Below are positions 1 to 64,000 of a DNA stretch of 64,000 nt, in pieces; the stretch's first letter is position 1; every line of letters begins with the position of its first letter. Position numbers and translations under genes: made by a program. The DNA is taken from positions 38,461 through 102,460 of the forward strand of contig JABLTG010000056.1 of the NCBI GenBank assembly GCA_016618085.1, written 5' to 3'. Source of the stretch: Neovahlkampfia damariscottae. Taxonomy: Eukaryota > Heterolobosea > Selenaionea > Neovahlkampfiida > Neovahlkampfiidae. The notes under the pieces were generated by a model. It searched no databases. It saw only the letters and a list, made by a program, of their open reading frames with translations, and was not told where the DNA came from.

Positions 1-773
1 CCATGAGTGGAAGAATCGAATTTCAAAAAGTATTTCTTGAATATTTCATACACCAAATAAGTTATCCCTCCTTGAGGAATACTACGTGTCAAATCAGTTA
101 AATTTCCTCTCCAAAAACCTCTTAAACCTTCATTCTTGAAAATATCTTTGACAATTTGGATATTGGATATTTTCACTTTTCCAGGAGCTTCTCTTGAACG
201 AAATTCATGAGTTTGTTGTAAAATTGTAATTCTAGTTAATGGAGCTCCTAAACATCTTGCAAATGAAGTTGCAACTGCTCCAGCTACAAACAATTTAAAT
301 CTAAAATAAGGGTCTTTTTTTTCTTCATCTAATAAATTCTCTACTTTTACATCCATTAATGGAGCTAATCTCCAATATCTATGTCTAAACGTGGTTTCTT
401 TCTCTTCATCACCTAAAATATGAGATGAAAATTCTTCCCATTGAATAACACCTGTTAAAAGTTGTCAACAATTTATTGTCGAAGAGTTACCATCATGATT
501 TGTGTCCTTAAGTTCAATTAAATCATTCACGCATTTTTGAATCATTTTTATACCTTCTGGTGAATGTATTTTTGATAATTCCGCAGTGGTGTCTGAATCA
601 GGATCAGAAACTATTGAATAAACCAACACATCTCGAACTAATTTTGATAATTCGTTTGAATCAAGAACATTATCTTCATTGGTGTCATAATAGTCAAATA
701 TCGATTTTAATTGTTCCTTGTTTATCTTTTTTCCTTTCAAAAGGTCTTGGACAATGTCTCCTCTTGTTGACAT
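1..773 (-). CDS. EF-hand mitochondrial carrier (calcium-regulated SLC25 type), 3' end outside window
   Basis: Two exons, 491-773 and 1-451, joined across a 39-nt intron (452-490) that rebuilds the second EF-hand (loop DTNHDGVIQWEEF). The first loop is DTNEDNVLDSNEL. Downstream, the reading continues into a mitochondrial carrier fold with the pattern PLTRITILQQ and, later, GLRGFWRGNLTD, typical of SLC25 repeats. By family knowledge, such proteins exchange adenine nucleotides or related solutes across the inner mitochondrial membrane under calcium control. The substrate cannot be read here. The start is the only ATG, with CCAATCAAT on the plus strand 16 bp upstream. The gene runs off the left edge, so at least one full carrier repeat is missing. 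Confidence 0.9.
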
Positions 774-917
774 AAATAAAATGAACTACCAATCAATTTC
801 CATCAAATTGTATCATGAATTCATTCTGTATTTTTTGAAGAATAAATCAGTTCTTTTTTTTTATTGATGTGTCCAATCAAAAAGTTTGGATACATCCAAA
901 CATTTTCCAATACAAAA

Positions 918-2548
918 ATGTCCAACGAAGAAGAGAAGAAAAAAGATTTTGAACATCCAATGCAAGTGGAAGACTTCAGAAAATATGGTTATCAAATGAT
1001 TGATACTATTTGTGATTACTACACAAATGTTGAAAAAAAACCAGTTTTGTCCACAGTGGAACCTGGTTACCTTCAAAAACTTCTTCCTGAAGAAGCACCT
1101 GAAAGTAAGGAAAAAAAAATTTTTTACACAACTAAGAACCTGAAGAATGGTCAAAAATTATGGAAGACATTGAAAAACACATAATGCCTGGTTTTTTTTT
1201 TAAAAGTTTTTTTTAACATTTTTAATAGGAGTAACTCATTGGCAACATCCACAATTTTTTGCTTACTTTTCTTCAAATCATTCTTATCCAGGTATTTTGG
1301 GAGAAATGATGTCCGGAATGTTCAATGTCATTGGATTCAACTGGTTTTTAATATTTGAAGATTTTTTAATACTTTTTGAAGGATTTGCTCACCAGCTTGC
1401 ACTGAATTAGAAGCTATTGTTTTAGATTGGATGGCTAAAGTTTTTAAACTTCCTGATTGCTATCTTTCCAAAGGAAAAGGAGGTGGTGTCATTCAAGGTA
1501 CTGCGAGTGAGGCAACTTTGACTGCATTGCTTGCAGCTAAATCAAAAGCTCTCAAACAAGGAAATAAATTCGAAAAATTAATAGTATATTCAAGTGATCA
1601 AGCTCATTCATCGATCAAAAAAGCTTGTATGATTGCAGGAATTCCAGATGAACAAATCAGAATGATCGAAGGAGATGAAAATTTTGAATTAGATCCAGAA
1701 ACACTTCAAAAATTAATTAAGGTGCACATTGATCAATATTAACATTTTAAGGAAGATAAATCAAAAGGATTTTGTCCATTTTTTGCTGTAGCAACTGTTG
1801 GAACAACTTCATCCACTGCAATTGATGATATTTCAAAAATAGCTCCTTTATGTGCTAAAGAAGATGTTTGGTTACATATTGATGCGGCTTTTGTTGGATC
1901 TTCTTGCATTTGTCCTGAATTTAGAGATTACTTGAATGGAATTGAAGACGCATGTTCATTCGTTTATAATCCACATAAATGGATGTTAACAAATTTTGAT
2001 TGTTCAATTCTTTGGGTGAAAGATAGAATTCATCTCATCAATGCATTAGATATAACACCTGAATATCTCAGAAACAAAGCAAGCGAATCAGGATCAGTGA
2101 TTGATTACAGAAATTGGCAAATCCCATTGGGAAGAAGATTTAGAGCTTTGAAATTATGGTTTGTCATTAGAACATACGGAATTGAAGGATTACAAGCATT
2201 CATTAGACATGTAACAATTTTCTGTTTTTTTTTTTTTACATTTTTATCAAGCATGTCGAAATGGCAAAATGGTTTGAAGCTGAAATTGAAAAAGATGAAA
2301 GATTTGAAATTTGCGCTAAAAGAACATCCTCATTAATCTGTTTTAGACTCAAAAATCAATCAAATGAAAAAAACAAACAATTATTGGATAATTTGAATAA
2401 TTCAGGAAAAGTATACTTGGTCCATACAGAATTAAAAAAAAAATATGTCATCAGAATGGCAATTTGTGGAACAAATACAAAAAAAGAACATGTTGAAAAT
2501 GCGTTGAAATTGATTTTAGCAGAAACAGACAAAATTTTAAAAGAATAA
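918..2548 (+). CDS. Aromatic L-amino-acid decarboxylase (PLP group II)
   Basis: Six exons (918-1104, 1137-1190, 1229-1343, 1382-1721, 1752-2210, 2252-2548) give 483 residues. The splices restore family blocks: [31 protein letters not shown] and [23 protein letters not shown] holds the PLP lysine. By family, the enzyme decarboxylates tyrosine, tryptophan or DOPA-like substrates. The choice between aromatic and histidine decarboxylase is not certain. An in-frame ATG at 867 would add 17 residues, but it lies in the TCCAATCAAAA promoter-like motif, so I prefer 918. Full family length with no broken motif. It is divergent from the carrier gene on the left. Confidence 0.92.
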
Positions 2549-2694
2549 AATTTTATATCAGAGAATATTAGCCATATCCTTAAATTTAGAATCATATTGA
2601 ATCATTTGGTCAATTAGAACAAACATCATTTCATCATCTACGAATCATCGATTTGTAAAAGACGAAGATTTTTTTAAAAAAAAAAATTTGGTTT

Positions 2695-3719
2695 TTATTC
2701 ATCAAAATAATCTTCTTCGTCATCTTCTGAATTATAATCTTCTTCTTCCTCTTCTTCTTCAGAATGTTCACCAACTTCTTCTTCCGAATCATCTTCAAGA
2801 AATTCTTCATCAAGTTCTTGATCTTCGACAGTTGAATTTCTTTTTTTTCTTTTGACTTGAGGAACTGATTTCTTTAAATTTGAAATTCTTTTTTCAGCTT
2901 CATATTCTTCTTCTTCACTTTTTCTTTTTCTTTTGAATTTCAAGTCAGAATATTGATATGCATCTGATTTTTCCAATGCTCTATTTTGTTTACTTTGTAA
3001 CTTCGCAGATTCAATTGCAATATATCTGTCATCTTTAATGATTGGTGTTTGTGTTGTTGTTGTTTTAGTTTTTCTTTTATTTTCTTTTGAAGCAATTTTA
3101 AAAGAGCTCAAAGTTGCATCTTTAAGTGAATGTGGTTTCAAAACCCATTTATCATTAATTTCACCTTGTTGTACTAAAACATCATCTGAGCTATAATATA
3201 AACTTTAAACCTTTTTTTTGATTACCTAATATATAGATGATTCTTTGACATTGTTTGTTCAGAAATATCAAAATAAGTTTCACCCACTTTTAACTGAATT
3301 GAACCATCATCCCAGTGTATAATCCTTGCATTAGATTCATCTGGATGCCCTTCACGACGTCTCCATCGAATTACATTTTTCGTTTTTCCAATTTCTTCTT
3401 TTAGATTTTCAGGTGTGAACTGTTTCTTTTGAATGGATAAAGTTGAAGGTAATTTGAAGAAAATTAATTTTGTGTTTTTTTGAGGTTTGTCAAATTTTGG
3501 TACTTTAATTTTTTTTACATCTCCAAAAAGTGTTTCTTCTGTTTCATCTTCATCAGAATCACTTCCGAAAATTTCTTTTATATCTTCATCGTTTAATTCT
3601 TCTTCTTCTTGCTTTTTTTCTTCATCATCAGAAAAATCATCACCTGGTTGTGTTTCTCTTAAAGGAGCTTCATCTTCTTCTTCGTCAACATAATTAAATT
3701 CACCTTCAACTTTGCTCAT
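2695..3719 (-). CDS. LEO1: LEO1, subunit of the PAF1 transcription elongation complex
   Basis: Two exons (3226-3719, 2695-3190) with a 35-nt intron, 329 residues. The N-terminal third is strongly acidic. It is followed by the LEO1 core with NVIRWRRREGHPDESNARI and the block SDDVLVQQGEINDKWVLKPHS, completed only after splicing, then a basic region and an acidic tail. In the PAF1 complex LEO1 works with RNA polymerase II on elongation and histone modification in the nucleus. The acidic ends create serine-rich shadow frames on the other strand. TTTGATTGG (plus-strand reading) lies about 20 bp upstream of the start. Confidence 0.93.
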
Positions 3720-3837
3720 GTTTCTGTTTTGAAAGTTGTTTGATTGGATAATAAAAATTATTAATTGTATTTTTTGTTTTTTTTTTTAAAAAATACGAAT
3801 ATTGTTGATTTTTTTCTTTAACATTGATTGGACGTTG

Positions 3838-3870
3838 GTAAGCCAATAAAAAACACCAAAACTTTTTCAG
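3838..3870 (+). other. Possible intron in the 5' untranslated region of the coiled-coil gene
   Basis: GTAAGCCAAT...TTTTTCAG is 33 nt long, the modal intron size in this window, and lies between an ATTGATTGG motif (3824-3832) and the first ATG at 3885. If it is an intron, transcription must begin at or just upstream of the ATTGATTGG element. Inference from length and splice-site form only. Confidence 0.45.
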
Positions 3871-3884
3871 CGGCAAAAACGGAC

Positions 3885-4196
3885 ATGGAAAGTTTAGATC
3901 GTCAACGCACAGGACTTAAAGAAGTACAAGTCAACACATACCAAACACCAACAAAATCAAAAAAAGCTTTGGAAAAATCTATCAAAGTTGCAGAAGATTC
4001 CACTGACAAAGACACTGTACAAGATTTAAAATTACAAATTGAACATTTAAAATTAAAAAACTCTGAACAAGAAAGAATTGTTAGATTACAAAGAGAAACT
4101 ATTAATAACTTGAAAACTATTGTCCAAAGAAATGAAGAGAATTCAGTTAAAATTCAACATGCTCCTCATAAAGGAATCTTTTGGGAAGAAAAATAA
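3885..4196 (+). CDS. Small coiled-coil protein, family not recognised
   Basis: A single coding exon of 103 residues, starting MESLDRQRTG and ending with GIFWEEK. The middle (about residues 40-85) is rich in Leu, Lys and Glu with heptad-like spacing (DLKLQIEHLKLKNSEQ), so a coiled coil is likely. No catalytic motif is visible. The reading frame extends upstream without an ATG across a probable 5' untranslated intron, so 3885 is the best start. It is divergent from LEO1. No function is proposed. Confidence 0.7.
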   Translation: MESLDRQRTGLKEVQVNTYQTPTKSKKALEKSIKVAEDSTDKDTVQDLKLQIEHLKLKNSEQERIVRLQRETINNLKTIVQRNEENSVKIQHAPHKGIFWEEK

Positions 4197-4229
4197 AAAT
4201 TAAATTAAAAAAAAAACTATTTTTTCACA

Positions 4230-4337
4230 ATGGTATTCAACTCCAAAGGACTTTTGGATGTTGATCAAAGAGTTTCAGTTTTTTTCAGAAGAAATCGAAA
4301 ACAGAAGAAGAAGTTTTTACATCAGACATATAGTTAG
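4230..4337 (+). CDS. Possible 35-residue basic small ORF
   Basis: ATG to TAG, coding for MVFNSKGLLDVDQ followed by a Lys/Arg-rich second half. It begins 33 bp after the previous gene and its stop overlaps the stop of the convergent DUF4116 gene by 4 bp, the same arrangement seen at two better supported gene ends. There is no ATTGG-type element close upstream and no recognisable family, so it may be 3' untranslated sequence. Confidence 0.25.
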   Translation: MVFNSKGLLDVDQRVSVFFRRNRKQKKKFLHQTYS

Positions 4338-5134
4338 GAGAAACAAAAGTGTATATTTTTAATATTTGTTAATTCTGACATAAGTTTGAAGTACTTTTTC
4401 GATTTCCATTGCAACTCTTTATCTTTTTGTAGTTCCTTTGAAGCACAAGACAAACAAAATTCATTAATGTCAAGCAACTCAAACATGAATTTTTTATCTG
4501 ATTTAATTTCATTTGATGCAAATTCAAGTGAGTTCCATTGTGATTTGACAGCTGACTTTACTAATTCTTTATCATTTTTTAATTCATTTGAGCAGTACTC
4601 CAAAGCTAAACCATTATATTTTACAGCTGTTTTTAAAAGATCATTGTCTGTTGTTAAATTTTTTGGCAACAGAGACACAACTTTCCAGTTCTTTTCAAGA
4701 ATTCTTTTCACAAAATTTTTGTTTTGTTGTAAACGAGATGACACTTCACTGAAGACGTTTTCATTGTCTTCAATAAGAGGAATCAGGAATTTTTCCTCTG
4801 ATTTTAATCTTTCTGAAGCCCAGTAAAGAGAAAATGGATCTTGTCCAATTGCTTCTGAAATAACATCTTCGTCATCCAGAAGACTTTCGTGTGAAAATCT
4901 AACAATTTGAAATTTTTGTTTTACTAAACCTATTACTAGTGATTTATCTTTTTTGGTGTTTGGTGAAGCAAATTCAAAATTTTCTGTGTTAATTTTTTGT
5001 TTAATTTTTTTTGGTGATGTTTCTAGTTGAAGATTTTGTATTTCTCGTAAAATTAGTTCTCGTTTTCTTTTTAAAGTAGTTGGTAAATTGTTGTTAATAG
5101 TAGGTGATGTGAATTGTCTAAACTGCTTCTCCAT
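4334..5134 (-). CDS. DUF4116-repeat protein
   Basis: Single exon, 266 residues. The start is the ATG of MEKQFRQFTSP. A longer frame would begin with a non-ATG codon. From about residue 85 it has 23 to 25-residue helical repeats of the DUF4116 type: a charged stretch, a few hydrophobics, then LEYCSNELKNDKELV or LEFASNEIKSDKKF. The family is common in some amoeboflagellates and in bacteria of amoebae. Its function is unknown; a protein-interaction scaffold is an inference. It faces a second DUF4116 gene across 186 bp, suggesting an inverted duplication. CTGATTGG lies at 5153-5160. Confidence 0.85.
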   Translation of the reverse strand: MEKQFRQFTSPTINNNLPTTLKRKRELILREIQNLQLETSPKKIKQKINTENFEFASPNTKKDKSLVIGLVKQKFQIVRFSHESLLDDEDVISEAIGQDPFSLYWASERLKSEEKFLIPLIEDNENVFSEVSSRLQQNKNFVKRILEKNWKVVSLLPKNLTTDNDLLKTAVKYNGLALEYCSNELKNDKELVKSAVKSQWNSLEFASNEIKSDKKFMFELLDINEFCLSCASKELQKDKELQWKSKKYFKLMSELTNIKNIHFCFS

Positions 5135-5320
5135 CTTCAACTGTAGATCGAGCTGATTGGTTCAACAAGAATTTAGCGGGAACTGTTTGTAAATATGATT
5201 AATTCCAATCAAACTTTAAATCATATTTATTTTCAAAACAAATTTGTATGATTGTTTTCATTTGTATTTCAAATACAAAATTGAAACAACAATTCTCACA
5301 TTTCATTGGATAAACAGTTT

Positions 5321-6816
5321 ATGGAAGAAGATGAAAAACAGAGCATTTTGAAATTGGTCAAAATAAATGGATGGAACTTAGAATTTGTTTCAAAAAAATT
5401 TCAAAATGACTTTGATGTTGTTTTGACGGCTGTTAATAATGAAGGAAGAAGTCTGAAATTTTCAAGTGAAAAATTAAAAAATAACAGAAAAATTGTCATA
5501 GAAGCGATAAGAAATGATCCACGCTCCATTTTATATGCATCATTAAATTTACAATCAGACAGAGAAATTGCACTGAGTGTTGTCTCAAGAAATGGATTGA
5601 CACTGGATTTTTTAAACGAGTTTAAAGGAGACGAGGAGGTTTTATTGGAGGCAATCAAACAAAATCCAATTGCTTTTTTGTATTCTAGAAAAAAAATACA
5701 AAAAAAATTACCATTTTTGAGAAAAGTTTGTTCCATTTCTGGAGGTTTAGTTCAATACATGAATGAAAAATTTAGAGTTGACAAAGAGTTAGGAATGAAT
5801 GTTGTGAAAAATAGTCCAAAATCTTATACATTTTTATCAGAGATACTGAGGAAAGACAAAGATATAGCATTGGAAACCATAAACACAAACGGAGATTTTT
5901 TTCAACTTTTGCATCCATCATTGAAAGATAATGAAGAAATAGTTTTGAAAGCGATAGAAACTTGTAAATGGATAAATCCAATTCAGTATGCTTCTGAAAG
6001 ATTAAAAAATCATCGAGAAATTGTGTTAAGAGCAATCGAAAAAAATGGAAATTTTTATGTACATGCTTCTCTCAAATTGCGATTAGATGTAGAAATTGCA
6101 AAGAAAGCTTTGGGTAAAGAACCAAATGCAATTGAACATGTTCCTTTTGAAATTGAAAATTATGAAGAATTGGTCCTTGAAACGTTGAAAGTTGATTCTT
6201 GTAAGAAAAAATATCATGTTAATCCTCAGCAATGATTCATTACATTAAAAATGAAAAACTATTAAATAACAAGGAATTCATATTGAAAACAATTGGTATT
6301 GACACAAAAATTGCTGAAAAACGATGGTTTGTATTTAAGAATGATATTGACATCATTTCTAAATTGATATCTAAAAATGGTGATAATATTAGCAAGATAG
6401 ATTTTAGAAAAAGTGATTGGAATGATGATTTATTAATCATTGGTTTAAAAAATTCAGGTCTTGCTATTCAATTCATTCCTCTATCTCTGTTAACAAAGCG
6501 AATGGCTTTCACGGCAGTTCAACAAAATTCAGAAGCCTTTAAATATTGTATCAATTTTTGTGATGACAAAGAATTGACATTATTAGTTGTTTCTTCAAAT
6601 GGAAAGATGTTAAAGTATGCACATGAAAGTCTCAAAGAAAATAAAGAAATTGCTTTGGCAGCAGTTACGCAAAACAAAGAAGCATATAAATTCATTAACG
6701 ATTCATTAAAATATGACATTGACATTTATCTGAAATATCAAAAAATGTCTCCTTTGTTGCGTCCAATAAAATCACAAAAAATTTGGAGATTGAAAGATTT
6801 ATCATTTACATTTTGA
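5321..6816 (+). CDS. DUF4116-repeat protein, two exons
   Basis: Exons 5321-6200 and 6230-6816 give 488 residues. The two halves appear as overlapping frames (TGA/ATG overlap). A GTAAG...CTCAG intron of 29 nt at 6201-6229 joins them in frame, so no frameshift is needed. About 17 repeats of roughly 25 residues follow one pattern (SEKLKNNRKIVIEAI, ASERLKNHREIVLRAIEK). Start ATG 5321 lies just after CATTGG at 5304-5309. Function unknown. Head-to-head with a shorter relative on the other strand. Confidence 0.85.
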
Positions 6817-6841
6817 GGAAGAAGGATGAAATAAAAATTTA

Positions 6842-9352
6842 TTATTCGAAATATAAATTTCCATTTTCTACTACTTTATCAAAAGGAACTTCTTTACCAA
6901 TTTTATAACCTAAGCCACAACTACAATCACCAACATGATCATTTGACATACTATTCCAGATACATCTTCCTAATTTTTTTCCATCACCTAAATCGGTTGC
7001 GCTAATGATATGAATGTAAACTTTCTTTCTTCTAATCTTTGGTTTATACATGTCAATAAAAAAAGTGACAGCTTCATCATAAGTTGTCTCATGAGTATAA
7101 GAAAAAGGGAATAATTTGATAAATGCTTTTAAAATATCTTTCATATTGAAACATAAAAATATTGGAACAGTCTTAAATTCTTCAATATTCAGGATAGAAT
7201 CGAACAAATCAAGTTCATCATCATGTCTTGAAATTTGATCATTTTCTAAACAATCTTGACAATAGTGTGTCAAATTTGCCATGTAAATAATACATGTGGC
7301 ATTCTTGTATACTCTTTGTTCCCATTTTTTTCTTTCTGAAAAATGACCACCAACATGAGCAAGTCTTGAAAAAGTTAAAAATTTAGAAGATCATTACTTG
7401 AATGGATCTCCATTAATATGAATCACCCTTTCATCTCGAGCTGAAAATCCAAATGATTTGGTGTATGTATGCAAACAATCTTCATCTGATAAAGTTAATG
7501 AAGACTGATGTCGAAATAAAGACAGATTATCCAAAAGACTGAAAAGTTAATTTGTTGTTATAAGTTGTTACTAAGGAATTCCTCGTTGAAGCATATTCGT
7601 GTGGGAACCAATTTCAGGTTTGATATAATTCCAAACATATTCAGCTGCTTTTGCAATTTCTTCTGTATAGAAAGAAGGATCACTTAACATGTCGTTCTTT
7701 TGAATTTGTCTTAATTTTTCCATCTCTTCCATTGTTCTATCATCAATTTGATGTCCAAAAATAACTCTAGCTCTTTCAATATTTGATTTCAAAGTTGAGA
7801 TGACATTCTCATATAAAATATGTTTTTCATATTCTCTTTCTTCCTCTGTGAATCCAATTTCATCACTTTTATGATGATTCATCAAGAAATTCTTAAACCT
7901 GTCAAATACTGTTAATTCATTTGTCAATTTACAGAGTATTTTTTCCTGTTTCGGAAGCACCCAAAATGATTATTTTATTCATTTCAAAAGGTATTAATTT
8001 TGATTTATGAATCAATGAATCAATTTTAGAATACTGAGAAATTGATATTCCTTTGGTTGTGTAATAAATATGATCAATCAAAACTCCGTTTGAAAACACT
8101 GCATCTTCGTTATCATAAAAAAGTGGAAAATCATTATAGAATAAATCATTTGAAATCAAAGAACAATAAGAAACTGATGTTTCATTGATTTGAATCAGTT
8201 CTGTTTCTAATTTCTCTTTTTTGTTCATTCCAATTCCTCCAACTATTAAAAATTGATTATCATCAAGAAATTGCATTGAATGTCCAAATCTTGGTTTTAC
8301 AGATGTTGAATATGAGTACCATGATCCATTTGAGTATTTTAATAATTCATTAAGATCCGCCTTTTTGGATAAATTATAACCTCCATAAATGAACATTGAA
8401 CCATTTGCTTCCTATAAAAAGTTAAAAAAAAACTACTTTGATAATTTTTTACAATAGCTGAATGAAAATGTCTTCCTATTGTTGGTGGGTTTGTGTATGT
8501 CATATCTTCAAGATATTTAGTGTCAAAATCATATTCAAAAAAACAACATGGGTCAACATAAGAATCATCATTTCCTTTGGTCAATCCTCCAAAAATCAAC
8601 ATTTTTTCATCTATAATTATAGCTGTGTGACCGAAGATGGTGGGTTTGTTTGATTGTGAATCTAATTTAAATCTGTTTCCTGAATTTTTTTTCTTTGAAG
8701 ATACAAAAGAACCAGCTGAAGAACCCATAGAAAATAAAATATCATTTTCATCTACAGTGTATTCAACTGAAACCCAATTCTGATTTTCTTAATAAAGAAA
8801 GTGTTAAATTTTTTTATAAAAAATAAATACCGAAATCAAAGGAATACAAAGATGAAAATATTCTTTCTGTTTCAAAATTTACACCACCAAAAATGTATAT
8901 TTTATCTCTGTGCAATACTGCTGAATGAAATGACCGACTTTCAGGAACTTCACCTTTTTGAAAACAAATCTTCATTGATTCTTCGTCTAATTTGAGTTCA
9001 GAATTAAAAAAAAATATATCATACCAAAATTATACATGAATAGAGATATATTTTCAATTTCTTTTTGTTGTTTTAATTTTACTTCTTGTCCACCAATAAT
9101 ACATCCAAAAGCATTTGAATCTTTTTTTTTTATTTTGGTGATGGAATGTCCAATCTTTTTATCATTGAAAAAATGTGATTTTATAGGTACCACTTGGTAC
9201 ATTGGCGGTTCAATTTCTGATATCAAAAGTTGATTCCCACTATTTGTGTAGTTTGTAATTCCAATTATTCTAGATCCTTTGGTTGGTGAGTTGACATCTT
9301 GATCTTTTGTTTTAATAAACCAAGAATTTTTCTTGTTCAACAAAACTGACAT
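6842..9352 (-). CDS. Kelch beta-propeller fused to a degenerate G-protein alpha subunit
   Basis: Seven exons (9025-9352, 8831-8986, 8453-8787, 7933-8411, 7572-7898, 7398-7538, 6842-7364) make one frame of 762 residues. Residues 1-415 are kelch repeats (RSFHSAVLHRDKIYIFGG, RFGHSMQFLDDNQFLIVGG). Residues 418-762 follow G-alpha order: P-loop ILGASETGKNTL, a helical domain, a switch I-like CLHTYTKSFGF, switch II HVGGHFSERKKW, FNMKD and an ATD motif. Against canonical G-alpha, the P-loop Ser is Asn, the switch I Arg is Tyr, the DVGGQ Asp and Gln are both His, and NKKD is NMKD. GTP hydrolysis therefore looks impaired (inference). It probably acts at the membrane-cytoplasm interface. ATTGGTTAA lies 17 bp upstream of the ATG. 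Confidence 0.88.
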
Positions 9353-9400
9353 AATTTCTTAAAGTAAATTAACCAATAAAAATACAAAATAAAAAAAGAT

Positions 9401-12400
9401 TTAATTTTCACTAATATTCACATCATTCTCTTTTAAGATTTTTTTAACTTGTTTCAATTTAAATTCATCAGAAATATTGAATTTCAATTCAATTTCTTTT
9501 TTAACATTTTCAGAAGAAGTTGTAACATCCATGTACAAAATTTCAACTGAATTTTGAACTTGAATAATATTTTGAAATGGAATTCTAATCAAATTTGAAA
9601 TCTCTAAAAGATCAGAATCAACTTCAAATATCAGTATTGAATCATTCATAACAACCAATGTCCTCATTTCATCCTTCACTTGAATTTTAACTCTTAAATG
9701 ATCTGTGTTGTATTCTGTATTGAAAAATCTTTGTAAATGTCGATTATCATGTGATTCTTTCACCATTCCAAGAATTTTATAAAAAAATTCTGAAGATAAT
9801 GAATAAGAACCTAAAATATCAATTCTAATCAGGTAATCAAATAACTTGTATAAAGTATCTGGATCAACCATATCCATATATTTTGAAATATTTTGACAAA
9901 TTGAATTTTTCAATTGATTTTCATCAACTATTTCAGTTTCAATTTTTCCATCACAAACAATTGGTAACTTTTGCCAGTTGGAAAAATCATCTTTTTCATT
10001 TGTAAATCCTTTTGAAATGGTGTATAAAACAGTAACAAAAACAGCAAAGTTTTGAAGTGGTAGTAATTCAAGTATGAATTTTGTCAATGCGAATCTGTTT
10101 AATGATATCATGTGATGATATTTTAATGGTTTTGAAGATGATTCTCCAACCAATCCAAAATAATCTTCATCATCAACAAAAACAAAAGATAGGAATTCAT
10201 CAATCAAAAGCTTCCATAAATTATTATAATGAATCACAAAATTAACTTCACTATGATTGAATTTTGGTGGTGTTGAACTGTTATCATCTATTTTTAAACG
10301 TTTCAAAATGACTGAATCTATTGAAGAAAGAATTTGACAAATATCTTTCAAGAATTCAGCTCTTTCCAATGATATTAAAGAATCTAATGTTTTTAATATC
10401 ATTTCAAGTACACAAACAATTAAATAAATAAATTGAAAGCATAACTTTTCATTGGCACAAACTCTTAAAATGAATTCTAAAACATTTGGAACAGACAAAT
10501 TATAAATATTTTCTTTCAAAGTATACAATAGTTTTAGGATGGTATATTCACTTTGTAACATATTTTGATCTGATTTTGACATGTAAATGTGGTCTTCAAC
10601 TAGTAAATCATAAATTGTATCTTTTTCATCTTTCCCAAGATAGATGTTTAAAAACTGCTCCAGTGATGTATCTTCATGATCTGTTTCATGATAGGACCAC
10701 ATTGTTTTTGTGTTAGATACTTCTCCAACCAGAGCTTCTTTTGTTTCAATGCTATCCTCATTTTTCCCATGTTTTCCATCTCTCATGAATTTTACTGATT
10801 GACGATGCACCCTTTTGACCTGTTTCAGTGGTGTTGAATTTGGAGTTGGATTGGTTACTGTTTGAATATCAGTTGGAGTAGTTTCATCTTCGATATCAGA
10901 AATGTCTGATATTTCTGATAGATTTTCATCAAAATCATCAATAGCCCTTAAATATTTCAATGGTACTTCGTCTGATAAAATTCTATTAACATCTGGATTT
11001 GAAGTATCTTTCATATTGGAAACTAATTCTTCAAAATATGGATGTGGTAAATCCTTGTAGTTCTGAGAAAAAACATTTGAATTTCTTGGAATTCCTCTTG
11101 GTGTCATTAACATGGATTGTTTTTTCTTGATGATAAATTCTTTTCCTAAAACTTGATTGATTGTCTCATATACAAAAGTATCATTTAATTTCTTCAAACT
11201 TTTATCATCTTTACATAATGATGTAAAATATGAATAAACACGATTGAATACAGGTGTTCCCATGTGCAGAAAATTTAATAATTTTGCGATTATTTCCAAT
11301 TTCAAAGCAGTTTCAAATAACAAAGGAGTAGTTGAGTCAATAGAGCTTTCTTCATTCAACAAAATTTTTTTACACAATTCAAGATTATCTTCTGAATCAA
11401 TAATACATCCTTTCTTCAAAAATTCAACACAGAGTTGAGAAAATTTCATAAATCTCTTTGGGTATTCTGAGGAAATTGCCAACAATTCTAATACTTTTGT
11501 TGTTAATTTTTCTTGATCTGATAAATCAATCTTCATTAATAATTCAATTGCAAAATATTTCTTTGATTTCTTAGAAAAATCAGATTTGAATATTCCTTCT
11601 GTGGATAAAATATTAATTAAATGTGGAATTGATTTTTTTGATAATTCATCAAACATTACTAAAATGGATAATATCTTTGGATTTTGAGGAATTAAATCAA
11701 CTAAATAATCATCTATTTCATATTCTATTAATTTGTTTTGAAGTGAATATTCAAAAATTTCCAACAATGGAACACTGTCAATGATCAATTTTTTTTGAAA
11801 AATCTCTTTGAATGAAATGGAAGAAACAAATTGCTTTGAAATATCTGAAGTCATTGAACTGTTATTTTTCATAATGATATGGATAGTTTCAACAAATCCT
11901 TTACAAATTATTGTTTCTTCTTTTGACAATTCATCTTTTGATAATAATGTTGAAGTACTTTTCATCAAGAATGAAATATAATCTGCTTTAGTTGCATTTT
12001 CCAAAGCTTTTTCAGATTTTAATAAATTTCCCACTGTGGCATGTAATAAAGAATATCCAATAGCATCATCATGATTGACATCTCTAAAATCATTCATTGA
12101 CTTTTGAAGAATTTCATCAAACAAACCAGAATCAACAAAATCTGAAGACAAAACAGTTGAAGTAGCTGAAATCAAGCGAAGAACAAAATGTACCTCTTCT
12201 GAAGTTAAACTCCAAAACTCATTTGAAATGATGGCTTGTATAGTTTTGATAAAATCAACTCTTTGAAAAACAGATTGTGAAATATTTTGTGAACCTTCCA
12301 ATGCATCAGACAGTAACCCTAAAAACTGAATTGAAACATCAGGATTAAAATGATCCGTCAATATCTTTGAAATATGTCCATAAGCCTGTTTCAAAATCTT

Positions 12401-13670
12401 TGCATCTAAATTTGTATTCTTTAATGCATGTGCCAGTATTTCAAAATTGACTTCCGATTTTTCATTAAATATTTCGGGTATACAAGCAACAGCTTCAACA
12501 TCAAATTTTTGAAAAACTAATTCAGCCAGTGATTTGCTCAATTTTATGGCTTCTTCATTTTTAGGTATAAAAGTAAAACAAACAAGAGCAATTTTGCTGA
12601 AAATTTTTTGATGTGTTTTTTCTTTATTTGAGAATGATTTGAATATACCACTTAAACGTTCAACGAAACTATCAAATCCTTCCAACTGTATACTGATTTA
12701 AAAAATGTTAAAATTTTTTTTTCCAACGTTTTTTGCTCTTTTGAATAGCTCGTAAATGTGTCTAACAGTTTTTCACAAACTTCAAGAATATGATTTTCCG
12801 GTGTTTCTTTCATGACAGAAATAAAGTCACCAAAGGTAGATGTTGAATTTCCTCTAATATGATGAAATGAAGGTACTCTATCTAAAGCAGCAGAAGTATT
12901 ATCAAGTTTCTTTTTTAAATCACCAGCAAATATAATTTCAACTTCTTTGTCTAATTTTTTTTCAGATTTTGAAACAGGTATGCCATTCAAGTTTTTCAAG
13001 TGACTTAATCTTGAAACAAAACTACCTCTAAAATCAACTAAATTGGAAGAAAATATATTATCTGAGTAATTGACATCTTCAAGTCGTTTCAAGGAATTCA
13101 AAAATGTAAACAGATTTTCAAGTTCTTCGTGAGTATAATCCAAAAGGTTCGTTGAAACATCAATTTTGACTAATTTTGTACATTTTTCGATATTTTTATG
13201 ATCAAATATTTCCATGCTATTTCTTCTTGCATATAGTTCTTGTAGTGAAATGAGCGCATTTAAATCAGGCATTTTTTTTAATTTATTTTTTGAAAGATCA
13301 AGAACTATTAAATTCACATGAGTATTCAGTGAAACAGATGATATTATATTATTAGAAGCGTATAAACGCTTTAATTTTATAAAATTATCGAGTCCTTCAA
13401 GTTTACTAATTTGGTTGTTTGAAAAGTCTATTTCTTTCAATGAGTTTCCTTTTATTTGATTTATTCCAGGATATGAAACAAGTAAAAATCTGAAAAATTA
13501 AAAAAATATCGATATTTTTACTTTGGATCTGACGCTACTAAATACACTGGATATGCTGCTTTTTTTAAATCTTTAACTGCCAGTTGTGAGATAATTTCTT
13601 CATCTAAATCAGATACAATTTCTTTTGGATGTTTCAAACAACTCTTCTTTTTGCCACGAAACAAAATCAT
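9401..13670 (-). CDS. Large leucine-rich-repeat protein with alpha-helical body
   Basis: Three exons (13522-13670, 12728-13489, 9401-12692) give 1400 residues. Residues 60-210 carry leucine-rich repeats (LKEIDFSNNQISKLEGLDNF, LIVLDLSKNKLKKMPDLN). The long remainder is helical and ARM-like, with an acidic Ser/Thr-rich linker near the middle (SDISDIEDETTPTD). The last 100 residues look like a small beta domain, perhaps PH- or GRAM-like (LVVMNDSILIFEVDSD). I do not recognise the family. The start at 13670 follows ATCCAATCAAA on the plus strand (13705-13715). Its stop is 48 bp from the start of the Kelch/G-alpha gene on the same strand. Confidence 0.82.
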
Positions 13671-13774
13671 CAACAAAAAGTAAAAACGTTAGAAAGAAAA
13701 AATTATCCAATCAAATACCATTTTTCCTTTTTTAATTCCAATTGCTCTAATTGGTTGACGCTTTCAAAATCGAA

Positions 13775-14493
13775 ATGGACACAGTGAATAAACAAGAGAA
13801 CATTATTTTCATTGATGACACAAAAAAATTAAAAGAAATTAATAAAAAATACAAAGAAGAAAATGAAGAAAAACCAGTTTTTGATAAACTCACTTTGGAT
13901 AAAGTAAAAAAAAAATTGAAAAAAAATTAAACACAATTAAGAATTCATCAAAAAATTCAAGGAGTTTAAGAGTACCTCCTAATAGATATTCTGCTCTGAA
14001 AAAAGAATGGGAAAGAATTTACACACCAATTGTTGAAAAAATGGAATTACAAATTAGAATGAACCCAAAAAAGAAAATGGTTGAACTTAAAACATCTGAA
14101 TATACAACACAAGAAAATGCAATTCAAAAAGCAACTGATTTTATAAACGCATTTTTATTAGGTTTTGAAATTTCTGATGCTGTTGCTTTATTAAGATTAG
14201 ACGACATTTTCGTTGAATCATTTGAAATCAAAGATGTTAAAACTTTAGAAGGAGATCATTTAGGTCGTGCTATTGGTCGTATTGCTGGAAAAAACGGATC
14301 AACTAAATTTACAATAGAGAATGCTACAAAAACTAGAATCGTACTTGCTGATACAAAAGTACATGTTTTAGGTGCTTATGAAAATATACAAAACGCTAAA
14401 AATGCAATTTCAGATTTAATTTTAGGATCACCTCCAGGTCAAGTTTACAATAAATTAAGAATATTAAGTGCAAGAATGAAAGAAAGTTTTTAA
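13775..14493 (+). CDS. PNO1: PNO1/Dim2, KH-domain factor of small-subunit ribosome assembly
   Basis: Exons 13775-13903 and 13942-14493, 226 residues. Splicing joins LTLDK to NSSKNSRSLRVPPNRYSAL, giving the conserved stretch before IYTPIVEKMELQIRMN. The KH core GRAIGRIAGKNGSTKFTIE and the C-terminal GSPPGQVYNKLRILSARM are intact. PNO1 binds pre-40S RNA near the 3' end of 18S rRNA and partners with Nob1 and the Dim1 methylase. AATTGGTTG lies at 13749-13757. The stop overlaps the convergent exoribonuclease stop by 4 bp. Confidence 0.95.
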
Positions 14494-17050
14494 TTTTTCA
14501 CACCAATTTGAAATAAATGTTTTGCTGTTATAGTTTGTGTCGCTAAATCTATATCTTTTATCAAAATAGAAACTACAGAAGACACTTTTAAATCTTTTTC
14601 AAATCTGTCAAAACTTGAAATTGGTATTCCTTCATATTTTGATTTGCCTTGATATCTTAAAAATTCAATGATTGATTTTGCTTCTCCATAAGTTACAAGA
14701 TGTAATTTTATTGGAATTTTTGAACCCATTAACTGTACAGTTGATATATTCAAATCAAATGATGTAATTTTAGCTTCAAAAATTTTCTACACAAAATTTA
14801 AGTAAGAAGATTGAATTTTACTTTTGGATCAAATCTCCATTGTTTTTCAAGATCTTTAATATATGTATATTGGTGATTGAAACTTTTTTCTAATGTTTCT
14901 CTCAAGTAAATATTTTGCAATGTTAATAATTGAATTTCATTTGTTGAATACACAAAAGGTAATCCCAGAATATGATTATATATTTGTCTCTGAGCAACAT
15001 GATCTGAATATCTTCTTAAAGGTGATGTAGTTTTTATCGTTTTCTGATGATGAGGAACGTTTTTGATGATTTGATGCTTCATACAATATTCAAAAGCAAT
15101 TTTATCTATTTTTAAAAGTTAACAAAAACTTTCAATTACTCGCTAAAACCATAAAATGAGAAACAAATAATCTTTTTTTTTTAGATCTAAAAAATGACTT
15201 ACTCAATTCCTTCAAAATTTGTTTTTTTGTTTATACTTTCAAAGAAATTAGAAACGAATTCATATAAATTCTTACTTTGAATTTTCAAAAAGATCAATGT
15301 ATTTTTCATAGTTTGGTATCAATTGTTCAATATTTTTTGATTCTTTATGAATTCTAGTGACAGGGGAAATGATGCTTGGAAAAATTGATTGAGACAAAAT
15401 TTTTGATGTCTCTAGATCCATGGTTACTTTTACAGTCAAACAGAAGTTATCACGTGATGAATTTAAACTTAAAAGCTTCAAAGCCCCAACAGGAACAACA
15501 AATTTAGGTGTTACTTTTTTATGTTTAATCTTTCTATATTTTGTTTCAAATCTTGATTTGATAGATTTCTCCAATAATGAATTTGGTTCAATAAACTCTG
15601 TAGAATTGACAACATGCATATAAATATCATTCTAAACAATAAATTAAATAATAATTTTGTCAAACTCCATCAAAACTAACTGAATCATCTAAAAATGCAG
15701 AAGATCTTGAGTCAATTGCATATGATGTTAAATGTCTCAAATCAACTCTATGCTTGTGATTGTCAGGATGATAATTCCCAATTTTTGATTTCACAACTTT
15801 TTTTAAAGCAGATATTTCTCTTTGAACTAATCGATTTTTGGTCACATAGTCAGTATATAAGGTTGAAAATGCAGTTCTTGCGTTGAAATTTCCTTTTCTT
15901 TGTAATTCTCTTGGAATGATAAATTCCAGTAATCGATCACAATCCTCTGGTGTTCCTTCAAATCCAAATTCTTTTAGAATGTATTCACACAATTCAATTT
16001 GTGCAATATTCAAATAGATATCATCAATTATATCATGAACTGCATAAGTTTCTAATATTTTTAAAATTGGTTCATCAATAGTATGATCCCATTCACTTCT
16101 ACAATATCCAATATCAGTAAATTGTTTTTTTCTTTTCTTTGCTCTTTCAAGAAATGAATCAACATTATTTGTTGAAATTTGTGTTGATATTACGTATAAT
16201 TTTCCTTCTGATCCTGTAATATATTTTGAACTTGAAATGAGTAAATGTGAGAAAAATAAACTCTTGAATTCGACATCTCCGAATAATTCTTTTGATACAA
16301 ATTCAGAATTTATTTCAATTTCAGTTTCATAGGCTGTGTTTAAAAAGTTATGAAATTTTTTAATCAATTCTCCTTTTTGAACCATTGGAACAAATTCTTC
16401 AATCAATAAAATAAAATCTGATAAAGAACCTTGTAAATTCCATTCAAAAATTGTTTGAACTGAGTCTTTTTGAACATGATTGCCTAAATCATTCATGATT
16501 GTGCCATTTCCAAAATCAATTCCAATTTGAAAATTATTTTCCAAAATATATTCAACCACTTTTCCTTTTTGTGTATACATTTTCATATCTGAAGGAAATA
16601 ACAATGATTCTGAAGTCACAACGGATTGAAATTTTCTTAAAAAATCAAAAAGTTCATTTTTTCGGCCTTTTGTTAATGATTTCAAATATGAATCTTCAAT
16701 CTCTTTAATTCTTAGATTTGCTTCTGAATCTATTTATTTCTGTGTGAGATTTTTTTTTTTTCCTAACCGATTTTTTGTTGATTGTGTTTTATCTTGAAAT
16801 CAAAATTTCCACGATTTTCTTCATCAACTAAGATATCCTTTGACAAATCATCGGAACTTTCATCACAGTCTGATTCTTCCTTTTCATATTTTTTATTGTT
16901 TTTATTTAATTTTATGAATAAATCATACAAGACATCTTTTTTCTCGTTGATATTTTTATTTTTTACAAAACTTGAGGTATGAAACTGTTTATGTAATATG
17001 ACAGTTTTTGAATTTAATCTTGATGATTGAAAAAAAATTTTCTTCATCAT
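14490..17050 (-). CDS. RNB-domain 3'-5' exoribonuclease (RNase II/R family), probably mitochondrial
   Basis: Seven exons (16768-17050, 15666-16729, 15276-15631, 15203-15235, 15140-15171, 14822-15105, 14490-14786) give 782 residues. Two exons are only 33 and 32 nt. The RNB core shows HRVDLRHLTSYAID, then HFMVLANKIAFEYC and TTSPLRRYSDHVAQRQ, all completed by splicing. The N-terminus (KKIFFQSSRLNSKTVILHK) is basic and hydroxylated like a mitochondrial presequence. Of the usual active-site aspartates, one (the D of T-R-D-I-D-D) is replaced by Phe in AIDSRSSAFLDD. Role by family: organellar RNA decay or processing. Its start and that of UXT share a 74-bp divergent promoter. Confidence 0.88.
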
Positions 17051-17086
17051 TTGTTGCAGTCACAAAAAGTTTGAGTTGTGTTACAA

Positions 17087-17098
17087 ATTGATTGGTGG
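17087..17098. promoter_or_regulatory. ATTGATTGGTGG element between the RNB nuclease and UXT genes
   Basis: Lies within the 74 bp separating the two divergent ATGs (17050 minus, 17125 plus). The same core is found near almost every gene start in the window, so it probably serves as a shared core-promoter element. Confidence 0.6.
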
Positions 17099-17124
17099 AA
17101 GAATACAATTTTTAGAGGTGTTGA

Positions 17125-17600
17125 ATGGAAAAACTAATTGATGCATATGATTCTCTGGTTAATGATAGTTATGGTAGTCAATTAAAATATATTTTAGAAC
17201 AAAGAGAAAAAGAATACAGCCTTGTAACAAAATAGTAAAAAAAAAAAAAAATTAAAACAAGAAAAAGTCAAGAATTGAAATCCACATTGACGTTGATAAA
17301 AGAAAATAAACTGAAAGAAATGAAAACACAAGTAGATTTAGGTTCCAATTTTTACATGAAAGCGAAAATGTACTTTTAATTTTTTTTCTAATTTTTTTCA
17401 CAAGTCCTTCAACAGAGTTTGTGTTTGTGAATGTAGGATTAAACTTTCAAATTCAATTGACAATCGATGAAGCTTTAAAATTTATCGAAAAAAAAGAAAA
17501 ATATTTGGTGAAGAAAATTGACAAATTATCTTTACAAGCATCAATAATAAAATCAAATATGAAAATAATGTCTGATAATTTGGAGTCAAAATTGCAATAA
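17125..17600 (+). CDS. UXT: UXT-like prefoldin alpha-type subunit
   Basis: Three short exons (17125-17234, 17268-17369, 17405-17600) spliced across 33- and 35-nt introns give 135 residues. The sequence has the prefoldin-alpha plan of helix, beta hairpin and helix. QVDLGSNFYMKAKI and VNVGLNFQIQLTIDEALKF match the diagnostic UXT hairpin. UXT is part of the R2TP/prefoldin-like co-chaperone complex and also acts in transcription. Each exon is too short to stand out as an open frame, so the gene is easily missed. It is convergent with the methyltransferase, with 9 bp between stops. Confidence 0.85.
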
Positions 17601-17609
17601 ATTGTTTAT

Positions 17610-20122
17610 TCATATCAAAGTCAAATCAATATCATCATCAAATTCATCAAAAATATGAGGTTCCAATTCGGAAAGAAGCACCGGAGTATTCAATGGTTGA
17701 ATTGATGATTTCTGTGGAATTTCGAATTCAACCATTTCTTCTATTGGTTGAATAATAGGACTTGAATCTGAATCTATATCTGATATTTCAATGTGAAATT
17801 TTTCGTTTTGGTGCTTAAAATCCTCAGTTTCTTCTGATTTGAAATATACTTCAACCAAAGTTTTACCCAAATGAAATGCAACTGGCACTGCAACAGCATT
17901 TCCAATTTGTTTATAACAATCTCCGTCATTGCCTACAAATTCAAAACAATCTTTAAATCCTTGAATTCTTGCACATTCACGAATGGATAGTATTCTATCT
18001 TGCATTGGATGAATTACACATTCAGACATTGGTTGTGGTGATGTTAAAACTGTTGAGCATTGAAGATGATATTGCAATCTCTTCAACATATTCCTACCAT
18101 TTCTGTAATTTATATATCCTTCTCCAATTTCATTTCTCAAGTCTTTTGGAATATCTTCCCAAAAAGCTCCAGGTTTAACATCATATTTTGGAACAGCTGA
18201 TATCCATTTCTGAAATTTTGGTGTGACATTTCTTGTATTATGATTCATAACAAGATCATTATCTTTGTTTGAGCGATAATACTCTTGATAGATATTTTCA
18301 GGTTTTTTAGTGTAATGATGAATTCTAATTTGTGAATTTGTTTCTGGAAGATCAGATAAAATATCCCACATGGTGACAGGTGGTAAATATCCAGATTGAA
18401 AAATATAAGGATTGTGCATTGTATAATACATTTCTTTGTCAAGTGTTGATTTCAATGGAACAGCTGCATTATAATTCTTTGGGTATTCAGGTAATTCCAA
18501 ACCAATTTTGGAACCCCAAATAAAAACTCTATTTCTCTTCTGAGGTGTTTGAAAATGAGTTGCTGATAATATTCCAGCTTTGAATTGATATCCAATTGAT
18601 TTAATTTGAGCACCAATTTCATCAAGTACAGATAATAATCCAACAACATTTTCAATCAAAAAATACTTTGGTTTATAATAATCAACAAATTTCAAGAATG
18701 TAAAAACAAGCGTATTTCTTTTGTCACTTAAATCAGTTGATCTGTATCTATTTCTACAACTGAAAGATTGACAAGGTGGACCTCCAAAAATAAAATCAAT
18801 TGAATCTTTCTTTGGATGTTTTTGAAGAAATTTGTACAACAATTCAAAGCAACTAATATCATCTTCAAAAACCCATTCATTATATTTTGCTGACCAACCT
18901 TCCCATTTTACTAAATAGTCCAATTTATCAGAATTCTTTTCAGATGTTCTAACATCAACTATTTCTTGAACTAAATAATCTTTGGACTCTGGAACTCCAT
19001 GTTTAATTAATTCTTCATCTTCTGAGTCATAATTATTTTGAATTTCGAATTCTTCATCATCTGAATTGTATTCTAAATCATTTTCTGAATTCGCTTCTTT
19101 GAGTTTTTGTTCGATTCTCGAACGATGGGCATTCAAAAGTTTACATCTTGTCAAATATTTTTCCACACAGTCATTCACTGAAGAATAAGTTAGTTTATGA
19201 ATAAATGAGCTTACCAACTTTTGTATGTGGATGATTTCTTTTGTATGTTGCAATGGCAGAACGAAAGAAATCAACAGCAACTTTAACTGAAAAATGTGAA
19301 AAAAATATTTTTTGAACCTTTGATGTTTTTGTTCATTTCCATTCCATTTGAGAATCCTCCACAACCAGAAAACAAATCCAAAGCTCTAATGATTCCTTTG
19401 TATTTTTTTTCTTCTAACGGTTTTTCATCTTTTTGGAAACAAGTTTCTGGAAGGTCACCAAATGACTTTGTGTGGTAATTATAACTCTTTGAACAGTAAA
19501 AATGATCTATATCTTTGAATTTTCTGAATTCTTTTTTTTCTTTGACAAAATGAACATAAGCCTTACCACAAACTGAAAAGAGTGGATTTTCATCAATAGC
19601 AGGATTGTCTTCAAAATAAAGTTGATAAGGGTCGACATTATATTTGGTGAAATCACCTTCATGAATGTCAGTGTCACGAAGAAACCATTTTCCTTTCAAA
19701 TAATTTGTTCCATTTTTCATGTATAACTCTGTTATTTGACAAACCCAGAAAGGATCACCTTCTTTGGCAGAGGGAGGAAATAAATAAGTAAAATCACCTA
19801 TTTTAAAATGTACATCGTGAATCAATACTTCTTTATAGTGTCTGATGCCATTTATTCTTTCATGTTTTCCAACCCATTTTATGACGTTTACTTTTTGATA
19901 TGCAAAATTGTGAATTTTAGTTTCAGGCATTAACTTTCCGCTTAAACCTTTTTTTTTTTTGTTAATTTTAATAAACAAACCTTGTTCATGTTCCGTTGTG
20001 GTTAATTTCTTTTTCTTCTTTTTTGGAAGTTCTTTTTTTGTTTTTTTTGTTTTTTTTTCTTCTTTTACTTCTGCCACTTCTTCATCCGAGTCAGTGATCA
20101 GGATTATAAAATCCTCTTCCAT
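17610..20122 (-). CDS. Chromomethylase-like cytosine-5 DNA methyltransferase (BAH, chromo, MTase)
   Basis: Exons 19318-20122, 19215-19286 and 17610-19177, 814 residues. Order: basic N-terminus, BAH domain (about residues 90-225), motif I ALDLFSGCGGFSNGME, motif II VKVAVDFF rebuilt by splicing, a chromodomain inserted after motif II (YLVQEIVDVRTSEKNSDKL...LVKWEGWSAKYNEWVFED), then motif IV GGPPCQSFS, motif VI IENV, motif VIII QTPQKRNRVF, motif IX and GNAVAVPVA. All catalytic residues visible are present. BAH plus a chromodomain embedded in the catalytic domain is the plant CMT plan. CMTs methylate DNA on H3K9-methylated chromatin. The acidic C-terminal tail is extra. Confidence 0.93.
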
Positions 20123-20186
20123 TTAACAAAAATGAAGTTGATTGGACAACCGTATTTGGTGGAAGAATAAAAAATTCTTTATTTTT

Positions 20187-21416
20187 TTAATGACAAATTC
20201 TTCTACAACGTTCTTTCATTTGAGCCAAATATCCAGGAAATCTGTGTTGAACAAGATGTTGTTGAATTCCAAATGTTGTCCAGAGGAAAGATGGATGAAT
20301 TGCATTATTCCAAGCATAAAATCTTTGAAAATCAGCACATTGACAATGATTGCCACCAATATCTTGGAATCTTGGATTAATGTATAAAGCCAAAACTTGA
20401 TTCATGATTTGTGTTTTGAGTGAATTATATTGATCTACAGCAGTTTTCCATGAGTTGAAGTTTGCTTCAGCAGAGGTCAATTGAGTAGCCCAATATATTT
20501 CTTGTTGATGTGCTTGATTTGATAATGCAATATTTTGATTATGTCGAAGTAAATGTTGATATGCTATTCCGAGATAGTATTGGTTATGATAAATATGTCC
20601 AATATGAGTATAATGATCACTTGAACGTTTTTCAGCTTGTGCTGCTTGTAAATATGTTTGTGTTAAACGATGAAAATGGTCTCTTTGGTTTCTATAATGA
20701 AGGACAGTATGATGAAATGAGTATACATAAATTTGCATTTCTTGTAGTTTTTTGTAAGCTTTAATGCCAGAATCATTAATATTTTCAAAAGCATTAGCAC
20801 GAAGCATTTTTTGATAATACTGGTCTTCAAAAACTTTGAATTTTCTCTTCAATTGAGCTAAACTTCTTGTTGTTCTTGGACAGTGTTTTTTAAACTTTCT
20901 GAGAGCAATTCCCAAATTTTGAAGTGATGTAGCAATCATAAAGTATTGTGGTGAGAGTCTAAGAGATATAAAAAGTTGGTTATATCTATGATTCCATTCG
21001 CTGACAGGGTGCGTCAAAATTTCGTTCAGCGCTGCCCAATGAACTTTGATATGTAAGGCGATATAGAAATTAAAAATTCTGAAAATCATCGCAGAACTTT
21101 CGCTTGAATAAGTAAAAGCGTTGTCCATACAAACCATATTGAAGGCTTTATATTCTTCAAAATGATGTTGTCCTGGAACTGGTTTCCCAGTGAGAAAACC
21201 ATCAAGGTTGAAATATGCTTTTCTTTTACAATGAGGATAATATATTCCACAATTTAATTGACAGACATTGTGATCCGCGCAAGGATCTCTTGAGAGTGTT
21301 TCGATGTCTTCTTCTAAATCAAATTCCAGAGCATTTATAGTTTGTTCTGCACAGCGAATAGGTACAGAGTTTACAACTGTTAACACCACCAACAACAACA
21401 ACAACAATTTTTGCAT
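20187..21416 (-). CDS. Secreted histidine- and cysteine-containing protein, family unknown
   Basis: Single exon of 409 residues. A clear signal peptide (MQKLLLLLLVVLTVVNS) is followed by a Cys-rich patch (DPCADHNVCQLNCGIYYPHCKRK) and a second one at the end (CQCADF...CRRICH). The long middle is helical and rich in Gln, His and Tyr with no membrane segment. It is likely secreted or in vesicles. I recognise no domain. No introns, unlike many neighbours. GTTGATTGGC lies about 20 bp upstream of the start. Confidence 0.75.
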   Translation of the reverse strand: MQKLLLLLLVVLTVVNSVPIRCAEQTINALEFDLEEDIETLSRDPCADHNVCQLNCGIYYPHCKRKAYFNLDGFLTGKPVPGQHHFEEYKAFNMVCMDNAFTYSSESSAMIFRIFNFYIALHIKVHWAALNEILTHPVSEWNHRYNQLFISLRLSPQYFMIATSLQNLGIALRKFKKHCPRTTRSLAQLKRKFKVFEDQYYQKMLRANAFENINDSGIKAYKKLQEMQIYVYSFHHTVLHYRNQRDHFHRLTQTYLQAAQAEKRSSDHYTHIGHIYHNQYYLGIAYQHLLRHNQNIALSNQAHQQEIYWATQLTSAEANFNSWKTAVDQYNSLKTQIMNQVLALYINPRFQDIGGNHCQCADFQRFYAWNNAIHPSFLWTTFGIQQHLVQHRFPGYLAQMKERCRRICH

Positions 21417-21536
21417 CAGCGAGATTTTTTAATTAGCCAATCAACAGAAAAGTTTCCACATTTGTGTATCAATACTTCCTAAATAAAGTGAAATAACCCA
21501 AAGACAAAAATCATTTTTTATCAATTAACATAATGT

Positions 21537-22377
21537 TTACTGTTCAATTTTGGTGAAATAATCGTTCTCATCCAACTCTTCATTCAATATCAATTTTTCT
21601 GTTGTGGAATTTTGGGTCTTTGAAATAAATACTTCAATTCCCAACTTTGCAATATTTATTGCATTTTCAAACTTTCCTAATATTCCATTCGTGACATCAA
21701 CTTGTGATATTTCAAATTTATATTCCAAATTCTTCATTTCTTTTACTGATATTTTTTTAATCAAATTGTTCAATTCCAATTCTTCATTCTTAGGAGGAGA
21801 CGAATAAATACCATGAACATTTGATATGAAATATACCTTTTCCGGCTTAAAATATTCGGATAATTTCATCATTATTATATCACCACTTAAAATTGAACAT
21901 TTTTGTACCGAATCAAAAACAACATCACCATGAATGACTGGTATTAAACCAATTGTCAATAAATCATTTAATATTTCTGGAAAATTTGAATTCATTTCAA
22001 TTTCACCATTTTTGGATTTAAAATTTGTGATACATGATATCCCAACTGCATTTATATTTTTTTCAATCAATTTCTTCACTACCATCGAATTCAAAGTTTT
22101 CACAGATTTTCTGGTCAACGAAATTCCGATTTGAAAAGAATTTCCAACAATTTTTTCATTTAATTTGTATTTTTTTGCTTCAAAATGACCAAAAGAACTA
22201 AAAAAAAAATTTAATCTGTAGCAGTGTTTTTTACCCAGCTCCGTGGACAATTATTATTCGTTGTTCTTTATGAATTTTTTCAATAACTGAGCAAAACCAA
22301 TCAATAGATTCCTCATTTATAGTTTGATATTTTTGTTTCTCTGTGATTGCAGCTCCACCAATTTTTATCAACTTCAT
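21537..22377 (-). CDS. Isopentenyl phosphate kinase
   Basis: Exons 22235-22377 and 21537-22197, 267 residues. The start MKLIKIGGAAITEK and the splice-restored IIVHGAGSFGHFEAKKY carry the amino-acid-kinase glycine loop and the catalytic His of IPK. Later blocks PVIHGDVVFD and LSGD follow the family. The enzyme phosphorylates isopentenyl phosphate to isopentenyl diphosphate with ATP. In many lineages it salvages monophosphates beside the mevalonate pathway. The predicted length matches archaeal and plant IPKs. No other isoprenoid gene is in the window. Confidence 0.92.
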
Positions 22378-22499
22378 CTCTTTTTTGATTTCATAGGTCA
22401 ATTTTAATTGTATAAATTCAAACTGTTATTGATAGTTATTCATCTTTATTTTTTAAAAAACAGAAAATTAGTTTATTCAAATTTTCTTTCATGTTTTTT

Positions 22500-23984
22500 T
22501 CATTGATTTTCTTCTAACGATCTTTTGTGAGCAACGTATTTAAATTGAAAGAAAACATCAGATATCTTTTGCACGGATTTCATTTCATTGAAACAGTTTT
22601 TAATTTCTTTACTAGTAGAATTCATATCAAGAATATCTTCAACATTTACTGAGTATGCTTCAAAAACTTCCAAATTTTTTGTTGAAGCAAAACAATCGAA
22701 AAGTTCTTCTTTTGGAATTGGGAAACCAGAGGAATAGAATCCTGATCCCATCATTTTAAATACAACCAATGTACTGTTCAACGAAAGACCTTCTATGATA
22801 ACACTCAATCCAAATCCATTGATGCAATTATTTTCAAGATTCAATTGCACTAATTTCTTGTTTTTTGAAAGAAATTGTGATATGAATGGACATGATTCAT
22901 TGGGTATACCATTGCAAGAAATATTCAGTATTTCCAAAGTATCATTCTCTTCTAATGATATCAACAAATCATGAAGTATTTCGTTTTTAAAATAAAAGTG
23001 AGTGAGATATAAAGATTTTAAACAGTGGTTGTATTTCAATGATTCAAAGATATTTTTCTTCATAAAAACATTAAAACCTATCATTTGTGATAAATTCAAA
23101 ACTTCTAAAGTTTCATTTTCTTTCAATGATTCAAAAATAGATATCACATTCTCTTGATGCAAACTACAACCTTGAAGATTCAACACTTTCAATGTTTTGT
23201 TTTGATAAATAAAAGGTCCTATGTTTAATTCTAATTCTCTATATTTTTCTTCCTCTTCGTTTGACTGGAACATGCCATTTGTTTCTAAATGTAGAATTCT
23301 TAAAGTTGGATTTTTTTGAAGAGCTGAAAATAATAAAAAAATATCATATTCATTTAGTGAACAATCGTTTGCAGTTAATTGAATCAATGTATGGTTTTTA
23401 TCCACCATATCAATCAAGGAGTCCACTGAATCTTGCAACGAATTATTTGACACTTTTAATACCTTCAATGTTTTATTGTTTTTCAATGAATTGAAAATAT
23501 AACTTCCATTAATGTTAACGTTATCAGAAATATCAAGCCTTGTCAACTTTTGATCGGCTCCTGATAAATAGTCTCCAATCAATTTACTTCCTTTAGTTTT
23601 AATAAAAAAGTCATTCAAATAAAGGTTTTCAAGAATGTTGTTATTTTTCAAAACTCTAAAAAGCTCCTCCAAACTTTTTTGGTGACTTTTATTTTTGGAT
23701 AAATCCAAAGTTGTCAATGAAGGAAGTTCGTGTAACGTTTCTGAAAGTAACTTCATTCCTTTTGACGACAATTTAGTTTCAGATAGTACAAGGACTTCTA
23801 ATTTTTTACTTTTTTGCAGTCCTTTGAATATTAAATTCCAATTCTTGTCAGAAAAGAAATTGTTGGACATGTTCAAACTTCGACTGTTTTTAAGTTTTTT
23901 GGAAAGTTCCGCTATTTCTTCTTGATCAAAGTCATAGTTTGAGAACTTCAAGTGTTCAACATCAGCAAGGTTGACAAAGGACAT
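22500..23984 (-). CDS. Leucine-rich-repeat protein, RNI-like
   Basis: Single exon of 494 residues made almost entirely of 28-residue ribonuclease-inhibitor-like repeats (LTTLDLSKN, LEVLNLSQ, LVQLNLENNCINGFG). It has no signal peptide, membrane segment, F-box or NACHT domain. Such proteins serve as binding surfaces; RanGAP is one relative, but I see no RanGAP catalytic Arg loop. The start lies below ATCCAATCAGC. Confidence 0.85.
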   Translation of the reverse strand: MSFVNLADVEHLKFSNYDFDQEEIAELSKKLKNSRSLNMSNNFFSDKNWNLIFKGLQKSKKLEVLVLSETKLSSKGMKLLSETLHELPSLTTLDLSKNKSHQKSLEELFRVLKNNNILENLYLNDFFIKTKGSKLIGDYLSGADQKLTRLDISDNVNINGSYIFNSLKNNKTLKVLKVSNNSLQDSVDSLIDMVDKNHTLIQLTANDCSLNEYDIFLLFSALQKNPTLRILHLETNGMFQSNEEEEKYRELELNIGPFIYQNKTLKVLNLQGCSLHQENVISIFESLKENETLEVLNLSQMIGFNVFMKKNIFESLKYNHCLKSLYLTHFYFKNEILHDLLISLEENDTLEILNISCNGIPNESCPFISQFLSKNKKLVQLNLENNCINGFGLSVIIEGLSLNSTLVVFKMMGSGFYSSGFPIPKEELFDCFASTKNLEVFEAYSVNVEDILDMNSTSKEIKNCFNEMKSVQKISDVFFQFKYVAHKRSLEENQ

Positions 23985-24093
23985 TTGGAATCAAGCTGAT
24001 TGGATCAAATTTTTGAAAGTTTTTACCTTAATTACTGGAAAGAATGTTGAAACTAGAAAAATATTTGTTTCCACTATTTTAATTGTTCCTGAT

Positions 24094-24660
24094 TTATTTT
24101 TCAGTTGGATTTTGTTTCTTTTTTTTTATTTCATCAGCAATCCAACAAAACCCTTCATACAATCCTTCATCTTTAATGGCAGAACATGGTTGAATCTTCC
24201 ATTTTTGTTTTATTTCTGTCAAATTTAATTTTTCAACAATTTCACTTGTTGAAGCAGCACCTTTCATATCTTGTTTATTTGCAAAAATCAAAACTACAAC
24301 ATCTTTTAGCTTTTCATCATCATGTAAAAAATGCAAAACTTTTTCTTTTACATCAACAAATCTTTCAGAATCATTTGAATCAACTACAATAACAAAAGCA
24401 TCCAAATTTACAAAATAATGAGTATATAAAGGAAATATTTTGTCTCTTCCTCCAACGTCCCATAAGTTCATATGAATGTTTTTGAGCAATACAGATTCAA
24501 CATTAAAACCAATTGTTGGAATGGTCCTGATGGGTTCATCACCTAATTTTAATTTGTAAAGAATGGTTGTTTTTCCAGCAGCATCGAGTCCAGCGATGAA
24601 TATTTTGCATTCTTCGATTCCTGAAAAATAATCGAACCATGATTTGATAATGTTGCCCAT
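24094..24660 (-). CDS. ARF/ARL-family small GTPase with Arg in place of the switch II Gln
   Basis: Single exon of 188 residues. MGNIIKSW offers a myristoylation glycine. P-loop GLDAAGKTT, switch [18 protein letters not shown] and a [12 protein letters not shown] motif are all in place. The switch II motif reads WDVGGRDK where ARFs have WDVGGQDK; the Gln positions water for hydrolysis. The protein should bind GTP and locate to membranes, but intrinsic hydrolysis may be low (inference). It is otherwise close to a standard ARF, with a Lys-rich C-terminal tail. Confidence 0.92.
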
Positions 24661-24801
24661 GAGACGTTCAATTTTGCCTTTAAAAATTGACCAATAGAAC
24701 GGTTGGAAGAAAAAGACATCTTGACCTCAAAATTTTTCTGAATTCCCAGCTAAAAACAATTTTTTTTAATTTTCCGAAAATTCTTCGGTGATCATTGGTC
24801 A

Positions 24802-26253
24802 ATGGCTTGTTCTCAATTTTTAGTGTTCGTGACAATTCTCTTCGGAGTTTTTTTATTTTTCATAAAACCAGAAGAAGAAATTCACTGGAACTGGAAACAA
24901 ATAAATCTTGATGCTAAAAAGTTGGGTCTAGGTTTTTCAAAAGATTTTATCTGGTAAAAAAAACGAATTTTTAAAAAATAATTCAAAGGGGTGTAGCAAC
25001 ATCTTCTCATCAAATTGAAGGAAATAATACTCTAAATCAATGGTATGAATGGGAAAAAAGTCAAAAATTAGAACCATCTGGTGACGCAACTGATAGCTGG
25101 AAACGTTATAAAGAAGATATTCAATTAATGAAAAAACTTGGTGTATCAAGTTACAGATTTTCAATTGAATGGTCTAAAATTGAACCTTCAGAAGGAATTT
25201 TTGATCCATGGGCTGTTCAACATTATCATGATCTCATTGATGAGTGCATTAAAAATAAAATTGATCCAATGATTACATTACATCATTTTACAAATCCAAT
25301 TTGGTTTGAAAAACAAAGAGCTTGGGAAAATGAAAAATTAATCAAACACTTTGTCAGATTTTCAGAATATGTTTTTAAAGAATATTCAAAGAAAGTTAAA
25401 TTTTGGTGTACGATCAATGAATCAGAAGTTATTGTTTTATTGGGTTATTTGGATGGTAGATTTCCACCTGGAAAAAAATTAGATTTTTCATCTGCAAAAA
25501 TTGTTTTACAAAATTTACTTCAAGCTCATGTTGAAACTTATCATGCATTAAAAAAACTTCCAAATGGAAAAGAAGCACAAATCGGATTTGTCAAGGATAT
25601 CATTCAATTTGATCCTTATAATCAATGGAATCCTTTGGAATGGGTAATTTCATCTTCAATGAATCATATTTTAACTGAATCCATTTTGAAATTTTTTGAA
25701 ACTGGAAAATTTCAATTCATTCCATTTTTGACATCATTTGAAAATCAAAAAGCAAAGAATTCATTAGATTTTATTGGATTGTAATATTTAGATTCATTAA
25801 TTCTTCTGCAGAAATTATTATACTCATGTTCTTCCAAGACTACAATTTTCGATGACAGAACCTGTCAAAGAAGACTCAAGACCAGATGAAAAAATAACAG
25901 AAATGAAATATGCATTATATGCAGAAGGATTTTATAGAGCTTTGAAAAGATTAAGTCATTTAAGAGTTCCTATTATTGTCAGTGAAAATGGTGCACCTGA
26001 TTCAAAAGATGTTCTCAGAGAAGAATGGATCAAGAAATATATTTATGCAATGCAAAAGGCTATATTTGAAGGTGTAAATGTTAAAGGTTTCTTCTATTGG
26101 AGTTTATTGGACAATTTTGAATGGGCAGAAGGTTACAAACAAAAATTTGGGTTGTATCATGTCGATTTCAAAACACAAAAAAGAACATTGCGAGAAGGAT
26201 CAAAAATTTATGTGAAAATTATTGAAGAACATAAAAAAAATTCCAATCTCTAA
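24802..26253 (+). CDS. Glycoside hydrolase family 1 beta-glucosidase-like, membrane anchored or secreted
   Basis: Exons 24802-24953, 24989-25780 and 25812-26253, 461 residues. The N-terminus has a hydrophobic segment (FLVFVTILFGVFLFFI) acting as signal or anchor, then FIWGVATSSHQIEGN, the acid/base motif CTINESE (usual form TFNEP) and the nucleophile motif IVSENGAP. The end has the WSLLDNFEWAEGY block. By family it releases glucose or similar sugars from beta-glycosides in a secretory or lysosome-like compartment. The change of Pro to Ser after the acid/base Glu is mild. ATTGGTCA immediately precedes the ATG. Confidence 0.93.
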
Positions 26254-26347
26254 AAATTTTTTCGGAGAATTTATTCTTTTTTATTGTCCAATGAGCTCGA
26301 TTTTAACTCTAAGTCATTCTAATTGGTCAAATCTACAGACAGAAAAG

Positions 26348-27086
26348 ATGAAGTTGAAAGTCGGAATATTCCTCCTACTTTTCATTATAGCCCAAGTCCT
26401 TGCGACTCCAAACATGGAAAGCAACGTCTTAAGTGTAAAACCTTCACCAACATGGTCAGGAGTCAAATTCAAGTGTTTTGTAAAATGCTCTTTCGTTGGA
26501 AAGAAACTATACACTTTGGATACCACAACACTCTCAAAAAAAGAAAAACAACTTCTTTTAAAGGCCTCAGACAATATATGCCCACAAAACAAAGCAAAAA
26601 AATGTTCATGCAAAAACGTGTTGAATTATGTTGACGTTTATACTCACTCACCTGCTATTGAAGAAAGAATTAATTTCTTAAAATCAAAACAGTATTGTCC
26701 ACAAATTACTTCAGCTCCTACAGGTGTTATCACAAAATCTGTCAAAACTTCTTCAAAGAAACTTCATGACAAGTTTGACTTTTTTTTTTTTTTTAATTTT
26801 GAAAAGAGAATATATGCAAGGATATCATGATGCTTTAGAAAAAATTGCGAAATTATCAAGTTCAACATCTCAAAAGAAAGCAGTTCAATCAAAAGAAGAA
26901 TCAAATACTTTAGAAGCTAGTATCTCTCATTTGATGAGAGAATTACCAAAACCATTGACAAGAGGAAATACTTTGAGTTCAAAAGCACTTCAAGAAGAAG
27001 AAGAAGAAGAAGAAGATGAAGAAAATACTTTAGAAGAAGATCTTTCTGATTTAATGAAAGAATTACCAAAACCATTGAAATATTAA
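26348..27086 (+). CDS. Small secreted cysteine-containing protein with ELPKPL repeats
   Basis: Exons 26348-26772 and 26807-27086 (34-nt intron), 234 residues. A signal peptide (KVGIFLLLFIIAQVLA) precedes a Cys-containing region (KCFVKCSFVG, CPQNKAKKCSCKN). After the intron the C-terminal part holds two copies of a motif, SHLMRELPKPL and SDLMKELPKPL, separated by a Glu-rich stretch. I do not recognise the family. Secretion is inferred from the signal peptide. AATTGGTCAAA lies 17 bp upstream of the ATG. Confidence 0.75.
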
Positions 27087-27151
27087 TATATCAAAAAAGA
27101 TTCTTTTTTTTCTTTTTTTTTTTGTCCAATAAAATCAACTTCCAATTGAAA

Positions 27152-28646
27152 ATGTACAAACAGGTAAACGACGAAAAAATCGGAAATTATTTGGTCGCGA
27201 CAAAAGACATTCCAAGAGGTCAAATTTTAATTACAGAAGCACCTATATGTCATGTCGTTTCTGATAGATTACTTGAAACTCATTGTCATTATTGCTTACA
27301 ATTTTTGGAAAAAAAATTAAGATGTCGTAAGTCGTTTTTTTTTATTTTGAAATTTGAAGCAAAATGTAAATTCGCATATTATTGTTCAGGAGATTGTCAA
27401 AAGAAAGATTGGGCAAACCATAAATACGTAACTTTTTATTTTTTTTTTGGACTGTTGTTTTTCATAGGAATGTAAATCTATTTTGAAATCTACACCATAT
27501 TTTCCAAATGAAAGCACTAGATTAATGTCAAAAATTTTACAAAAAAAAACAACTGACAAAGACGCTTATCAAAAATTTTTAAATTTTGTTTCACGTAATT
27601 CTTTTTCTTTAATTTGAACTCACTATTTTAGATGCTGACCAAAAGAAGGATGATGAAGCATTGGTTGAAATGAGTTACTTAGTTTTGGATTTTTTTCCAG
27701 CAACTCAAGAAAATAAACCAAAACTTGAAGAAGTTTTTGAGAATTTTTGTAGAGTAAAAAAAAAACAAATGATTGAATAATTTTTAAAGTTCGAATGTAA
27801 TAATTTTGGTATTATGGATGAAGAACAAAATACATTAGGAACAGGAGTCTACCTTGCATCATCATTCCTCAATCACTCGTAAAAAAAAAGTTATTTTTTA
27901 ACAATTCAAGTTGTCAACCAAATTGTGTTGCAATGTTTAATAAAAATGAAATTATTATTCGTTGTATTGAAAATATAAAAAAAGGAGATCAGTTAATGAT
28001 TTCTTATGTTGAATTTGCATCATCTTCACCAAACCGAAATGAAATTTTACAATCACAATATTGTTTTGAATGTTTCTGTCAAAAATGTCAATTAAAACTA
28101 AATGATGATCTTTTAGGAGGTACAATTTGCTCAGAATGTTCTTCAATTTTAGATAAAGAATATTTCTGTCAAAAATGTGAAAAGAAAGAAAATCAAAAGA
28201 AATTAGAATCACAATTTTATAAATCAATTGAATTAAGTGGTAATTTAGAATATGATAAATGTTATGAAATTCAAAAAAAAATATTAAGTCCTTATCATGA
28301 AAATATTTTTCAAACTTTATATTTTTTAACAAAGAAATCATTAGATTCACAAGAATTTCATAATGCAGTCATTTATTTAACATTATCTTTACCAATTTAT
28401 GAAAGTAATCATTTTGATTTTTTCGTCTAATTTTCCACACAAGTGTGTTATCCAAAATATTCCCCATTATTAGGTCAACAATACTTTTTACTTGGAAATA
28501 TGCATTTTATTTGTGAAGATTTTGTAAATGCATTGACTTATTTCAGAAAAGCAATGAAAGTTTTTAAGGTTTGTTATGATGAAGGTCATGATATTAGAAT
28601 TGAATTGGAAGAAAAAATAACAATGATTGAAACAAATGAACCATAA
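27152..28646 (+). CDS. SMYD-type SET and MYND domain protein
   Basis: Seven exons (27152-27326, 27360-27427, 27468-27593, 27631-27753, 27790-27878, 27911-28404, 28444-28646), 425 residues. The MYND finger (CHYCLQF...LRCPKCKFAYYCSGDCQ) interrupts the SET domain as in SMYD proteins. The SET core has SSFLNHSCQPNC, whose NHSC is rebuilt over an intron, and the post-SET cysteines CFECFCQKCQ follow. The C-terminus has TPR-like helices. SMYDs methylate lysines of histone or cytoplasmic proteins; the substrate cannot be told. Stops of this gene and urocanase lie 2 bp apart. Confidence 0.92.
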
Positions 28647-28648
28647 AA

Positions 28649-31051
28649 TTATTTAAACATTTTTTCAAGGAGTTTTTCATCTGATTTATTTGCCATTGTA
28701 ACTTTTAATAATGGATTTTGTTTCATTGTTAATTCAATAGTTTCTTCTGCATTATCATTTCCACTCCAATTTCTTCTTGCTACTCCATTGTTGACATCCC
28801 AGAAAAGCATATTTTGAACTTTTTCAGCTGCTTCTTTTGTTCCATCTAAAACGAATCCAAATCCACAATTCAAAGCTTCACCCCATCCTGTACCTCCACC
28901 ATTATGAAGTGCAATCCAAGTTGCTCCTCTCATTGCATTTCCAACAAATGTATGAACAGACATATCTCCAGTTTTTTGAGATCCATCATAAATACTAGAA
29001 AATATTGATAAATTAAAAAATCAACTTACTTTGCAGTTTCACGGAATGGACTATCAGCACCACCAACATCATGATGATCTCTTGATAAAACAACTGGTCC
29101 TTTTAATTTTCCTGAATTTACAGCTTCATTGAAAGCTAATGCAATTTGTGTTCTACCAATTGAATCAGAATATAAAATCTAAGAGATTTAAAAAATGAAT
29201 GAACTTACTCTTGCTTGTGATCCAACAACCAATTTATTTTTACCTGCTTCTTGGATCCATAAAAGGTTATCATTATATTGAAATTTAGCTTTTTCTGTTG
29301 CTGTTTTTGTTACTTGTTGAATTACTTCAGCTGCAATCTTATCAGTCAATGCTAAATCATCTGGATCTCCAGAAGTACAAACCCAACGGAATGGTCCAAA
29401 TCCTAATGAAAAAATGTCTCCCCTTTTTTCAAAAATAAATCACAAAAATGACTTACATGATATCTTGAACATAACTTGGATATTTAAATCCTGAAATTTG
29501 TTTTTCATCAAAGATATCAGCACCAGCTCTTCCAGCTTCTAATAAAAATGAATTTCCATAATCCCAAAATCTCATTCCTTTTTTGGTTAAAACATTAAGA
29601 GCATCAACATGTCTCTTCAAAGTTTCTTGAACGTATTTTTTGAATTTAGAAGGATCTTCAACCATTAATTTGTTTGATTCTTCAAATGAGCATTGAACAG
29701 GATAATATCCACCACTAAATTGAAATTTTAAAAATCTTGAAATGATTACTTGAATGGATTATGACATGATGTTTGATCAGAACCTAATTCAACTAATAAC
29801 TCATCTTGATTGGCTAATTTTTCCCATAAATCAACAACATTTCCATGATATCCAATACTACAAATTTTCTTTTCTTTTCTGTATTGTTTAATCAATTCAA
29901 TCAATTTATCCAAATCATCACAAACTTCTGTGATCCAACCTTGTTTATATCTTTTGTTTAAAGCATTTTTATCAACTTCAGCGATGACTGTGACACATTT
30001 ACAGATTAATCCAGCTTTTCCTTGTGCACCTGACATACCTCCAAGTCCTGAAGTTACAAAAACTTTTCCTTGTAAATCTTCCAATGAAAGGTATTTTCTT
30101 CCAGCATTGAGAACAGTTAAAGTTGTTCCATGTACTATACCCTGAAATTTATAAGTTTAAAATTTACAGATTGAAAATTACTTGTGGTCCGATATAACTA
30201 AAAAAATTAAAAAATAAAAAAAAAAACCAGAATGATCCAGCTGTCATTTGACCATATATTGTGTTTCCTAAAGCATACATTTTATCGTAATCACTTCTTG
30301 TTGAATAATTTGGAACAACAAGTCCACTGAAATTTTTTAATTTTTAACACAAAAAATTACTTTGTAATAACAACTCTAGGTGAATAACTGTTACTTGGAA
30401 ATAAACCTAATGGATGACCTAACCAATAAAAAAGATTAAAAATCAACTTTTTTACCAGAATATAAATCTAAAGTTTGATTTTCTCCTAATTCACTTAAGT
30501 ATTTCATTGTAACGAGAAATTGACCCCAATTATTAAAAACTGAACCATTTCCACCATAAGTAACTAATTCATGTGGAAATTGAGCAACAACAGGATCTAT
30601 AAATGACTATAAAATGATAATAAACTCTCTAACCTAAATTATTTGTAATCATAACCATAATAGCTGCAGCATGTTTTGTTTTTGCAGGATAACAATTTAT
30701 TGGATATGCCTGATGAGTTATAACAAATTTTTAAAATTACTTTCATGTTGAAATTTGTTGGTCTAAAACGATACATATAAATGTGTCCATAATCTTGTAA
30801 TTCTTGATAAAATTCTGGTGCCAATACTTCATGAAATTTACTTGGAAAATATCTCAAAGCGTTTTTAATTGCAAGCTGAAGAAAAAATTAAAGAAAACAA
30901 GTTCACTAACTTTTTGTTCATCTTTTGATAACCCATGTACCCTGTTTGGTGCATGTGGAACTGATTCATCTCTTTTTTGTGGTGATGGTAATTCATCAGG
31001 AATTCCATTTGCTAACACAGACAATTGTTTTGTTATTTCTTCAACACTCAT
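28649..31051 (-). CDS. Urocanate hydratase (urocanase), 12 exons
   Basis: Twelve exons: 30911-31051, 30741-30875, 30634-30709, 30456-30596, 30361-30418, 30228-30326, 30182-30197, 29750-30141, 29457-29714, 29209-29422, 29030-29178, 28649-28994. They total 2025 nt and code for 674 residues, the usual eukaryotic length. The joined reading gives YIGPQGIVHGTT, GLGGMSGAQGKAG, GFGPFRWVCTSG and ALHNGGGTGWGEA. The seventh exon is just 16 nt and codes for the YIGPQ block. The enzyme hydrates urocanate to imidazolone propionate in histidine breakdown and uses NAD+. It is the most intron-rich gene here, while its head-to-head neighbour has none. Confidence 0.95.
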
Positions 31052-31063
31052 TTTCGGTAAATC

Positions 31064-31074
31064 AACCAATCAAA
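31064..31074. promoter_or_regulatory. AACCAATCAAA element in a 23-bp divergent promoter
   Basis: Fills half of the 23 bp between the urocanase ATG (31049-31051, minus) and the SET-gene ATG (31075, plus). No room remains for separate upstream promoters, so each gene must use elements inside its neighbour or this shared core. Confidence 0.6.
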
Positions 31075-32550
31075 ATGCAGCGGAATTTAGTATTTCCACT
31101 TGTTGTTTTGTTTTTCTCCGTTCTGATAGTTTTTTATCTGAGGAAATGTAATTTTAAAACATTACAAAAAATCAAAAAATCCCACTCTGTCAAACAAGAA
31201 CTGATAAAAGCTCAAAAAAAATCAATTTCCAAAAATTCTCCGAGAGATAGTTTTATTGAATACATGAAATTTTCAGCAACCAAAGAAGAAAAAATCATCA
31301 ATTTGGATCTAGTTGATATTTTTAATTTCACTCAGGGTATTGGTATTCGTGCCAAACAAGATATCAAAAAAAATCAAATTATTGCCCATACAAGTATCAT
31401 TAATCCACATACAACAATGCACGCCTTTCATTTAACAAGAAAATGTCAAGATTTTGTAATTCCAAAAACAGATAATGACCAACATATCATTCTGTCACTT
31501 CAAATGATGTATGAAAAATACAATTGTGAAAATAACAACAAAAAGAGCTTTTTTTCAGAATATTTGCACAGCTTAGAAGAAAGACTAGAATTCAAAACAT
31601 TTGGTTTTTTCTGGAAAAAATATGAACTTGAAGAATTACAGTCATCTTCATTTATCAATATGATTTTCAGACAAAAAATGAAAATTGAACAATTATATCA
31701 AAAATCAAAGAGACATTCTGTTTTGAGTTGTTTTTCAAAGAAATGTGGCAAAATAGTTCCTTGGGATAGAATTCTGACGAAGGAGAATTTTGTGTGGTCA
31801 ATGCATGTGATCTATTCAAGATGCTTTGCTGCCAAATTCAAATTCAGAGAATATGATTATTTTGGTAAAGTTACACTGCTGCAACCAGGAATGGATTATT
31901 TTAATACAAATTTACATCAAAACAATGCAAAACATTATCTTCACATTCAAGATTATCAAGTACTAACCACAGAAGATATTAAAAAGGGAAGTCAAATATA
32001 TGTTAGATATTGGAAGAAAAAGGCCCCAAATGAACTATTAATACTGAAATATGGGTTTTGTGATGAATCAAATCCGAATAATTTACATACTTTTGATGTT
32101 GGTGAGTATTTTGTGAACAGATTTGGTTTATTGTCAAAAAATCATCAAAATATTATTGAATCGGTGCTAAAGAAATTTGGATTATTTGGATTTCATTCAT
32201 TCACAATCAATTTGAATTTAGAAATGAATCATTCATTTTTTCATTTTTTTCAAACTTTAAGAGCATTTCAATGCCCAATTAAACAATTACAGAAAGTAAC
32301 TGATTTAAAATACATCACAAATAAAGTTGAAAAACGAGTATTAAAAGAAGGAATTAATATTCTTCAACAAATTTTACACTCATATCCCACGACAATTCAA
32401 GAAGATATTGAAATACTAAATCGTGTCAAAGGGAAAAACTCAAACATTGATTGTGCAATTATCATCAGGAAAGAAGAAAAAATTATATTAAAGAAACTAA
32501 TTTTGAGCTTAAAAAACAAAATAAGAGTCACCAAAAAATTGAAAGTTTAA
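31075..32550 (+). CDS. SET-domain protein with N-terminal membrane anchor (SETD3/Rubisco-LSMT type)
   Basis: Single exon, 491 residues. The N-terminus is hydrophobic (LVFPLVVLFFSVLIVFYL) and acts as an anchor or signal. The SET fold is of the insert-containing type: GIGIRAKQDIKKNQIIA at the start, then a helical insert, MDYFNTNLHQN (matching the DxxNH region) and VRYWKKKAPNELLILKYGF. The C-terminus is helical like the Rubisco LSMT substrate-binding domain. Protein-lysine or histidine methylation is expected. In MDYFNTNLHQN the usual NH dipeptide is changed, so activity is uncertain. A membrane anchor on this family is unusual. Confidence 0.8.
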   Translation: MQRNLVFPLVVLFFSVLIVFYLRKCNFKTLQKIKKSHSVKQELIKAQKKSISKNSPRDSFIEYMKFSATKEEKIINLDLVDIFNFTQGIGIRAKQDIKKNQIIAHTSIINPHTTMHAFHLTRKCQDFVIPKTDNDQHIILSLQMMYEKYNCENNNKKSFFSEYLHSLEERLEFKTFGFFWKKYELEELQSSSFINMIFRQKMKIEQLYQKSKRHSVLSCFSKKCGKIVPWDRILTKENFVWSMHVIYSRCFAAKFKFREYDYFGKVTLLQPGMDYFNTNLHQNNAKHYLHIQDYQVLTTEDIKKGSQIYVRYWKKKAPNELLILKYGFCDESNPNNLHTFDVGEYFVNRFGLLSKNHQNIIESVLKKFGLFGFHSFTINLNLEMNHSFFHFFQTLRAFQCPIKQLQKVTDLKYITNKVEKRVLKEGINILQQILHSYPTTIQEDIEILNRVKGKNSNIDCAIIIRKEEKIILKKLILSLKNKIRVTKKLKV

Positions 32551-33764
32551 TTGTTTACAAAAATATCAATATCAGAAAATATTTGAATTGTATTACCACC
32601 AGGTATTAACTTTGGATACATTTTCCTCAAATACATATCTATTTCATGATCACTTCTCATTTCAATTGAAACATATTTTCCTGCTTTTCTATTTTGTTTT
32701 AATGCTTCCATGATAATTTCATAATTGTTCTTCATATCGTTTGATGCATAATACAAAGCCATTCCATTCGTTTGAACTGCTTTCAAAACCAATTTAAAAT
32801 TTGATTTCAACTCTATGGATCCATACTTTAAATAATTTCCATTTTTAGAAACAACTTCCATCATAACATCAATATCATTCAACAAACGATTTGATACATA
32901 CCTTACAGAATGATAATTTTCCCTAATTGCTGAAATTACAATTTCTTTTTCGTCTTGTATTTCATTGGATGCTAATTTTAAAGCCAAACCGAACTTTTGA
33001 ATGACTGGTTTCATAATATCTTTATCATTCCAAAAATGTTGACTTGCATAAATTATTGACATTGGATTGTTTTCAATGGCATTAGATATTATTTTTTTAA
33101 TTTTTCTTATCCGTTTTGTAGCATATCTAAGAGACAAACCATCTCTTTTTATTGCTTCCATCACAATTTCTTCATTATTCCTGAGTGAACCATCTGCATA
33201 TTGCAAAGCCATTGGATGTTTTTTTATGGCTTCTAACACAACTTCCTTGTCATTTTGTAATTCATCTGAAACATGAGCCAATGACATTCCATGATTTTGA
33301 ACAGACAACAATACAATTATTTTATCATTTTTAATCTTATTTGATGCTAACTCTAAACCTCTTCCATCGTTTTTTAGCACTTTTTTAAAATAATTTTTGT
33401 CATCTCTTAGCTTCCATGGAAAATTTTTATAAACTGCCGAATCTTTGCTGATTGATATTGAATCATAAACCTTTGAGTAATAAACTAATGATTCCAAATC
33501 CAAATTATCATAATATTCTCCTTCAATGTCGTAATCTTCTTCATCCTCTTCATCAGAAAAGTTTGAAAGTTCAGATATACCTACTTGGTTAATCTGTGAT
33601 TCTGTTTGTTTTGTTTTTGGTTTAGTTTGACAAAAATGGCAACATCCACAATCACATACTTGATGGTATAAAGTTTCTTCATCTTCATCAGAATCAAAAA
33701 GTGTAGGATCTCCTTTGTAATCGTTTTTAAATTTTTTCTTCGCAAGTTTTGAGTTGTCTCTCAT
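32547..33764 (-). CDS. DUF4116-repeat protein with CxC-rich N-terminus
   Basis: Single exon, 405 residues. An acidic N-terminus contains a cysteine cluster (QVCDCGCCHFCQ) that might bind metal. From about residue 110 to the end there are about 11 repeats of 25 residues (NDKEVVLEAIKKHPMALQYA type). This is the third member of the family in the window, 26 kb from the other pair. Its stop overlaps the SET-gene stop by 4 bp. Function unknown; a scaffold role is inference only. Confidence 0.87.
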   Translation of the reverse strand: MRDNSKLAKKKFKNDYKGDPTLFDSDEDEETLYHQVCDCGCCHFCQTKPKTKQTESQINQVGISELSNFSDEEDEEDYDIEGEYYDNLDLESLVYYSKVYDSISISKDSAVYKNFPWKLRDDKNYFKKVLKNDGRGLELASNKIKNDKIIVLLSVQNHGMSLAHVSDELQNDKEVVLEAIKKHPMALQYADGSLRNNEEIVMEAIKRDGLSLRYATKRIRKIKKIISNAIENNPMSIIYASQHFWNDKDIMKPVIQKFGLALKLASNEIQDEKEIVISAIRENYHSVRYVSNRLLNDIDVMMEVVSKNGNYLKYGSIELKSNFKLVLKAVQTNGMALYYASNDMKNNYEIIMEALKQNRKAGKYVSIEMRSDHEIDMYLRKMYPKLIPGGNTIQIFSDIDIFVNN

Positions 33765-33854
33765 TTATGAATTGTGGTGTTGATTTTCAGTTGTTTGATG
33801 TGAAATAATTCAATTGGTCAAAACCTTCAAGATGGAAATTGAAGAAAACATTTA

Positions 33855-35938
33855 TCAAAAATAGGGATAGTTAAAATTGGAAGTTGGGGAGTAACCCAAC
33901 ATCAACTCCATTGATTCATCTGTATTTGATTGTAAATTGAAGTAGTCTTCTAATATTGATTCTTTGTTTTTGAAATAATTCAATACAAAATATATCTCTT
34001 GGGATAAGTTTTGATAACAATTTTGTATTCTATCCAAATTCTCTTTTGAAAATGGTGATGGTAAAGCGGATACATAATTTGGTATATTTTTCAAAAATGA
34101 CTTCAAAAATAATATCAATTTTTTGCTGTTGTTTGATTTTAATGAACAAAAAGTTTCTGATTGAATTTTTGAAAATCTTGAGTAAAGGTATAAATCATTT
34201 TTTTGAAGTTCAAATTCACCTTCATTTATTTTATTCAAATTCATTTCCATGAATAAAACTGATAGAAATTCAAATATTGAAAAATCAATTTCATTGGATT
34301 TCAATAGTAATTTGATTTCATAAAGTTGACAAGAATCTTTTTCCATTTTTGAATGAACGGAAAATAATTTTTCTTCAGTTGAAGGATGAATTGCACCTAT
34401 GAATGTTGGTTTATTGGATAAACATGCATAATTCACAATGTATTCATCATTTGAGTATAATATTGGTGTTTCAGTGTTCAAAACAACATTTGTAATCTCA
34501 CCTTGTTTAAAAAACAACTTTGATTTCAATATCATTTCATCCGAAAATGCTACATAATTTTGATCATTCAATTTATCAAAATATTTGAATTTCAAATCAA
34601 GAATCGTATTATTTTGATTAAAGTCAAATATTGAATCAAATGGTTTAATGTCATTCATATTTTTTGATTTCTTCAATTTTTCAAAGTTCAAAGAGAAATA
34701 TTTTTTGGAGTGCGTCGATTGTCCATTTTTGGAATTTTTCAAATTGAAAAAAATACCTTCTGATGAAATATCATTTTGACTTAATTTTCTATTTTGTAAA
34801 TTCGAAATGATTACTTCTTGATTTTTAATCAACTTTTTCTTTTGATCAATCTTTCAAAAAAAATTAAAAAAAAACGAAAAATACTGTGTTTTCAATTTGA
34901 TAAATTAATTGATGACCAGCTTCATTTCTTGATTCCAATGCTCTTGATACTGAATATAAATGTCTATTTTCATTAATTTCTAATTTTATCTTTTCTTTAA
35001 ATAGAATCACATTTTCATTTGAAATCAAAACTAATTGTTTTTGACCATTTGAAATAAAATCATCAACTAATTGAAAAGATATATCTTCAATAGTTTTCAA
35101 TACTTCCCAATTTTCCAAACTGAAAATTTGAATTGAAGAATCAATAAAATGAACAGAAACATATGAATCATTCAATCCAAATTGAAAATATTTTCTATTT
35201 TTCAAAGTATGTGAAATATACAACAACTTACATCTCCTTTGGCATTTTCTCCAAATTTTTGATTTTCATAATTTTTCCATTTTTGAAGTGAATTAATTGT
35301 CTCAAATTGGTAACAATAAAAAATTCATTTTGACCAAAAGATGAAACAATTGAACAACTATTTTTTGAGTAAATGTACGAAAACTGATTGAATTTGACTA
35401 TTTCAAGTTGTTCATTTTGCATTTTTATTTTTAATATTTCATTCTTTTTGATTGAATTCACAAGAAAATAATCTTCTTTTGTGAATATAATTTTCATCTG
35501 TGGAATATTTTGTATTTTTGAGTTCTTGATAATGAATAATTCATCTAATGATTGGAATACAATCGTAGGACCATCTATTATATAAATTTTGTCTAAAAAG
35601 TTCAGGATTTAAAAATATCAAAAATCAAACCGATAGTTTTTTCAAAATCAAAAGAAAAACAAGAAGAAAACTTTTGTTCTTCGTTTAAATAGAATAATTC
35701 ATATTTTTTGTTGTTTTTAATCAATGCATATAATCTTTCACTTTGAAGTTTCTTTTAATAATTTGTTTTTCTGTTACCATCCAAAGTTTTTATTCAAAGC
35801 TACTTTCAAAAAGATTAAATTCTCAATTGAAATGTTTGTTTGAATAAATTTTCCATCATCAAGTGAATACTTTTTCCAAGAATTGGTGACAAGATAAATA
35901 TCAGCTTGCTTGGAAAAACTAAAATTTTCTTCTTCCAT
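33855..35938 (-). CDS. Protein of unknown family, possibly beta-propeller plus helical C-terminus
   Basis: Five exons (35778-35938, 35631-35740, 35229-35592, 34885-35194, 33855-34850), 646 residues. The first half has short hydrophobic strands separated by charged turns, as in a propeller (SYVSVHFIDSSIQIFSL). A helical segment SRALESRNEAGHQLIYQIEN follows, then a helical and beta C-terminal part. I could not assign a family. The start codon lies 41 bp below the stop of the MFS gene on the same strand, and ATTGGACAA falls in that gap. Confidence 0.7.
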
Positions 35939-35979
35939 GAAGTATTGTCCAATAAAATTGGATGTGATAAAAATTTTAT

Positions 35980-37393
35980 TTAAGCCAATAAATTGAACCA
36001 AGCAGCGAGAAAATTGAAAATTAAATGAATTATAAATGTTGTTTTGTATGGTTCTTTTCCTTTTGATTTCATTTTTTTGGTAATCCAAGAGGTAAAAATT
36101 GGAATTGAACTTCCTAAAATTGTGATAAATGTTTGAATTTCATTGAAAGCTTTTCGATCAACTTCTTCCAGAGAACCTTTAAATACATGAGTCAGTGGAT
36201 GTATTAAACTAATGCTACTACAGTAACCAATCATTGAAGCAGAAAACAAATAAGAATTATTCGAGAACAGTATCATTCCCATTAAAGTCAACATTTGTAA
36301 TCCAAATAAACTTGAGGTTAATCCAATTAATGTTGAATTCCTCAATTTTGAAGCGAATAAAATTCGTACCAAAACTGGAATTATTGAACCAATCCCATTG
36401 CTGATTAATGTTGCTTTCATTGGGGAAACTTCTGCAACAACTTCAACTGCGGATGTTCCCTTTGACAATAACATCGCTCTAGATGCACAAACAACAAAAA
36501 ATTGAAGAACATACGAAAAAAATTTGATATCCGTCAATAACTTTTGTAATATAACATCAAATGATATTCTTTTTTTTGGTGTTGAATTATAACTTTTTTG
36601 ACCAAATAAATCATTAGTTTCCAGCAAATTCAATAAACCAAGAGAACTGAAAATGATCATTGCAGAAATATAATAGGTTTTTGGTAATCCAAATTTCTCA
36701 ATTAAAACGTTTTGAAAAATGGAAATCCAAGTAACTGAAGCAGTTGAAAGTGCCACGTATAATGATAAGAATAATTTTCCATGGTTCAAATAATTTCCAA
36801 CAATAATATTATAAGCTGTTCTTTCTAAAACACCAGATGAACAACTGGCCAATATGGATAAAGTAAAAATTAATAAAACTAGAGTTTTTCTCTTCTCTTT
36901 TGATTTAGAAACTACTAATCCAGTAGATGCCATTCCAAGAGCCTGTTTGTTAAATATATAAATTGTACTAGTCCTAAAGCACTTAGAAGCGTACTTCGTT
37001 TTAATCCTAATGATTTTGACCTTTTAAGAGATTTAATTTAAATTCTTTTTACAAATTATTTGCTGCAAAGAAACCGACACTTTGTGATATTACTGAGTAT
37101 GTGTACAATCTCGAAACTTCAACTTCATCTAAATTACAATGCTCAATTAAATATTTCCTAAAGACCGAAAAATTTCGTCTGTTTTTTTTAATTTAATGTT
37201 AAAAATACATTGATCCTCTGAGTTGTGAAATGACAACTAATGCAACTCCATTACCTAAAGAAGTTGAATTTTCTTCTTCTTGTCTGATATCTTCTTTATT
37301 TTTTGAGTTAATATCAGAAATTGAATTGGTTGGATTGTGTTGTATTTGTGACAGAATTTTATTTAATCGATGTTTTGCTCTGATGTTTTGCAT
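35980..37393 (-). CDS. Major-facilitator-like multispanning transporter
   Basis: Four exons (37209-37393, 37053-37178, 36969-37020, 35980-36942), 441 residues; the third intron is only 26 nt, the shortest here. A polar N-terminus of about 50 residues precedes about ten hydrophobic segments (LVLLIFTLSILASCSSGVL, LSLYVALSTASVTWISIF, STLIGLTSSLFGLQMLTLMG). The central linker is charged. The two halves resemble an MFS fold, but no substrate motif stands out. An internal ATG at MASTGLVV could serve as an alternative start for a shorter form, though splicing favours the longer one. Confidence 0.72.
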
Positions 37394-37696
37394 TTGTTTC
37401 TAAAAATAAACCAATAAAAAACTTCTGCTCTGTTGATGTCGTCCAGGTGAAATTCGTTTGTCAGAATTCCAAAAAAATAAATAATTTCTTCTTGACAAAA
37501 ACGGTTTGTTTAGTAAAATGATTGGTAGTAGTCATCCAATCAAATACATTTCTAAAAATAACAACTGTTCTAATATGAGTTCAAACAGTTTCTTTCCTAA
37601 AATTTTTATTTCAATGACAATTTCTTCATCATTTTTTATTTGTGTCAAAATGATTTAATTTGATTGGTCAACTTTAACTTATTCTTTTCACCAACA
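37394..37696. other. 303-bp divergent intergenic region
   Basis: Separates the MFS-like and Rho genes. It holds several ATTGG/CCAATC cores, including ATGATTGG and TCATCCAATCA close together and TTTGATTGGTCAA about 25 bp before the Rho ATG. I see no coding exon or RNA gene. Confidence 0.6.
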
Positions 37697-38411
37697 ATGT
37701 CAAAAGACGAAGAAGTAAACGTAAAATTAATGACAATAGGAGATGGAGCTGTTGGAAAAACTTCTCTCCTGATGAGTTATGCACAAAATAAATTTCCAGA
37801 CGAGTATACACCTACAGTCTTCGATAACTATAATTGTACCATGATGTATAAAGACCTAACAGTAGTTTTGGGTCTTTGGGATACAGGTAAATAAAATAAC
37901 ATTTTTTTAATTAAAAAATCAGCTGGACAACAAGATTACGAAACTTTGAGACCTTTAGCTTTTCCAGGAACAGTAAGAACAAAAACAAAAGAGGACAACT
38001 TACTAACCGTTTTTTTTTCAGCATGTTTTTTTGATTTGTTTCTCAGTTACTTCAAGATCATCGTTTGGAAACGTTGAATCTGTTTGGGTCAGTGAAATGA
38101 AAACTCATTGTGCAAATACTCCATTTGTTTTATGTGGAACAAAAGTTGATTTATTAGATGATCCAGAAGCTGTGAAAAAATTAAAAGCAGAGGGAAATCC
38201 TCCTATTACAGAAGATGAAGGCAAAAAATTAGCGAAAAAATTGGGTGCTCACGGTTATGTTGCATGTTCAGGAAAAACACAAAAAGGTTTATTAGACGTT
38301 TTTGAAATGTGTGCTGAAGCTGGTTTAATTAAACAAGGTATCATAAAACCAACAGAAAAACCTGATGAAAGTGGTTCAAGTGGAAAAAAAAAAGACTGTT
38401 TATTGCAATAA
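37697..38411 (+). CDS. Rho/Rac-family small GTPase
   Basis: Exons 37697-37886, 37923-37972 (50 nt) and 38022-38411, 209 residues. P-loop [11 protein letters not shown], switch [10 protein letters not shown], switch [16 protein letters not shown] (split by an intron), GTKVDL, and an SGK motif at the SAK position are present. The Rho insert helix region follows GTKVDL. The protein ends CLLQ, a CAAX box for prenylation. It should act at membranes in actin and morphology control. All catalytic residues visible are intact, including the switch II Gln. The second intron (49 nt) is the longest here. Confidence 0.95.
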
Positions 38412-38450
38412 AAAATGTAAATATTTTTACGAATTTTTAAAAACTTTTTT

Positions 38451-39548
38451 TTATTTTTCTCCAAAGATGTTTGTAAAATATTTTGCACAAAATTCAAATG
38501 TTCCTAATGTTATTGCTGCTGACGGAACGACTCTTATTAAATTTGGTCCAAGTCCTCGGTAAAACCCTCTCCAGCCTTCTTCTTGAAATGTTATTTGTAT
38601 AACATCTCTAACTCCATTATATCCTTCATGTAATTTTAAATTTTCATGTCCATGTGTTCGTGCACCATGTCCTTGATCTAATTTGTAAAAATTAAAAAAA
38701 AACGAAAGTAAAATTTACCTTGTAATCTGGATCTCAAAACTTCATGTGGATAAGCAACAGAACTAGCAGTTAATTTACTCACAGATGAAGCAAAAAGTAT
38801 ATCCAAAGCAGTTGGTTCTTCTACTGTACCATTTCGAACTCTTTTCATTTTTAAATATTCATACATTGGAAATTGTATTCCTACATGAATTAAACCAGCC
38901 AAAGTTGGAACTAATCCATGATAAAAACCTCTAAAACCTTCTTTTTTATAAATTTCTTCAAATGCGTGTCTAATTGTCTGATAACCAGTTTCACCAAGTT
39001 GCGTCATCATTCTTGTCCTTATCACCCAAATTGGTGAAGTTGCAATCGCTGTTACTCCTCCTGTGAAAAATTAAAATTCAAATTTTTTTTTTTAACAAAC
39101 CTGCATAAATGGATGAAACAATATTGATCGAAACATCAGATTTTAGTACTAAAAAAAATAAATCAAAACAAATAAACAAACTATTTCTGTTGTGAAAAAA
39201 AGTTTTTGAACCTTCATAAGTCATGAAATAAATACCCCAGTTTGGTACAAGCCCTGCCAAAGTAGAACCTAATCCTTTGTAAAAGCTTTTTATTCCTTCT
39301 GTTTTATACAATTTTACAGCGAAATGTTCAATTCCAACAACTCCGATTTTTTTTCCACTTTCTCTGTGAACCTGAAAATTGATTTTTCAATTTTTTTTTT
39401 TTACCATCATTCTGTATTTTATAACTTCAATTGGAGACATAGTTATTGCTGAAATGGAGCCAGCAATCATTCCAGAAACTGAATTGATATATTTCTTTCT
39501 TGTTAGATATTCATGTTTCGTTATAATTCTAGGTACTTTTTCTTCCAT
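38451..39548 (-). CDS. Mitochondrial carrier (SLC25 family, NAD/folate/pyrimidine-nucleotide subgroup)
   Basis: Five exons (39405-39548, 39182-39371, 39101-39148, 38719-39060, 38451-38677), 316 residues, one exon only 48 nt. The three repeats show SPIEVIKYRMM, SPIWVIRTRMMTQ and AYPHEVLRSRL, the carrier Px(D/E)xx(K/R) signature. LAGLIHVGIQFPMYEYLK resembles the NAD+ and folate/FAD carrier subgroup. The transport substrate is therefore only a guess. Inner mitochondrial membrane, about six helices. Confidence 0.87.
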
Positions 39549-39681
39549 TTACTTTTTTTCTTTTGAGTTTTATTCTTCAATAAAAATGGTGAATCAGTTA
39601 GGTAAATTTATGTGGAAAAACAATTAGCCAATCATTTCTTTAGGTTTCATCCATTAATAAACAAAGGTTAAATTTTGATTG

Positions 39682-40956
39682 ATGAAAAAATCAGCTCTGA
39701 GAGAAAAATTAGACGAAAAGTACCGTTATTTTTTAAACAATTATGAAATCATTGGCAAAATAGGAGAAGGAGCATATGGTTCAGTTCAAAAAGCATATAG
39801 TAAAAATACATCAAAAATTGTTGCGATAAAAACTTTTCATCCAAAAATTTCCAGAGAAGGTGAAGGAATATCACAAACTATCATTAGAGAAATCTCTGTA
39901 AACATTTTTTTTTTTTAATTTAAAAAAAAGTTGTTAAAAGATTCAAACCATGAAAATTTAGTAAATTGTTTGGAAGTTTATTTTCATCAAGAAAATAACT
40001 CATATGATATTATTATGGTATTTGAATATGTTCAATTTGAATTAGAACAATTAATCAAATATCACATCAATAGAATAGAAGTATTTGATGAAAGAAATAA
40101 AGTTAGAAAAAATTTACATTCGAAAATGGATAAACTGACTATAAAATCATTTATATTTCAAATTTTAAAAGGTGTTGAATATTTACATCAAAATTTTATC
40201 ATTCATCGTGATTTAAAACCGGCAAACATAAGTAACTCAAAAAAAAAAAGATTTTTGACTTTTTTGAAAAGTGGTTTTAGATGATAAAGATTCAGATCAA
40301 CGTGGTTTATTAAAAATTATAGATTTTGGTTTGGCCAGAAAAATACAAGATCCAATTAGAAATTTGAGTGATGATGGTCCTGTTGTTACCATATGGTATC
40401 GTGCACCTGAAGTTATATTAGGAGCAAAACATTATACACCAGCAATTGACGTAAAAAAAACAGAATTCATTTTTAAATTTTCTAGATTTGGAGTGTTGGA
40501 TGTATTTTTGGAGAATTATTAACTGGATTACCATTATTCAATGGAAAAGAAATTAAAATGGAAGGTGATAATAATCCATTTCAAGAATATCAAATGGAAA
40601 TAATATCAACTGTTTTAGGATGTCCTTCTGTTGAATCATGGAATAGTTTAAAATCCTTACCTCAATATCATCAAATTTCAAAATTTACAAAATACTCGAA
40701 AAATTTATTATCCGAAAAAGTAAAATTAGATCCAAATTCAGAAGTATTTGATTTATTACAAAAAATGTTGATTTATGATCCTGAAAAGAGAATAACAGCA
40801 ACAGAATCATTATCTCATTCATTTTTTAAAGAAGATCCAAAACCTGTAAGATATCCATTTCAGAATTTAAATTATACCTATCCAATAAAAAAACCATCAA
40901 ATGAAAAACGAAAACATAATTCATTTTCACATTCAGATTCAAAAAGAATGAAATAA
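39682..40956 (+). CDS. CDK8/19-type cyclin-dependent kinase (Mediator kinase module)
   Basis: Four exons (39682-39897, 39931-40231, 40272-40450, 40486-40956), 388 residues. [11 protein letters not shown], the K of VAIKT, and [12 protein letters not shown] (the CDK8 form of the PSTAIRE helix) lead to [15 protein letters not shown] and [26 protein letters not shown]. The [17 protein letters not shown] insert and the GAKHYT block match CDK8 rather than cell-cycle CDKs. It would act with cyclin C in Mediator in the nucleus. There is an insert between the hinge and HRDLKP. The tail is basic ([16 protein letters not shown]). Confidence 0.9.
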
Positions 40957-40963
40957 AATTTTT

Positions 40964-41689
40964 TTATTTTTTTAAATGAATTTTTAAGTAAGATTCAAAA
41001 AGAGAATATAATTCAATTCTTTTTTCAATAAAGTTATATAAATCTGAATTAATAGCTGAACAATATTCTAATGCATTATTTCCTTTTGAATCTTTCAATT
41101 GTGAACATTTCCAGTTATACTTTAAAATCAAATCTGATAATTCTTCACGTTCATATTTAATAGCATATTGAAGTGGTGTTCGACCTAATTTATCTTGTCC
41201 TAAACATGATGATTGATCTTTTTCTAATATTAATTCTGATAATATCAATGAACTCGTTGTTGTTTTAGTTGATAAATGAAGAGAATTTAATCCTTCATCA
41301 TTTTTTTGATTACATGAGCTATTATATTTTAATAATGTTTTTACGTTTTCTATCTTCTCACTTGATATGGCAAGCATTAAAGGTGTCCAATTCCAAGTAT
41401 CTACTGCATTGACATCAGCACCATTTTTTATAAGTAATTCTATGACTTCAGGTGTTGAAGAAAGAGCAGCGATATGTAATGGTGTATTTTGTCCTTCATT
41501 TTTCATTGTCATTTTTACATTAGCGTTGTGGTCAATTAATAATTGAATTAATTGTAAATTATTTGTTGCACTTGCATAATGAATTGGTGCTATTCCTTTG
41601 GAGTTACACTGATGAACATTTTCGTTGTTTTTTAAAATTTGTGTGACTTCATTCAGGTCGTTTCTGTCTATTGCTTCAAAAATTTCCAT
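40964..41689 (-). CDS. Ankyrin-repeat protein
   Basis: Single exon, 241 residues, starting MEIFEAIDRNDL. A longer open frame upstream lacks a supported ATG and crosses the heat-shock promoter. Six ankyrin repeats (NTPLHIAALSSTPEVIELLI, GRTPLQYAIKYEREELSDLI). No other domain. A binding role is expected. CCACCAATAATAC lies about 20 bp upstream. The stop is 8 bp from the CDK8 stop. Confidence 0.88.
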   Translation of the reverse strand: MEIFEAIDRNDLNEVTQILKNNENVHQCNSKGIAPIHYASATNNLQLIQLLIDHNANVKMTMKNEGQNTPLHIAALSSTPEVIELLIKNGADVNAVDTWNWTPLMLAISSEKIENVKTLLKYNSSCNQKNDEGLNSLHLSTKTTTSSLILSELILEKDQSSCLGQDKLGRTPLQYAIKYEREELSDLILKYNWKCSQLKDSKGNNALEYCSAINSDLYNFIEKRIELYSLFESYLKIHLKK

Positions 41690-41780
41690 TGGCGGTAAAA
41701 TTGTTTTTGTATTATTGGTGGAAAATTTAACACCAATGAAAAGAGAACAATTGTCTGTTCTATTTTTATTTCCAAAACCA

Positions 41781-41815
41781 TTCCGATTGGTGGAATTCTT
41801 CAAGAAATTGATTCC
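41781..41815 (+). promoter_or_regulatory. Heat-shock-element array
   Basis: TTCC...GTGGAATTC.TTCaaGAAattgaTTCC contains several alternating nGAAn/nTTCn units spaced as for heat-shock factor. It sits just upstream of a TATA box and a small heat-shock gene, so induction by heat-shock factor is likely. Confidence 0.7.
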
Positions 41816-41822
41816 GAGTAGG

Positions 41823-41830
41823 TATAAAAG
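41823..41830 (+). promoter_or_regulatory. TATA box of the small heat-shock gene
   Basis: TATAAAAG lies 56 bp upstream of the ATG at 41887 and 8 bp below the heat-shock elements. No comparable box is obvious at most other starts, where ATTGG-type elements lie close to the ATG. Confidence 0.65.
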
Positions 41831-41886
41831 GAATATTGAATTTGAATCAAACACTGAATAAAAACAACAACACATAGAACAACAAC

Positions 41887-42573
41887 ATGAACTCAAGAAT
41901 ATTTTTCACACTTTTAATCTTTACAATGTTAGCAATTGCATCAGCAGTTGATACATCAAAATCAACATCAATCAAACTTGAAGAGAGAAAATTACCAATT
42001 GTACAAAATAAGAATGATGAAAAAATAGTTGTAGAAAGTATAAATAAAAAAGGAAAACCAAAAGTGGAACCTCTTCAAGTGAAAGATTCACAAAAAGTTC
42101 AAGAAAAAAAAGCTGTTGAAACTCAAGTGAAAAAAACACATCAAGAAAGCCCATTTCAATCTTTAATTGATAATTTCTTCAACAATAATTGGAATAATCA
42201 TTGGGGTGTTGATTCATGGTTTGGTGATGAATACGAATGCAGAGGATGCAATAGATTCAAACCAAATACAAATATATATGAAAACGATGATCATTTTACA
42301 ATCGTTATGGAATTACCAGGGTTGGAAAGAAAAGATGTTAATATTAAATATGAAAGAGGAGATCAAGATTTCTTGACAATCTCAGGTGAAAGAAAAAAAA
42401 TTGAACTTGGAAGAGTAATTAAATCTGACATTTCATTTGGAAAGTTTGAACAAAAATATCAGTTGAAAAGAATTGTTGATATCAAAGCAACTTTTGAAAA
42501 TGGAATTCTGAAAGTTCATCTTCAAAGAAAACCAACAGAAAAACCAAAAGTGGTTGATGTTAAAATTGAATAA
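41887..42573 (+). CDS. Small heat-shock protein (alpha-crystallin domain) with signal peptide
   Basis: Single exon, 228 residues. The signal peptide (FFTLLIFTMLAIASA) is followed by a charged linker, then an alpha-crystallin domain: ENDDHFTIVMELPGLERKDV, FLTISGERKK and FENGILKVHLQRK. It ends KVVDVKIE without a clear ER-retention signal. The signal peptide suggests the ER or secretory path, unlike cytosolic sHSPs. ATP-independent holdase role by family. Upstream heat-shock elements and TATA box fit a stress-induced gene; absence of introns would help expression under heat. Confidence 0.93.
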   Translation: MNSRIFFTLLIFTMLAIASAVDTSKSTSIKLEERKLPIVQNKNDEKIVVESINKKGKPKVEPLQVKDSQKVQEKKAVETQVKKTHQESPFQSLIDNFFNNNWNNHWGVDSWFGDEYECRGCNRFKPNTNIYENDDHFTIVMELPGLERKDVNIKYERGDQDFLTISGERKKIELGRVIKSDISFGKFEQKYQLKRIVDIKATFENGILKVHLQRKPTEKPKVVDVKIE

Positions 42574-42666
42574 ATTTTTTACTTTTTTCTTGAAAGCTTA
42601 TTTCAATTTGAAATATGAAGTCTCAAATTTCTACACCAATCAAACAACTCATCCACCAAAAACAAG

Positions 42667-43338
42667 ATGTCAAAAGTATGCACATTTTATAACTCATCCT
42701 CAGGATGTAAAAATGGAGAAGAGTGTAAATTCCAACATATAAAAACAACAGAACAGAAAATTCAAAGTGTTTCTTTCTCTAGTTCAATTGTCTCAATGCC
42801 ACCTCCTGAATTTTGGAAACAATTTGTAGACATAAAAAAAAATCACATGAATCCAAAAATCAAAAGACCACCTTTTCCTCATGTCACTTTAATACAGCCA
42901 TTTTTACCATACAATGAATTTTCAAAGGCGGCAAAAATATTAACAGAAAAACTGTCAAATTTTAAATCTTTCACGGTTGAAATATCAACATTTGAAATTT
43001 TTAAAAACAAATCCAGTTCTACTTTATATTTAAATCCAATAGCAGAGCCAAAAGATGCTTATGAAGAATTATTTTCAATTGTGAAAAATGTATTTGGTGA
43101 TTGTTTGAAAGATAATTTTAGTTTTAATGCTCATATTGGTGTGGGATATTTCAATGATCATAATAAAGCCAAAGATCTTCAGAAAAAATATCAAAAAGAT
43201 TGGAGACCAATGAAATTCCAAGTGAAAGAAATATACTTCATGACACATAAAACAAAAGACTCACCATTTGAAGTCAGAAAAGTGATTCCATTTGGTGATA
43301 ATAACACCAAACCTTATTTTGAAGAAAAAAAAGAATAA
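42667..43338 (+). CDS. CCCH zinc-finger protein fused to a 2H phosphoesterase-like domain
   Basis: Single exon, 223 residues. The N-terminal CCCH finger is CTFYNSSSGCKNGEECKFQH. The rest has the two-histidine phosphoesterase plan (LigT, AKAP7, CPDase): first motif PHVTL (HxT) and second NAHIGVGYF. The second motif has H-I-G where H-x-T/S is expected. The usual activity, 2'-5' or cyclic-phosphate RNA chemistry, may therefore be weakened. The finger would target RNA. ACACCAATCAAAC lies 31 bp upstream of the ATG. Confidence 0.83.
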   Translation: MSKVCTFYNSSSGCKNGEECKFQHIKTTEQKIQSVSFSSSIVSMPPPEFWKQFVDIKKNHMNPKIKRPPFPHVTLIQPFLPYNEFSKAAKILTEKLSNFKSFTVEISTFEIFKNKSSSTLYLNPIAEPKDAYEELFSIVKNVFGDCLKDNFSFNAHIGVGYFNDHNKAKDLQKKYQKDWRPMKFQVKEIYFMTHKTKDSPFEVRKVIPFGDNNTKPYFEEKKE

Positions 43339-43354
43339 AAAAAATTCATATTTT

Positions 43355-44518
43355 TTATAATTCCAAATGTTTAAATTTTGCCATTAATTCTTGATTTTCA
43401 GATTTCATTCTGAATCTCGAGAATGTATCTGTCATCATCATATAACTCGTAAATGTAATGACAGGTTTAAATATATCCCTTTCTATATCTTCATTTTTTA
43501 ACTGTTCTTCAATTTTATTTCTCATTGAAATATCTAAATTCAATTCATACATTGAATTCTCTCGTATATAAGTATCAAAAATAGTTTTTGCAATTAAATT
43601 CCTTTCATCTTTTCTCATTGATTTGAATTTTAATCGAAATTCAGTTGCAACACCATAAAATAACAAGTTCTCTTCGCATGCTTGTGATGTTAGAAATTTC
43701 AAATAACTTTCAAATAAATCATTGTCTTCCAACATTATTTCAAATGGTGATTTTTCATATTCATCATCTTCTTGTTCTTTTTTTTCAATTTCAATATCTT
43801 TTGATTTGTTAATTAAATACACAGTAGGTTTTCTTTTTTTTTTATTTTTTTTTATTGAAATTATTTTTATTTCAATTTCTTGTAAATTATCGTTTCTTAT
43901 TTTTTGATATTTTTTGTTCATTTCATCATCTTTTGACACTTCAATTTTTTGTAAATTTTTTTTTGTTTCTTTGATGAGGTTGTACTCAGAAAGGCTTGAA
44001 TTTTTTGATTCTTCATTTTCAGTAGATAATAAATTTTCAATGATAGATTCATATTTTGATGTGAGTGTGTCAAAAATCTCCTGATTCTTTTTATAAATTG
44101 ATATTGTTTCCAAGCTATTTTTGATTTGTTGGTTATGGATTTCTTCGTCTTCTTGAATTAAATTTTTCAAATCATTTGAGATATTTAATGATGTATCAAG
44201 CTCCTTTATCGTTGATTCTAACTTTTTTGCTACATCATTCATTTCTGTTTGATATTTTTGAATTTTTGACTGAAACTTTTGAATCAACATTTTTTGTTCT
44301 TGAATAACCAAATCAGGTGCATTAAATTTAGTTGTTTGTGGTTTTAAAGGTAGTGATTTAGACTGTATTTCAGGTGAGTTAATACTTTCTTTTTTCGGCT
44401 TAAAAAAGTTTTGTGGTTTTTTTGATGATTGTTGAACATTATTTTCATCACCTCTTGGTGATAAATTCTTTTTTAAATTTGTATTGCTTCTTTGTCTTCT
44501 CACCGGATGATTTTCCAT
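43355..44518 (-). CDS. RGS-domain protein with coiled coil
   Basis: Single exon, 387 residues. A basic N-terminus, a long coiled coil (about residues 75-220), a Lys-rich stretch, and a C-terminal RGS fold (FEIMLEDNDLFESYLKFLTSQA, ENLLFYGVATEFR, then MYELNLDISMRNKIEEQL). RGS proteins speed GTP hydrolysis by G-alpha subunits. It lies next to a seven-helix receptor-like gene and 34 kb from the Kelch/G-alpha fusion. Whether they act together is inference. ATTTTATTGGTTC precedes the start. Confidence 0.87.
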   Translation of the reverse strand: MENHPVRRQRSNTNLKKNLSPRGDENNVQQSSKKPQNFFKPKKESINSPEIQSKSLPLKPQTTKFNAPDLVIQEQKMLIQKFQSKIQKYQTEMNDVAKKLESTIKELDTSLNISNDLKNLIQEDEEIHNQQIKNSLETISIYKKNQEIFDTLTSKYESIIENLLSTENEESKNSSLSEYNLIKETKKNLQKIEVSKDDEMNKKYQKIRNDNLQEIEIKIISIKKNKKKRKPTVYLINKSKDIEIEKKEQEDDEYEKSPFEIMLEDNDLFESYLKFLTSQACEENLLFYGVATEFRLKFKSMRKDERNLIAKTIFDTYIRENSMYELNLDISMRNKIEEQLKNEDIERDIFKPVITFTSYMMMTDTFSRFRMKSENQELMAKFKHLEL

Positions 44519-44645
44519 TTGTTGTTCAGATTTTTTGAACCAATAAAATGAGAGTATCTTGAAATAAAAAAATGACTCAAAAAAAAATATTTCACTATTT
44601 TCTATTTTTTTTTATCAATAATATGCATCATGTTTGTCTTTTGTA

Positions 44646-46365
44646 TTAAATAACAAAAACATATGAATCATCTTCTGCGACAGAATGGTCACTCTGTTCA
44701 TCATCACTTTTTTTCTCTTCTTCATCATTTTGAATGAGTTTTTCTTCTTCTTGTATTCTCAAGTTTCCTTTTACTAAGAAACTGCATTGTGTCCAAAATG
44801 ATGTGAAATTTGAATAATCAATTGAACCAAATGTCAGAATGACAGTTGTCATAATTTTTCCCACAGTGTACATTGGAACTGCTAAAATGTCATATTCAAT
44901 GGTGAAAAAATCTCTTCCGAAAATTAAAGTCATGGCAGAAGCTGCACGAAGTACTCCCCAAACTAAAATATGTAAATTCAATATAATCATGTATCCAGTC
45001 AACTTCATTTCGAATAACAAAAAAAAAAGAGTTGAACTGTATTTAGTTGTTGATAATCTTGACATTTGATTCCTTATTTTTCGAATTTTCAAATAAACTC
45101 GAACAATAACAATTAAAATTGAAATGATAATCAAAATATAAATAACTGAGATCAAGAAAATCCATGATCCAAAGAAATAAATCCAAATATTCCTCTTTCT
45201 TTTGTCAACTTGATCATAAAGAGTATAAAATATAATGGTACAAGTGATGACGACAATAAATAATATCGAAAGAACAACCAATAAAATACTTTCAAAATTA
45301 GTTTGATGATGTTGATCACCTGTTCCTTTTTGATAATTTTTTTGTTTTTAAATTTTTTATATTTTGATGAATTTGTAACCATTTAATCAAATACAAATTA
45401 TAAGAAAATAATGAAAATGTAACATGAACTAAATTTCCACTTCCTTCATACGTATCAATTCCAGTAGCAATTGACAAAATTGAAAAAATAATTGAAATCA
45501 TTGAAGATATGAATATTGCTATTCTTATAACATTTCTAAAGAATTATTAAATTTCATCTTACAGAAATGATACAATTTCAAAAAAAAAATTGTTTTTAAC
45601 TTCAGTGATGATGCGAAAGATTTCTGGAAAAATGATGAAAAAAATCAGAAATAACATCAATATTGACATGAAAAACAAACTACCATATGGGTTATAAACC
45701 ACTACTGGTACAATATACTTATGTGTGAAATCTTCAATATGATAAAATTTTTCTATTCGAAAAAATATGAATAATTGAGTAAGGTTTACCAATATCATTC
45801 TGGTAACACAAACGTAATTCAGGTCCTTTGAAATATATACAAGTTGAGGTGCATTTTTTTTGACAATAATTTCTGTTAAAGAATTTACAAGTAAAGTTCT
45901 GAAAATTTTCATGAATGGTTTGTGCGCATTGAACACAATGTCTGTGTGCCATAATATGAAGATTGTGATATTTTATAGATTCTCTTCTTGTTAAATTTGT
46001 TTTTTTTAGTTGATTTATAATTTCTGAATTTCCTTCACAAAAATACTTTTCACAATTTGTATCTTGAAAGTGACCATCAAAAACCTTGTTTTTTTTTTAC
46101 CTCCATTTTTCCATTCATCAAAATTATGTAATTCCATGAGTGACTCTTTGCATAATTCTATGCCAGATGTTGGATCCATTTGTCTTGTTGGTCCATGGAA
46201 CACGTCTTTGTGACGAATTTCGTGTAAAAACATTTTTCGAGTTTGAGAGGTGTAAGGAACATATATTTTTGTGAATCTGGTGGTATTGTACAAGGGTATT
46301 AAGAACTGTGATTGAAAAACCAAAGAAACACAAACCAGCAACACTGTTGGAATCAACTTCCTCAT
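44646..46365 (-). CDS. Seven-transmembrane receptor-like protein with Cys-rich ectodomain
   Basis: Five exons (46101-46365, 45790-46062, 45563-45752, 45320-45535, 44646-45288), 528 residues. Residues 1-25 are a signal-like segment (LIPTVLLVCVSLVFQSQFLI). The ectodomain to about residue 200 holds many cysteines (CVQC, CKFF, CQKKCTSTC). Seven hydrophobic segments follow, roughly residues 202-224, 244-267, 275-294, 316-340, 350-380, 405-430 and 437-460, and an acidic cytoplasmic tail. The topology fits a GPCR-like receptor, but no family motif such as DRY or NPxxY is seen. The neighbouring RGS gene suggests G-protein signalling. Confidence 0.72.
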
Positions 46366-46422
46366 GATTAACCAATAAAACATCGCCACGTGATAAAATA
46401 GAACTGGTTGGAAATGAACATT

Positions 46423-47791
46423 TTATTTTTTGAATTTATCCAAAGGTAAAAGATATTTTGATTCATCAAAGAAAATAACAGAATCAAATTCTTTTGGAAG
46501 ACAAGATAAACAATAGTGACTTTGTTTTTCTGTATCTGGTCTGTAGATCACTCCAACATATCTTTCTAATCTTTTCACAGATAAATTTTCAATCAAATGT
46601 CTGTCTTCATTATTTCTGAATATTAAAGCATAGTTCTTTGCAAAATTTGAAGTTGCTTCATGGAAAAGTGCTTCATAACTTCCAGATATTCCTTCTTTCA
46701 ATTTCATAAATTCATAATCATCTCCCCAATTATCGGCTGCAGTTACTTTACCTTGATAAGAAATACAACCAATATTGTACATTGAAGAACCAAAATGCTC
46801 TTTCAACAATTGACCAACATTAATCTGTCCTCTTTGAGAAACTGATGTGAATCTTGCATCGCCTAAATGACTGTTATGAGCCCAAACAACACATTTTGGT
46901 TCAACTATTTTTCTATGAGATTCATAGTGTTCCATAATTCCAACTACCATTTTATAAAAGAATGTATCTCTCAAATTCCAAGTGTCTTCATCCATTGTGT
47001 ACATTGTTCGATAATACTCTTCAGCTGCTTTTACTAATTCTGCGTTCTTTGTTGCAAACATTAATTCATCACCATTGATTGCTTTTCCAGCTCCTTCTAA
47101 ATATTTTGGACCTTTTTGTAACATAGTCATCAATGCAAGATTTACTTCCTTTTCAAGTGATTTCGACATTCCATATGCAACTTTCATTCCATATTGTTGA
47201 GGGTTTCCTTCAGATTCAACAAAATTTGCATATAATCTTCTAACTCTATTGGCATCCTCATAGTCAACTTTTTCCAAATATGAAATAACGCAATGAATAG
47301 ATTTATGAAGAGAATACAAATCAATTCCGTAAATTCCTACTTTTCTTTCTTTTGGACATTGTTCATTGTGATTTCTTAACCATTTGATGAAATTTAACAT
47401 TGATTTATTTCTCCACATCCAAATCGGAAAAATATTAAAATCATTGAAACAGCGTTCAAGGGAATCATCTGAGCTTCCATTCACATATCTATTAATTCTA
47501 TAAGCATCTGGGAAATTTGCTTCAATTGCAACAAAGTTGAATTCCTTTTCTTCAATGAGTTGTTTGGTGATTTCAATTCTTGATTCATAGTATTCTTCTG
47601 TTCCATGAGCTAAAGAATTAAATAAGGTATTTTAGTTACATCCATCACCAATGCATACACATTTTGATTTTCCAATAGCTATATGTATGTGTTAAAGGCG
47701 TTGAAACAAGCTTACAAGATAAAAGTCTACTGTACATCAAATTGGACATTGGGATACCATTTTTTTGAATACTTTCTACTACGGTCTTCAT
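46423..47791 (-). CDS. Erythromycin-esterase-like hydrolase
   Basis: Exons 47716-47791, 47640-47678 (39 nt) and 46423-47609, 433 residues. The family motif appears as IGDGSHGTEEYYESRIEI (usual GEATHGT), with later WAHNSHLGDAR carrying conserved Asn-His. The middle is helical. Family members open macrolide lactones or act on other substrates; in a protist the substrate is unknown. The conserved Glu of GE is Asp here. The distribution of the family is mainly bacterial, so an old transfer is possible, but the gene has introns. Confidence 0.83.
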
Positions 47792-48262
47792 TTTTCTAAG
47801 ATCAATTTTAATTTAATTCTATTGGACAATATTGTTAAATATTGGATTTAAAACTTCAGTCAGTTTTTTAAAAATGAATATTTTGTTTAAATATCCGGAA
47901 AACTTCAAACTCAATCGACTTTTTTTTCCTTTTTTTCGCTAACTAATCGTGTTTTGCGAATGGTTCAGGTTCTTGACTTTGAATTTACGTTTCCATAATA
48001 ATTAAATTGTCAGTTATTGGTGAATATAGGCTTTTGTTCAAACTAGTGTTGAGTCATTTTTTATCTGTTGTCACATTGTAGTTTTCATCACATGATTTTT
48101 TATTTTGAATTGTTTTGAGGCTTGTTATTAATTTTTCGAGTCAAAATTCTCTGTTCACCAGCAAACACTGCTTTCTCAAGTTTGTCAAGGAAAACAGACC
48201 AATGAAAACTGCCAACAAGAACCAATCATTTTTGTTTGATAAGTATTAGAACGTAGCTCATT
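47792..48262. other. 471-bp divergent intergenic region
   Basis: The longest non-coding stretch. It holds TTATTGGTG, CCAATGAAAAC and AACCAATCA cores, the last about 40 bp before the next ATG, and a pyrimidine-rich patch. I see no tRNA, exon or repeat. Confidence 0.55.
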
Positions 48263-48977
48263 ATGGTCTTCCAACAAAATGTACAACAACCACAAGTAAC
48301 AGAAGAAACAGTAGAAACCCAACAAGACCTGATTTACCCACTGAATTCTACCTCATCCTCACAAGAAAAAATAACAAAGATATTTCCGTTGGAGGTTAAA
48401 ACATTACTTGCTATTTCTGTACTTCCAATCATGATTTTTTCTTTCCTCTCTTTGGTAAACTAGTTATTAACTCACACCTCAGATTTTATTTTTATTTTTT
48501 TCTGGATACGCATCCGCAGGGATTTATTTAACTGTATCAGCTTTAAATGCAAATGAATTCAAATCTACACAATGCACCATAGTAAACACTACTAAAGCTG
48601 TAGAACATGGAGGTTTAATATATTACACTTATACAGTTGATTACAAAATTGAAAATGAAAATTTTCAAGAAATTACAGATGGAGAAGTTACCAGAAAATA
48701 TGCAAGAGGAGATAAAGTTTCTTGTTATTATGATATCACAAACACAAAAATCATTCGAATTGAACGTGGAACAACAAAATTTGATTATATTGTTGGATCA
48801 GTTATGTTTTATGCTCTTGCTTTGTTGTTTTTTATACCATCTGAATTTGTGGCCATAGTATTGCTTGCTGTATCTCTTTTTGGGCTATTTCTTTTCAGTA
48901 GGTGGTCTCCTTTTTACAAAAATGGAATGATTGAGTTTCCAAAAACGCAGAAAAGAGTGATCACTGAAAATCAATAA
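48263..48977 (+). CDS. DUF3592-like membrane protein
   Basis: Exons 48263-48454 and 48483-48977 (28-nt intron), 228 residues. A Gln/Thr-rich N-terminus leads to a hydrophobic segment completed by splicing (LSLILFLFFSGYASAGIYL). A central beta domain follows with IYYTYTVDYKIENENF and KYARGDKVSCYYDITNTK, as in DUF3592, then two more membrane segments (YIVGSVMFYALALLFFI and AIVLLAVSLFGLFLF). Function unknown. The beta part should face a lumen or the outside. Confidence 0.72.
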
Positions 48978-49047
48978 AAATTGTATTTGAATATAAAAAT
49001 AAATGTGAAAATGAAATATAAAACCAAACTGACTTTCAAGAAAAATT

Positions 49048-49055
49048 AACCAATC
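49048..49055 (+). promoter_or_regulatory. AACCAATC element touching the start codon
   Basis: AACCAATC ends at the base before the ATG of the DUF2207 gene. It cannot work as a classical upstream CCAAT box unless the transcript is nearly leaderless, so an initiator-like role is likelier. Confidence 0.5.
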
Positions 49056-50798
49056 ATGAACAAACACTTGTTGTTTTTTCTCTTCATCAGCATTGTCCTG
49101 ATTCTTCAAGTTGAAGGAAAAAAAAAAAGAAAAAAAGTATTTCTATGGGAGTCAATTGATGTTTCTGTGAATATCTTAACAAATGGTGACATGGAAGTCA
49201 AAGAAAGGCAAGTGTTAAATTTTATGGAAACGTTTACTCATGGATACAGAACTATACCACTTCATGTTCACGGAAAAAATGACGGAATTGAAAATCTAAA
49301 AGTCAAGGAAATCAAAAAAGAAGGAACTATTGAATACGCTTCCAGCAAGACCAAAAATCCAAACTACTATTATACATCAAGCTCTTGGAATAGTGAATTC
49401 AGTATTTACTGGTATTTTCCTCAGACATCTGGTGTTCATGAATACGAATTTTCTTATACTGTAAAAAGAGCCATTAGAAGAAATGAACACTCAAAAGAAC
49501 TTTATTGGAAGTTAATTCCAAAAGATCATCCAAGAATGATTAAAACATTCACAAGTACAATCAACTTTGAAGATAAAGAAACAAAGATTGAACTATCTGA
49601 AGCTTTCGTCAATGGTGATCAAAACATCTTCAAACAAAGAAGTGGTTTCATTCAAAAGATTGGAAAAAACACAATTGAAATGAAAACACTTGCTTTATTT
49701 GTCAACGATTATGTTGAAGTAAAATTAATTTATGATTCAAAATTTGATATTGAAGAACCACAATGGATGATCAAAGAAACACATTCAAGATTTTTAGATT
49801 TTTATTTCTTCATATTTAGTTTCATTTATTTGATCATCCCTGCAGTTTTGAAATTCATTATTTATCGAGATAATGATATTTCAAATTATTCAACTTTTTT
49901 TGATGAAAGTGAATTACCTTCTGATTTACCGCCTGCATTGGCAAGTACATTACTTTTGAATTATGGAACTGAAAAAGATGCCATTGCAACTTTAGTAAAT
50001 CTATGCAGAAAAGGATATTTAAAAATTGAAGACACAGGAAATGATTGGATATTTCAAAAAGTGAAATCATTTTCAACTTTATCAGAACATGAACATCAAG
50101 TAGTCATGGCTGTTTTTATTTCTTCTGATAATAGAGTATCTCTATCTTCTTTAAATCAAAAATTTTATCAACAAATGAATAATATTTATGATAGATTTTA
50201 TTCAGAACTGAAATCATTGAGAATGATTCATACATACCCTGATAAAATTATTTTTAACTTGATTGTTGTTGGAATATTATTTCCAGTTTCATCTATTTTC
50301 ATTAATATTATACAATCATTTCTTGGCTTTAATATTAATATGACCTCGATGATTGGACTTTCATTTGTTGGTTTGATTTTGTTAATGGTTATGTGTTATT
50401 ATAGAAGCTTTTCAATAAGAACCGTTTCAGGTTCAATAGAAGCAAAAAAATGGTCAAGTTTCAAAAATTATTTAAAAGATGTTTCAAATGGAAAGAAGAA
50501 TATTGATAAGAGCATTTATGAATCATATTTACCTTTTGCAATTGCGTTTGGAATTACTGGATTCACAGCTCGATGGAATGAAATGTTTTATGATCCACAA
50601 ATGGAAATTTCGACTGCACCTCATTGGTATTATTATACTGGTTCAAGAGATTATACTGATTCCAATTTTAGAGATAGATTTGATATAATGTGTGAAACAT
50701 CACATAAAACATTTACAAGTGCCCCACCTTCCAAATCAAGCTCATCATCAAGCAGTGGAGGTGGATCTGGAGGAGGTGGTTCAATGGGTTTTGGATGA
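49056..50798 (+). CDS. DUF2207 membrane protein, bacterial-type
   Basis: Single exon, 580 residues. A signal peptide (LLFFLFISIVLILQVEG) leads to the DUF2207 beta domain: VNILTNGDMEVKERQVLNF and FTHGYRTIPLHV. One membrane helix follows near residue 255, then a soluble region (PPALASTLLLNYGTEKDAIATLVNLCRKG), two further helices, and a Ser/Gly tail (SSSSSSGGGSGGGG). This whole plan, including the Gly-rich end, is that of bacterial and archaeal DUF2207 proteins. Lack of introns in an intron-rich region fits lateral transfer. Function unknown. Confidence 0.85.
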   Translation: MNKHLLFFLFISIVLILQVEGKKKRKKVFLWESIDVSVNILTNGDMEVKERQVLNFMETFTHGYRTIPLHVHGKNDGIENLKVKEIKKEGTIEYASSKTKNPNYYYTSSSWNSEFSIYWYFPQTSGVHEYEFSYTVKRAIRRNEHSKELYWKLIPKDHPRMIKTFTSTINFEDKETKIELSEAFVNGDQNIFKQRSGFIQKIGKNTIEMKTLALFVNDYVEVKLIYDSKFDIEEPQWMIKETHSRFLDFYFFIFSFIYLIIPAVLKFIIYRDNDISNYSTFFDESELPSDLPPALASTLLLNYGTEKDAIATLVNLCRKGYLKIEDTGNDWIFQKVKSFSTLSEHEHQVVMAVFISSDNRVSLSSLNQKFYQQMNNIYDRFYSELKSLRMIHTYPDKIIFNLIVVGILFPVSSIFINIIQSFLGFNINMTSMIGLSFVGLILLMVMCYYRSFSIRTVSGSIEAKKWSSFKNYLKDVSNGKKNIDKSIYESYLPFAIAFGITGFTARWNEMFYDPQMEISTAPHWYYYTGSRDYTDSNFRDRFDIMCETSHKTFTSAPPSKSSSSSSSGGGSGGGGSMGFG

Positions 50799-50971
50799 TC
50801 TTTATTGTATTCAAATAAATCCATTTACTTCTTGACCAAAAACTCTTTCCAATGGCCAATCGGAAAAAAAATGATAAAAATAGATTGGAAAAAAATTTGA
50901 TTGGTAAAACATATTTTGATGGATGTGCTGGTTATTTTTAAAACTCAAGGACTTTTTTTCATTGGTTGAAA

Positions 50972-52598
50972 ATGTTTTTTTTATTGGCCTGGACTATTGC
51001 AAGCGTACCGCTCATCTTCTTCATATACTTTGTTTATTTGTATATCAAATGGAACATTTTGTACCTCAAACACAAGAATTCAAAGATTCCACTAGCTATT
51101 GCACACTTCATTCATCCTGCATTACCGTTTGCTCAATATTTTGGGAAACCTAGCCCTGAAGAAGAAGAAAGATTAATACTTGAAACTGCAAAGAAATATA
51201 ATACTGATAAAGTACTAGTTCTCAAAGGAAATTCAATCAAAGTGATTTTAACGTAAAGTTTCAATTCATTCTCATATTATTCAGAAAACATGAATTAATT
51301 CATGAAGTATTTGTCAAAAAATCAAAATCTTTTGTGAAACCTTTGCAAGAATACAAAGTAGTTGAAACATTCGGACCAAATGTTTTAACAACTATTGGAG
51401 ATCAATGGAAACATCAAAGAATGTTATTCAATCCTGTTTTTTCACAAGACAATTATTTAAGCTTTGTATGTAACTCAACAGTTAAATTCACTAATCAACT
51501 GATCAATGAACAATTGAACAAAGATGAAAATGAATTATGCCCAAAGTAAGGAGATCTTTTGTCATATCTAATTTCCCAAAAGAAAACCATTCACTGCATT
51601 AGCTTTGGATGTTTTAGCTTCATCAATTTTTGGAATAGATACCAATGCATTGAGCCCAATTGATTTGAAAGACTATAAAAAAGAAGATATTCCAGAAAAT
51701 GTTTCGATGACTTTAGTTGATTCTTTGATGAATATAATTTCTGGATTGGTACTAAACTTCATGTTGACCAAAGATATTGCAAGCAAAATTCCGATTGGAT
51801 CCTTAAAGAAATCATCAAAATCAGTTGAGGATTTTGAATCATTTGGTAGATTTATTTTAGAAAAAAGTAGAAATAATCAAGACAAAAATGCTCAAGACGG
51901 GTTAGTACAAATGATGTTGAAAGCTCAAGATGGAGATAGTGATTTCCAATTGACTGATAAGGAACTTATTTCCAATATGTTTATCTTTTTCTTCGCAGGA
52001 CATGAAACGTAATCTTTTTTCTTTTTAAAATTTCAATAGAACTGCTGGAACTTTACATTGGGCAATGTTATGTCTTGCTCAAAATCCGAAGGTTCAAGAA
52101 AAGTTTTATAATGAAGTGAACTCAGTATTGAAAGGAAGAGATCCAACTTATGAAGATATCAAGAATTTAAAATTTGCATTTTGTGTTTTTAAAGAAATTC
52201 TAAGAATTCATACTCCAGTTAAATTAGTTTCAAAACATTCAGTTGAAAAGGTTGTTATTGGTGGAGAAGAATTTCCAAAAGGAACAAAGTTCGGACTATT
52301 TCTTCCGGCTGTCCATAAGGATTCAGAAATTTGGGATAATCCAAGTGAATTTAATCCAGATAGATTTATGAAGAGTAATAATCCTTCTCATTTATTGTCA
52401 TTTTCTTATGGGAAAAGAAATTGTATTGGATCAAGATTTGCAGAAATCGAAGGAACTATCATTCTTTGTTGTTTAATTCAAAAATATTCAATTCATTTCA
52501 AAGAAGGTATTGATATTGATAGATATACTGCTGAAAAGAATTTCGTGACAACTACACCAAAATATGATCTTCCATTTGTCTTGAAAAAAAGAAAATAA
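50972..52598 (+). CDS. Cytochrome P450 monooxygenase
   Basis: Four exons (50972-51252, 51285-51545, 51583-52008, 52040-52598), 508 residues. N-terminal anchor (FFLLAWTIASVPLIFFIYFVYLYI), I-helix FAGHETTAGTLHW restored by splicing, the KEILR (ExxR) pair, a PERF-like FNPDRF, and heme motif FSYGKRNCIGSRF with the axial Cys. Endoplasmic-reticulum membrane, requires a reductase. Substrate unknown; the general form is CYP4- or CYP3-like clan. ATTGGTTGAAA precedes the ATG by 1 bp. The stop lies 6 bp from the kinase gene stop. Confidence 0.94.
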
Positions 52599-52604
52599 AA
52601 TTAT

Positions 52605-54313
52605 TCAGTTATTGATTTGACTCATTAAATCTTGGTATTTCAATTGATCTTTGTACATGTTCAAAAATATTTTGAATTTTTGTTCATGATATTTGAAAGT
52701 ATTCTCTATTGGATGAAAAATAGTTTTGATGGATGACATTGACTTCATTGCATCAAAAATATTGTCATATTGTTTTGAAGCAACTGATGCCAAAATAGAT
52801 GATCCTAAAATCATAATCTCTTCCTCATTTGGTAAGTATACTGGGAATTTTGTCACGTTTGAAATTTCTTGAACAAAAATGTCGTTTTTTGACAAACCTC
52901 CACAAATGAAAATTGAATTGATTTTATGACCATTTTGGTTCATTTCTTGAATTATATGTCCTGTACTATAACAAATGGCTTGTATAATAGATAAATAAAA
53001 TGTCAAAAAATCATCAAAATTTTCATATTGATTCAATTCCAATCCACAAATCATACCCTTTAAATTTGGATTTGATAAAGGACTTCTATTTCCATGAAAG
53101 TCTGGATAAATATTCAATTTTGATGTAATTTTGTGATAGTTATCTTTTTCTTTCAATTTTTTATTCAAAATTTCGAAAATATTTGATTTTTCATCTTTCG
53201 ATAGTTTTGTCAAATAATAAGGATGATTTGTGATTAAATACTCAATTAATTTGCCACTTATTGATTGACCCCCTTCATTAAACCAGAATTTTTCTATCAT
53301 TCCAGAATAGAAAGGTCCCCAAACACTAAATGTTGTCAATGAAATTGTTTAATTTTTCTTACCCTTTCACAAAAATAGGATCTGTTGATAGTGACAAAAG
53401 ACAAGATGAAGTACCACCTATTACACTTAATCTTTCATTTAACTCATATTTTTCTTTGAAATTCAAACTTCCTAACATTCCAATTCCACCTGCATGAGCA
53501 TCAATGATTCCACTTGTCACAATTGTATTTTCATTCAAATTAAAATTTTCAGCAGATTCTTTAGTCAAACCATTTCCAACTGAATCACATATATTTGAGA
53601 ATTTATTTCCTATTCTTTTGTAATTCAATTTTGTTTCATATTCCAAACCAATTTCTTTAAAAAATTCATCATTCCATCCTTCTATAGAAAGAGTATCTGA
53701 TTTATGAGATAAATATGTCCATTTTGCAACTAAGGTATTGACAGAACGAGTATCATCACCTGTTGCTTTGTAAACTAACCAATCTGCTAAATCAAAAAAA
53801 TTAACATTTTCATTTTGATATAAATCAGGTATGTTTTCTTTTATCCAAAGTAATTTTGGTATTTCCATCTCTGGTGAAATATTTTCACCTACATATTTCA
53901 ATACTTCATTTTTTGACGAATTAATTTTTTTTGTTTGTTCTAGTGAGCGATGGTCCATCCATAAAATGACATTTTGTTCATTTTCTTTGGTTGTGCTTAT
54001 AGAAATTGGTTGGTTTGTGCTTGAATCTATCGCAACTAAAGAACAAGTTGCATCGAAACCAATACCAACAATTTCTTGTTTTTTTATTTTTGTTTTTTGT
54101 AATATTTTTTGAATTGAAATTGAAATTGAGTTCCATATATCATTTGAAGATTGTTCATAATGAAGTGGTAAAGGATTGAATGTTTTTATTTTTTCTTCAT
54201 GTGTTTGGATTATTTTTCCATTTTTTGTATTCACAATTCCTGCTCTAACCTATTTTTTTTAATTTTAAATCACATACTGAACCTGTTCCCACATCAACAC
54301 CAATGGTATACAT
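52605..54313 (-). CDS. FGGY-family carbohydrate kinase
   Basis: Exons 54278-54313 (36 nt), 53363-54249 and 52605-53325, 547 residues. The first exon holds the phosphate-1 loop (IGVDVGTGSVRAGIV, joined by splicing). Later come GIGFDATCS, VILWMDHRS, SGIIDAHAGGIGML, SVIGGTSSC and IFICGGLSKN, as in FGGY domain-containing kinase (FGGY/YDR109c) rather than glycerol kinase. These phosphorylate ribulose or related sugars with ATP. The short first exon would be missed by simple gene finders. TTTGATTGGTGG lies about 40 bp upstream. Confidence 0.92.
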
Positions 54314-54404
54314 CCGCTTTTGTTGGTCTATTAAATTTCCACCAATCAAATCAAAATATAAAGAAAAACAAGTAACTAAAGTTTATTCTTGTAACAGTGA
54401 TTAA

Positions 54405-55655
54405 TTACATAGGAGTCTCATTGAATTTATATTTATATTGTTTCTTCTTTATAAAATAAAAAATCAATGAGAAAATCAATAAAAATGCAATCAAAATGCC
54501 AAAAAAAATGAAAATAAAAAACCAAATTGAATATTGAAATTCACAAAATGCACCATAAAATCCAGGAAAACAATCACAATTCCCATGGAAATTTGAACAA
54601 ATTCCATTAAAATTACAAGTTTTAATGCAATTCTCACACGCAATTCCATTAAAATTTTCATTACAAATACATTTTGTTCCTTTACAAGTTCCACGACCAA
54701 AGCATGGTGGAATATCATCTTCATAAGGAGGACATGTTGACTTATAAAAATAAGTTAAATTTGAATATTCATAAAAGTCAACACCATTTGGTGAGAATGA
54801 TATTGTAACATTTTGTTCTGAATTTCTCTCTGAAGAAGGAGGACTGACACAAGAAACAACATTTGAATTAATAAATCTCGCTGAAATTGAATAAGAATTA
54901 TGAAATTTACATTTCAAATTTAATGAAAATTTGAAACCATCTCCTTTAAGCAAAACGTTTGTTCCTCCTTTGATATTTTAAAATTATAATGACTTACCCA
55001 AAATGGAACCTTCATTTGGTTCAATTTCTTGAATATTTGGTTCTTTATCATAATACTGAAATTTTAAACCTGTATTTTCATTTGTAACACCTTCATTTTG
55101 TGATAAACGAATCGTTGCATTTCGTTGGTTGTTGATTTCTGGTGTTTTACATTTGAATTCAAGATCAGAAATGTACAGAATTTTTGATTTTCTATTTCCA
55201 AATTTACAGTATGTATAATCTTTCAAATAACCATTAAATCGTTTCTTCAATTTGACAGTCATTGTTGTGCCGCCTCTAATATTACCTAAAAGTGGATTTA
55301 TTGAATTAATTTCTAATTTTTCATAAATCATGAATGTCTCTTTTAGTTTTAATTCAGTTTTTCCTATAATTGTTATTTCATAAATTAGAGCATCTCTAGT
55401 TCTTGGAGTTTCGCAAATAATTGTATTTTTTGAAATAAATTTGACTTCAAAATTTTGTTGAATAGGTAAATCATCTGAATAATACTGACAATAAACTGCT
55501 TCGTTATTTAATTCAAATTCGTCAAAATCGTTTCCAGTAATATTCAAAAAAACTATTTCGTTTGTGACTGTTCCAATTGGAAATATACCATGAACTTGTT
55601 GGGTTTTCGCTTGCATCAGAAGCAGAAAAAATAACAAAAAAATTATTTTTTTCAT
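54405..55655 (-). CDS. TIG/IPT and EGF-like single-pass surface protein
   Basis: Exons 54998-55655 and 54405-54967 (30-nt intron), 406 residues. A signal peptide (IIFLLFFLLLMQAKTQ) precedes about three IPT/TIG beta domains (INPLLGNIRGGTTMTV, IEPNEGSILGGTNVLLKGDGF). An EGF-like region with laminin-type cysteines (CFGRGTCKGTKCICNENFNG) follows, then one helix (WFFIFIFFGILIAFLLIFSLIFYF) and a short tail. The plan is close to Dictyostelium Tgr allorecognition and adhesion proteins. An adhesion or recognition role is inference from architecture. Confidence 0.85.
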
Positions 55656-55739
55656 CTTCTCCACAAAACAATGATTGTTTTTTAATTGGTTGTTCTCATC
55701 CAATCAACATCGAATCCTACCTGGTAGAAAAAAAAAACA

Positions 55740-55892
55740 ATGAAATACTTGAACCATGCATTATTTGGGAATTCAGTTCTAACTCTATTTATAATACTAT
55801 TAGTTCTTGCTCATATATTTGGTATTATTATAATTTTTTATAAAATTAATCAACAAGATGCTCAGCAGCATAATAGAAATAGAAATGTGTAA
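55740..55892 (+). CDS. 50-residue single-pass membrane protein
   Basis: ATG to TAA. A hydrophobic core (SVLTLFIILLVLAHIFGIII) lies between a short N-terminus and a Gln/Asn-rich tail (NQQDAQQHNRNRNV). ATCCAATCAACATC lies about 40 bp upstream, shared with the TIG gene. It might be a subunit of a membrane complex (the size recalls OST4 or similar), but no motif proves it. Supported by its clear promoter and good spacing to the next gene. Confidence 0.5.
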   Translation: MKYLNHALFGNSVLTLFIILLVLAHIFGIIIIFYKINQQDAQQHNRNRNV

Positions 55893-55897
55893 AATAT

Positions 55898-56533
55898 TCA
55901 AGGTTTAAAATTTTTATTAATAATACAAATTTTTCTAATGGAATCTCTTTCTGTTTCATTAATATTTGTATCAGCCAAAAAGAACAATTTTAATGACTTG
56001 TTCTTTTTCATTCCTTTTAGAATTTCTTGTCCACCAAATTGCTTTAAATTATTTTTTGATAAATGAAAGGAATTAATAGATGTGTTATATTTTAATATAT
56101 TTGATATCGTACATGCTCCTTCTTCGGTTATATCACAGTTAATTAAGTGAAGTTGTTTTAAAGTTTTTGTTTCTATTAAAAATTTTGATATATTTTCAAT
56201 TCCATCATTACCAATTCTATTGTGTGATAAATTTAAATAACTTAAAGGTAATTCTTTTGAAAAGAAATCATTAGTTATACAGTGTGAATTTAAATTTGTT
56301 TGCATTAAATCTAATTGTAAAATTTGTTTATTGGTGTTGAGAACTTCTTTTATTTCTTTTTTATACTTTTTTAAATCATAATTTGGGAATTGTATTATTT
56401 TTATTGAAGTGTTCTTTTTCATTAATTCAAAAAATTCCAAAAACTCTTTTTTTTCTTCTTTTATTGGCATATTTTCAGGTGATATTATTGTTAAATTATT
56501 ATTTTCTACATATTTTAAAAAATCATTTCCCAT
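55898..56533 (-). CDS. Short leucine-rich-repeat protein, RNI-like
   Basis: Single exon, 211 residues. Repeats of 28 residues begin at about residue 70 (LSYLNLSHNRIGNDGIENIS, LKQLHLINCDITEEGACTI, INSFHLSKNNLKQFG). It resembles the 494-residue LRR gene at 22500-23984 in repeat type and may be a related family member. No other domain. Divergent from TAF9 across 50 bp. Confidence 0.8.
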   Translation of the reverse strand: MGNDFLKYVENNNLTIISPENMPIKEEKKEFLEFFELMKKNTSIKIIQFPNYDLKKYKKEIKEVLNTNKQILQLDLMQTNLNSHCITNDFFSKELPLSYLNLSHNRIGNDGIENISKFLIETKTLKQLHLINCDITEEGACTISNILKYNTSINSFHLSKNNLKQFGGQEILKGMKKNKSLKLFFLADTNINETERDSIRKICIINKNFKP

Positions 56534-56583
56534 TTTTTATTGTTGTGTTCAATTCGAATTTTTAATTTTCATCCAATAGAATC

Positions 56584-57071
56584 ATGTCTTCTCATGAACA
56601 AACAAACGTTGTCAATGAAAAAATTTCAACTTCAGTTGAAAAACCATTAGACGCTGTACAAATAGAAAAAATATTGAAAAACATGGGTGTTGAAAATCAT
56701 GATGAATTGGTAGTCGAACAATTTTTAGAAATAATTTACAGTTTTTTTTTTTAATTTTTAAATCAAAGGATATGTATCAAATGTATTAAATGATTCAGTA
56801 GTTTATCAAAATCATGCAGGTAGATCAGAAATTGATGTTGATGATGTTAGAATTGCCATCCAATCAAAACAAACTTCTGAATTACCTTCTATTGATATGC
56901 TATTAGAAATAGCTCATCAAAAAAATTCAAATGCTATTCAATTAGTTGAAAAACCAACTATTTTATTACCACCAAGACAAAATTGTCTCACTGAAGAAAA
57001 TTATCAACTTGACTTTGTAAGTAGAACAAAACAAAAACTAAACAATTTAGAAAAAAAGAAAAAAAGAATAA
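56584..57071 (+). CDS. TAF9: TAF9, histone-fold TFIID/SAGA subunit
   Basis: Exons 56584-56740, 56769-57016 and 57051-57071, 141 residues. The histone fold has DAVQIEKILKNMGVENHDELV, then FLEIIYRYVSNVLNDS rebuilt by the first intron, and SEIDVDDVRIAI. The TAF9 conserved tail follows: ILLPPRQNCLTEENYQLDF. The second intron (57017-57050) is my choice because reading through would add a non-conserved tail that runs into the next gene. TAF9 pairs with TAF6. CATCCAATAGAATC ends 1 bp before the ATG. Confidence 0.88.
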
Positions 57072-57085
57072 ACCATTTTAACCCT

Positions 57086-58492
57086 TTAAACTTTTATTTC
57101 TTGTCCATTAAAATTAATTTTCAATTCACCATTTTCACTCAAATGAAAATCAATTTTTGATTCTTTTTCAATTGGAATTTCAGCAATCAAATCTTCATCT
57201 TGATATAAATTTAACAAACCTGAATTTGATGAATTGATTGAAGTTGAAAATGGTAATATTTGATCTTTTGAAATTATTGAAATCATTTCATTTTTTTCAT
57301 TTTTAATATTCAAATCAAATGGATTTAAGTAAATTTCTTTTTGTTTATTTGATTCTTCTTCTTTTTCATATAATGATGATTCAATACATAATCCAATGAT
57401 TACAGATTCATTTAATTGATGTTTTTGATTTGTTTGTTTATTTTCTTTTTCAAAAGCAGTATAAATTTCAGTTTGAACTTTTGGAATTGAACTTGTACCT
57501 CCAGCTAAATAAATTTCATCAAATTTATCTTCACCTAAAAATTCTTTTGATTTTTCAATAATGTTTCTAATGACAATTGAAGAAAGCATATCAAATCTTG
57601 ATTTTGTAATATTTGAAAAATAATCAAATCCATCATATAATGCTTCAATATCAAAATTTGCTTTTTGACCATTTGATAATGTAATCTTTGCTTTTTCACA
57701 TGTTAATCTTAATTTTTGTGTTGATTTTTTATTATTAAAAAAACCATCTTCAATATCTTCAGTTGATAATTTATTCTTTTTTTTAAACTCTTTAATAGCA
57801 TAATCAAATAAAATGTTATCAAAATCTTCTCCTGCTAAATTCTTTTCTTTATATTCTTTTGATTTTTTAATAGTGATTAATCCATCTTGAATTTCAACTA
57901 AAGATAAATGTAATTTATTGACTCCTAAATCAAAAATGAAAACTGTTTGATCATTTTCTGAAGCATCATCTAAATTGAATGAAATTGTATTTGCGACTGA
58001 TGTTTTTATGAATTTGATTACATTTAATTCAATTTCACTTAAACAGTTTTTTATAAAAGTCATCTTAAAATCTTCAAAATTATCTGATACAGATAAGAAA
58101 CAATCTTTCATTTCTTGACCTAAATAATCTTCACTTCTTTTTTTGATAGTGTGGAAGAATACTTTTAAGACTTCGGAAAATTTGACTGTTTTAATTTCCA
58201 ATTCAAATTCTAAATCTTCTAATTCTTTGATGTCTTTTTTGTTTTCGAAATAGTTCAAAAAATTGGAAATACGATTTTTATAATTTCTGATACTTTGTAT
58301 TTTAGATGGGTTTCCGACTTAAAAAGATGGTTTAGAAAAGTCGTTTTGATGATTACCTAATACATCTTCTTCAGTATATGAAACGTCGCATGAAAATGCT
58401 CTAATACCATCTTCTGTTGGTATAACTTCAACTTTATCATTTTGAAAAGTTCCTACAAAACAATTGTCTGTACCAAAATCAATGCACAACAT
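57086..58492 (-). CDS. Divergent Hsp70-like protein (Ssz1/HSPA14 type)
   Basis: Exons 58357-58492 and 57086-58317, 455 residues, shorter than canonical Hsp70. The start LCIDFGTDNCFVGTF and joined VLVGNPSKIQSIRN give the Hsp70 ATPase fold. Phosphate-2 reads FDLGVNKLHLSLVE, lacking the GGGT of Hsp70. The adenosine motif is AGGTSSIPKVQ. The substrate-binding part is short. Reduced ATPase and small size fit ribosome-associated Hsp70-like proteins (Ssz1, HSPA14), though I cannot rule out another atypical Hsp70. A longer N-terminal frame lacks an ATG. Confidence 0.85.
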
Positions 58493-58579
58493 ACTCTCTG
58501 CTCTTTTTACAAAACCTTCTACTTTGGAATTTTTCAACCAATCAAATCTCAATTCGACTTATTTTATCAAAATTTTATT

Positions 58580-59374
58580 TCAACTTTTTTTTAAAATTTT
58601 TAAAGCTTGTCTCATTTCTTTCATTGAATGTTTTGATTCTAAATGGAATTCCATGACATATTTTGAAAAATACCTTCCGCAAATAGGACATGATTTATCA
58701 CCTTCTGGATCATACACTTCTTCATGAAATGATACTCTTCTTTTCTTTTTTGATTTATTTTCATTTTTATTTTCTTTGATCGGTTCATTTTCAATGGTAA
58801 TTGTATCCTCTTTTAATTCATCATCTTTATTCATTTCATTTTGAATTTCTGGATGATTAAATCCAAAGAGATCAAAACTTAATTTTGATGTAACCTCTTT
58901 TCCAAATTTTTTAAATAGTTTTTTCATTGCTTTGTAAGGTGAATTTCCAAAATGAATTTCTTTTGAATTTATTTCTTGAATTTTAAAAAGAGGACCTTCT
59001 TCAATTGATAAATTGAAATCTTTTTCGAATATTTTGGTTTCAATTTTATATCCAATGTTAAAATGATGAATAATTTTTGATTTCTCTTTTCTTTGATATT
59101 TATCACTTTCATCTTTTGTTCCAAAATTAAACACTTTTATATTGTCAATTATTTTTATAATTGGTTTATTTTGGTTTTGATTTTTAGTGCTGGATTCATT
59201 TACAACTTTTTTTTTTGGTTTTTTTTTAGTTTTTTGTTGTTTTTCAATTTTTTGAATTTTATCTTCTTTTAGAAGTTTTTCTTGTATTTTTTTTTCTTTT
59301 TTTGCTTTTTTTATTTTCTTATCTTCCACAACTTTTTCGTTATGTTCTTTAACGTTTTTTTTTCTTTTTGTCAT
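58580..59374 (-). CDS. FYRN/FYRC-domain nuclear protein with C-terminal zinc finger
   Basis: Single exon, 264 residues. A Lys-rich N-terminus is a likely nuclear signal. FYRN-like segment IIHHFNIGYKIETKIF and FYRC-like segment EEGPLFKIQEI...HFGNSPYKAMKKLFKKFG follow. A finger of form CPICGRYFSKYVMEFHLESKH lies near the end. FYR domains occur in MLL/KMT2 and TBRG1 chromatin proteins. The domain pair alone, without SET, recalls TBRG1. A chromatin role is inferred. Its ATG lies 25 bp from that of the divergent gene. Confidence 0.75.
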   Translation of the reverse strand: MTKRKKNVKEHNEKVVEDKKIKKAKKEKKIQEKLLKEDKIQKIEKQQKTKKKPKKKVVNESSTKNQNQNKPIIKIIDNIKVFNFGTKDESDKYQRKEKSKIIHHFNIGYKIETKIFEKDFNLSIEEGPLFKIQEINSKEIHFGNSPYKAMKKLFKKFGKEVTSKLSFDLFGFNHPEIQNEMNKDDELKEDTITIENEPIKENKNENKSKKKRRVSFHEEVYDPEGDKSCPICGRYFSKYVMEFHLESKHSMKEMRQALKILKKS

Positions 59375-59378
59375 TTTG

Positions 59379-59402
59379 TTGGTGGAATTTTTTTAACCAA
59401 TG
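59379..59402. promoter_or_regulatory. Two ATTGG-type cores in a 25-bp divergent promoter
   Basis: TTGGTGG at 59379-59385 serves the minus gene (ATG 59374) and AACCAATG at 59395-59402 overlaps the plus ATG (59400). Each gene has its own copy even in so short a space, which argues that the element is required. Confidence 0.55.
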
Positions 59403-59807
59403 AATGATCGAAAAAGGAAAGAAGAGGAAGAAGAATTTGATGAAGAAACTACAGATGAAGAATCCACTGATGAATCTGATGACTCTGAAGAAGAAGAAGA
59501 AGAACCTATACAAGAAAAAAGACAACAAAATATTCCAAACTTTAGGAATGGATTATTGAAAACTGATATAAAAAATATTGAAAACGCAATGAAAGAATAT
59601 GATATTTTAAAAGAACAACAAAACAAACCAAAACAACAAAAAGAAATTTCAAAAAAAATCAATGAAGGTAAAATCTAAAGAATATATTAACTATTTGTCA
59701 TAGAATGGAATTCAGTTCTGACTCTACCAGAATTAAAAGATAATACTATTGATTTTAATATTTTAAAATCTTTAACAGAATTTAAAAAACCAAGGAGTAA
59801 ACTTTAA
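59400..59807 (+). CDS. Small acidic nuclear-type protein, family unknown
   Basis: Exons 59400-59667 and 59704-59807 (36-nt intron), 123 residues. The first half is dense in Glu, Asp and Ser (STDESDDSEEEEEEP). The second is helical and charged, ending LTEFKKPRSKL. No catalytic motif. The splice is supported by frame and by G+AA phase; the intron has a canonical GTAAAA...TAG. No function is proposed. Confidence 0.7.
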
Positions 59808-59826
59808 AAAAAAAATTATTCAAATT

Positions 59827-61038
59827 TTATTCTTTTTTATCATCTGATGGTCCACTTCCACTGCTGTCATTATTTGATGGATTTTCTTCATACATATAAT
59901 CATTTGACATCATTTCTAACAAAATATTAACTGTAGCGTTTGTATCTTTGTTACAAGCAAAATATGTTTGAACAACAACCATTCTATCGAATCCCATACC
60001 AACAATCTTGAAAAAAATTAAATATTCAATAACTTACTGAATCAATTTCTTGTTTTTCTTGTTGTGTTATGAAAATAGTTCCTGGAGGTGCATTTTGTTG
60101 ATTCATTTCTTGTCCTTCCATTTGATCATCATCAAAAGATTGTTCATTCATCAAATCTTGTTGTGAAACAGGTTCATTGATCAAACGTAAAAATTCTTGT
60201 GGATTTGCTTGAATTGCTTGCATTAAGTTTGGATTTTCTTGTGCAATTTTACCCAATGCAGGTTGTAATAAATCTGGGTTTCCTTGAATAGCTGTTTTTA
60301 TTTGATTAAACTGTGGATGTTGTTTTAACAATGATTCTAATGAACTATTTGATGAATTTGTTTGTTGTGTTGTTTGTTGACTAGTTTGTTGTGTAGTTGG
60401 TTGACTTGTTTGTTCAGTTGTTTGTTCTGTCATTTCTTGTTCAAAGAAATTATCTGGAATTCCACTCATAAGATATTCAGCTGCTCGTTGTGGATTATTA
60501 AATGCTGCTTTCATACATTGTTCTATATATGGTTTTTCAAAACCCATTTCTAAAAATTGTTGAACAATTTGGGCATATTCTTCACCAACAGCAAAATCTG
60601 GATTACTTTGATTTGTTGTTGTGGTGCTTGTGATTGTACTATTTTCTTGTTTTTCTTCAGTTTTTTTTGGTTCTTCAGGTTTTTTTACTTCTTCAGTTTT
60701 TTTTGATTCTTCAACTTTTTTTGGTTCTTCCTTTTTGGTTTCTTCAACTTTTTTTTTTTTGCGAGAAGTAGCACCAACTTTCTTTCCTACAATGACCAAA
60801 AAATTTTGTTCATTAATTCCTTCAGAATTTAAAGTGAGTTTATTATCCAAAACTTTTCCATTGAATATTAATTTCATGTTTGCGGAGTCATATTGGTGAG
60901 CTTCTTCAATTTTTTTTTTTACTTCAGCGATCTTTTTAAAAAAAAATTAGAAATTTAGAATATAATAGTTACAGTTGCATTTGAATCAACTTCAGTTTCA
61001 AAAGATTGATTAGCTAAAGTTTTTACGATAAGCTTCAT
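59827..61038 (-). CDS. RAD23: RAD23, ubiquitin-receptor shuttle and repair factor
   Basis: Exons 60973-61038, 60038-60931 and 59827-60006, 379 residues. N-terminal UBL (MKLIVKTLANQSFETEV, joined to IAEVKKKIEEAHQY), a Lys/Glu/Pro linker, UBA1 (QQFLEMGFEKPYIEQCMKAA), a Gln/Thr-rich linker, the XPC-binding region (KQHPQFNQIKTAIQGNPDLL) and UBA2 (IVGMGFDRMVVVQTYFACNK). All four domains are in RAD23 order. It carries ubiquitylated proteins to the proteasome and stabilises the XPC/Rad4 repair factor. Confidence 0.96.
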
Positions 61039-61110
61039 GTTCAAAAAATTATTTTTAGTTAAGCTCTCCGATTGGTTGGATTTTTTGAACCAATCAATTG
61101 AAAAAAAGAG

Positions 61111-61757
61111 ATGTTGAAAAAATTTGCTCAAAAATTTTCACAACAAAATAAAAAAACAAGAAATTATATGAAACATCATTTTGATGATGCTGATTTTCAA
61201 CAAATTGACAACAAAGATTATAACTTGAATTTCATAATTTTAAAAGAAGAAAGAAATAAAGAAAAAGAAACAAAAGAAGAACATGATTTTTTAAACACAA
61301 TGAAACTCTATAAAAAAAATGATTATCAAATTTTTCCAGGTAAATTATTTCTTGATCTCATTTTCTAATTTCAAAAAAAAAAGACCACAATGAACTCGCT
61401 AATCATTTGCTTGCAAAAGTCAAAAATTTTGTAAAAATTATTTCAAGACCAGCAAATAAAATTATTATCAATGATGCACAAGATTCAGAAGAAAAATCAA
61501 AAGACCCAAATTTTGACCAACAACTTTTTGACGAATTGAATTTACCAGAATTTTCAAATCTTTTTACACCAGAAGAAAAATCAAATATTCAAAAAGTAAC
61601 AACAGGCGTTAAACAACAAATTGAAAACATTTATGATAGTTTTGGAGGAAAACAAGTTTTTAGTGAAAACGTTGGAAAAGATCAAAAAGAGAAAATAGAA
61701 ATGTTAGAAGCATTTGAAGATATTATAAAAGAACAAGAAGGAAACTTAAATAAATGA
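61111..61757 (+). CDS. Charged helical protein of unknown family
   Basis: Exons 61111-61339 and 61384-61757 (44-nt intron), 200 residues. The N-terminus is basic (LKKFAQKFSQQNKKTRNYMK), the middle has HNELANHLLAKVKNFVK completed by splicing, and the rest is acidic and helical, ending AFEDIIKEQEGNLNK. No known motif. Divergent from RAD23 across 72 bp with two ATTGG cores. Confidence 0.68.
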
Positions 61758-61765
61758 TGAATATT

Positions 61766-62636
61766 TTATTTTTTTTTTTGAGAATTTATTTTATGAAGAC
61801 ATTCATCATAGTCCTTTTGATATTTTTCATTTTCAGGTTCAATATTTAAAGCCAATTTATAATGTTTTTTTGCGTTTAAATAGTCATTCTTTCTAAAATA
61901 TAAATTTCCAAGACGTGAATGACCTTTTGAATAATTTGGATTTAATTCAATTCCTTTGGTATAATCTTTGATTGCATTTTCATGATTTTCAAATTTTTCA
62001 TAAGCAAATCCTCTATTTACGAAATAAATAGCATTATCATTTGAAAAGGAAATCGCTTTGTTATAACAAACAATTGCATCTTTATATTTTCCTTTTTTCA
62101 TCAATTCATTACCTTCATTCTTATATTGAGTTCCTTCTAATTCTTCATATTCATTAATTTTTGATGATAAAAATAATTCAAAAAAACGAGTTTGATAATA
62201 TTGTGTTTCAAATTTCAAAGCGTTTAAAAATTTCAAATCTTTGTCATGTAAATAATTTGATTTTAATATTTCTTTTCCATTTCTAACATATTCTAAAATG
62301 AATGGAAAATATTCTTCATTTCTATCAATGGTATAAGACTCTTGTTCTAATAAATTTGGAAATATTGAATCTTGACATTTTAATAATGTTCCCTTTGATA
62401 ATTCATAGGTTTCTTTTCCAATTTTAAATTTAACCATTTCATTTTCTGAGAGGTTTAGTTTTTTTTGTTCACTTTTTACCTGTAATTTCTTTGGTTACTC
62501 TTTTTATATCTCTAATTTTTTTTTGTTCTTCATGTAATTCTGAGCAAATTTCTTTGATTTTTGTTTCTTTTTCTTGAAGTTCAACTATTAATTTTTCAAC
62601 TTTTTCACTTATTTCTTTTAATCTTTTTTCTGACAT
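61766..62636 (-). CDS. Coiled-coil, BTB/T1 and TPR fusion protein
   Basis: Exons 62480-62636 and 61766-62445 (34-nt intron), 278 residues. Residues 1-50 form a coiled coil (SEKVEKLIVELQEKETKIKE). A T1-like BTB domain follows (VKFKIGKETYELSKGTLLKC, YFPFILEYVRNGK). Three TPRs end the protein (NEGNELMKKGKYKDAIVCYN, FVNRGFAYEKFENHENAIKD). BTB plus SGT-like TPR in one chain is not a combination I know well. It may adapt chaperones or cullin-3; this is inference. AACCAATAAAAA abuts the ATG. Confidence 0.82.
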
Positions 62637-62692
62637 TTTTTATTGGTTAAAAAAAAAATCTCTTTTCATTCGTTAAAATTTTTTTTTAGAGG

Positions 62693-63221
62693 ATGAGCAC
62701 TGAATTACCAAAAACTACACCAGCTTACGCTCACAAAACAACAAGATTATTTTCTACAGTATTTCCTGTAAAACTTGCTCTTTGGACAATGGCTCCATTA
62801 GCTACTTTTTTCATTTATCGTTTCCAAACTTCATACCATTACGAAAGTAAATTCAAACCATACAAAAGTGAAGTTAAAAAAAGTAAATTCACAAACATAT
62901 TTGACAATTAATTTTTTTTAGCTGTTAGCGACATCAAAGACACAATAAAAGATTTGAGAGAAAATCAAAAATTAGATTTGGTAAATGTACCAGAAGAAGA
63001 ACTCCTCTCAAAAATTTGTGCTTCTGCTTCCAACAAAAGCGATGTAACTTTTTTTTTTTTTTTAATTTTTTTTTTTCAAGTGTTCATTCACTTTCAGAGA
63101 AAATAAACAAGAATTTCTTGATGCTTTTACAGAAAAAAGAGAACCAAAACTCAATATCTTGAAATTATATGCAAGAAAATATGTAGAAGATCATCCAGAA
63201 TCAGGACACGGTCACCATTAA
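62693..63221 (+). CDS. Small protein with one hydrophobic segment, perhaps mitochondrial
   Basis: Exons 62693-62882, 62922-63043 and 63081-63221, 150 residues. A possible membrane segment (VKLALWTMAPLATFFIYRF) follows a Thr/Lys-rich start. The C-terminal half is charged and helical and ends SGHGHH. I do not recognise the family. Mitochondrial location is only a guess from the basic N-terminus. Frame is kept over both introns (39 and 37 nt). Confidence 0.65.
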
Positions 63222-63424
63222 AAAACTTAAACAAAGAAAATAAAGTTTATTTTTTGTTGAAAATACAATATTGGATAACTGTATGAGATAAAAACAAACA
63301 TATCACATTTAATTTTCTTGCAAAATAATTTAAGTTCAAAAAAGTTGGTTTGAATCCAACACTGAACAAATAGAATTTACTGAACCAATGTCTACTTGAC
63401 ATAATATTTAAATACAAAAGAACT

Positions 63425-63770
63425 TTATTTTGTTGATTTTTCAATCCAATCCAAGTATTGTTCATTTCCTGAAACTATTTCAGTTGAAATTATTTCACAT
63501 ACATCATAAGGATGATTTTTTATAATTGTTTCTTTTAATTCTGATTGTAATTCTTGTTTACTTTTGATTATTAACATTTGTTCATCGTCTTCTTGAATTT
63601 TATCTTCCCACCAATACATACTCATGATTTTTGGAACAATATTCACACAAGCACATAATTTCTTCGTCAGTAACTCTTTGGAAATTTTCTTTGATACTTT
63701 TTTTGTTGAGTAAGATTAACAAGTTACCTTCAATTGATGGAGTTGTGCAATAAGTTATGATAAATTTCAT
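63425..63770 (-). CDS. CutA1 divalent-ion tolerance protein
   Basis: Exons 63728-63770 (43 nt) and 63425-63696, 104 residues. The joined reading gives LLTKKLCACVNIVPKIMSMYWWEDKI, ELKETIIKNHPYDVCEII and YLDWI, diagnostic of CutA. CutA is a trimer of ferredoxin-like subunits linked to copper tolerance in bacteria and of unclear role in eukaryotes. The ATG lies within the CCAATG core of a TGACCAATG element, an extreme case of promoter motif against start codon. Confidence 0.93.
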
Positions 63771-63776
63771 TGGTCA
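63768..63776 (-). promoter_or_regulatory. TGACCAATG element overlapping the CutA start codon
   Basis: On the minus strand the last three bases of CCAATG are the ATG itself. With the CCAAT core touching the coding start, the mRNA must be nearly leaderless or the element must be read inside the transcript. Confidence 0.5.
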
Positions 63777-64000
63777 CCCACTTATAAGTAGTAGAGTGGA
63801 AAAGTCCGGCTGGGAATTTAACTTTTTTTAATTTTCACCCCCCAAGGAAATGAAAAAAGACCATTTTCGCGGATTTTTATTTTTTTTGACCAAATCCCCC
63901 GAGACACCCAGAGCCATTTTCATGCCATCTCACGCCTCAACTCGGCGGTTTTTTGTCATTTGAAAATTTTAGTCACCTTCGTACTTTTTGTTATCCATAA
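63771..64000. other. GC-richer non-coding stretch
   Basis: About 230 bp with runs such as CACCCCCCAAGG, CCCCCGAGACACCC and CAACTCGGCGG, unlike the AT-rich surroundings. Neither strand has a long open frame or a clear intron pattern. It could be a structured RNA gene, a promoter region of a gene beyond the edge, or an untranslated exon. I cannot decide. Confidence 0.35.

Follow-up and report, generated by a model that had tools for sequence, protein, structure and literature searches.

Gene model and domain order

The DNA analysed here, called the window, is a stretch of 64,000 nucleotides from the heterolobosean Neovahlkampfia damariscottae. On its minus strand, from 9352 to 6842, lies a gene whose spliced product is predicted to begin with a kelch propeller and to end with a G-alpha-like domain (Table 1). 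The gene comprises 7 exons and 762 codons, followed by a stop codon at 6842-6844, and an in-frame stop lies directly 5′ of the start Met in exon 1. Our own model agrees in span, exon number and length with the preliminary description of the locus, which had joined seven exons in one frame of 762 residues. The convergent neighbour (5285-6816, plus strand) consists of DUF4116 repeats in two overlapping frames. Next to the start of the fusion, a 1098-residue frame (9404-12697, minus strand) with no Pfam match at E 0.001 ends about 50 bases 5′ of it. An RGS-domain gene is also found in the window, at 43358-44611 on the minus strand.

Table 1. Features of the fused gene in window coordinates
Feature	Position	Strand	Remarks
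Exon 1	9025..9352	-	Start codon and first propeller part; no MG- start
Exon 2	8831..8986	-	Kelch blade IYIFGGVNF
Exon 3	8453..8787	-	Kelch blades MLIFGGLTK, GRHFHSAI
Exon 4	7933..8411	-	Kelch blades MFIYGGY, FLIVGGI, linker and P-loop in a single open frame; fusion joint
Linker, residues 402-423	7962..8027	-	Expected end of the G-alpha N-terminal helix; its first residue, 402, opens the Pfam G-alpha match, at profile position 6
P-loop GASETGKNT, residues 424-432	7935..7961	-	Ser to Asn at N431; Lys K430 kept
Exon 5	7572..7898	-	Helical domain
Intron 5	7539..7571	-	Tyr TA|T codon and phase common to the C209 fusion and the ordinary G-alphas C47 and C271
Exon 6	7398..7538	-	End of helical domain and switch I
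Switch I DCLHTYTKSFG, residues 562-572	7448..7480	-	Arg to Tyr at Y567; Thr to Ser at S570
Exon 7	6842..7364	-	Strand 3 to C-terminus and stop codon
G3 HVGGH, residues 592-596	7343..7357	-	Replaces DVGGQ; identical in P0013
G4 NMKD, residues 662-665	7136..7147	-	Replaces NKxD; identical in P0013 and P0014
C-terminal tail, about 23 residues beyond the usual G-alpha end	6845..6913	-	Alike in P0013 and P0014

The six introns are 38, 43, 41, 34, 33 and 33 nt long, in that order, and all of them have GT-AG borders and an A+T content of 74-88%. Introns 1-4 shift the frame, and introns 5 and 6 contain in-frame stops. As acceptor, the nearest workable in-frame AG was chosen. In introns 1, 2, 4 and 6 the frame would also be kept with a later AG, and thus the joints given for introns 1, 2 and 4 are, in their exact place, predicted ones. 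For intron 6, the chosen joint is corroborated by the metagenome protein P0013, whose sequence continues across it without an intron (GDSFKLSHVGGH). At this base composition, a stop-free run of 762 codons has a probability of roughly 1e-30, a rough value since the exons were picked for being open. The fusion itself does not depend on the intron model, because exon 4 alone runs without a stop from the kelch blades to the P-loop.

A Pfam search of the spliced protein, a check that the preliminary description had suggested, returned the two domains in the order claimed there. The kelch profiles come first (PF24981, of attractin/LZTR1 type, 2.6e-31; PF24681, of KLHDC2 type, 1.6e-30) and are followed by G-alpha (PF00503, 3.1e-44, residues 402-714). 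The G-alpha domain had been called full-length; it does contain both the Ras-like and the helical parts, but it is nearly rather than wholly full, as the match covers positions 6-319 of the 333 in the profile. Exon 4 searched alone gave PF24981 at 1.5e-6 and PF24681 at 3.4e-5, both below the family cut-offs, and five GG kelch blade motifs can be recognized by eye. Scanned in full against Pfam at E up to 1, the protein showed no Roc or COR domain.

Among sequences of solved structures, the G-alpha part has 307 distinct matches at E up to 0.001. The best 60 of these 307 are all G-alpha chains, with gustducin and Gt/Gi chains at the top, and the phmmer alignment to G-alpha chains takes in residues 3-321 of the 346 given and runs through the helical domain. 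Judged by these alignments, the domain is assigned the Ras-like plus helical G-alpha fold. A fold prediction was run on the unspliced sequence of exons 5-7, in which introns 5 and 6 were translated and stops were replaced by Gly, together with P0013 and the second metagenome protein, P0014. It gave a mean pLDDT of 37.5 and a pTM of 0.27, values too low for a usable model. The kelch part has 17 matches among the same kind of sequences, the best being LZTR1. Because the G-alpha match begins at profile position 6, within the linker, the propeller occupies the position of the opening part of the N-terminal helix.

The place of intron 5 is shared with ordinary G-alpha genes, which shows that the source of the G-alpha part was a G-alpha gene with introns. 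Two further candidates for introns of this kind were rejected: the P-loop intron lies about eight bases off that in C47 and was dropped as an ancestral G-alpha intron, and intron 6 is not at the position of the intron in C110.

Nucleotide pocket, termini and metagenome relatives

When aligned with gustducin, the protein reads GASETGKN for GAGESGKS, LHTYTKSFG for LHSRVKTTG, HVGGH for DVGGQ and NMKD for NKKD. The four motif changes read earlier from the letters (P-loop Asn, switch I Tyr, HVGGH and NMKD) are all present in the alignment with G-alpha chains, and S570, where the Mg-binding switch I Thr is replaced by Ser, is a change absent from that description. In G-alphas, the P-loop Ser is a magnesium ligand, the Arg and Gln drive hydrolysis, and NKKD reads guanine. 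Part of these roles of G-protein motif residues is restated in passages of PMC8584482. Of the G-alpha signatures, the protein departs from the P-loop GxxxxGK[ST], the switch I Arg, the Gln of DVGGQ, and NKxD, in which N and D are kept. The losses affect both Mg-linked sites, both hydrolysis residues and the guanine-packing Lys, while the switch II helix is retained along with the remainder of the domain. Retained in the pocket are the P-loop K430, N662, D665 and A711 (in SATD). Since the residues that contact guanine are kept except for one Lys, a nucleotide may still bind.

Both ends of the G-alpha part are also unusual. The N-terminus of the protein reads MSVLL and leads into the propeller, without the start of a lipid-modified G-alpha N-terminal helix. 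In comparison, among 22 stretches around the P-loops of other GTPases, which come from 15 chosen contigs and are nearly all G-alpha, 8 have an MG- start (MGNC, MGN or MGQ) within 45 residues upstream, and the others possibly start in an unseen exon. An MG- start suggests lipid anchoring. At the other end, the chain continues beyond DCGLF, which we take to be the usual G-alpha end point, and such an extension, about 23 residues long, would be expected to interfere with ordinary receptor coupling.

The two metagenome relatives are partial. P0013 has 207 residues (source JGI, on a contig of at most 2416 bases) and is 72.5% identical to the window protein (148 of 204 aligned), and P0014 has 146 residues (source ENA, on a contig of at most 2305 bases) and is 87.0% identical (127 of 146). 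P0013 retains the switch I Tyr, HVGGHFSERKKWEQ (HVGGH) and CFNMKD, and the switch II helix SERKKW is kept in both it and the window protein. P0014, which covers only G4 and G5, retains NMKD and has SAID instead of SATD. The site of N431 falls outside both proteins. In P0013, pocket segments picked after the alignment are identical at 46 of 49 positions, compared to 102 of 155 elsewhere (Fisher p 3.3e-5); in P0014 there is no pocket excess (19 of 21 compared to 108 of 125, p 0.46).

Because the replacements recur in P0013 and P0014 at the sites covered, the altered pocket is considered to be maintained, and the G-alpha part looks, from these comparisons, less like a broken gene than like a non-classical component of signalling that has been maintained. 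The many substitutions at residues conserved in G-alphas could also be those of a decaying copy without function. Nevertheless, the frame is open across seven exons with GT-AG splice sites, and the metagenome relatives carry the same substitutions where they are covered, which largely refutes decay and leaves it extremely improbable.

The conservation of the pocket also bears on the possibility of a rewired working switch. In this case, guanine nucleotide would be held through K430, N662, D665 and A711, while N431, S570, H592 and H596 would form a different metal or phosphate site, and slow or regulated exchange would alter the binding of a client by the propeller. The altered pocket is the most conserved part of P0013, and the guanine contacts are mostly retained, both of which would be expected of such a switch. 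By contrast, the Ser to Asn and Asp to His losses are metal-linked and come together with those of the catalytic Arg and Gln, P0014 shows no pocket excess, and conservation could equally serve folding or the binding of partners. In addition, switch I and II are hardly recognizable in the related fusion C209 described below, contrary to a shared switch function. On balance, we regard a rewired switch as rather unlikely, though as the most probable reading after the scaffold described below.

Kelch and G-alpha genes elsewhere

The 20.4 Mb genome (307 contigs) was searched with profiles. The six-frame search gave 123 G-alpha matches, in which exons are counted apart and some weak matches may be other GTPases, and one kelch profile gave 182 matches. 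Among the loci inspected, kelch also lies upstream of G-alpha on the same strand in C209 and C266.

C209, on another contig, is clearly a second kelch-G-alpha gene with the same domain order. It splices to 729 residues (Pfam kelch 1e-30, G-alpha 3.7e-21), and a single alignment with the window protein extends over both domains (757 columns, 21.8% identity, E 1.2e-29). One open frame of 392 residues extends from its kelch blades through the P-loop (GKRSSGKS) into the helical domain. This layout bears on whether the window holds two genes or transcripts, in which Met418 before the P-loop would start a separate short G-alpha and the kelch part would be a protein of its own. An in-frame Met (MNKIIILG) does lie directly before strand 1. 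Nevertheless, exon 4 is free of stops between the two parts, and in C209, with the same layout in one frame, the sole nearby Met is inside strand 1 (ILMLG). Two separate products are thus very unlikely.

The window gene and C209 share two introns in codon and phase (FDF|E with FDL|E, and PY|LL with KY|LF). A third (YNF|D with YNL|T) is shared only if a 27-nt in-frame intron of C209 is accepted; unlike the three other introns of C209, which are required by stops or by the frame, this one is not forced by the frame. Both proteins have NMxD and a tail with a CxC motif. The C209 P-loop reads GKS, and thus the loss of the Ser is not general. The SERKKW helix is lost in C209.

In a tree of 40 G-alpha rows, the window gene and C209 form a clade (98/86), which the program flags as a meeting of two long branches; the placement of C238 and C63 as its neighbours (93/84) is just as uncertain. 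When C209 is removed, a quick-method tree places the window row with C255 (support 53), and when the window row is removed, C209 goes to C238 and C63 (support 50). Since these single-removal trees place each of them elsewhere, the clade is not independently borne out, and long-branch attraction may lie behind it. Nor do propeller scores single out C209, as the window kelch part scores 73.9 bits against it and 72.3 against C22. The place of intron 5 is no argument for a common origin of the fusions either, because the ordinary G-alphas C47 and C271 have it. Nevertheless, the domain order, the kelch introns and the tail suggest that the fusions of the window gene and C209 likely had one origin.

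C266 is a probable third kelch-G-alpha gene, with kelch (5.6e-48), a linker, a TPR-like stretch (E 0.028 only) and G-alpha (1.2e-26), in which the P-loop Lys is changed to Ile. The tree places it apart without good support, and a single clade of the window gene, C209 and C266 is not rejected (p-AU 0.174). A kelch and Ras-like GTPase pair at C22:172248-174231 (minus strand) was dropped as a fusion, because the GTPase has its own Met and the two are merely adjacent.

Outside this genome, three protein database searches were made. With kelch words first, 12 matches among 7998 candidates had no G-alpha in the Pfam column. With residues 415-762 and length limits for long proteins, there were no matches among 2153 candidates. 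With an alignment led by both fusions in permuted order, none of 31 matches among 6604 candidates had both domains: 2 had G-alpha only (P0013 and P0014) and 29 had kelch without G-alpha. These searches are weak evidence that the kelch-G-alpha fusion is absent outside this genome, as a word filter limits their reach and intron-bearing genes may be listed per exon. Two scans of viral contigs found no relative. A literature search of openly licensed PMC papers found no kelch-G-alpha fusion in print, and in the main text of PMC12716839 the word kelch does not occur. The plan had been described as one without a described counterpart; this holds in that these searches found no fusion outside the genome, but within it there are C209 and, probably, C266.

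A survey of G-alpha residues comprised 48 rows from the loci inspected, in which some genes appear twice (the window gene among them, seen from exon 7 only) and some P-loop and edge cells are fragment ends rather than real changes. The site of the hydrolysis Gln can be read in 46 rows and holds Q in 29 of them. Arg is retained in switch I in 24 of 41 rows and Lys in G4 in 37 of 47; in a further 6 the G4 position is M, and the window gene accounts for two of those. As many rows are without the canonical residues, altered G-alphas are common in this genome.

Multi-domain G-alphas are likewise common, with other G-alpha matches of the genome joined to different domains. C239:116341-118638 (plus strand) is an intron-free frame of 766 residues with a proline-rich start and CRIB/PBD (3.5e-13) directly before G-alpha (1.6e-46), in which the hydrolysis Gln and the Arg are replaced. 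An F-box follows the G-alpha match in one frame at C252:168972-170495 (minus strand; Pfam 7.2e-8, over the cut-off), C48:35844-36779 (plus strand; 1.6e-4, below the cut-off) and C275:84014-85381 (minus strand; by eye). At C33:181297-182367 (minus strand), the latter half of a G-alpha is followed by the start of a protein kinase in one open frame (1.9e-12), and at C238:108430-109888 (plus strand), a PX frame (7.8e-11) directly precedes G-alpha, which is only a candidate joint. C48 and C113 each have two close successive G-alpha matches on one strand, possibly in tandem, the first C48 piece being under the Pfam cut-off. RGS matches in the 20.4 Mb genome number at least 150, with 150 of 421 candidates scored.

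Possible action of the fused protein

The likeliest reading, to which we give an even chance, is that of a non-cycling G-alpha fused behind a kelch propeller, which would act as a soluble docking scaffold. The propeller would bind and hold a client protein, and the G-alpha module would be empty or locked with GDP. One or more of the usual G-alpha partners would still find the SERKKW helix that follows switch II, and the alpha3/beta5 face, available for docking, and the captured partners would be either brought to the client or kept from ordinary G-alphas. We infer that the protein would not hydrolyze GTP, would probably not hold Mg-GTP, and would be cytosolic and capture partners. The observations in favour of this reading are the fusion itself and its counterpart C209, the losses at the Mg sites, the hydrolysis residues and the guanine Lys, the lack of an MG- start, the conserved tail and the recurrence of the pocket in the relatives. 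With 40 G-alpha rows in the tree and the 150 RGS matches, the genome would also offer such a scaffold much to act on.

There are also observations against such a scaffold. K430, N662, D665 and A711 are kept, with which a nucleotide may still bind. In P0014, the pocket shows no excess of conservation and G5 is SAID, and N431 is covered by neither metagenome protein. Moreover, the P-loop of C209 is GKS, and without the SERKKW helix in C209, the capture of partners through SERKKW would not be common to both fusions. The result of the tree does not alter the weight given to each mechanism, because the mechanism is independent of a common origin with C209. The earlier suggestion was of a pseudo-GTPase, or an unusual switch, with a built-in scaffold; of these, the pseudo-GTPase scaffold is the best supported, with the reservation that guanine contacts are kept and a nucleotide may still bind.

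Known systems offer partial parallels. As in heterotrimeric G-alphas (PF00503), the Ras-like and helical parts follow each other over nearly the whole profile, and the P-loop Lys, the N and D of NKxD and the SAT motif are present. Unlike them, the Mg-linked Ser and Asp, the Arg, the Gln and the guanine Lys are replaced, there is no MG- start, and a propeller precedes and a tail follows the domain. Roco proteins likewise combine a GTPase domain with a propeller or other repeats within a single chain, but have a Roc-COR core where the fusion has a G-alpha.

Plant XLGs are, by analogy, the best precedent for G-alpha action free of GTP, a likeness in principle with a different plan. According to passages of PMC8584482, XLGs have a very low affinity for GTP, and an XLG2 unable to bind GTP still works in several respects. 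The same passages describe a G-alpha-like half whose nucleotide motifs are weak and which follows a long N-terminal part, as in the fusion; in XLGs, however, this N-terminal part has a Cys-rich motif with an NLS and an NES, in contrast to the kelch propeller found here.

The N-terminal helix of G-alphas contacts G-beta. In the fusion, the propeller sits where this helix should be, and the SERKKW helix of switch II is kept in the window protein and P0013. Both facts would suit a single-chain G-alpha with a mimic of G-beta, in which the propeller would fold back on switch II and keep the module shut. The yeast kelch proteins Krh1/Krh2 (Gpb1/Gpb2), which bind the G-alpha Gpa2, were first taken as G-beta mimics, but this idea was later revised, as recounted in parts of PMC3247754. 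In contrast to the fusion, the yeast proteins are separate chains and their G-alpha is an ordinary one. Attractin and LZTR1 propellers (PF24981) are the best match of the window propeller both in Pfam and among sequences of solved structures. In PMC8154269, a modelling study, the kelch part of LZTR1 is the substrate-recognition region, and LZTR1 interacts with the GTPase RIT1. Unlike in the fusion, that GTPase is a separate client, and LZTR1 carries BTB domains. As the SERKKW helix is lost in C209 and the yeast idea was revised, we consider a G-beta mimic unlikely. Nevertheless, the scaffold and a G-beta-like lid are compatible, and both can be true.

A broader and similarly doubtful proposal would combine several of these features. 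There would be a family of one-chain propeller-G-alpha proteins with an internal G-beta-like lid and a pocket rebuilt (N431, Y567, H592, H596 and M663) for a use other than hydrolysis, for instance, with another metal or a constant ligand. The lineage itself would have turned G-alpha into a general module, joined to CRIB, F-box, kinase and kelch parts.

What is new here is the second kelch-G-alpha gene, C209, the probable third, C266, the pocket replacements shared with metagenome proteins, the lack of an MG- start and the extra conserved tail. If the scaffold reading is true, the protein would join its own propeller to a G-alpha whose non-classical pocket is conserved, and would provide a natural test, outside plants, of signalling free of the GTP cycle. 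The genome also seems to have built G-alpha into fusions on several occasions, beside many RGS domains. A genome with G-alpha fusions and many RGS domains would thus be a system for asking which G-alpha surfaces matter without the switch.
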